DNA of 36,142 bases from Acidobacteriaceae bacterium (GTDB taxonomy: Bacteria; Acidobacteriota; Terriglobia; Terriglobales; Acidobacteriaceae), in contig JASHQH010000153.1 of assembly GCA_030037635.1 (NCBI GenBank), positions 1 to 36,142 on the forward strand. Direction: 5' to 3'. Shown in pieces: positions 1-36,142 of this stretch (positions are counted from its first letter, which is position 1; every line of letters starts with the position of its first letter). The position numbers and the translations under genes were made by a program. The notes under the pieces were generated by a model, which had not been told where the DNA came from, ran no database searches, and saw only the letters and a list, made by a program, of their open reading frames with translations.

Positions 1-2675
1 CTATTTACGTTGCTTGCCGGATTGGCATTGATGTCGCCGATCTCATAGGACAGGTGCCTGGCGAAGGAGCCCACCCATGCCATCTCGAACGACGTGGTCT
101 TGGTGATCTGTTCCTGGAAGGTGAGGCTGAACGAGGCCACTGAGCCGGTCTTCATATTGGGATTGATGGAATACGTTGTTTCCAGGTTTCCATTCACCAC
201 CGTTGAGGGAACGATGGTGCCTCCGCCGGAAGGCGGCAGGTTGATGGTGGTGTTGCGAGGCACGCCCGTGTCCAGTACATATTCCCACGGGTAAGTGGCA
301 CAAGTGTAGCAGGGGCCGTCGTAAACCCAGTTGGTGTAAGCAGCCTGGTCGGCGAAGGGGTAGTTCTGGGTGAGGATGTCCTCGCGTCCGTCGTTTTCCG
401 GAGAGAAAAACCAGGCGCCGCCGCCGCGGATGACTGATTTGGGATCCAACTGAAAGTCGAAGCCGAAGCGTGGAGAGATATCATCCTTGCGCGCCAACAT
501 CAGCGAATCGGAATTGCCCCCGCGACCAGCCAGCAGAATGGTATTGCTGGCAACGTTGTAGTTCGAGATATTGTTGTTAGCCTCGGTCCAGGGGTTCTGG
601 TATTCGTAGCGCAGGCCGTAGTTAAGAGTGACCCGCGGCGTCACCTTGAAGGAATCCTGTGCGAAGTAGTCCAGGTTCCAGCTCTTGGTGTGCGGATTGG
701 TCAACTGGAGGCCTATATCGACGTCAGTCGGCAATCCCAGAACCAGGTCGGCAAGGTCCGATCCGCCCGCCCAGTTATAGGCTCCAGGGATATAGGTGTA
801 GTAAAAGTTTGAAGTTTCGGCATAGCCGTAGCTGTCGAAGTAATCAAACCCAGTGGGAAAGAGCGAGAAGTTGGGGTGCGAATTGAGCAGGCGCAGATCG
901 CCGCCAAACTTGAAGTCATGCCGGCCATGAGTCCATGTGAAGTTATCGGTAATTTGATAGTTCTGGTCATTCACATGATATGGCTTATAAGTCGATCCAC
1001 CGGCCAGATATCCGTCGGCTAGATAGATCTGTGGATACCCGATCGTTGCCTGATATCCGGGAACATATACATTGCCGACGCCGTACTTGGTGGAGTAATT
1101 AGTTCCGTTTAATAAGCTGTAAAGGTTCTCGGGATAGAAGAGATAGCCGAAGCGCACTTCATTGAGGCGGGTCGCGCTGAAAGTACGATCGTAGGTGAGC
1201 GAAACCGACTGGGGTTCATAATCTTCCTGGTTCGCCTGGTCGGCGTCGCCGCCGCCCGGCACCACGGTGTGGCCCCAATAGGGATCGGTTACCAGTTGGT
1301 TGTCGCCCTGCCAGTGATAGAGCGCGTAGAGCCTGTCCTTGTCAGTGATCACCTGGTCGAATCGAGCATCGACTTTGTCGTAGTTGAAGTGGGTGGGTGA
1401 ATAGACCTCGAAGTTCCTGAACCATCCGTTATCGATGCCAGGCAGGTTGGGTTGAGGATAGAAGTCCATCATCGTGGCCAGCCCGGCAGGGCTCACGCGA
1501 TCGGCGGGAATGATGTTGCCGGTGAACTGCGTCTCAGCGCCGCCGTAGGATTCGACCGAAACGACCGGATCGAAGATGGGATCGACGGTTCCTGCCGCTG
1601 CGCCGCCGCCAGGCGCGGTGGTGACGCCGGCATAGGGATCGAGCAAGCCGGAAAAGTCCACGCTGCCGTTGCCCGGGAAATTAATCAGGTTGAAGGGGAT
1701 TGTGGAGTCGACGTACGAATAGGGATCTTTTTCTCGCTCGCCCTCATAAGCGGCAAACAGAAAGGAACGGTTCTTCTTGATGGGGAATCCGACCGTTCCG
1801 CCAAAGATGTTCCACTTGAGCGCGGAGGGCGGCTGGGGTGTGCTCACGCCCGGCGTGGTCAGCTTCGCGGCCAAGTAATTGGGCCGGAAGAATTCGAAGG
1901 CATCGCCGTGAACGGAGTTCGTCCCGGATTTTGACTCAATGGCGATCTTGCCCCCAGCCGCGTTGCCAAATTCCGCGTTATAGGTGGCCGTGATGACCTT
2001 GAACTCGCCTACCGAATCCACGTTGGGATCGACGGTAATATCCTGCGTGCGATTGGTGGTGGTCTCAATGCCGTCCAGTTCCACGGAGTTTCCGTACTCG
2101 CGCTGGCCGCTGATGGAAGCTCCCAGGCCGTTGATGCTTCCGCTGGCCGGGGGAAGCGCGGTGACTCCCGGGGCGAGAAAGACCAGCGACTCAAATTCGC
2201 GGCCATTCAGGGGCAGGTCAGTGATGGCATCGCCGCTGATCACCGTGCCCACTTCGGCGCTTTGTGTCTGCAGCAGCGGAGCGGCGTCGGTGACCTCAAC
2301 TGAGGCCGCCGCAGTACCAACCTTGAGCTTGAAGTTGAGCGCCAGCTGTTGGTCAATGGCCAGAACCACGTGACTGAACTTGCTCTCGGAAAAGCCGCTG
2401 GCCGAGGCGGTAACCGAGTAAATGCTCGGGGGCAGGCTGACGACTGTGTAGTTGCCGGAGGCGTCGGTCCGGCCTGCAAACGAGACGCCTTTCTCTTCAT
2501 CGGTTACGGTAATCGCGGCGCCGGGCACCACGGCTCCGGTTGGATCGGTGACCTGGCCGGTAATCTGGCCTGTAGTCGCCTGGCCGGCGCAGGGTAGAGT
2601 CGCCATTGCCACTCCGGCAATTGCGAACAGGAATGCAACGAAGGAGCAGATGCGAGTGGATGCTTGGTGTTTCAT
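1..2675 (-). CDS. Oar-like TonB-dependent outer-membrane receptor (3' end outside window)
   Basis: The frame is open from a start at 2675 to the window edge, giving 891 residues without a stop. A GGAGG ribosome binding site lies 7 bases before the ATG. The protein starts with a signal peptide (MKHQASTR, a hydrophobic stretch, cleavage near AGQA). A carboxypeptidase-regulatory-like beta-sandwich follows (TGQITGQVTDPTGAVVPGA). Next comes a TonB plug region with LPLNGREFESL, and then the beginning of a long beta-barrel rich in aromatic residues. In the Oar family such proteins import large ligands, often glycans or peptides, across the outer membrane using TonB energy. The substrate cannot be read from the sequence. 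A LacI-type operator and promoter lie upstream, and a symporter and a LacI gene are neighbours, so a sugar-type ligand is likely. The C-terminal barrel end is not in the window. Confidence 0.9.
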   Translation of the reverse strand, partial: MKHQASTRICSFVAFLFAIAGVAMATLPCAGQATTGQITGQVTDPTGAVVPGAAITVTDEEKGVSFAGRTDASGNYTVVSLPPSIYSVTASASGFSESKFSHVVLAIDQQLALNFKLKVGTAAASVEVTDAAPLLQTQSAEVGTVISGDAITDLPLNGREFESLVFLAPGVTALPPASGSINGLGASISGQREYGNSVELDGIETTTNRTQDITVDPNVDSVGEFKVITATYNAEFGNAAGGKIAIESKSGTNSVHGDAFEFFRPNYLAAKLTTPGVSTPQPPSALKWNIFGGTVGFPIKKNRSFLFAAYEGEREKDPYSYVDSTIPFNLINFPGNGSVDFSGLLDPYAGVTTAPGGGAAAGTVDPIFDPVVSVESYGGAETQFTGNIIPADRVSPAGLATMMDFYPQPNLPGIDNGWFRNFEVYSPTHFNYDKVDARFDQVITDKDRLYALYHWQGDNQLVTDPYWGHTVVPGGGDADQANQEDYEPQSVSLTYDRTFSATRLNEVRFGYLFYPENLYSLLNGTNYSTKYGVGNVYVPGYQATIGYPQIYLADGYLAGGSTYKPYHVNDQNYQITDNFTWTHGRHDFKFGGDLRLLNSHPNFSLFPTGFDYFDSYGYAETSNFYYTYIPGAYNWAGGSDLADLVLGLPTDVDIGLQLTNPHTKSWNLDYFAQDSFKVTPRVTLNYGLRYEYQNPWTEANNNISNYNVASNTILLAGRGGNSDSLMLARKDDISPRFGFDFQLDPKSVIRGGGAWFFSPENDGREDILTQNYPFADQAAYTNWVYDGPCYTCATYPWEYVLDTGVPRNTTINLPPSGGGTIVPSTVVNGNLETTYSINPNMKTGSVASFSLTFQEQITKTTSFEMAWVGSFARHLSYEIGDINANPASNVN

Positions 2676-2822
2676 CCTGTAGCCTCCAGGAAAGCAGGGC
2701 AGGCGCAGAACTTGGGCGCTCAGACGCGCCTGAAATTCGCCGCCGGCGTGGATCAACGTTTGGCCCCGAATGCCCGCTGCGGAGATCGATGCCGGGAGCC
2801 TTTTCTCGCGCAGCTGCGGGGG

Positions 2823-2840
2823 CGGGAAATCGTTTTCCCG
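2823..2840. promoter_or_regulatory. Putative LacI-family operator upstream of the TonB receptor
   Basis: The sequence CGGGAAATCGTTTTCCCG is an 18-bp palindrome with one mismatched pair and a central CG step, as is usual for LacI/GalR operators. It shares the core GAAATCGNTTTC with the perfect palindrome in front of the nearby lacI gene at 5881-5898. It lies just downstream of a -10-like hexamer, about at the predicted transcription start, where a bound repressor would block initiation. That the LacI protein at 4679-5767 binds it is inferred. Confidence 0.6.
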
Positions 2841-2842
2841 AA

Positions 2843-2872
2843 ACTGTACTCCTCCCTATCAGCGGTCGTCAA
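2843..2872 (-). promoter_or_regulatory. Predicted sigma-70-type promoter of the TonB receptor
   Basis: On the minus strand TTGACG (2872-2867) is followed after 18 bases by TACAGT (2848-2843). The transcription start would fall near 2836, inside the operator. This leaves a 5' leader of about 160 bases before the receptor's start at 2675. Confidence 0.5.
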
Positions 2873-3055
2873 GAAAAAACTCCAGGCGCTGCTTGCTGCT
2901 CTGATTCCTGCGTTTTGCCCCCATTGACCCGCCTTGCCCGAAGCAGCAAGCCCAGGGACGAAGCCATCTGCCGCGCAACAGCGCATTTCACTGGACGGAG
3001 CGGCGAATCTTTGTGTACAAGGGACTACGCCTTCCCGCCGGGTGCGAGTCAAACC

Positions 3056-4633
3056 ATGAAAACAGGTAAATTTGGCCCCTGGGAGCTGATCATATTTCCT
3101 CTTTACCTGGCTGCTATTGCGCTTATCAGCTGGATATCGCGGCGCCGCTGGCCCACTTCAAACGACTTTCTGAACGCTTCCCGCACTTTGCCGCTTTGGG
3201 CCGCGGCGCTCTCTTTCCTGGCCTTCAATTGCGGTTCGATCGAGGTCATCGGCATGAGTGCGATGGCGGCGCAATATGGCGTTCAGGCATTGCACTTTTA
3301 TTGGATCGGCGGCATCCCGGGGATGGTTTTCATGAGCGCCGTGGTTCTGCCGGTCTACATGCAGACCGGAGCGCGCAGCCTTCCGGAGTATCTTGGCCGG
3401 CGCTTTGGCGCGAAAGTTCGCGCGTTGAATGCGGGGATGGCATTGGCCGGCACGCTGGCGTACTCCGGCGTCGCTCTTTACACCATCGCCCAGGTGCTGC
3501 ACGTCCTGCTGGGATGGGATTTTCTCGCAGGCGGCCTGATGTGCGCGGCGGTCGTATTTGCCTACGTTTCGATCGGGGGTGTGCGCGCTTCCATCTTCAC
3601 TTCGATCTTCCAGTTCTTCGTCCTGATTGCCGGACTTGCCCCGCTGCTGTTCCTGACGGTGCATTTCAATGGGGCCACCTGGGCCAACAGACCGGAGCGA
3701 TGGCATCTTTGGAAGCCGCTTCCCGTCTTTTCCGGGTCCGCGCCGCTCGACCGGATCGGCGTAGCCGTTGGCCTGGGCTTTGTCATCAGCTTCTCGTACT
3801 GGTGCACCGACTTTGTCATGATTCAGCGAGCGCTCACTGCCCGCACCTTCGACGATGCCCGGCGCGTGCCCGTGCTTGCCGGCTTCGGCAAACTGGCGAT
3901 TGCCTTCCTGGTTGTGTTGCCGGGCGTAGCCGCGCCGGCTCTGCTGGGCGGAAAGGCATCGTTTGACCAGGCCATGCCGGCCCTGATGGCCCTCGAATAT
4001 TCACCAGCCTTGCTGGGGCTGGGAGCCGCCGCGCTGCTGGCCGGACTGATGGCATGGCTGGCCGGAAACGTCTCCGGGTTTTCCGCGCTTTGGGTTGAAG
4101 AGATCTATCGTATACGCCTGTGTCCGCATCGCTCTGAGCAACACTACATCCGGGCCGGCCGGTTCGCGGTCCTTATCTGTCTGCTGGCGGCGCAGTTTGT
4201 GGCTTTTGCCACCTTCTGGTTTCGCGACATGATGGAATTCCTGCAACTCATTGTCGCGCTCTTTTACGCGCCCGTATTCGCGGCGGTGCTTGCCGGAGTT
4301 TCTTCGCGGCGCGCCAGCCAGCGCGGTGCATTTACCGGGATCTGCGCAGGACTGATCGCAGGCATCATGCTTCAAGGCGCGTCGTACCGGCATGTTGTGC
4401 ATTTTGGCAGCCAAATGAGCGCCGATTTCTACACCGCCATGTTGAGCTTCTCTGTGGCCGCAGTCTGCTCATTGCTTTGGAGAGAAATCGGGCCTGGGAT
4501 CTCGCGCGGGCAGGTCCAGTTTGCCGCCGGCGACACCATCTCCCGTGAATCCATTCGCCCCACGCGCGGTCTGGTTGCGTTAAGCGCCATGCTCCTGGCG
4601 CTTTGCCTGCTTCTGAATGTGCTTTGGTGGTAA
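3056..4633 (+). CDS. Sodium:solute symporter family transporter (SSS/SLC5-like)
   Basis: This 525-residue integral membrane protein has about 13 hydrophobic segments. The first starts at residue 9 (PWELIIFPLYLAAIALIS) and is followed by the SSS-type feature SNDFLNASRTLPLWAAALSF. Later stretches such as GLMAWLAGNVSGFSALWVEEIYR resemble the helix that carries sodium ligands in SglT-type sugar transporters. The family couples sodium entry to uptake of sugars, sialic acids or organic acids. The frame continues upstream to 2606, but I chose the ATG at 3056 because the protein then begins at the usual family N-terminus; the upstream extension is charged and unlike the family. No strong ribosome binding site precedes it, so the start is uncertain. 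It converges on the LacI gene, 45 bases apart, and probably carries the ligand captured by the adjacent receptor. Confidence 0.85.
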   Translation: MKTGKFGPWELIIFPLYLAAIALISWISRRRWPTSNDFLNASRTLPLWAAALSFLAFNCGSIEVIGMSAMAAQYGVQALHFYWIGGIPGMVFMSAVVLPVYMQTGARSLPEYLGRRFGAKVRALNAGMALAGTLAYSGVALYTIAQVLHVLLGWDFLAGGLMCAAVVFAYVSIGGVRASIFTSIFQFFVLIAGLAPLLFLTVHFNGATWANRPERWHLWKPLPVFSGSAPLDRIGVAVGLGFVISFSYWCTDFVMIQRALTARTFDDARRVPVLAGFGKLAIAFLVVLPGVAAPALLGGKASFDQAMPALMALEYSPALLGLGAAALLAGLMAWLAGNVSGFSALWVEEIYRIRLCPHRSEQHYIRAGRFAVLICLLAAQFVAFATFWFRDMMEFLQLIVALFYAPVFAAVLAGVSSRRASQRGAFTGICAGLIAGIMLQGASYRHVVHFGSQMSADFYTAMLSFSVAAVCSLLWREIGPGISRGQVQFAAGDTISRESIRPTRGLVALSAMLLALCLLLNVLWW

Positions 4634-4678
4634 GGGCTTCAAGGCCGCGTTCTGCGAACCGATGCGCGGCGCGTCGAA

Positions 4679-5767
4679 TCACCGAATGGCCAGCTTGTCC
4701 TGCATTCGCGATCTGCGCCCGAGGGCCGCGAGGGCCTCTTTCGGAGCGTCCGTCGATTGGCGCACAACCAGGCTGGTACCCACGCGGATCGGCTGGAGTG
4801 ACTTCTCATCGCCCGCTGACCATAGCTTCTCCAATCCCCTGAAGGCGGCCTGGGCAAGATCCTGCCGGGACATGCGCACCGAGGTGAGCGGAGGATTCAC
4901 AAACTCGGCCAGGTGAATGTCGTCGAAACCGACAACGGACATATCCCTGGGCACCTTGATGCCGCGCTCCGACATGACCCGCAACACGCCGACGGCCATC
5001 ATGTCATTGGAGCAGACGATGGCAGTGGGCGGCGCCTTGCTGTCAAGGAAGTGAAGAGCGGCCTGCGTTCCGCCTTCAAACGTGTGCTCGCCAACGAAGA
5101 CCGGGGCGCTTTGTGAGGGCAGGCCGATCTTGTGCGCCGATTGAACGAAAGCATCTCGGCGGCGCACGTTGGTGAGATGAGGCATGGGGCCGCTGGCAAA
5201 TCCGATGCGGCGATGGCCCAGCAGGGCCAGATGCTGAACGGCCTGGTCGATACCCAGCGCGTAATCCACCTCAAGCACCACCGACCTTGCGCCATCGGCG
5301 CTCACGTCGATCGTTACCAGGGGTATGTTGTGCGCAATCAGCTCGTCCAGCAGATGCGACTCGGCCCGGAAAGTCATGACCGCGACGCCTTCCACACGCC
5401 GCTGCACCAGGCGCCGGATGAAAACCCTGGCTCGTTCCAGGTTGTAGTTGGTCGACCCGACCATCACTTCGAAATCATGCGCTCCAGCCAGATCTTCGAA
5501 GCTCTGCATCAATTCGGGGAAGAAGGGGTTGGTAATCTCCGAGACGAGGAGGCCCAGCACGCGGCTGCGGCCCGACACCAGAGCGCGGGCCTGCGGGTTG
5601 GGCGTGTAGCCGAGCTCCTCAATCGCTTTCCAAACCCGTTTTGCCAGGTGCCTGGCAACCGTGGACCGGCCATTGGTGACGCGCGATACCGTGGCCGGCG
5701 AAACCTCGGCACGCCGCGCCACCTGAATGATGTCTACGCCGCTCCGCTTACCCTTCTGCGTACTCAT
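4679..5767 (-). CDS. LacI/GalR-family transcriptional repressor
   Basis: The 362-residue protein has an N-terminal helix-turn-helix at about residues 12-37 (IIQVARRAEVSPATVSRVTNG) and a hinge near residues 55-68 (PNPQARALVSGRS). The rest is a periplasmic-binding-protein-like sensor domain starting LGLLVSEITNPFFPEL, with the typical VVGFDDIHLAEFVNPPLTSV near the C-terminus. Members bind CG-centred palindromes and release them on binding a sugar. A perfect 18-bp palindrome lies inside its own predicted promoter, and a close variant lies at the TonB receptor promoter. Autoregulation plus control of the uptake module is therefore likely. The start codon at 5767 has only a weak ribosome binding site. 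Confidence 0.92.
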   Translation of the reverse strand: MSTQKGKRSGVDIIQVARRAEVSPATVSRVTNGRSTVARHLAKRVWKAIEELGYTPNPQARALVSGRSRVLGLLVSEITNPFFPELMQSFEDLAGAHDFEVMVGSTNYNLERARVFIRRLVQRRVEGVAVMTFRAESHLLDELIAHNIPLVTIDVSADGARSVVLEVDYALGIDQAVQHLALLGHRRIGFASGPMPHLTNVRRRDAFVQSAHKIGLPSQSAPVFVGEHTFEGGTQAALHFLDSKAPPTAIVCSNDMMAVGVLRVMSERGIKVPRDMSVVGFDDIHLAEFVNPPLTSVRMSRQDLAQAAFRGLEKLWSAGDEKSLQPIRVGTSLVVRQSTDAPKEALAALGRRSRMQDKLAIR

Positions 5768-5872
5768 AGCAAAGGCATCTCAAAAGGCGCCCGTGTTGTT
5801 GAAGAACCTTCCCAGGCGCCGCTCCGGTCTCGTGCAGAATCTTTCCCGATGCTCGATGTCCCTGCGCATCAT

Positions 5873-5901
5873 TGTATATTCGAGAAATCGATTTCTCGCA
5901 A
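5873..5901 (-). promoter_or_regulatory. Predicted promoter of lacI overlapping its operator
   Basis: On the minus strand TTGCGA (5901-5896) is followed after exactly 17 bases by TATACA (5878-5873). The palindrome at 5881-5898 fills the spacer, so bound repressor would exclude RNA polymerase. The leader to the lacI start at 5767 is roughly 100 bases. Confidence 0.55.
5881..5898. promoter_or_regulatory. Putative LacI-family operator (perfect 18-bp palindrome)
   Basis: CGAGAAATCGATTTCTCG is identical to its reverse complement and has the central CG typical of LacI-family sites. It matches the site at 2823-2840 in 15 of 18 positions. It sits 114 bases upstream of the lacI start, between -35 and -10 hexamers. 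Autorepression is inferred. Confidence 0.7.
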
Positions 5902-6041
5902 TGGCTTTCAAAAATGGCCTGGCCTGACAGCCGAGGCATTGGGCGAACCGGATGCAGTCCTTGAGCCCCTTCTCCACCCCCGTTTTTGGAACTGAGCGCC
6001 GCAGTCTGCCGGTATCATCCAATTCGAAAGGGAGAAATGCT

Positions 6042-6578
6042 ATGAAGGAGATCACTGCAGACCAGGCCCACCTATTTGTCCAAAATGTGGTCCTGGGCGT
6101 TCTCAAGAACGAAAGCCGCACCACGAGGTCAGTTCTCGCCGCTGTTCCCCATACCCATCTCGATTACCGTCCTGACGCCTGCGCGAAGACCGCCGATGAG
6201 CTCGTTCGGCACATCGCCAGCGCCGACAACCTCTTTCTGAAGTCGGTAGTCGACGGAGTGTTTGTCCCGGGCAGCGTAAAAGTTCCTCAAGATTTAAAGG
6301 CGCCGGAACAAATTGCTGAGTGGTATGGAAGTGAATACGCGAGGAATTTCGAAGCGGTCACCAAATTGCCGGGCGAACAGTTGATCAGGATGATGAATTT
6401 CCGGGGACAATTCGAGCGTCCGGCCTTCACTTTTCTTCAGATCGGCCTGCTCCACACCGTTCACCATCGCGGCCAACTCTCAACTTACTTGCGCCCCATG
6501 GGTGGCAAGGTGCCGGCTATTTATGGCGAAAGCTACGACTCTGCACAGGCCAAAAAAGCTGCGCAGGCGCCGGCCTGA
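6042..6578 (+). CDS. DinB-family four-helix metal-binding protein
   Basis: The 178-residue protein has the DinB layout of four helices with three histidines that bind a metal ion. H57 lies in ELVRHIASADNLF, and H138 and H142 lie in LLHTVHHRGQL, the family's signature HxxxH followed by GQ. DinB-superfamily proteins include thiol-dependent S-transferases and damage-inducible proteins of unknown chemistry; the exact reaction cannot be told. The frame runs further upstream, but the ATG at 6042 is preceded by the ribosome binding site AAAGGGAG with 7-base spacing and gives a normal family N-terminus. It diverges from lacI and seems to be transcribed alone. Confidence 0.85.
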   Translation: MKEITADQAHLFVQNVVLGVLKNESRTTRSVLAAVPHTHLDYRPDACAKTADELVRHIASADNLFLKSVVDGVFVPGSVKVPQDLKAPEQIAEWYGSEYARNFEAVTKLPGEQLIRMMNFRGQFERPAFTFLQIGLLHTVHHRGQLSTYLRPMGGKVPAIYGESYDSAQAKKAAQAPA

Positions 6579-6756
6579 CTTGCTTTGCCTCAACTCGCCC
6601 GCAAGAACGAAATCCTCGCCGGCACGGCGACTTCCGGATTGCTTGCGTTCTGCCGATTGCGGATCCCACAAGGCAGTTGCACATCGCCGCTTCCATGGAT
6701 GCATCGAGTGACTAACTTCGGATGCGCGCGCGCCGCGACGGATCAGCCGCGGGGCG

Positions 6757-7281
6757 TCAACATCGCTTCATATAGCAACGGCTCACCGGAATTCCCAGGC
6801 AGCCGGGAAATTCCGGGATTTGGGAATACCCCTCGGATTCATACAAGGCGATCGCCCCGGCGTTGTCACATCCTGTTTCGAGCACGGTGGAGCGAAATCC
6901 GCGGCGACGCACTTCTTCTTCCAAATGCCGCAGGATCAGGCGGGCCCCGCCGCGGCGCCTGACATCTGGCCGCACAAACATGCGCTTGATCTCGACGGAC
7001 TCTTCATTCACGGGCCTGAATCCGCCACATCCGATGGTCCGGTTCCCCTGCCGTGCGATGACGAAGTATCCACCGGAGCTTTCAAAATCGGCTTCGTCGA
7101 TCCCGCTGATGACAGAACCGGGATAGAGCGCGGCGATCTCCACATCCAACTCCCGCATCAACGCGCGAGCTTCCTCATCCGATGGGCTGATTGCGATAAT
7201 GATTCTGGGTGCAGCTTCATGGTCTTCAGCAAGTGCGAGCCGTGGCCCGACGGTTGAAGATTTTGGGGGAAGAGGTCGCAT
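6757..7281 (-). CDS. GNAT-family N-acetyltransferase
   Basis: With the start at 7281 the protein has 174 residues, a normal GNAT size. It shows the acetyl-CoA pyrophosphate-binding signature RRRGGA at residues 108-113, preceded by the beta-strand EIKRMFVRP. The usual C-terminal motif GCDNAGAIALYESEGY (137-152) is also present. The conserved start of the fold is ISPSDEEARALMRELD (31-46). Such enzymes move an acetyl group from acetyl-CoA to an amine; the acceptor is unknown. The frame is open to 7431, with another possible ATG at 7344. None of the starts has a good ribosome binding site, so the N-terminus is uncertain. The gene diverges from the cyclase-ATPase gene. Confidence 0.8.
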   Translation of the reverse strand: MRPLPPKSSTVGPRLALAEDHEAAPRIIIAISPSDEEARALMRELDVEIAALYPGSVISGIDEADFESSGGYFVIARQGNRTIGCGGFRPVNEESVEIKRMFVRPDVRRRGGARLILRHLEEEVRRRGFRSTVLETGCDNAGAIALYESEGYSQIPEFPGCLGIPVSRCYMKRC

Positions 7282-7433
7282 CGACGTAGAGTCTATTACG
7301 CTTCCCAGTCCATCAGCAATGCCGCTTTCTGAAGGCCCTGACATCGTGAAGCAACGGTGCGATGCGGAGACGCCGCTTCGAGCGCGCCCGGCTCCAGTCG
7401 AGGGTGAGCGAATTTCAACCGAAAGGAGCAACG

Positions 7434-10400
7434 ATGGTCGAGTCCCTGCGCGAGTGGCTGACCGCGAACGGCCTTTCGGAGTTTGAGGAACTCTTCACTC
7501 AAAATCAGGTCGACCTGAAGACTCTTTTGGTTTTGACGGATCCGGACCTGAAGGAGCTGGGCCTTCCGTTTGGCCCGCGAAAGCGGATACTCAATACGAT
7601 CGCGGAGCTGAAGCATCAAAGCGAGGGGCGGCCCGATGGAGAGACACCGAAGAGTTCTTCCACTGGCGAACGAAGACAACTGACGGTGATGTTCTGCGAC
7701 CTGGTGGGGTCGACCGCGCTTTCCACCGTCCTAGACCCCGAAGAATTGAACGCGCTGATCAAGAGCTACCGCGCAGCCTGCGGCGCGGTTGTTTCGCGCT
7801 ATGCCGGACATGTGGCCCAGTACCTGGGCGACGGGATCCTGGTCTATTTCGGCTGGCCCGTGGCATACGAGGATTCCGCCGAACGCGCCGTCCGCTCTGC
7901 GCTCGATATTATCGATGCCGTCAAGGCAATGCCTTCTGCCAGGCCACTTGCGGTTCGCATTGGCCTTGCGACCGGCCCGGTGGTTGTAGGAGAAGATTCT
8001 TCCGACGGCGCTGAGGCCGGTCTCGCAGTGGGAGAAACCCCGAACCTGGCGGCCCGCTTGCTCGCGCTGGCCAACCCTGGTGAGATCGTGATCGCGGCTC
8101 GGACCCGGCGCCTGCTGGGCAACGCCTTTTCTCTCACCGACCTGGGAAGCCACTCCATCAAAGGCATTGAACATCCCGTACAGGCGTGGCGCCTGGACGA
8201 AGCTCGACGGGTGGAAGGCCGCTTTAAAGCGGCACACGGCGGGATCGAAATTGCGCCGCTGGTAGGACGCGAAGATGAGGCTGCCCTCCTGGAACGCTGT
8301 TGGCAGCTCACCCGCCAGGGAGCGGGCCAGGTGGTGCTGATTGGCGGACAAGCGGGCATCGGCAAATCGCGCCTGACGCAGGGGATGCGTGAACGAATTC
8401 TGGAAGCGCACACTCCTTTGCACTATCAGTGCTCGCCCTTTCATCTAAATTCGCCTCTGCACCCATTCATTGAGGAGATTGAATCCTCCGCCGGCTTTTC
8501 TCGTGAAGACGCGTCTGGCGCGCGTTTCGAAAAGCTGGAAGCGGCGCTGGCAGGCGTGGTGCCGAATATCGAGGACGCCCTGCCGCTGTTCGCAGCGTTG
8601 CTTTCGCTTCCTGCCGGGCGGTATCGGCCGCTTCAACTTTCTCCTCAGAAACAGAAAGAAAAAACCCTGGAAACTCTGGTCGACCGAGTCCGGGCTCTGA
8701 GCAGCCGCGGCCCGGTGATGATCGCCATCGAAGATATTCATTGGATCGATCCCACCAGCCAGGATCTGCTCGACATTCTTGTCCCCATTGTGAGCGGTCT
8801 TCCTGTGCTGCTGGTGATGACCTACCGGCCCGAGTATCTGCCTCCATGGACCGGCGCCCATGTGAACGTGGTCACCTTGAATCGCCTCAGCCGTGAGCAG
8901 GGCGCGGTGTTGGTAGGGAGCGTGACTCGCGGCAAGACATTGCCGCAGGAGGTGCTGGATGAAGTGCTGGCCCGCACCGACGGAATTCCCTTGTTCGTGG
9001 AGGAATTGACGCGCTCGGTTCTGGAATCGGGATTGTTGCGGGAGGAGGGCGATCATTATGTGCTGCAAAAGCCGCTGTCTGCGCTCGCTATTCCGGTTTC
9101 TCTGCGCGACTCTCTGATGGCTCGCCTGGATCGCCTGGGCAAAGTGAAGGACCTGGCGCAGATTGGCGCATGCATCGGGAGGGAGTTTTCATTTGAACTG
9201 CTCCAACCCATCTCGGCGCTGCCTGCGGATACCCTGGAACGTAATCTGGAGAAACTGGTGGAAGCCGGACTCGTGTCTCGAAGCGGCGCGGCGCCTTCTG
9301 CCGTTTACATATTCAAGCATGCCCTGGTTCAGGATGCGGCCTACGAATCATTGCTGAAGAGCCGGCGCGCTGAGCTTCATTCCAGAATCGCGGTTGTACT
9401 GGAGCATGAATTCGCAGACCGCGTGGACAAATCGCCCGAAGGTCTGGCGCACCATCTGACGCAGGCAGGACATCTGACTGAGGCGATTCCCCTGTGGCGG
9501 AAGGCGGGAACGCTGGCCGTGGCGCGCGTCGCGCTGAAAGAAGCGGTTGCTCATTTCACCAAGGGTTTGAGCTTGATCGATCAGCTTGCGCCGACGGCGG
9601 AGCGGGACGCCATGGAACTGGCCATCCGCGAGCCGCTCAACGCAGCGTGGACAGGATTGCGGGGATGGGCGGCCCCCGAGGTAGGCACGAATTCAATGGC
9701 GATTCTTGGCCTGGCCGAAAGCCGCGGAAATAAGAGGAACCTGTTTCTGGCTCTGTGGTGGGTATGGACCAGCACCATCACGCAAGGGCGCATTGCCGAC
9801 TCACAGGTGTGGGCAGACCGACTTCTCGCGGAGGGCCGGCAAGCGAGCGAAATCGACCTGAAGTGCTTTGGCCATCTCACGGCGGCGGTCCAATATTTCC
9901 TGAACGGCCGGCTCGCCGAGGCGCGCGAGCATGCGGACCGCGCGCTGGCGCTGTTCGATCCCACCAGCGCGGCGCAGTGGATTCAAATGACGGGGCATGA
10001 TCTGCGCACCTTCGTCGAAGTGTATGCCTGCCAGCTCATCTGGATCATGGGCTACCCGGACCAGGCGCGAAAGCTGAGTAACGAATGTGTGGTGCGCGCT
10101 CGCAGCCAGGGCCATGCGTTCAATCTGGTATGGGCGTTGACATTCAGCGCCTATGTCTTCGCCTATCGGCGCGAGCCCGACCGATTTCTCGATCGTTTGG
10201 GCGAAGCCGACCGATTGGCGCGCGAACAGGGCCTGGCCTTCATTAATGAGGTTTCTGTCCCGCAAGCCAGCGGCATTGCAGCGCTGCTCAACCAGCGCCC
10301 CGCCGAAGCGATTGCCCTTCTTCAGCGGGGAATTGAGAATTGGACGAAGACCGGCGGCAACGTGCGCATCCCGCTGGTGAAATCGGCATTAGCCGTGGCA

Positions 10401-10802
10401 ACTGCGCTGGAGGGCGATACCGGCACAGCTTTGAAATTGATTGACGAGTGCATCGAGCAGATCGAGCGTCCTTCAGGGCAGGAACGTCTCTGGTTGTCAG
10501 AAGTGCTGCGCTCAAAAGGCTGGATCCTGATGCGCGCCGGCCGCGGCGATGAGGCGGAAGCCATTCTCCGCGCGTCCATTGACTGCGCACGTCAACAGCA
10601 GGCTCGATCGTGGGAGCTGCGCAGTTCCACCACGCTTGGGTTGCTTCTGGCCAGCCGCGGCCAATGCGGTGCCGCTCGCCGGTTGCTCTCTCCCATCTGC
10701 GAATGGTTCACCGAAGGCGCAGAGACGCAGGATCTCATCGAGGCCAGAGAATTGCTCGCAAGCCTGACCGCGAACAGCGTCGACGGCGAGAAAAGCAATT
10801 GA
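7434..10802 (+). CDS. SAM domain - class III adenylate/guanylate cyclase - AAA ATPase - TPR protein
   Basis: This 1122-residue cytoplasmic protein has four parts. Residues 1-62 form a SAM domain (LREWLTANGLSEFEELF). Residues 80-255 form a class III nucleotide cyclase. It keeps the metal aspartates D89 (VMFCDLVGST) and D133 (YLGDGILVYFGWP) and the transition-state Asn and Arg in TPNLAARL (N204, R208). Residues 275-600 form a STAND/AAA-type ATPase with Walker A GGQAGIGKS (304-312) and a Walker B-like VMIAIEDIHWID. The rest is a helical TPR-like region. Proteins of this build are known from several bacterial phyla and are thought to link a sensed partner to cyclic nucleotide synthesis. The ligand is unknown. 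The start at 7434 has AAAGGAG five bases upstream. The NTF2-like gene follows 52 bases later. Confidence 0.9.
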   Translation: MVESLREWLTANGLSEFEELFTQNQVDLKTLLVLTDPDLKELGLPFGPRKRILNTIAELKHQSEGRPDGETPKSSSTGERRQLTVMFCDLVGSTALSTVLDPEELNALIKSYRAACGAVVSRYAGHVAQYLGDGILVYFGWPVAYEDSAERAVRSALDIIDAVKAMPSARPLAVRIGLATGPVVVGEDSSDGAEAGLAVGETPNLAARLLALANPGEIVIAARTRRLLGNAFSLTDLGSHSIKGIEHPVQAWRLDEARRVEGRFKAAHGGIEIAPLVGREDEAALLERCWQLTRQGAGQVVLIGGQAGIGKSRLTQGMRERILEAHTPLHYQCSPFHLNSPLHPFIEEIESSAGFSREDASGARFEKLEAALAGVVPNIEDALPLFAALLSLPAGRYRPLQLSPQKQKEKTLETLVDRVRALSSRGPVMIAIEDIHWIDPTSQDLLDILVPIVSGLPVLLVMTYRPEYLPPWTGAHVNVVTLNRLSREQGAVLVGSVTRGKTLPQEVLDEVLARTDGIPLFVEELTRSVLESGLLREEGDHYVLQKPLSALAIPVSLRDSLMARLDRLGKVKDLAQIGACIGREFSFELLQPISALPADTLERNLEKLVEAGLVSRSGAAPSAVYIFKHALVQDAAYESLLKSRRAELHSRIAVVLEHEFADRVDKSPEGLAHHLTQAGHLTEAIPLWRKAGTLAVARVALKEAVAHFTKGLSLIDQLAPTAERDAMELAIREPLNAAWTGLRGWAAPEVGTNSMAILGLAESRGNKRNLFLALWWVWTSTITQGRIADSQVWADRLLAEGRQASEIDLKCFGHLTAAVQYFLNGRLAEAREHADRALALFDPTSAAQWIQMTGHDLRTFVEVYACQLIWIMGYPDQARKLSNECVVRARSQGHAFNLVWALTFSAYVFAYRREPDRFLDRLGEADRLAREQGLAFINEVSVPQASGIAALLNQRPAEAIALLQRGIENWTKTGGNVRIPLVKSALAVATALEGDTGTALKLIDECIEQIERPSGQERLWLSEVLRSKGWILMRAGRGDEAEAILRASIDCARQQQARSWELRSSTTLGLLLASRGQCGAARRLLSPICEWFTEGAETQDLIEARELLASLTANSVDGEKSN

Positions 10803-10854
10803 CCACCGGGAAGAATACTGTGTTACCTTCATTTCCAATCCCTAAGGAGGACAA

Positions 10855-11271
10855 ATGGCCACAAAGAAAGCGGCGGCGAAATCGAAGCCAAAACTTGACC
10901 CGGGCCTGCTGCGAGCCCACAAGGCATATGAGGCTGCGATCAACTCCAATAACACAGATCGCGTGATGGCAATGTACGACAAGGGCGCCGAGATCCTTCA
11001 GCCAGGCGGCCCGCTGGTAACCGGCACGGGCAACATTCGCAAATGGGTGAACGATTATTTCACAGAGTACAAAACGCACTGGAAGAAGGTTCCGCTGAAG
11101 AATTTTGTCATGGGCGAGTATGGATTCGACGAAGGGATCGACACCGCCGTGGACATTTCAAGAAAGGACGGAAAAGTCACGCGCTGGGATTGCAAAGGAA
11201 TTCTCGTCTACAAGCGACAGAAAAATGGCCAATGGCTGATCTTCCGTGACATCTGGAACAGCAACAAGTAA
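10855..11271 (+). CDS. SnoaL/NTF2-like small protein
   Basis: The 138-residue protein has a lysine-rich start (MATKKAAAKSKPK) and then an NTF2-like alpha-plus-beta cone fold of the DUF4440/SnoaL type. A first helix AHKAYEAAINSNNTDRVMAMY is followed by strands ending in GQWLIFRDIWNSN, a typical last strand of the fold. Members bind small hydrophobic ligands or act as isomerases; no catalytic residues stand out, so function is open. A strong ribosome binding site (AAGGAGG, four bases before the ATG) argues for good expression. It probably shares the transcript of the upstream cyclase-ATPase gene and converges on the radical SAM gene. Confidence 0.75.
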   Translation: MATKKAAAKSKPKLDPGLLRAHKAYEAAINSNNTDRVMAMYDKGAEILQPGGPLVTGTGNIRKWVNDYFTEYKTHWKKVPLKNFVMGEYGFDEGIDTAVDISRKDGKVTRWDCKGILVYKRQKNGQWLIFRDIWNSNK

Positions 11272-11320
11272 GGGAAGCGGCGCCGGACGCCCCATAACCG
11301 GGCCAGGGTTTACGGCGGCG

Positions 11321-12688
11321 TCACGCAGGCATCGAACTGTGGACTTTCGCGTCCCGGGATAAGCCGTCGATCACGGGGCGCGGCAACCGCAGCCACGCTT
11401 CGAGGCAGTAGTGCAACCAGCCGCGTATATAGTCGCAGGCAGGCCTGCCGCGGTGAATCACTTCGTGATGGCAGCCCCCGCCGCACAAATAGCGCGCCCA
11501 GCAACTGCGGCATGGTTCCTGCCGGTGGACATGACGCTCGGTGAGCCACTCCGCTTGCCGCTTTCGATCGACGCCATGGTTCAACGTGCCCATGGCGCCG
11601 GCTGGGTCGCCGACGAAGCGATGGCACGCCGACAACTCGCCATCGGCTGAGACGCCCAGGTATCCGGCTCCCGCGCCGCAGGGGTAGGGCCGATGCGTCC
11701 CGCGCCCGATCTCGCGCATGGCATTCACCATATTGGCGAATGGGTAACGCTCCCCTTGAAGCGTGCGCCGCTCGAACTCCCTGCCGCAGCCGATCATCTC
11801 GCCGAGCATGGTTTCGAGATCTTTCGTCTGCATTTCGCCGTTGCCGCCCGGTGAGCTCAGCATGGGTGAAAACCCAACGCTGTGGAAACCAAGATCGATG
11901 AACTCGTCGAGCGTGCGGCGCAGCTCCAGGTTGGCGGGCGTCACCGTCACTCGCGCCGATACCTGCATCCGCCGCTGCATCGCGAGGAGCGGCCGAACCC
12001 GCTCGAGAATCGCGTCGAAGCTTGGCTTCCCACTCTTGAACGGCCGCAGCAGATTGTGCGCTTCCCGCGGTCCATCCAGGCTAATGGTCACCGCGAAGCC
12101 GTGGGCTTCAAAGAATTCCGCATCCGCGGGCGCCAGCAACGTGCCGTTGGTGGTGATCGAGAAGGTGATGGGATTGCCGCGGCGTTCAGCCAGCTGAGCT
12201 GCGTAACGGGTGGCGGCCTGAAGAACCGACCGGTTTACCAGCGGCTCGCCGCCCAGGAAAGCGAGGTTCAGGCGCGCACCTTCCTCTGCGCCGTTCACCA
12301 GCAGTTCCACGGCGCGCGTGGCCTCTTCAAGAGGCATGTTTTTCCCGGCGCCGCCGAATTCTCCCTGTTGCGCGTAGCAATAGGTGCAACCCAAATTGCA
12401 CTTCTGCGCAATCGCCAGCGAGAGAGCGTGAATTGCGGGCAGCGCCAGCGGCGCGTCGTCGATGAGGGGGCTTCCGCCCAGACCCACTTTTTCGAGCAGC
12501 GCCGTGATCTCCTGCTCGCCGGCGATGACGGCCGCTTCCAGCCGCGCGTATAAATCTGCGCCCGCGCCGAACAGGCGGCTGCCGTCGGCGACGAACAGGC
12601 TGCCGCCGTGAATGGTCTCGATGAGATGCACCTGCGGAACACGCGGCGCGGCTGCATCCATATAGCGCCTGGCCTCGGCGTTAGCCAC
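11321..12688 (-). CDS. QhpD/PeaB-like SPASM radical SAM peptide-modifying enzyme
   Basis: The 455-residue protein has the radical SAM cluster motif C97-X3-C101-X2-C104 (KCNLGCTYCYAQ) and the SAM-binding GGEP at 146-149. Its C-terminal SPASM domain follows the canonical spacing: C337, G350-X4-C355, C393-X2-C396-X5-C402-X3-C406, C418. It would therefore hold two auxiliary iron-sulfur clusters. The overall order, with an N-terminal HLIETIHGGSLFVADG region and SPGGNG near residue 280, resembles QhpD/PeaB. That enzyme makes Cys-to-Asp/Glu thioether bonds in the CTQ subunit of quinohemoprotein amine dehydrogenase. The start is a GTG overlapping the end of the LodA-like gene by 8 bases, with AGGGGAG upstream, so translation is coupled. 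The most likely substrate is that LodA-like protein; this is inferred from context. Confidence 0.85.
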   Translation of the reverse strand: MANAEARRYMDAAAPRVPQVHLIETIHGGSLFVADGSRLFGAGADLYARLEAAVIAGEQEITALLEKVGLGGSPLIDDAPLALPAIHALSLAIAQKCNLGCTYCYAQQGEFGGAGKNMPLEEATRAVELLVNGAEEGARLNLAFLGGEPLVNRSVLQAATRYAAQLAERRGNPITFSITTNGTLLAPADAEFFEAHGFAVTISLDGPREAHNLLRPFKSGKPSFDAILERVRPLLAMQRRMQVSARVTVTPANLELRRTLDEFIDLGFHSVGFSPMLSSPGGNGEMQTKDLETMLGEMIGCGREFERRTLQGERYPFANMVNAMREIGRGTHRPYPCGAGAGYLGVSADGELSACHRFVGDPAGAMGTLNHGVDRKRQAEWLTERHVHRQEPCRSCWARYLCGGGCHHEVIHRGRPACDYIRGWLHYCLEAWLRLPRPVIDGLSRDAKVHSSMPA

Positions 12689-15041
12689 CAGCTCCCCTTT
12701 TCACGAGCGGATCTTTCGAAGCCCGTGCGGCGCCCCTCTTAAAGTCTTTGCCGCCCACCTGGAATCTGAGCCAGTGTTCCCAGTCGAGAAACAGTTCATC
12801 GTAAAGCACCAGCCGCGAATCGACGTAATCGTCGGGCACGTAGTCTCCGGTACGCAGCTTCTGGAACCAGTTATCGCCTTTGCTCAGGCCATTGGCGGCC
12901 GGTTCCACGTTCACGTAATCGGGACGCGCTGAGGCCCAGTAGTAGCAGGAACATTCGCGATAGTCGTTCTGCCAGGGAGAGCAGAGCCCCTGGGTGAGCT
13001 CGCCGGGACTGGCCAGCGCTTTTGAAATCACGGCCGTGTCGCCGTCGAAAAACTTTCGCATTTCGAACTCGATGGTGACGAAGTTGCGCCTGGGATGATC
13101 GACGATGGGCTGAGGAATGTCCCGATCATCGCCGGTCAGGCCTTTGGTGAAGTCGCACAGGACGGTCTTTCCCTGGTGGGTACTCAAGAGGTGCGCGAGT
13201 GCGTTGGACCACTCCTTGGATGCCAGCCCGAAGGGATTAAACTGCGTGGTCAGACTGATTTCGCCATCCACGTCGGACGATGCCGGGCCCTTGATGGGAG
13301 TGGTCATCACGAACTGCCTTTGCTTGTCGATATGTAAGTGCTTATCCTCCGGCAACCGCACGCGCAGCAATTGTTGACCTACCAGGGCCTTGATCTTGCG
13401 GCTTTTGACATCCGGATCGACATCCATCACCAAATTGTCATACTCGCGCAGCACGATCCCTTTGAACATCCGCCGCCAAACGGCACGGAAATCCACTTCC
13501 AGGCCTGGGCAGCAGTTGGCCACCGATGTCACGGGACGGGAACTCACAGGATTGCCGAGAGCTTCGTAGTGGAGCTGAGCGGTCAGGTTCAGAGCGGTGA
13601 GCGACTCCGGGGGCGGCGCAGGAATCACCAGGGTTCTGCCGCGAAATGGCGCTTCCTCCGATACCTTGCGGATGGAGTCGATCTGCCGCCAGGTGAGCGC
13701 AAGGTAGCTATTGTCGGCCCCGCACATCAGCGCCGGCATCTTTCGCCGTCCCCGGTCGGTGAAGTCCGCAACCTCATCGGGGTTCCGGAGCAGTTTCACA
13801 AACCACGGCGCAGCGCCGCCGCGTAACGCCGCATATACCTGCTCATGCAAGGTCATGATTCCCAATGTATCGACAGAACCGGGAGCCATCACGGGGCGAA
13901 TGGCGCGCTCGGTATCGGCGGCTTCTTCTTCGGGCATGGAATCGAGCAAAAGCGCCGGACGCCCCTTGAAATTGTTGCCGTTCATGAGCGCCACGTTCAT
14001 GAAGCGAACGGTTTCGTACGCTCTCCGCACGATGTTGAGGGCGCGATTGCGCGTTACCTCGTAAGGCTCGTCCTTGGGCACCTGGGGTCCGTTGATCACC
14101 TGCTCCAGATCGTCGGCCAAGCTGCGAATAAACAGCGAGTCAGGAACCACGGCCGGCGGCGAAGCGCAGATTCGCGCCGTCGCGGTCCATCGCTTTCCGG
14201 CCGGCAACGTCAAGCGCACCTCAACAAAGCCGTCGCACGCGTCGTCGAGGTATCCGCGGCTGACCGCAACGTTGTCATTCAGCCACGACGGAGCAGGAGG
14301 CTCAATCGCATAGAGCGAGGGCGGCAAGGTCTGGTTCGCCACCTTGTCTGGATCTTTGCCGAAACCTACCCAGTCTTTGGATGCATCGTAGATGGCGCGT
14401 TCCGGCGGGATGGCCGGGTCGGGTTTGCCGGTGGCTGGGTCAACCGTGCGGTGAGGCCCGTAGATCAGTCCATGCGCCGGCGTAAAGCGCAAGCGAATCT
14501 CACTGAACTTCTTGTTGGGGAGGATGAAGCGCACGTGGCCGAAGTTGATGTGAGCGCCGGGCACAAAATTCTTTGAAGAGCCCAGCAGCACATGGCTGTC
14601 ATGATCTGAAAACCAACCGGTATTCGCCGCCACCATGTCGTCGGGGTTGCCGGTACGCCGCATCACCTTGCGGTTCGCAACCGAGACTTTCCACTCGATC
14701 CTGGCCCCTGCCGCGCCCACCTTCTTCAGCAGCGCAGCGTTGAGCGGCGTCATCTCGGTCTTGCCCTTCTGGGAATTCTCCACTACAGCGAAGACTTCAA
14801 GAAATGGCGCGACGGGGCGAATCTTGCCGTCGATCTTAAACGAGATTTTCTTGGGAACCCCGGCGCTCGCGACCTCTCCGGTTGACTCGCGCACCTTCAG
14901 GGTCTTCGCCGGAACGATCTTCCGGTAGCCAAGCGGCTCATTCGGGTTGTCGACGATCGTGTAGTTGTCTTGTGGTTCATTCGCCGAGCCCAACCGCCCA
15001 ATGGCAAACGGCGGCAGGATGCGCAACTCGCGGATCTTCAT
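12681..15041 (-). CDS. LodA/GoxA-like cysteine tryptophylquinone (CTQ) oxidase
   Basis: The 786-residue protein follows the LodA pattern: IRELRILPPFAIGRLGSA at the N-terminus, then IEWKVSVANRK (115-125) and GYLDDACDGFVEVRL (263-277). CCPGLEVDFR lies at 510-519. The family's hallmark PGELTQGLCSPWQNDY...ARPD runs from 679 to 708. LodA and GoxA are quinoprotein amino-acid oxidases whose CTQ cofactor is a crosslinked Cys and Trp. Here C697 (RECSC) is the best match to the cofactor cysteine and W757 (EHWLRF) to the cofactor tryptophan. They are 60 residues apart, much like C516 and W581 in LodA. It is somewhat longer than LodA (726). There is no signal peptide. Extra cysteines (C510, C511, C687, C699) could be targets of the radical SAM enzyme. 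The start overlaps the ferritin-like gene's stop (ATGA). The substrate is unknown. Confidence 0.82.
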   Translation of the reverse strand: MKIRELRILPPFAIGRLGSANEPQDNYTIVDNPNEPLGYRKIVPAKTLKVRESTGEVASAGVPKKISFKIDGKIRPVAPFLEVFAVVENSQKGKTEMTPLNAALLKKVGAAGARIEWKVSVANRKVMRRTGNPDDMVAANTGWFSDHDSHVLLGSSKNFVPGAHINFGHVRFILPNKKFSEIRLRFTPAHGLIYGPHRTVDPATGKPDPAIPPERAIYDASKDWVGFGKDPDKVANQTLPPSLYAIEPPAPSWLNDNVAVSRGYLDDACDGFVEVRLTLPAGKRWTATARICASPPAVVPDSLFIRSLADDLEQVINGPQVPKDEPYEVTRNRALNIVRRAYETVRFMNVALMNGNNFKGRPALLLDSMPEEEAADTERAIRPVMAPGSVDTLGIMTLHEQVYAALRGGAAPWFVKLLRNPDEVADFTDRGRRKMPALMCGADNSYLALTWRQIDSIRKVSEEAPFRGRTLVIPAPPPESLTALNLTAQLHYEALGNPVSSRPVTSVANCCPGLEVDFRAVWRRMFKGIVLREYDNLVMDVDPDVKSRKIKALVGQQLLRVRLPEDKHLHIDKQRQFVMTTPIKGPASSDVDGEISLTTQFNPFGLASKEWSNALAHLLSTHQGKTVLCDFTKGLTGDDRDIPQPIVDHPRRNFVTIEFEMRKFFDGDTAVISKALASPGELTQGLCSPWQNDYRECSCYYWASARPDYVNVEPAANGLSKGDNWFQKLRTGDYVPDDYVDSRLVLYDELFLDWEHWLRFQVGGKDFKRGAARASKDPLVKRGAGG

Positions 15042-16474
15042 TCGTCATACCTCGTGGTGGCGTTCGTTCCGGCAAGAATCTGGACGATCCAGGCATCCGT
15101 TTGTTCATCGAGTGCGAGCAGCGTCTTGATGTACTCTTTCTCGTCGGGAGTTGGATTGCTTTCAAGAATCGAATGGCAGGCATTGCGCGAGGCGACGAGC
15201 GAATCGCGATGCAGGCACCAGCAATCGACTTCGCTCGCGGGAAGGCGCGAATTCGCGGGCAGCTCAAACGGAGGGCCCGCCATGGTTTTCTTCCAGTCGG
15301 GCGTTTCCGGATCTGCGTCGACATCGCGCAGAGGCATCTGAAACAACTTGCCTGACAACGTCTTCAGCTGGTACATCTCACCAAAGACCCGGTGCATGAG
15401 CATAGCGCGCAAGTTTGGTTCGTTGGGTGCGCCGGGGGGATCGATCTGGAAGGTGTGCGCCAGGTACCGGAACAGCATCCAGTAGCGCACATTCAACAGT
15501 ACTGCCCAATTGCGCGTGCGGTCGCAGGAGATGTAGCCGTCGGGGCAAGGCGCATTGGGACCGGGGTTGGTGTTGGGATTGACCGCTGCGCGCGCCGCAG
15601 GGCTCCAGTCGCTGCTTTCAATCTTTCGGAACTCCCGGAATATTTTGATAAAGCGGCGGAAGTGCGTCCATTCTCCCTCCTTTTTCCAGTCTTCGACTCC
15701 CTCACCCTGCAGGCTGATTGCATTTAAGGCCGCCAGAGCCTGGGTGCGGGTGGCAACCTGAAAAATCAGAATGTTGGAATCGAACTGTGCCTGCCTTTGC
15801 ACGTCCGCTGTGGCGTCGACGAGATTCCCTGCCGCATCCAGGGGCCGCGGAGCCGGCCTGTAGCCGCGGCCCCACTCATCCCAGGAGGCCTGCAAGGCAT
15901 AGGTTTGAGGCTGCAGCGCGCCCTCCGGAATCCGTTCGGTGTCTGCCAGCAGAGTGGTGATTTCGCGATAGATCTCCGCCACCGGATGCACAGGCAAAGC
16001 ATCCTTCCTGAGATGTTTTTTCACCAGCTCCTCGATCTCTTTTCGCTCGGGGAACTCTTCTGACTCCGGCATCTCCGCATTCACGTAGCAGGCCAGCGAA
16101 CCCATGCAGAATGGTTCAATATTGAACCATTCAACGGCCCACGGAAACTGATCACGGGACAGGTTGAAGCCTGCTCCCAGGAAGGTAAGAACATTCTGCA
16201 CCGTGATGAGGTGGCCCATTTCTTCGCGAGCCACGGCCAGAATCGATTCCTGCCATTCCTTGACCTTGTGGCGATGTTGCGGCGGCACCTGTTTGCCTCC
16301 CAGCGAATAGGCCGCGTAAAGATACTGGACCATGAGCGCGTGTTCCAGGGCGGCTCCAAGATGGAGCAGCCACACCAGCTGGTCGTGCCAGGTCATTTCG
16401 CGCCGCTTGGGAAAATCGTTAGCCAACACAGAGGTAAAGGGCCGTGGGCCCTGCTGCTTGTCTTCAGGTGTCAT
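15038..16474 (-). CDS. Ferritin-like (VioB/iminophenylpyruvate dimer synthase-type) protein
   Basis: The 478-residue protein has a ferritin-like helical bundle of the type found in VioB and RebD. Helix 1 carries E44 in LEHALMVQYLYAAYS, helix 2 carries E84, E85 and H88 in AVAREEMGHL, and E258 and H271 lie in QGEG...WTHFRRF. These residues could bind one or two iron ions. VioB and RebD couple two tryptophan-derived imines in violacein and rebeccamycin synthesis. They are about 1000 residues, so this is a much shorter relative. The frame extends upstream to 16705, but the ATG at 16474 has an AAGGA site and opens a clean N-terminus. It is the gene just before the LodA-like oxidase and overlaps it by four bases, so the two proteins probably work together, in cofactor maturation or on the oxidase product. 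Confidence 0.75.
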   Translation of the reverse strand: MTPEDKQQGPRPFTSVLANDFPKRREMTWHDQLVWLLHLGAALEHALMVQYLYAAYSLGGKQVPPQHRHKVKEWQESILAVAREEMGHLITVQNVLTFLGAGFNLSRDQFPWAVEWFNIEPFCMGSLACYVNAEMPESEEFPERKEIEELVKKHLRKDALPVHPVAEIYREITTLLADTERIPEGALQPQTYALQASWDEWGRGYRPAPRPLDAAGNLVDATADVQRQAQFDSNILIFQVATRTQALAALNAISLQGEGVEDWKKEGEWTHFRRFIKIFREFRKIESSDWSPAARAAVNPNTNPGPNAPCPDGYISCDRTRNWAVLLNVRYWMLFRYLAHTFQIDPPGAPNEPNLRAMLMHRVFGEMYQLKTLSGKLFQMPLRDVDADPETPDWKKTMAGPPFELPANSRLPASEVDCWCLHRDSLVASRNACHSILESNPTPDEKEYIKTLLALDEQTDAWIVQILAGTNATTRYDE

Positions 16475-16572
16475 TCGATTCCTTCTCGAGTTTTCAGCTG
16501 TACCTGGTACCGGCCTGTTCCATCCCGCGGCCACCTTCACACATGACTCGCGTCCCAGAAGGCGAACGCAAG

Positions 16573-18084
16573 CTATACGCGAAATGTCGTCATTTGGCGT
16601 ATGGGTATCTGTGCACTTTTGCCGGTCGCGGGAATCAAGAGCCCCTTGCCCAACAACCACCCCGCAAGGGAGAGTCCTGTTTTTATGGATACACGGTCGG
16701 ACCATAGCAGCGCAATTTCAATCGGTTTCATGCCCCCGCGCACCCTTTGAACGAGTGGCGGCATCTCGTAGCCGCCAACAAATGTCACGGGTCTATCGAG
16801 GGAAGGATGCTGCAATGCCGATTTCAGCGTCACAAATCCGCCTTCGATGCAGGGCAAATCAACGAACGTGAGGTCCGGTGACAGGGCCAGCGGCTGATCG
16901 GCGAAGCCGCTCGGGCTGAGCAACGGCTTGGCTTCGGCCGTCAAACTTGTTGAAGCGCGCCGCCGCCAGAATTCCGTTTTACGGGTCGCGGCCGCGGCGC
17001 TAAAGTACTCGCCCGCCCATTGGCTATGACGCTCCGATGCATCGGCGAGACTCGACCGATAGAATTCAATGGCCGCTTCACTCGATTCCGGCTTTCGCAA
17101 CAGAGTGTTCACCACGACCGCGCCCGACAATGCCGTCTGAATAGCTTTCTGCACTCCGCTCGACGAGAGAGGATCGATGGTGAGCGCCGCATCGCCAACT
17201 TTGATGCTGTGACGGGTGATGCTTTCTTCATCTAAATATGCTGTTGCATCGGCCGCCTTGATGGGCGAGACCAGATGGATGTCCCGGCAACCCTTGAGCA
17301 GGCCGGACCGAGCCACCAATTCTTGAAATCGGTCCGGGGTGTAGGTTCGAGCATCAACGAAGACCAGGGTGTTGCAGGTGCCGTCCGGTATTGGAACGCC
17401 CCAATACCAGGCATCCGAACCAGCCTCGATGCGGGGCTGCCTGGGAAGATCGGAACCTTGCCAGTAGGCGTAAAACGCAGTGGTTCGAGCTCCGGTTCGG
17501 CGCTTGCGTCCGCGCGTGGCAAAGGCCCGGCCGCTGGCGTCGGCCAGAAATCGAGCGATGATAGGGATGGTTTCTCCGCCTCGCTGCACCATAAGGCGCC
17601 AGCCTTCCGCGAGCGGAAAGCAATCCCGGAAAACGGCCGGCTGCAGCACCTCGACGCCAGACTCCCGTGCGCGCTTCAGCAGCAAAGCGTCGAATCTGCC
17701 ACGATCGACGAGCATGCCCCCGGCCTCTGGATCAGTCCGTTCCCGAAGCTCCCCATCCCAGTTCACGAGGACCGAGTCAACCGTGGATGCACCGGCTTCA
17801 TTCGCCAGGTCACCAGCGCCCAGTGCCTGCAGCAGGGAACGCACGCCGGGTGTGAGGGATTCACCAAGGTGTCTCCTGGGAAACTCCGCCCGCTCGACGA
17901 GCAGGGCGCGATTACCCAGAGCGGCAAGTTGCGCGGCCAGCACGCTACCCGCAGGACCACCCCCGATGACGCACGCGTCTGTTTGGATCGCCTTCACGAC
18001 GGCCTCGAACGCGTAAGGTTCACATGGCACTTCAGGAACATCTGGAGCTTCAGTGCAGGGGAACAGCGTTCCGAAGTCCATCAT
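16573..18084 (-). CDS. LodB/QhpG-like FAD-dependent monooxygenase (halogenase-like fold)
   Basis: The 503-residue protein has an FAD-binding Rossmann motif CVIGGGPAGS at residues 38-47. Other family motifs are FPRRHLGESLTPG (68-80), DASGR (182-186) and the second FAD-contact GDAALTIDPLSSSG (298-310). This is the pattern of flavin halogenases and of LodB and QhpG. LodB is needed for CTQ formation in LodA, and QhpG hydroxylates the precursor tryptophan in the amine dehydrogenase. The lysine and proline motifs needed to call it a true halogenase were not seen. The frame is open to 18465, but the ATGs at 18084 and 18081 follow a GGAAG and give a family-like length; the upstream part is out of character. 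It is the first gene of the operon, 98 bases before the ferritin-like gene. Confidence 0.8.
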   Translation of the reverse strand: MMDFGTLFPCTEAPDVPEVPCEPYAFEAVVKAIQTDACVIGGGPAGSVLAAQLAALGNRALLVERAEFPRRHLGESLTPGVRSLLQALGAGDLANEAGASTVDSVLVNWDGELRERTDPEAGGMLVDRGRFDALLLKRARESGVEVLQPAVFRDCFPLAEGWRLMVQRGGETIPIIARFLADASGRAFATRGRKRRTGARTTAFYAYWQGSDLPRQPRIEAGSDAWYWGVPIPDGTCNTLVFVDARTYTPDRFQELVARSGLLKGCRDIHLVSPIKAADATAYLDEESITRHSIKVGDAALTIDPLSSSGVQKAIQTALSGAVVVNTLLRKPESSEAAIEFYRSSLADASERHSQWAGEYFSAAAATRKTEFWRRRASTSLTAEAKPLLSPSGFADQPLALSPDLTFVDLPCIEGGFVTLKSALQHPSLDRPVTFVGGYEMPPLVQRVRGGMKPIEIALLWSDRVSIKTGLSLAGWLLGKGLLIPATGKSAQIPIRQMTTFRV

Positions 18085-18151
18085 ACTTCCACTTTTTGCC
18101 TTCCCACCACCTTGAATGGGGAAGCGATGCGCTGCTCGATTCTTGATCGAT

Positions 18152-18173
18152 AAAAAAGCCGAGCTTTGCGGCT
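18152..18173 (-). terminator. Possible terminator-like hairpin in the leader of the CTQ operon
   Basis: On the minus strand AGCCG (18173-18169) pairs with CGGCT (18161-18157) across a 7-base loop, followed by six T residues. It sits 68 bases upstream of the first CTQ-operon gene. It could stop antisense transcripts coming from the kinase side, or act as an attenuator. The five-pair stem is short, so this is weak. Confidence 0.25.
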
Positions 18174-18355
18174 GTATGCTTAAAACGTGCCGCCTGAATT
18201 GCCCGAGCGGGAATGCGGGCCGCCCTGCCGCTGCCCGTGAACGATTGGAGGCGCCGCCGGGCTTGTTTCTGAATACCGCGCTGACTACAAATCTGGAGGC
18301 TCGCGCAAAGCGCGAGCACCTGGTTCGAGGTGGTGAAGGAGAACTTCTAGCTCGG

Positions 18356-20734
18356 ATGCCCCATCCGCCTGACAATCCGCAATCGGCTCCGAATGCTGCC
18401 ACGCTGGGCCCTGAAATCAGGGGAAAGGCGCCAGATAGCGGCACGAACCCGGAGCTGCTGCCCATGGGAACGCTGCTGGGGCCTTACCGTATTGACGAGC
18501 ATATTGGATCTGGCGGCATGGGAGCCGTCTATAAGGCGCGCGACACTCGCCTGGAACGGAATGTCGCCATCAAAGTTATCCCGGCGAGGAACTCCAACCC
18601 CGTGCTCGAGGCGGCTCTGCTGCGCGAGGCGCAGTTGACTTCCTCACTCAGTCATCCGGGCATCGTCACGATTTATGACATTCTCTTCCACGGCGGAACG
18701 ACCTGCATCGTGATGGAATACGTAGAGGGACAGTCGCTGCGGCAGCTGATTCCCGAAGGCGGTCTGCCCGTCGACCACGCTCTTTCGATGGCGACGCTCA
18801 TCGGCAACGCCATCGCAGCCGCCCACGCTGCAGGCGTGATCCACCGCGATTTGAAGCCGGCCAATATTCTCGTCCGCGAGGACGGGCAGATAAGAATCCT
18901 GGACTTTGGACTGGCCAAGGTTTCCCGGCCATTCTCCCCTGACGGCGAGACACTGGACAAAAGTCTCTTCAGCGGACTTACCGTGGGCACCATGGGCTAC
19001 ATGGCGCCGGAGCAGGCCCGCGCCGAACAGGTGGACGAACGCGCGGATATTTTCTCCTTCGGAGTGATTCTTTTTCAGTTACTCACGGGCAGGCTGCCCT
19101 TTCGTGGCGCCAATCCAGTGGCCTTGCTGCTCGCCATGCAGACGATGGATCCGGATCCCATGCGCGATGCCCGGCCGGAGATTCCCGCAGGGATCGAGTC
19201 GGCCGTGCGCAGGGCTCTGGCCAGGACGGCAGCTGATCGATACCCGACGATCCGCGAGATGCTGGCCGACTTGAATGCCGCGTCGGGCAAGTCAATGAGC
19301 GCCCCCGTGCCGGCTGTGACCGCAGCTGCGCATACCATTGCGGTTTTGCCTTTGATGAATATCAGTCCCGACCCGGAGAACGAATATCTCTGCGACGGCC
19401 TGGCCGAGGAACTGACCAACGGTTTCACGCAGATTCGAGGTCTGCGCGTTGTCTCGCGGAGTTCCGCTTTTCAGTGCAAGGGAAACTCCCCGGACGTGCG
19501 AGAGATTGGTCGTCGCCTGGGGGCCAGCCTTCTGGTGCACGGCAGCCTTCGCCGCTCCGGCACCCGCATTCGTCTCACCATGCAACTGAGCCAGACCAGC
19601 GAAGGGTATCAAATCTGGTCGCAGCGCTTTGATTCAGAGGTAACCGATCTATTTGCGCTTCAGGATGAATTGACCGCGGCAGTGCTGGACGAGCTGCGCG
19701 CGCAACTGGGTGCAAGATTTCCCGCCCTCGAAGTTGCGCGAAAGATGCCCTCTTCTGAAGCCTACGATCTTTATCTGCAAGGGAGATTTGCCTTCAATCA
19801 GGAAACCCCCGAGGAGTTTCAACGTGCTCTCGATCTATTCCTTCGCGCAGCAGCTGTCGATCCGGCATTCGCTCCGGCCTTGATTGGAATTGCCGAGACC
19901 CACATGCGGCTTGACTGGTATGGGATTGAACCGGCCTCCGATGCAGTGCCCGCTGTCCGCGCTGCGCTGGCCTCCGCCTTGCGGCTGCAACCTGACTCCG
20001 TCTCCGCCCTTTGCGCTCTCGCCATCACGCAGGCAGGCTGGGATTGGGACTGGACTGCGGCCGGCAATACCTTCAATCGCGCCATCGCCGCCGGAGCTGG
20101 CCTCGCTTCCATACACTTTCACTACGGTTTGGACTTCCTGACCCCCCGCGGCCGCCTCGAAGAAGCTCTGCGCGAGTTGCGCCAGGCTCTCCGCCTCGAT
20201 CCTCTGTCGCCGATTGTGCATACCGCAGTCGGTGGCTGTCTTTACCGAATGCGGCGATGGGATGAAGCTCAAGAAACTTTGCGCGCGACCCTGCACGCAA
20301 ACCCCGAGTTCGGACATGCGCGCTGGTCGCTCGGTCGCGTACTGCTCGAGCAGGACCGTTCAGATGAGGCCCTCAGCTGCTTTGAGCAAGCCCTGCAGGC
20401 GATGGGACATATTCCCGCCGGGCTGTCGGAGATCGGTTACTGTCATGCGCGCATGGGCCACCGCGATCTGGCTCTGGCAATGCTCGATCGGTTGCAGCAA
20501 CTCGGGCAGGATGGATGGGTCTCACCACTCAACTCAGCTCTCATCTACGTGGGCCTCAAAGATCACGATGCCGCCATTCGCTGCCTCGAAGAATCGTATA
20601 CGAAGCGAATTCGTCAACTGGTCTGGATCAACGTCGATCCACGCTACGACACTCTGCACGGCATGCCTGCCTTTGAGCAGCTCATCGCTCGCATGGGCCT
20701 GGCGCCACACCGCGTCGTCGCAGCCGCGGGATAA
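18356..20734 (+). CDS. Ser/Thr protein kinase with TolB-like and TPR repeats
   Basis: From the ATG at 18356 the protein has 792 residues. The kinase domain starts at about residue 43 with the glycine loop GSGGMGAVYKARD. It has lysine K73 (VAIKV), the catalytic HRDLKPAN (D165), DFG (183-185) and the APE motif (MAPEQ). All catalytic residues are present, so it should be active. A TolB-like domain follows (TIAVLPLMNISPDPENEYLCDGLAEEL, about 327-440). The C-terminal half is helical with TPR-type repeats. No membrane segment is evident, so it is probably cytoplasmic. This build is very common in Acidobacteria. An upstream frame extends to 18116, but that part is low in family signal; the chosen start has AAGGAG 14 bases away, longer than ideal. 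It diverges from the CTQ operon. Confidence 0.85.
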   Translation: MPHPPDNPQSAPNAATLGPEIRGKAPDSGTNPELLPMGTLLGPYRIDEHIGSGGMGAVYKARDTRLERNVAIKVIPARNSNPVLEAALLREAQLTSSLSHPGIVTIYDILFHGGTTCIVMEYVEGQSLRQLIPEGGLPVDHALSMATLIGNAIAAAHAAGVIHRDLKPANILVREDGQIRILDFGLAKVSRPFSPDGETLDKSLFSGLTVGTMGYMAPEQARAEQVDERADIFSFGVILFQLLTGRLPFRGANPVALLLAMQTMDPDPMRDARPEIPAGIESAVRRALARTAADRYPTIREMLADLNAASGKSMSAPVPAVTAAAHTIAVLPLMNISPDPENEYLCDGLAEELTNGFTQIRGLRVVSRSSAFQCKGNSPDVREIGRRLGASLLVHGSLRRSGTRIRLTMQLSQTSEGYQIWSQRFDSEVTDLFALQDELTAAVLDELRAQLGARFPALEVARKMPSSEAYDLYLQGRFAFNQETPEEFQRALDLFLRAAAVDPAFAPALIGIAETHMRLDWYGIEPASDAVPAVRAALASALRLQPDSVSALCALAITQAGWDWDWTAAGNTFNRAIAAGAGLASIHFHYGLDFLTPRGRLEEALRELRQALRLDPLSPIVHTAVGGCLYRMRRWDEAQETLRATLHANPEFGHARWSLGRVLLEQDRSDEALSCFEQALQAMGHIPAGLSEIGYCHARMGHRDLALAMLDRLQQLGQDGWVSPLNSALIYVGLKDHDAAIRCLEESYTKRIRQLVWINVDPRYDTLHGMPAFEQLIARMGLAPHRVVAAAG

Positions 20735-20808
20735 CGGCGGGCCGCGCGTGCTATCGCCTCACCGGCAGTTCAGGCCGCTGGCGGTTGCCAGCTCAGCGGT
20801 GAATTATT

Positions 20809-20885
20809 TGGCTCCGGGAGGGGGATTCAAACCCGGACCGTCTGTGGCGTCAAAGACCACCGTCCTGCCGCTGGACAATCCCGGA
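20809..20885 (-). tRNA. tRNA-Gln (anticodon UUG), T-arm degenerate
   Basis: On the minus strand the 77 bases fold as a tRNA. A perfect 7-pair acceptor stem (TCCGGGA with TCCCGGA) ends in G73 and an encoded CCA. The D-arm GTCC/GGAC and the anticodon stem GTGGT/GCCAC are intact. The loop CTTTGAC gives anticodon TTG (glutamine), and the weak first pair U1-A72 plus G73 are glutamine identity features. The T-arm is poor: only three of five pairs form, the loop reads TTTGAAT instead of TTCGANN, and the variable region is two bases long for its class. It may still function or may be decaying. Confidence 0.65.
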
Positions 20886-20956
20886 GCAACCTAGCCTCCT
20901 CTTCGCGAGACACGCCACTTATCCATGTGAGTTACTCTGCCGATATAGTTACTAAC

Positions 20957-21001
20957 TGGCTGGCGAGCGAGGTGTCGAACCTTGAATCTCCGCGGTCAGA
21001 T
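20957..21001 (-). pseudogene. Probable 3'-half fragment of a tRNA-Gln (CUG)
   Basis: Reading the minus strand from 21001, the sequence matches a tRNA from the anticodon loop to the end. Loop ATCTGAC (anticodon CTG, U33, A37) is followed by CGCGG as the 3' anticodon strand and a T-arm CAAGG-TTCGACA-CCTCG with four of five pairs. Then come acceptor strand CTCGCCA, G73 and CCA. The matching 5' half (an anticodon 5' strand CCGCG and acceptor TGGCGAG) is absent upstream. Such 3' halves are what tRNA-targeting integrative elements leave behind, but chance resemblance cannot be excluded. Confidence 0.4.
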
Positions 21002-21046
21002 GCTTCGGCGGCGACGCACTTGGATGGTCGTGTGACCTGTTCTCGC

Positions 21047-22402
21047 TCACTTTCCAAAGCTGAAATCGCGCAGTAAGCCTTCCGATGGCTCCCACTCTCC
21101 AATTGCCGGGTTGAGCAACATTGCGGTGCGCGCCATATTCCTTGATTCTGTCATTGCCGCTTCAATCGTTGCCCGTTCATATTCCTTCGCGGCCAGCACC
21201 AGCCCTCGGACCGCCGCCGGCAACGTGCCGCACGGTTCCGGCGTGATGGCGCCATCGCAGATGCTGCACGGCACTTCAACCACATCGTTGGCGTCAATTT
21301 CGGCAATAGCGCCCTGGTTCCTTACATTGACGATCACTCGCCGGGCTATTTTGCCGCGCAGGGCCTTCATCACATCAAGCGCGATGCGGTGATAACCGCT
21401 CGCGGCGCGGAACGGATCATCTTCGCCCTGCGATGTATCTTTTCGGAATTCGTCTTCGCTCGTGGACTCGAGCATCATATAGGTTCCAGATCGAACGTTG
21501 AGATACTCGATATATGCAGCCAGGGCGCCTTGGCCATCATTGGCTGCGAGCAACGTGCCAAGCCGCCGAAAGAGCTGATGGTTCAGCTTCCCGATTTCAG
21601 TGCCTCGCGTGCCGCCGCGGGCCTTCTGGTTGGCCAGAGCACGCCGCCGTGAATAATAAAAGTACAAGTACTCGCTGGGGATTAGCCGCAGGCTGCGAAT
21701 GAGCTCATGATCGAAGAGCGGTCCGCTATGAAGCTGATCCAGCAGCTGATCGTTCGCCAGCACCTCGCTGGTAACATCTTTGCCGCGCAGCTCGATCCTG
21801 CGCACCCACCCGAGATGATTCAGGCCGATATAGTCACAACGGACTTCTGATGGACTGGCGCCGAGCGCGACGGCAATCCGATGCAGCATCTCCGACGGCG
21901 TATCGCAGATGCCGACGGCGCGAACCTCAGTGTGTTGCAGAATGGCCTGGGTAATGAGGCCGGCGGGGTTTGTGAAGTTGATCAACCACGCTTTTGGCGC
22001 GAGGCGGTGAACCGCACTGGCCTGCTCCACTGCAACCGGGACGGTGCGAAGCGCCATAGCCATTCCAGCCGGCCCGGTGGTTTCCTGTCCCGGATAGCCG
22101 TGCACGATAGCGGTTCGTTCGTCACTGGTGCGCGCGGCGATTCCACCAACACGAATGCTGCTGAGTACAAAGTCCGCTCCTTCGACGGCGTCTTCAAGGA
22201 ATGCCGCTTCGCGCACGCGCAGGGAGCCCCCTTCGCGCTGCACCACAGCCCGGCCCAGGGCCACCATCATCCGCGCGCGTTCCAGATCCGGGTCGTATAA
22301 GACGATTTCGTCTGTGCCGAGCTCGCGCGCGCACTCGTTGATACCGAACACGACCAGTGGAGTCCTGACGCCGCCTCCGCCGATGCATGCGACCTTACTC
22401 AT
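21047..22402 (-). CDS. Glycoside hydrolase family 4, 6-phospho-beta-glucosidase-like
   Basis: The 451-residue protein starts with a dinucleotide-binding motif (VACIGGGGVRTP), as GH4 enzymes need NAD. It has the family sequences YPGQETTGPAG (103-113), LINFTNPAG (140-148), GICDTPSE (164-171) and GLNHLGW (193-199). C166 and H196 are the expected ligands of the catalytic divalent metal. GH4 enzymes cleave glycosides by an oxidation-elimination route. The CDTP type is closest to phospho-beta-glucosidases, which act on 6-phosphorylated disaccharides in the cytoplasm. No phosphotransferase system is nearby; a PfkB kinase lies immediately upstream and overlaps by 8 bases. The frame extends to 22528, but the ATG at 22402 has GAGGAA upstream and a typical N-terminus. 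Specificity towards the sugar is not readable. Confidence 0.88.
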   Translation of the reverse strand: MSKVACIGGGGVRTPLVVFGINECARELGTDEIVLYDPDLERARMMVALGRAVVQREGGSLRVREAAFLEDAVEGADFVLSSIRVGGIAARTSDERTAIVHGYPGQETTGPAGMAMALRTVPVAVEQASAVHRLAPKAWLINFTNPAGLITQAILQHTEVRAVGICDTPSEMLHRIAVALGASPSEVRCDYIGLNHLGWVRRIELRGKDVTSEVLANDQLLDQLHSGPLFDHELIRSLRLIPSEYLYFYYSRRRALANQKARGGTRGTEIGKLNHQLFRRLGTLLAANDGQGALAAYIEYLNVRSGTYMMLESTSEDEFRKDTSQGEDDPFRAASGYHRIALDVMKALRGKIARRVIVNVRNQGAIAEIDANDVVEVPCSICDGAITPEPCGTLPAAVRGLVLAAKEYERATIEAAMTESRNMARTAMLLNPAIGEWEPSEGLLRDFSFGK

Positions 22403-23318
22403 AGCTTTCCTCATAACAGCGCTTGAGTTCGTCGCGCGCGGGCAACCCGCGCAAGGCGCCTGCCACCCGTGTTGAGAGCCCGCCGCAGACGCATCCGCGG
22501 CGCATGCACTCTTCGCCGTCCTCTCCATCTAACAAGCCGTCGATGAAGCCTGCATCAAAAGCATCGCCGGCGCCCGTCGTATCCACCGCGCCCACAACGG
22601 GCGAAGGCACGCACACCGCGCCATTCTTGCCGCGCATCATCGCTCCCGCGGCTCCCATCTTGACTACGCCGCTCGGCCATTTTTCTCTAAAGGTGAAGTC
22701 CAGATAGGCTTTCGCGTCTCCCGGGCAGATCATTCCTGCCTCGCGTTCGTTCGGAAGAAAGTAGTCAACCCGCGAGCAGGTCCTGAGACTCGCGGCGTCG
22801 TTCAGCCATGCCGCGCGGTTCCCGACATCCAGTGAGGTTGTGCAGTTCGCCGCGGCGAGCTCGGAGAGAAGTCTCTCTGCAAGGCTTGCGGTTACCGGCA
22901 TGGCGAAATGGACATGCCGCGCTCGAGCCAAATGTTCCACGATGGAGTCGCCGGCCAGTTGTTCCTCAAGCCTTGCGTTCTCTCCCATGTAGGTGAAGAA
23001 CGAACGGTCTTCTGTGTTGGATATGCTGATGGTGATCCCGGTAGATCCCTTGCCGCGATGCAACGCGCCGCTCGATACGCCGTAACTCGAGAGGCGTTGA
23101 TCGATCCACGCCATCTCTTTCTCTCCCACAATGCCAATCAGGCTCACGGACCGGCCCAATCGCGCCAGCGCACAGGCAGTAATCGCGGCTCCGCCCCCGA
23201 CCTCCCGGACATATTCGTTGGTGAACACCTCTTCGCCGGGGCCCGGCCATTTCACGAATCCGGTGAGGACATGGTCGACGTAGATTTCGCCAACCACCGC
23301 TATGTCGTATGTCTTCAT
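22395..23318 (-). CDS. PfkB-family sugar/nucleoside kinase
   Basis: The 307-residue protein has the ribokinase-like layout. The N-terminal strand YDIAVVGEIYVDHV is followed by the glycine-rich GGGAAITACALARLG (41-55), and the C-terminal signature DTTGAGDAFDAG (246-257) holds the catalytic base D252. It would phosphorylate a sugar, sugar acid or nucleoside with ATP in the cytoplasm. The ATG at 23318 overlaps the TGA of the permease gene (ATGA), and the stop overlaps the GH4 start. The three genes are therefore translationally coupled. This suggests that the kinase supplies the 6-phosphate that the GH4 enzyme needs, in place of a phosphotransferase system. Confidence 0.9.
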   Translation of the reverse strand: MKTYDIAVVGEIYVDHVLTGFVKWPGPGEEVFTNEYVREVGGGAAITACALARLGRSVSLIGIVGEKEMAWIDQRLSSYGVSSGALHRGKGSTGITISISNTEDRSFFTYMGENARLEEQLAGDSIVEHLARARHVHFAMPVTASLAERLLSELAAANCTTSLDVGNRAAWLNDAASLRTCSRVDYFLPNEREAGMICPGDAKAYLDFTFREKWPSGVVKMGAAGAMMRGKNGAVCVPSPVVGAVDTTGAGDAFDAGFIDGLLDGEDGEECMRRGCVCGGLSTRVAGALRGLPARDELKRCYEESYE

Positions 23319-24673
23319 TGAGCCGCGAAGGGCCACTCCCGTCCACGCTGTGCTTTAAGGAGGTAAATTCCGCCGCCCGCAGCCACCGTGATGACGCCGA
23401 TGGCCAGATAGCGTGCGCCACTGCTTCCCGCTATATAGAGCCATCCCAGCAGCGCAATCACAGCGGGGATGGGATAAAGAGGCATACGATAGACGCCGCT
23501 TGCCTGAGGGTTGCGGAAACGCATCAACGGAACCGCTACGCATTGCGCGGCAAACTGGAAAATGGCCTGCACCACAATGAGAACTTTGATCAGTTGCTCA
23601 AGCGACAACAGGCATGCGACCGCGGAAAACGCGCCCATGAAAAGCAGCGAAATGGTGGGGAATCCGCCCTTCCTATGCAAACGGGCAAACGGCGCAAAAA
23701 AGCGGCCTTCTGCCGCAGCCGCCCAGGGAATTCGTGAGTAGCCGAGCATATTGGCGAATACCGCGCCAAAGCTGACCGCGAGCACCAGGAGCGAAACCAG
23801 CAGTCCGGCCCAATGCCCGTAGATTGCCTGCATAAAGTCGGCCGCGATGGCGTGAGAGTGTTGCGCCACACGCCAGTTCATCGATCCGATGATGGCAAGA
23901 TTCATCAACAGATAGAGCGCCGCAAGAAGAAGAATGGACAAAATGATGGCGCGCGGAATGTTTTTTCGAGGCTCCTCGATCTCGCCGCCCAGGAAACATA
24001 CGTTGTTGTAGCCGCCGTAGTCGTAGGCGGCGATGAGTGTAGTTGCTCCCAGCCCGCTCCAGAAGGCGAACGACATGCGAAAGGCGCCGGCGGGAATGTC
24101 AAATGCCATGGACGCGTGAAAGTGCAGTAAGCCGGCGACAATTACCCAGACGAAGGTTAGTATCACGACGGAAGCTATTGCCACAGTAATGCGATCGATG
24201 GAGCGAATGTTACGGTAAAGCAGATAGACATTCAGTAAACAAACGCCCGCCGCTATGGCTACCAACTTTGAGTGAGTGAGTCTGGGATCGATGAAACTCA
24301 TGTACTCAGAGAATCCTACGGCGCCGGAAGCGATTGAGACCGGCCCGATAAGCAGGGTTTGCCAGAGAAACAGGAAGCTCATAAGCTGACCGAAAGTGTT
24401 TCGGCCATAGGCTTCCTGCAGGTAGTAATAAGAGCCGCCTGAGTTTGGCATTTGCGAACCGAGTTCCGCCCACACCATTCCATCGCACAGGCATAACAGC
24501 GCTCCAAGTACCCATCCGACCATTGCCTGCGGTCCGCCCATTGCGGCAATGGCCAGAGGAATGGTGAGGAACGGCCCAATTCCCACCATGTTCAGCACAT
24601 TAGCGGAGATAGCGCCAAAAGGCCCCAGTCCGCGCTCCAACTGCTGCCGATTTTGCGCATCTGCATCGATCAT
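23315..24673 (-). CDS. APC-superfamily permease (amino acid/amine transporter type)
   Basis: This is a 452-residue integral membrane protein with about 12 hydrophobic segments. The first segment has the APC start LGPFGAISANVLNMVGIGPFL with the unwound glycine-rich helix, and SQMPNSGGSYYYLQEAYG is the characteristic second-helix region. EIEEPRKNIPRAI is the usual cytoplasmic loop. Such carriers move amino acids, polyamines or related amines. Its place between a deacetylase and a sugar kinase suggests an amino-sugar or amino-acid moiety released in the periplasm; this is inference. The start at 24673 has a weak AGGA site; another ATG at 24700 is possible. It lies 62 bases after the PIG-L gene and overlaps the PfkB gene by four bases. 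Confidence 0.85.
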   Translation of the reverse strand: MIDADAQNRQQLERGLGPFGAISANVLNMVGIGPFLTIPLAIAAMGGPQAMVGWVLGALLCLCDGMVWAELGSQMPNSGGSYYYLQEAYGRNTFGQLMSFLFLWQTLLIGPVSIASGAVGFSEYMSFIDPRLTHSKLVAIAAGVCLLNVYLLYRNIRSIDRITVAIASVVILTFVWVIVAGLLHFHASMAFDIPAGAFRMSFAFWSGLGATTLIAAYDYGGYNNVCFLGGEIEEPRKNIPRAIILSILLLAALYLLMNLAIIGSMNWRVAQHSHAIAADFMQAIYGHWAGLLVSLLVLAVSFGAVFANMLGYSRIPWAAAAEGRFFAPFARLHRKGGFPTISLLFMGAFSAVACLLSLEQLIKVLIVVQAIFQFAAQCVAVPLMRFRNPQASGVYRMPLYPIPAVIALLGWLYIAGSSGARYLAIGVITVAAGGGIYLLKAQRGREWPFAAQ

Positions 24674-24735
24674 CTGGATCCTGCCTGCAACAACTAACAT
24701 TGCTCACAATCGCAGTGTCGGCAATGTCGCGCGTT

Positions 24736-27585
24736 CTACTTCGCCGCCTTCGCCTTTATCAGCGGGTTCTCTCCCAAGCTGAGCAGATTCGCAAAAATCC
24801 GGTAGGCGCCAGGCACTCCCAGCGGAAGTTGCCGGTAGAAGGCATATGCGGTGTACACATAGACGCCTGAGCCGTATTGAGCAATGAGCAAACCGCCGTC
24901 TTGCGGCTCCTGTCCCGGGTCGTGGGTTGCAAGCGGCGCCTGATAGTGCGCATCCCACGAGTGCATGAATTTCGATCCGCGCTCCTCGATCCAGCCGTCA
25001 AAATCCTTTCCGCTGATTTTGTTCGGCCAGTTCAGGGCTGGACTGGCAGGATCAACAAAGGTCATGGGCGAGGTTTCATCGGTCACTTCCTCGGGGTCCG
25101 AAGTCATGCTGTAGGGGTAGGGTCCGAAGTTGTGATCGTATTCCGGCGTCTGATACTGAACGACAACCAGGCCGCCGTTCTTCACAAAGTTCAGGATTCG
25201 CTGGTTGTAAGTAACTAAGTCAGGGCGCACTGCATAGGCGCGGACGCCGATGAGAATGACGTTATATTTCGCTAAATCTCCGCTCGCGAGCTCCGCCGCC
25301 GCAAGAAAGTGCATATGAATGCCAAGGTTCTCAAGCGAGGCGGGCACATCGTCTCCGCTGCCCTCAACATAGCCTATCTGAAGATTGGGAGCAACCTTCA
25401 CGTCGGTTCCCGTTGTACGGTAGTCGGCGTTGCTATAAAGGAAATAGGGCCGCAAGCCAGGATAGCCAGTTACTAAGTAGCCTTCTTTGTACTCGCGACC
25501 GTCATAAGTCGCCACGGCGGTCAACTTATATGCCTGTTCGGCAAGTCCGGCCGGCTGCACTTGAAAACTGATGAATTGTTCTTGTCCATCCGCAGCCAGT
25601 GAAAAGGTGGCAGTTGCAGGATCGGAGCGCCAGCCCTCCGGCATATCCAACTTGAGGCTTCCCTGCGCGGGTCCCTTGACGTTGCTGTGGATGCGCACGC
25701 CCACCGCAAAGGATGCAGTGCCCAGCGGCACGATGCCTGCGCTCTGCTGCATGGTGACCGAAATTGCCGGTCCAATGGGCATGGGAGTGTAGATGTTTCC
25801 GAGCCCGGCATCGAACCTGATCGTCTGTACGGCCTCGTCTAAGTGGATTTGCACACCGTGATAACTCGCTGTTACCAGCGCCTGCAGCGGATAGGGGGCA
25901 AAAGGCAGGCTGCGATACTTTGGCTCTATCAGGTCGTAATAGGCTTGCTCAAGTCCAGGGCGCTCAAAGTACGGCCGCGTAAATTGCGCGTTGAGGGGTA
26001 GTTGAACCTGGAAGCGGGCATCGAAGACGCCGCCGTCTTGCAACGGACCGGCGCTGCTGCCTTCGGCGCTTACAGCGGAACCGTTGCCGCCTTCGAGTTG
26101 TACCGATATCTTGTCGATATTGACAGGAATGGGGCCTGTATCGGCCAGGTGAACGTGGACCGGGAAATGCTGCCCCGGAATCGCCATTTGAAAGGTGGGC
26201 TGTTCTCCCATAAACCGCGCAAAGAGTCCTGTCGGCGGATGCTCCTGAGTAACAGTGGCGCTCATCGACAGGCCCAGAGCCAGAGCCAAAGCGGTGTTAA
26301 ACTGGCCCTGTTTCACCTTCAGCTCGTGCAGCACGTTGAATTTCGCATCGTCGGAAAGCGAACTGGCGGTAACCTGATCGACCAGGCTGTTGGTAGCGGC
26401 CAGCCCCTGCGCCAAGGCCGGCGCAATGGCGCTCGGATCGCCGGCGGAATAGTTTCGCGTAGCTTCGTCGACCAGCGAGCTGATCTTTCTGAGCCCTTCA
26501 TTAAGAAACGCATGCTCTTCGCTGCCCGCGAGGTCAGCGATTCCCGTCAATGAAATGTCAATGCCATCGAAAAATGATTTCTCCTTATCCGCAACAGGGA
26601 TACGCGAACCGAATCGATGATAGGAGGCGTCGTCGGGTCCCGAGGCGGGAATGCGCGGTCCGCCGTTCTGCGATTTTTGGAAGCCAAGGCCTGTGCGCGA
26701 GATCTGCTGATCGTTCAAGCCATCGATCGCGTTGTAAGTTCCCTCCGGTATCTCGACATTGGCGCTGACGCCGCCGGCTTCGAACTTACCCGAGATATAG
26801 TTTTCAACTCCGGCCGGAGCCCATTGGTGGGTTGCGTAATCGTAAAGGCCTTTGGGAGAGACTTGTCCCTCTTCAAGAGAAAAGGGAACCCGCGCGTAGT
26901 CTTTGATCGGGTTCCACGGATGTAATCCATTCTTGATCTGGTCGGGAAACACATTCGGATTACCTGCGTCAGCGAAAACCTTCTGGGCCCACATGCCGGA
27001 TGCCTGATGCTGGCCGTGTCCATCGGAAGGTCCGCCCACGAAACTCGAGGTGATAATCAGCGGACGCATCATGCGCACGACGCGCACCACGTCGTAATAC
27101 ACCTGGTCGACGGGGTATTTCTGGAGCGCTTCCTTGAGTGTTTTGGAGAAACCGAAATCGGCAGCGGTGGTAAAGAATTCTGTGGCGCAGTAGTAGCGGT
27201 CAGCCTGCAGAAGCTCTTCAGTGCGGACCTGGCCCAGAGCATCCCAGAAATCGGAAGACATTTCGTTGGCTCCGCCTTCGCCGCGGTTAAGGGTGAGCAG
27301 GTCCACGCGAGCGCCTACAGTACGCGCTTCGTATGCCAGCATGCCTCCATCCTCGTCGTCGGGGTGCGCCACAATCATGAGCACGCTGGCGCGGGTATGG
27401 AGTTGCCGCAACACCACGTCGAGCCCGGCGGCGCCACGGTTCTCCGCGATCGGCAAGGCGTCCTGGCGCGCCGGACCCTGGGGCAGGCACGGCGTTTGCG
27501 CGCCGGATCTCAGCGCGGCAAATGTGGTCAGCGCGAGCATGATTGCCCAGGCCCACGCCCAGCGCGATTTTCGATTGTTCGGCAT
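24736..27585 (-). CDS. Secreted PIG-L (LmbE-like) deacetylase with large C-terminal extension
   Basis: The 949-residue protein begins with a signal peptide (MPNNRKSRWAWAWAIMLALTTFAAL). The PIG-L/LmbE domain follows at about residues 65-300. It has the zinc motif AHPDDE (73-78) and a downstream histidine motif GPSDGHGQHQ (185-194), the expected third ligand region. Family members remove acetyl groups from N-acetylglucosaminyl compounds. About 600 residues follow: a central beta-rich region with sandwich-like repeats and a C-terminal class-I glutamine amidotransferase-like portion (YNVILIGVRAYAVRPD ... GGLVVVQYQTPEYDHNF). Secretion to the periplasm and the adjacent TonB receptor suggest trimming of an imported acylated amino-sugar conjugate. 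The frame extends to 27936, but 27585 is the only start with a signal peptide; its ribosome binding site is weak. Confidence 0.85.
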   Translation of the reverse strand: MPNNRKSRWAWAWAIMLALTTFAALRSGAQTPCLPQGPARQDALPIAENRGAAGLDVVLRQLHTRASVLMIVAHPDDEDGGMLAYEARTVGARVDLLTLNRGEGGANEMSSDFWDALGQVRTEELLQADRYYCATEFFTTAADFGFSKTLKEALQKYPVDQVYYDVVRVVRMMRPLIITSSFVGGPSDGHGQHQASGMWAQKVFADAGNPNVFPDQIKNGLHPWNPIKDYARVPFSLEEGQVSPKGLYDYATHQWAPAGVENYISGKFEAGGVSANVEIPEGTYNAIDGLNDQQISRTGLGFQKSQNGGPRIPASGPDDASYHRFGSRIPVADKEKSFFDGIDISLTGIADLAGSEEHAFLNEGLRKISSLVDEATRNYSAGDPSAIAPALAQGLAATNSLVDQVTASSLSDDAKFNVLHELKVKQGQFNTALALALGLSMSATVTQEHPPTGLFARFMGEQPTFQMAIPGQHFPVHVHLADTGPIPVNIDKISVQLEGGNGSAVSAEGSSAGPLQDGGVFDARFQVQLPLNAQFTRPYFERPGLEQAYYDLIEPKYRSLPFAPYPLQALVTASYHGVQIHLDEAVQTIRFDAGLGNIYTPMPIGPAISVTMQQSAGIVPLGTASFAVGVRIHSNVKGPAQGSLKLDMPEGWRSDPATATFSLAADGQEQFISFQVQPAGLAEQAYKLTAVATYDGREYKEGYLVTGYPGLRPYFLYSNADYRTTGTDVKVAPNLQIGYVEGSGDDVPASLENLGIHMHFLAAAELASGDLAKYNVILIGVRAYAVRPDLVTYNQRILNFVKNGGLVVVQYQTPEYDHNFGPYPYSMTSDPEEVTDETSPMTFVDPASPALNWPNKISGKDFDGWIEERGSKFMHSWDAHYQAPLATHDPGQEPQDGGLLIAQYGSGVYVYTAYAFYRQLPLGVPGAYRIFANLLSLGENPLIKAKAAK

Positions 27586-27710
27586 GGTGTATGCAGTCTC
27601 CAGATGTTTTGCCGTTCTCTGTTGGCCAGCGATTCCAAGCCGCGCCCGCAACGCAGCCGCTCTAATTCGCGCAGCCGGCTGCGTGCGTCGGGGCTTGGCT
27701 TCGCGGCGGG

Positions 27711-30700
27711 CTAGAAGAAGAACTTTCCTACCAGTTGCAGCACGCGCGGGTTGGTGGTTGTCCCCGTGCTCTTGCCGAAAGCTCCAGGCGACGAGACGCT
27801 GGCGGAGGGGTTTTCGAAACTGGGGCGGTTGAACGCGTTGAAGAATTCGCCGCGCAACTCGATCTTGCGCAATTCGCCGAGCGGGAAGCTCTTGAACAGG
27901 CTCAAGTCCTCCTCCTCGATTCCGGGTCCATGCCACTCGCGCGGCCGGCAGGTGCCGAAGGTGCCCAGGCCCGGCTGAGAAAAGGCTGCGAGGCTGATGT
28001 ATTCTCCTGTCGCGTTGCTCCCGGCGTAGTCTTTGGGATTGTGCGAGGTGCCGGCCCAGGGATTGCCGATGCAGTTGGCGTAGGCAGCGTGATTGCTCCC
28101 GGTATCACTCTCGTCGGCCGCAGTTACATCGAAGGGAATGCCTGTTTGCAGGTTAACCACCGCGTTCGCCTGCCAGCCGCCCACCAGTTTGGCAGCGGTG
28201 CTGTTGTTGTTCAGCACCCATCCGCCGGTGCCGATGGGCAGAATCCAGGTGGCGCCGCCCGTGAACCGCTGTCGCACATCCTGGGGCGAGTTGGCCATCT
28301 CCTGACCATAATCATATGCATTCTGCGGGGTCGAGCCGCCGGTCAAGTTGTCCACGTAATCCGCCATGTTATGCGACCACGTATAGCCGAGTTGGTACAT
28401 CAGCCGGTGACTGAAATTGCGCTTCAAGTCGACCTCAAGCGCATTGAAATCGGTGTTGCCGTCGTTGGTGGCCAATTCCAGAAACGAATGGTTTCCCGCC
28501 CCGCCTATGGCCGTGGTTTCGGTATTGAGGTTGGCGTAGGGGAAGGTTATGACGGGGGTCGTGCCGCTTAAGCCGGTCACCACGCCCTGGTTGGCGTTGC
28601 GCAGGCGATTCTCCTTGCGTCCCCAGTTACCCACCCAGATGAGGTCCAGCAGCGTATTGCCGCTAAGCTGGAATTCCGGTCCGAAGCTGGCTTGCTCCAC
28701 GTAGGCGGTGCGCTCGTTGGGATCCTGCGCGCGCAGTTGCAGGTCTGGCAGGTCCACGCCCAGCGCGAACAGTTGCGCGGCCGGGAATCCGTTCTTGAGT
28801 TGGAACACCGGTGTGGTGCTTCCGAACGGCTGCGCGAGCGATTCATCCAGAAGGGATGGAGGGTTAAGCTGCAGCATCGATTCCGAGCCGATGCGATTGA
28901 TGAACTGGTGGAAGATGCCGTAGCCGCCGCGCAAGACGACAGGCTTGATCAGGTGATAGGAGAAGCCCGCCCGCGGGGCAAAATCGATATCGTCTGGGTG
29001 GATGAGCGCCCGCCCGTAAATCCCGTTGCCTCCGGTCGCCGTGATCATCTCGCCGCCATTGGCGGGGCTGAAGTTCGCGGTGCGATTCTCGCGGTTCAGC
29101 CAGAAGGGTGGATAGAGCTCGTAACGAAGGCCGTAATTGACTGTGAGGTTCGGGTTCACGCGCCATGTATCCTGCCCGTAGAAGGAGTTTCCGCGAATGT
29201 AGTTATTCACTTCCAGGGGCGTTTCTACGATGGCCTCAGTGATGTCGCCCAGCAGATAATCTCCGATTCCGAATCCCGGTGTGTCAGTGTACACGCCTTC
29301 GGCGAGGATGGCGCCCTGCGGCGCTTCGAGATCGAAGAAATTGAGGGAGTTCTCGTGATATTCATAGCCGAACTGCAGGCTGTGTTTGCCGATGAGCTTA
29401 TACACGTCGTCGATGACCTGAAATACCTGCGCCACCTGGAACTGGGGTCTGTAAATCGGCGTGCCAATTGTGGTGCATGGAAAGATGTAGTTGGCGGGGA
29501 TCCCCGAACTGTACGGGGTCACCGGAACGCCGGTAAGTCCGTAATTCGGCGCGTCGGAGACGCCCAGAGGCAGGCCCACCGGGTCGCTGTGCGAGAAATC
29601 GCGCAGATAGCCAAAGTGCGCGGTGTTCACCAGCGACGAATTGGGCGTCATTGTCCATCCCAGGGCCAGCGACTGGCCGTGAAGGATGTAGTCGGTGGAG
29701 AATTCGCCGTTGCCGGCAATTGGATTCGAGGTCCACGGGGCGGTCTCGTAATCCGAAATGTCGTTGGCATAGCGCCCGAATAACTGGTTCTTCGCGTTCA
29801 GCGTGTGATCGATGCGCACGTCGAGCGTGCGGGTATCGTTGGGTACAGAGGTCACATACTGATAATTGGGCGCGCCCGTGAAGGCGTTTACGTTTCCCAA
29901 CTGCGGGCTGGGGTTGGGAAACAAATCCAGAATCGCCTGGCCGACCGAATCGATGCAGCCCGGGGATATGATGTTACCGGTTATACAGCCGGCCTGGCTT
30001 GGCACCGTGGTCGTCATGGGATCGGTAGAGAGAACGCTGGTGAAGTCGCCGGTCTTCATGGCTTGAGTGGGGACGACGGAAAGCTCGGTCTCAGCCTCCC
30101 TGCTGAGCAGAGTCTCGTAAGCCGCGAAAAAGAATGTGTGGTTGCGGACAATCGGGCCTCCGACGGTCGCGCCAAACTGGTTCTGCTCAAAATGCCCCTT
30201 CGGAATGTCGCCGTAATCGTTGAACCAGGTGTTGGCGTCGAAGGCGCTGTTCTCCACATAATCCCAGAGGTCGCCATGGAAGGTATTGGTTCCGGACTTG
30301 GTGGATACGTTGACCACTGCGCCCGCCGACGTGCCGAACTCAGAGGAGTATGTGCGGGTCTGAACGGCAAATTCCTGCAATGCGTCAGGCGGAGGAATCA
30401 CCGCTTGCACCGATTGCTCCTGCAGATTTTCCGAGCCGGTGTTGTTGTCGATTCCATCCAGTGAGAAATAATTCTGCAGCTCCAGGTTGCCGTTGGCGCT
30501 AAAGCGTCCCTCAGCGGGGTTGGCGACTTCAGCGCTGGGGTCGTGATAGGTGCCCGGCTCCAGCAGGGCGAGCTGATCGTAGTCCCGTCCATTGAGGGGA
30601 AGCTCGTTGACGGTCTGCGTACTGAGCACCGCCGCCACTTCAGCGGATTGCGTCTGCAACTGGGATGCCGTTTCGTTCACGACCACCTGCTGGCTGACCG

Positions 30701-31076
30701 AGGAGAGGTTCAGCACGAAATCGACCGAGATGCGGCTCTGCACGTTGACGGTGATGTTTCGCCGCTCTGCGGTGGCAAACCCGTCGTGTTTTACGGTTAC
30801 GGTATAGTCGCCGGGGATGAGTTGCTCCGCTTCATACTCACCTTCGCTGTTGGTTCGATAAGTGCGAGTGACATTGGTGGCCATGTCGGTCACTTCCACC
30901 GTGGCGTTGGGGAGGCGCGCGTTGTTCTTGTCCTGTACCAGGCCCACAATCGTGCCGGTGTCGATTTGTGCGTATGCTGAGAACGCAACGGTCATCAGCA
31001 GTACGGCCATGGCGCGGCAAAACAGCTTGACGCTCGTAATACTCATCCTGGGAAGGGAAAACCTGACGGCATGCAT
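27711..31076 (-). CDS. Oar-like TonB-dependent outer-membrane receptor
   Basis: The 1121-residue protein is complete. It has a signal peptide, a carboxypeptidase-regulatory-like domain (TGTIVGLVQDKNNARLPNA) and a plug region with ELPLNGRDYDQLALLEPGTY. The VNVSTKSGTNTFHGDLWDY segment typical of acidobacterial Oar proteins is followed by a long barrel ending in QLVGKFFF. The terminal aromatic residue is the usual signal for outer-membrane assembly. The ATG at 31076 has AAGGAGG seven bases before it. The deacetylase follows 125 bases later, and permease, kinase and GH4 genes continue in the same direction, so it likely opens the operon. It differs in sequence from the receptor at 1-2675, so the two probably take up different ligands. 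Confidence 0.92.
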   Translation of the reverse strand: MHAVRFSLPRMSITSVKLFCRAMAVLLMTVAFSAYAQIDTGTIVGLVQDKNNARLPNATVEVTDMATNVTRTYRTNSEGEYEAEQLIPGDYTVTVKHDGFATAERRNITVNVQSRISVDFVLNLSSVSQQVVVNETASQLQTQSAEVAAVLSTQTVNELPLNGRDYDQLALLEPGTYHDPSAEVANPAEGRFSANGNLELQNYFSLDGIDNNTGSENLQEQSVQAVIPPPDALQEFAVQTRTYSSEFGTSAGAVVNVSTKSGTNTFHGDLWDYVENSAFDANTWFNDYGDIPKGHFEQNQFGATVGGPIVRNHTFFFAAYETLLSREAETELSVVPTQAMKTGDFTSVLSTDPMTTTVPSQAGCITGNIISPGCIDSVGQAILDLFPNPSPQLGNVNAFTGAPNYQYVTSVPNDTRTLDVRIDHTLNAKNQLFGRYANDISDYETAPWTSNPIAGNGEFSTDYILHGQSLALGWTMTPNSSLVNTAHFGYLRDFSHSDPVGLPLGVSDAPNYGLTGVPVTPYSSGIPANYIFPCTTIGTPIYRPQFQVAQVFQVIDDVYKLIGKHSLQFGYEYHENSLNFFDLEAPQGAILAEGVYTDTPGFGIGDYLLGDITEAIVETPLEVNNYIRGNSFYGQDTWRVNPNLTVNYGLRYELYPPFWLNRENRTANFSPANGGEMITATGGNGIYGRALIHPDDIDFAPRAGFSYHLIKPVVLRGGYGIFHQFINRIGSESMLQLNPPSLLDESLAQPFGSTTPVFQLKNGFPAAQLFALGVDLPDLQLRAQDPNERTAYVEQASFGPEFQLSGNTLLDLIWVGNWGRKENRLRNANQGVVTGLSGTTPVITFPYANLNTETTAIGGAGNHSFLELATNDGNTDFNALEVDLKRNFSHRLMYQLGYTWSHNMADYVDNLTGGSTPQNAYDYGQEMANSPQDVRQRFTGGATWILPIGTGGWVLNNNSTAAKLVGGWQANAVVNLQTGIPFDVTAADESDTGSNHAAYANCIGNPWAGTSHNPKDYAGSNATGEYISLAAFSQPGLGTFGTCRPREWHGPGIEEEDLSLFKSFPLGELRKIELRGEFFNAFNRPSFENPSASVSSPGAFGKSTGTTTNPRVLQLVGKFFF

Positions 31077-31322
31077 AGACCAACCTCCTTGAAGTCGAGC
31101 CAGAATTCGAATTGAATTGCACTGTCCCAACGACACTGACCATTTCGGGCTTGAAGCCGGACGATCCGGGAGAATGCCGAGAGGCGGAGTTCATCCGGCT
31201 AAGAACCGCGGTGAAGTTGGCGGGGCGGCGTACCTTTCAAGTCCCGCTCGATCGGGGCCCCGGACGCGAGGGGAAAACCGGCTGCCTTGAGACTTTGATT
31301 TGCGACGCGGTCAGAGCCAGCT

Positions 31323-31332
31323 TTACCGGTAA
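31323..31332. promoter_or_regulatory. Possible LacI-type half-turn palindrome at the receptor operon promoter
   Basis: TTACCGGTAA is a perfect 10-bp palindrome with a central CG. It lies about 15 bases past the -10 hexamer, where a LacI-family repressor would block transcription. The LacI gene at 32437-33456 is the natural candidate. A 10-bp palindrome can occur by chance, so this is tentative. Confidence 0.35.
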
Positions 31333-31346
31333 CGCGAATGAAATGG

Positions 31347-31375
31347 AGCGTACATAGCGGGTCTTGCGTTGTCAA
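31347..31375 (-). promoter_or_regulatory. Predicted promoter of the TonB receptor-GH4 operon
   Basis: On the minus strand a perfect -35 hexamer TTGACA (31375-31370) is followed after 17 bases by TACGCT (31352-31347), a weak -10. It would drive the receptor, deacetylase, permease, kinase and GH4 genes as one unit. Confidence 0.45.
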
Positions 31376-31432
31376 GAAGAAAATGAAGTGGGTTGCATTG
31401 TCTGGTCTGGACGGGATGTCTCCCACGGGACA

Positions 31433-32389
31433 TTAACCACGCTGCAATTCCGTCATACGCTGCTTGTACTCCCGCGGCCCTGGGAGTCCCTGCGAGCCGC
31501 CGGGCCGCGTTCCCGCAAGGCTGCCGCAGATATTGCCCGCACGCAGGCAATCGTCCCAGCCCATTCCATGCAGGAACGCATGCAGAAATCCGCCATTGAA
31601 TGCGTCCCCCGCCCCGGTTGCATCGACCAACGGAACTTGTGGCGCCGGCTGCCGGTAGACTTTGCCTTCCGCCATCAAAAGCGCACCCTTTGCGCCCAGT
31701 TTCACCAGAGGAACCCTGACCCACTTCTGCAACTGATCCAACGCCTTCATCGGGCTGGTGGCCCCGGTGACGGCCCGAGCTTCATGTTCGTTGGGAAAAA
31801 TGAAATCGCAGTAACGGATGATCGAAATCAATTGGTTGACAGAGATGTCGGGGTTCCATCCGAAATCCGCTGAGATGGTCACTCCGCGCTCCCTGAGGCC
31901 GCGCAAAACAGGCTGCCACTTGGCTGGCCGCCGCAGTGCGCACGCAAGGTGCACGTGGCGCGCCCGTCCCAGTTTGCGCCGCACGGCTTCATGATCGAGC
32001 AGGTCTTCAAGCCGCCGATTGATGGGCTCGTGCGTCACCATCATGCGATCGGTCTTGTACGCGATACATACGGTGAGAGCCGTCGGGAGGTCCTTTCGGA
32101 ACTCACACGCCGTGATGTCCAGCTTTTCGTGGCCGATCTGGCTCCAGGTCGGCAGATACTTCGCATCGGCGCCAACGCGCGTAATGATTCCTGTCACCGT
32201 GCCCAGCCGGCTGGCGGCAATCGCCGTGGTCGACAGGCCGCCACCCGGAGTGACCAGAAAGGAGTTGGTCTTCGACTCTTCTCCAAAGCGCGGACGCTGC
32301 GGCAGTTGGTAAAAAATCATATCGGAGAAGAATTCTCCAAACACCACCAGATCGAACTCGTTTTCCCGGTAATCCCGCCTTTTTGCCAT
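31433..32389 (-). CDS. PfkB-family carbohydrate kinase
   Basis: The 318-residue protein has the ribokinase-like layout. FDLVVFGEFFSDMIFYQLP opens the fold, TPGGGLSTTAIAASRLG (48-64) is the sugar-binding glycine motif, and DATGAGDAFNGG (256-267) carries the catalytic base D262. It would phosphorylate a sugar-type substrate in the cytoplasm. The ATG at 32389 follows GGAAGGAAAG. The gene lies 47 bases after the LacI gene on the same strand and is probably co-transcribed with it. It is clearly a different paralogue from the kinase at 22395-23318, with low identity outside the motifs, so the two may act on different intermediates. Confidence 0.9.
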   Translation of the reverse strand: MAKRRDYRENEFDLVVFGEFFSDMIFYQLPQRPRFGEESKTNSFLVTPGGGLSTTAIAASRLGTVTGIITRVGADAKYLPTWSQIGHEKLDITACEFRKDLPTALTVCIAYKTDRMMVTHEPINRRLEDLLDHEAVRRKLGRARHVHLACALRRPAKWQPVLRGLRERGVTISADFGWNPDISVNQLISIIRYCDFIFPNEHEARAVTGATSPMKALDQLQKWVRVPLVKLGAKGALLMAEGKVYRQPAPQVPLVDATGAGDAFNGGFLHAFLHGMGWDDCLRAGNICGSLAGTRPGGSQGLPGPREYKQRMTELQRG

Positions 32390-32436
32390 GGTTCTTTCCT
32401 TCCGCTGCATTTGCTCTTGACGCAACTCAGACTCGG

Positions 32437-33456
32437 TCAACAATGCCCATCCGACGACTTTCTTCTCACCAGTCTCGGCTTGATCAGTATTCTTTGCGGT
32501 CTGCTGCCATTTCCGCCGCCGATGGCGGCCAGCGCGAGCTGGCCTGCCTTCAGGCCAAGCTCACGGCCGGCGATATTGATACTGGTGAGCGGAATTCGCA
32601 TGGAGCACAAGAGAGCATCGTCACCGCAACCTACGAAACACATCTCTTCAGGAATCCTTACTGCCTGGCTGATAGCCGCATCCATTGCGCCCACGGCCAT
32701 CATGTCGGAATAAGCCATCACCCCATCCGGCCGGCCGCGTCTCTGGAGCAACCGCACGGTCGCTTCGTACCCTCGTCTGTACTCGCTTTCTTCGGGGTGC
32801 ATGCTCTCCACCACAAGGTCCGATTGCACAGCCAGCCCATGTTCGTTCAACGCCTGACGATAGCCTTTCGCGCGCATGTCTGCGGCCGCCGTGCGCGGGC
32901 CGCGCAGGTACGCAATCCGCTTACAAGCGCAGTGAATCAAGTGCTCACAGGCAATCCGCCCCACTTCCACGTCGTGCAAACCGACGTAATTCTGCATGAT
33001 CCCGGCGGGCCTGTGATCGACAAACACGAGCGGGATGCTTTTCGATCTCTGCATCTGTTCGAAGAACGTCGTCGTCTCCTGCAGCGAAACAATCAGCAGC
33101 GCGTCGACCTGGAGCGACAGGAACACCTCAATTTGCCGCTGCTCATATTCAGCGTCCTCCTGAGACGGCGAAACGATGAGCCCATAGCCCTGAGCGCCGG
33201 CCGCGTGCCTGATGCCATCTACAATGGCCGAGAGATGAGGTTTGCCAATCGAGGGAAGAACCAGTCCCATGGTTTTGGTCTGGCCCGTGCGCAAGCTGCT
33301 GGCGCTGATATTCGGGATGTACTTTAGTTCCTTGACCCGTTTCAGCACGCGGGCTTTGGTCTCGTCACTGATGTCGGTCTGCCCGCGCAGCACTTTCGAA
33401 ATTGTCATCTTCGAAAGGTTCAGGTCTTTAGCGATGTCTTTGAGTCGAACTCGCAT
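32437..33456 (-). CDS. LacI/GalR-family transcriptional regulator
   Basis: The 339-residue protein has a helix-turn-helix at residues 5-25 (LKDIAKDLNLSKMTISKVLRG) and a hinge region (ISASSLRTGQTKTMGLVLPS). The sensor domain ends with the family's CFVGCGDDALLCSMRIPLTSI segment. It should control the neighbouring PfkB gene and the TonB receptor operon downstream. The ATG at 33456 has an AGGG five bases upstream; an upstream start at 33489 is possible. It diverges from the CocE-like hydrolase with 159 bases between them, a region in which I found no clear palindrome. Confidence 0.9.
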   Translation of the reverse strand: MRVRLKDIAKDLNLSKMTISKVLRGQTDISDETKARVLKRVKELKYIPNISASSLRTGQTKTMGLVLPSIGKPHLSAIVDGIRHAAGAQGYGLIVSPSQEDAEYEQRQIEVFLSLQVDALLIVSLQETTTFFEQMQRSKSIPLVFVDHRPAGIMQNYVGLHDVEVGRIACEHLIHCACKRIAYLRGPRTAAADMRAKGYRQALNEHGLAVQSDLVVESMHPEESEYRRGYEATVRLLQRRGRPDGVMAYSDMMAVGAMDAAISQAVRIPEEMCFVGCGDDALLCSMRIPLTSINIAGRELGLKAGQLALAAIGGGNGSRPQRILIKPRLVRRKSSDGHC

Positions 33457-33615
33457 CCCTGACACTCCACTGCTCTCTCGGCATCCCAACAGTTTACGGT
33501 ATCGTTCAAGCGGCTTCGAAGTTGCGGAAATGGCGCCGCGCCATCCGAACTTGTATCACACCGATCGAGGTTGTGCATTTACTGCGTTCATTCCAGAGAA
33601 AAGGGACTCCCTGCC

Positions 33616-35562
33616 ATGCGACAGAAAAGCTTGACATTACTCTGCCTTTCACTGGTGTTGATCTCTGCCTCCACAGGTTTAGCTCAAGCCTGGCCTCCTT
33701 CGGGCGGAGAAGGTCCATGTGCTGTAACCAGGCAGACCAACGTGCCCGCGCGGATGAGAGATGGCGTTCTGCTGTACGCTGACGTCTACCGTCCGGTGAC
33801 CAAAGATCCCGTACCGGTTATCCTCATGCGAACCCAGTACGACAAAAGCGCTGCGCAGATCCAGCCGTCACGGTTTCAATCTCCGAGTTGGTTCGCTTCC
33901 CATTGCTACATCGTGGTGGTTCAGGATATTCGCGGCCAATACGCGTCGAAAGGGGTCTTCTACGAATATGCCAATGACCGCAACGACGGCTACGACTCCG
34001 TGGAGTGGGCTGCGCATCTGCCCGGATCGAACGGAAACGTCGGCATGTATGGTTCGTCTTACGTTGGCGCTACGCAATGGCTCGCCGCAACGGCCACGCC
34101 TCCGTCTCTCAAGACCATCGTTCCCTCGAATACAGCTTCAGACTATTACGACGGATGGACATACGAAGACGGAGCCTTCCGGCTGGCATTCATCGAGGGA
34201 TGGATGATGGGGACGATCGCCCATTCTGCGGCAATGAATCGCGGCGAAATGGCGCGGGCGGCCACTCTCCATGATGAGGGGAAAGACCTTGCCAAGTGGA
34301 TGCGATTCACGCCATACGATAAATTCCCCCCGCTGCACCCGGAAGATCCTGCATTTGCTCCGTATTTTTTCGACGCCATCAAGCACTCAACCGACGACGC
34401 GTACTGGAAGGCGTTCAGCATCAAGTCGCGCTACGGCAAGGTCACGGTGCCGGTGCTGGCCTTTGAAGGCTGGTATGACGCTTTCCTGAATGGCGCTCTG
34501 GAAAACTTCACGGGAATGCGCAAAAACGGCGGCACGGAATTGGCAAGAACCAGCCAGCGTATCGTCATCGGGCCGTGGGAACATCTCGGTTGGGGCCGTC
34601 CTGACAGCCCCGTCAGTCCTCGTCTCAAGGCCATTGGTCCAGTTGCCGACAGCCCGGTGAACGAGCTGATGCTTGCCTGGTTCGATCACTTCCTGAAAGG
34701 AGAAGACAACGGTGTCAGCACCGGCCCCCGCGTCGATTACTTCGAAATGGGAGAGAACAAATGGCATACCTCCGATGACTGGCCGTTGCCCGGAACTCAG
34801 TACCAGCAGTGGTATCTGGCAAGCGCCGGTCATGCCGCTTCCGTGATGGGTGACGGCGCCCTTACCGATATTGCGCCCGGAGCGAACGTCTCCGGCGGAG
34901 CCGCTGCCCACGCCATCACAGCAGGCGGAGTAAGTTCCGGCGAGCCGCTTACTGCGGCATCGGATGAATTCATATATGACCCATCTGATCCCGTTCCGAG
35001 CATTGGAGGTCACTCCTGCTGCGCCTGGACCTCCGGTCCCCAGGGACAATTCGATCAATCGGCCATCGAACAGCGCAGCGACATCCTCGTATATTCCAGC
35101 CCACCACTCGAGAAACCGCTCGAGGTTACCGGGCCCGTCACGGTGACTCTATATGCCAGGTCATCCGCGCCCGATACGGACTTTACGGTGAAGCTGGTTG
35201 ATGTTTTTCCCGACGGCACAGCGGTCAATCTAAACAATGGGATTCAGGATGCCCGCTTCCGCGATTCCCTGTCGTCTCCTTTGCTCATTCACCCAGGCGA
35301 AGTTTACAAATACACCATTCACGTCTGGCCCACCAGCAATCTGTTCTTCCCGGGCCATAAGATCCGCGTCGAGATATCATCGAGCGACTTTCCTCAATTC
35401 GCTCCCAATCCAAACACAGGGGAACCCTTCGGCATCAGCGCAAAATGGCAGAGGGCGAAGCAGACCATCCTGCACGATCGCGAACATCCATCCTCCATCA
35501 CTCTGCCTGTGATTCCCGCCGGAGCGAGCGGGCCCGCGTCAGACAAGGCACCGCAGAGGTAG
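33616..35562 (+). CDS. Secreted CocE/NonD-family serine hydrolase (X-Pro dipeptidyl-peptidase S15-like)
   Basis: The 648-residue protein has a signal peptide (MRQKSLTLLCLSLVLISASTGLAQA). An alpha/beta-hydrolase domain of the S15/CocE type starts with the RMRDGVLLYADVYRP strand. DIRGQYASKG (104-113) is a family hallmark. The nucleophile is S148 in GSSYVGATQW, with D288 in FEGWYDAF and H323 in GPWEHLGWG completing the triad. The C-terminal beta-sandwich (about 480-640) starts GQFDQSAIEQRSDILVYSS and ends with NLFFPGHKIRVEISSSDFP. Known members cleave cocaine and other esters, beta-lactam side chains or Xaa-Pro dipeptides; the substrate here is unknown. The start at 33616 has AAGGGA about 11 bases away; the frame extends to 33571 but the signal peptide begins at 33616. 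It diverges from the LacI gene. Confidence 0.9.
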   Translation: MRQKSLTLLCLSLVLISASTGLAQAWPPSGGEGPCAVTRQTNVPARMRDGVLLYADVYRPVTKDPVPVILMRTQYDKSAAQIQPSRFQSPSWFASHCYIVVVQDIRGQYASKGVFYEYANDRNDGYDSVEWAAHLPGSNGNVGMYGSSYVGATQWLAATATPPSLKTIVPSNTASDYYDGWTYEDGAFRLAFIEGWMMGTIAHSAAMNRGEMARAATLHDEGKDLAKWMRFTPYDKFPPLHPEDPAFAPYFFDAIKHSTDDAYWKAFSIKSRYGKVTVPVLAFEGWYDAFLNGALENFTGMRKNGGTELARTSQRIVIGPWEHLGWGRPDSPVSPRLKAIGPVADSPVNELMLAWFDHFLKGEDNGVSTGPRVDYFEMGENKWHTSDDWPLPGTQYQQWYLASAGHAASVMGDGALTDIAPGANVSGGAAAHAITAGGVSSGEPLTAASDEFIYDPSDPVPSIGGHSCCAWTSGPQGQFDQSAIEQRSDILVYSSPPLEKPLEVTGPVTVTLYARSSAPDTDFTVKLVDVFPDGTAVNLNNGIQDARFRDSLSSPLLIHPGEVYKYTIHVWPTSNLFFPGHKIRVEISSSDFPQFAPNPNTGEPFGISAKWQRAKQTILHDREHPSSITLPVIPAGASGPASDKAPQR

Positions 35563-35727
35563 AACCGAGACGCGTGGGGCCGGATGATCGGCATGATGGC
35601 GCCAGCTAACTGGCGAAGGGCTCGGCCTTTGGTATCCCGAGAAGCGAGAGCCAAACTCGCTACGTTACGCATAACGGCCTAAGGAGCCAACGATCTGCCG
35701 CAGCGAAATTTGTTTTCCCAGAAACTC

Positions 35728-35754
35728 AAAAACCGGGCGCGTTTGCGCCCGGTT
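35728..35754 (-). terminator. Rho-independent terminator after the tRNA-fMet fragment
   Basis: On the minus strand CCGGGCGC (35752-35745) pairs perfectly with GCGCCCGG (35740-35733) over a 4-base loop, flanked by A-T pairs and followed by five T residues. It lies 25 bases past the CCA end of the tRNA fragment, as expected for the original terminator of an intact tRNA-fMet gene. Confidence 0.75.
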
Positions 35755-35778
35755 GAGATGGGTCGGTCAAGCCTTAAA

Positions 35779-35824
35779 TGGTTGCGGGGGCTGGATTTGA
35801 ACCAGCGACCTTTGGGTTATGAGC
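35779..35824 (-). pseudogene. 3'-half fragment of initiator tRNA-fMet (CAU), likely att site
   Basis: On the minus strand the sequence runs from the anticodon loop CTCATAA (anticodon CAT) through CCC, the initiator-specific 3' strand. A perfect T-arm GCTGG-TTCAAAT-CCAGC, acceptor strand CCCCGCA, A73 and CCA follow. It closely follows the 3' half of a bacterial initiator tRNA. Upstream of position 35824 the anticodon 5' strand and everything before it are missing. Site-specific integrative elements recombine in tRNA 3' halves and leave exactly this kind of copy at one end. Confidence 0.8.
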
Positions 35825-35910
35825 GACCGCGCGCTCGCGTATCTAACAGACTTTGCGGCACTTATGGCTACGCGGAAGTACGGAAAAGTACCCTCCGGAC
35901 ACCCTATTAG

Positions 35911-35930
35911 GAGTCAGTTGGGAGTCAATT
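35911..35930 (+). repeat. Imperfect direct repeat, copy 1
   Basis: The 20-base unit matches the copy at 36049-36068 in 16 of 20 positions, with a shared core GTTGGGAGT. The two copies are 138 bases apart. They lie between the tRNA-fMet fragment and the window edge and might be recombinase arm-binding sites or relics of an integrase gene tail. Confidence 0.4.
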
Positions 35931-35971
35931 TTGGAGTTTGCGCCCAACGGTCGTTGGTTTTGCCGTTTGGC

Positions 35972-36000
35972 TTTCCAATTTCCAAATTGCAAATTGGAAA
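35972..36000. repeat. Inverted repeat, 10-bp arms
   Basis: TTTCCAATTT (35972-35981) and AAATTGGAAA (35991-36000) are perfect inverted repeats separated by 9 bases. The A/T-rich arms in an otherwise GC-rich genome fit a protein-binding site or foreign DNA. Confidence 0.5.
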
Positions 36001-36048
36001 ATCTGTCCCTGTAAGGCAATGAAAATTAATACTTTACTTGGCCATCGG

Positions 36049-36068
36049 GAGTGCGTTGGGAGTGCATT
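36049..36068 (+). repeat. Imperfect direct repeat, copy 2
   Basis: This is the second copy of the 20-base unit at 35911-35930 (16 of 20 identical). The sequence after it diverges quickly apart from a shared GRW-type codon pattern. Confidence 0.4.
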
Positions 36069-36142
36069 TCACCGTTGGGTTTCAGACAAGATGGACGTTG
36101 GATCCGAGTCGTCGCTGGTTGACGAAGTGGCAATCGAAGAGA

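Follow-up and report, generated by a model that had tools for sequence, protein, structure and literature searches.

The stretch of DNA analysed here (the window; 36,142 nt from an Acidobacteriaceae bacterium) carries, at the locus of interest, four ORFs on the minus strand. They specify a flavoprotein, a ferritin-like protein, a LodA-like protein and a radical SAM enzyme (Table 1). The ferritin-like and LodA-like genes share 4 bases, and the LodA-like and radical SAM genes share 8. The ORF coordinates thereby agree with the earlier note, which had described four minus-strand genes, three of them joined by overlaps of 4 or 8 bases. The ferritin-like ORF is open up to 16705 (15038-16705), but because homology begins at about the ATG at 16477 this codon is the likely start of the gene, and therefore a gap, without overlap, separates it from the end of the flavoprotein gene at 16573. 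The flavoprotein ORF spans 16573-18465. Here, a start at 18084 is reasonable and gives a protein of 503 residues, which the QhpG model matched from residue 38. Two genes flank the operon, their domains being read from sequence alone: one for a large regulator with SAM-domain, nucleotide cyclase and ATPase parts (7362-10802) and one, divergent from the flavoprotein start, for a TPR-repeat Ser/Thr kinase (18116-20734). Farther along, a row of glycoside hydrolase family 4, PfkB sugar kinase and amino-acid permease genes occupies 21047-24700 on the minus strand.

Table 1. Genes and sequence features of the operon, with coordinates in the window and the evidence for each.
Feature	Coordinates	Strand	Evidence
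QhpG-type FAD flavoprotein, 503 aa, predicted peptidyl-Trp dihydroxylase	16573..18084	-	NF049967 score; own clade
PF12902 ferritin-like (VioB-type) protein	15038..16477	-	PF12902, E=4e-26; VioB model region 600-736
LodA-like catalytic protein, 786 aa, N- and C-halves fused	12681..15041	-	End-to-end alignment; N-domain model match
Leader-like motif LTALNLTA, residues 481-488, start of C-half region	13578..13601	-	[LIV]x[PA]xNxxA pattern
Cofactor motif, residues 687-708, CSPWQNDYRECSCYYWASARPD	12918..12983	-	LodA and QhpC alignments
QhpD-like radical SAM/SPASM enzyme, 455 aa	11321..12688	-	TIGR03906 best model; aligned to CteB 5wgg
Radical SAM CX3CX2C motif, C97, C101, C104	12377..12400	-	Sequence and alignment

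The gene set is not confined to this genome. Twenty further loci from Rhizobiales, Sphingomonadales, Burkholderiales, Streptomycetaceae, Nostocales and other relatives have genes for both a LodA-like protein and a QhpD-like radical SAM enzyme, and most of them add the flavoprotein and the PF12902 protein. A tblastn search of plasmid records matched 20 records (Rhizobium, Bradyrhizobium, Mesorhizobium, Novosphingobium, Microvirga, Azospirillum, Mycetohabitans, Embleya, Streptomyces and Nostoc), and the set was found again in Rhizobium, Bradyrhizobium, Mesorhizobium, Novosphingobium, Mycetohabitans and Embleya. The main arrangement, type A, has the order ferritin-like, N-half, C-half, radical SAM and flavoprotein genes. 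The oxidase is thus encoded by two genes in most relatives; the fused form occurs in the window, in a second genome of the same phylum (G165) and in an Aestuariivirga metagenome-assembled genome (L002; 63% identity, on a short and frame-broken contig). The ferritin-like gene lies on the opposite strand in two loci (L018 and L055) and was not matched in two others (L019 and L026, the latter at a contig edge). Type B, the sister arrangement, consists of the N-half, the radical SAM gene and a cofactor-motif protein fused to a PF12902 domain, in that order, and a divergent QhpG-like gene is located downstream in all five loci tested. Individual copies depart from these patterns. In Novosphingobium (L017, 9001-10382) the N-half appears as two overlapping ORFs of 251 and 209 aa, either a real split or a sequencing frameshift, while the radical SAM gene of Azospirillum argentinense (L020, 10470-12483) is shortened beside an IS3 element and this copy looks broken. 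In the NCBI annotation, the products of the split oxidase genes are hypothetical proteins, and most of the flavoproteins are labelled tryptophan 7-halogenase.

None of 35 other genomes in the window's genus has the LodA-like gene, and many of its homologues are on plasmids; horizontal spread is therefore likely. A sample of the class around the Aestuariivirga locus gave one positive in 385, and no relatives were found in viral contigs. Tyrosinase genes are present beside the operon in Rhizobium (L018, 14880-16361) and Mesorhizobium (L019, 198-1682 and 14346-18271), the latter also with multicopper oxidase and cytochrome P460 genes. Tyrosinase-type neighbours have been reported for some lodA operons (PMC4417212).

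Judged by its sequence, the 786-residue protein is a remote but end-to-end relative of LodA. It can be aligned collinearly with ordinary LodA-like proteins over the whole span between the N-terminal IAR.G motif and the last helix, at 22-24% identity to canonical members. The Pfam LodA_N and LodA_C scores of the window protein itself are below gathering, while homologues pass (L014 C-half, 25.3 with a threshold of 25; L018 N-half, 32 with a threshold of 26.3). A phmmer search of the PDB with the window protein gave no match at 0.01, and the only part of LodA matched by a profile search was the cofactor motif (E=0.05). Because these direct searches are weak, the kinship rests on the cofactor motif (with the CTQ Cys, Trp and catalytic Asp aligned), collinearity and the fold of the N-domain, and on these grounds the kinship claimed in the earlier note holds. 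Two AlphaFold2 runs gave models with mean pLDDT of 51 and 55, in which the C-half is unusable, and the fold match refers to the N-domain only: the top 14 PDB rows are all LodA/GoxA with Z scores of 9.9-10.9, and the next fold scores 6.3. The conserved motifs of the N-half are retained alongside this fold.

The ferritin-like protein matches both PF12902 and the C-terminal part of VioB, and a relative matches VioB over 598-985, which confirms its earlier designation as VioB-type. The Glu and ExxH di-iron ligand positions are kept in all 16 aligned proteins. With VioB/RebD-type proteins it thus shares a PF12902 domain that has the di-iron ligand set, but it corresponds to the C-terminal VioB part only and is encoded without violacein-type genes. 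An association between LodA and PF12902 is not new by itself, and fungal LodA genes with PF12902 ferritin-like neighbours have already been described (PMC4417212). Among bacteria, a PF12902 ferritin-like gene adjoins an ordinary lodA-like gene, without a radical SAM gene, at L054 (9156-10595). The resemblance to VioB raises the possibility of a VioA/VioB-like pair, in which the ferritin-like protein couples or oxidises a reactive imine or aldehyde supplied by the quinoprotein, so that the operon yields a small molecule. Genes for tyrosinase, multicopper oxidase and Dyp-peroxidase near some relatives would fit such a pathway. However, PF12902 proteins accompany LodA genes that have no known product (PMC4417212; L054), and no transporter or tailoring gene is constant across the sets. 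We regard this role as possible but rather unlikely; it concerns the product and is compatible with the explanation of the cofactor developed below.

The cofactor motif connects the protein to both known types of CTQ enzyme. D512, C516 and W581 of LodA, W581 being the second Trp of WW, align with D693, C697 and W702 in the window protein. From this alignment, C697 and W702 would form the CTQ pair and D693 would be the counterpart of the catalytic Asp. The radical SAM-linked proteins, types A and B included, follow the consensus L-C-x-P-W-x2-D-x3-C-x-C-x-Y-W-A-x3-P-D, in which the CTQ Cys and Trp and the catalytic Asp are invariant. Two further cysteines, C687 and C699, are both present in 18 of 18 distinct radical SAM-linked motifs and 21 of 21 aligned loci and both absent from 11 LodA/GoxA proteins (nine canonical proteins plus the PDB LodA and GoxA), although the radical SAM-linked proteins may be one clade, in which case the association could go back to a small number of independent events. 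In LodA, a Cys lies one place off an extra-Cys position. In five ordinary lodA loci with long flanks no radical SAM homologue was found.

QhpC, of quinohemoprotein amine dehydrogenase (QHNDH), carries Cys at places that match C687 and C699. On PDB chain 1jmx_G the relevant residues are Cys 27, 37 and 41, Trp 43, and Asp 33 and 49, and in the QHNDH structure Cys27 is paired with Asp33. The equivalents of both crosslinked pairs, Cys27-Asp33 and Cys41-Asp49, are present and invariant in the radical SAM-linked proteins, and the corresponding bonds are predicted. For QhpC itself, the Cys41-Asp49 thioether has been stated, Asp33 has been equated with Asp678 of GoxA, and Trp43 is dihydroxylated by QhpG (PMC7876137). 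The acceptor Asp residues are also kept in most canonical LodA proteins, and therefore the Cys donors alone are specific. The Cys in NCCPGLE was rejected as a donor, since its position varies (C/A/S/F), and no counterpart of the third QhpC crosslink (Cys7-Glu16) was seen in the radical SAM-linked family. Comparison of motif-region profiles, with gappy columns removed and 200 column shuffles, scored 33.0 for the radical SAM-linked proteins against QhpC (shuffle maximum 18.8) and 68.0 for the same proteins against ordinary LodA (20.9); between ordinary LodA and QhpC the score was 35.9 (22.7).

The radical SAM enzyme is best described by the QhpD model (TIGR03906), the top one among 64 families, with 311 bits. 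This score is under the equivalog cut-off of 453, and a true QhpD reaches 579 bits; the label QhpD-like, as the earlier note had it, is thus appropriate. QhpD is also the top family for every type A and type B enzyme tested. The window enzyme was aligned to CteB (5wgg) over 85-407. In a tree with CteB as outgroup, type A, type B and QhpD form separate groups, with the root unsure due to the long CteB branch. The next-best models are the thioether maturases PapB, nif11 and SCIFF, which make other thioethers. Together with the score under the QhpD cut-off, this closeness leaves room for another role in a LodA-fold CTQ oxidase, in which the enzyme would make the Cys-Trp bond, a different crosslink or a new cofactor involving C699 or the conserved Tyr701. 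Moreover, the C-x-C-x-Y-W spacing is unlike C-x3-C-x-W in QhpC, such that C699 is one residue farther from the Trp than C41 of QhpC. Against this stand the rank of QhpD in all members tested and the match of both extra Cys positions to QhpC, and we consider such a role unlikely. A new cofactor, as raised in the earlier note, is not required, given that the CTQ residues are intact; additional Cys-Asp thioethers would fit the motif better.

The earlier note had also proposed a LodB-like flavoprotein. The protein scores 294.5 bits with QhpG (NF049967; cut-off 240), compared with 93.5 for LodB and 102.1 for GoxB, while two LodB-like neighbours of ordinary lodA genes, used as controls, show the reverse order. 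In the tree, the flavoproteins of the radical SAM-linked system, QhpG and LodB constitute three supported groups, so that the qhp-operon QhpG proteins form a clade apart from the flavoproteins of this system, despite the QhpG cut-off being passed. QhpG is likewise the best model for the flavoproteins downstream in type B loci. Scores, controls and tree together reject a LodB identity. As the flavoprotein is QhpG-type, both maturases are QHNDH-type, and the idea that the operon merges two maturation routes has to be given up: only the target is LodA-type.

A short segment at the start of the C-half region bears on how the radical SAM enzyme may find its target. The pattern [LIV]x[PA]xNxxA occurs in 19 of 20 C-halves, shortly before a conserved GNP segment and, in several split C-half genes, at most a dozen residues from the start codon. 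It is also found in five of five QhpC leaders compared (N-terminus MKHLxPxNxKA), and the background rate of [LI]x[PA]xNxxA is 1.2e-4 per residue; the motif was noticed first and counted afterwards, and its sharing by C-halves and QhpC is suggestive only. The QhpC leader is needed for the interaction with QhpD (PMC7876137), and a leader-like motif in this position would account for the division of the oxidase into two genes. One type A and one type B locus (L016, 3301-6206; L058, 6927-7901 and 13824-15618) have a small unknown gene and genes for a serine protease and a C25-type cysteine peptidase nearby; the peptidases are possible leader-cleaving partners, cf. QhpE in the qhp operon. Split genes, a leader-like motif and a radical SAM enzyme also recall the logic of RiPP systems, where the LodA-like protein would be catalytically dead and the crosslinked C-half would be the product or a structural protein. 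The CTQ Cys, the Trp and the catalytic Asp never vary, and the N-half retains the LodA fold and its conserved motifs, which makes this very unlikely. Finally, that the four genes are coincidental neighbours without joint function, for which their absence from the 35 congeneric genomes might speak, is refuted by the recurrence of the set in near-constant order in three phyla and by the sister group, in which cofactor half and ferritin-like domain are fused, and its probability is negligible.

These data make it probable that the operon encodes a LodA-fold CTQ oxidase whose cofactor is built by a QHNDH-type pair of enzymes. The window's genome, which is 91% complete, has no match to QhpC (PF08992) and no other LodA_C match, and therefore the LodA-like protein is the sole visible target of the maturases. 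In the proposed sequence of events, the QhpD-like enzyme would recognise the leader-like segment and, like QhpD acting on QhpC, form two thioether bonds, C687-D693 and C699-D708. The QhpG-like flavoprotein would then dihydroxylate W702, and C697 would bond to W702 to give CTQ. The mature protein may oxidise a primary amine or an amino acid. The PF12902 di-iron protein is envisaged as a stable partner that handles O2/H2O2 or the imine or assists in the oxidation of the Trp; a lasting partnership with the oxidase is suggested by type B, where the ferritin-like domain is fused to the cofactor half.

With LodA/GoxA, the system has in common the N-domain fold, the order of motifs along the chain, the CTQ Cys and Trp, the catalytic Asp and a flavoprotein gene nearby, and PF12902 genes are also near some fungal and bacterial lodA genes. 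It differs in the radical SAM gene, the two extra Cys, a flavoprotein of QhpG-type rather than LodB/GoxB, an oxidase that is usually split, a stretch of about 130 extra residues before the cofactor motif and the remote identity. Similarities to QHNDH (qhp, QhpA-G) comprise the radical SAM enzyme, the flavoprotein, the leader-like motif, the motif LC-x-P-x3-D-x3-C ... W-x4-PD and Cys at the crosslink donor places. However, the operon is without the heme subunit, the beta-propeller subunit, the QhpE protease and the QhpF transporter, and its target has the LodA fold (a C-half of about 290 aa, or 786 aa when fused) instead of being a 9 kDa subunit. The lodA-lodB pairs and the fungal ferritin-like neighbours are the sole sets described in PMC4417212. 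No description of a LodA-like protein with a radical SAM maturase was found in openly licensed papers (a search with no preprints and few subscription journals), nor was a biochemical study of any family member found in the openly licensed literature. In that literature, the earlier statement that the gene set is undescribed remains valid.

We think it somewhat better than an even chance that the operon represents a third class of CTQ enzyme that combines a LodA-fold protein with QhpD-type stapling, QhpG-type oxidation and a di-iron ferritin-like partner. There is a fair chance that this class deserves a standing of its own among the CTQ quinoproteins. The two known CTQ enzyme families, QHNDH and LodA/GoxA, are treated as separate, with different maturation, and the operon looks like a bridge between them. 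With the body of one family and the maturases and crosslink Cys of the other, it makes their relationship testable, and the proposal gives a prediction at the level of residues that can be tested directly. If true, a large oxidase would be a substrate of QhpD-type radical SAM chemistry, and the QHNDH and LodA/GoxA cofactor motifs would have a common ancestry, with the third class linking them.
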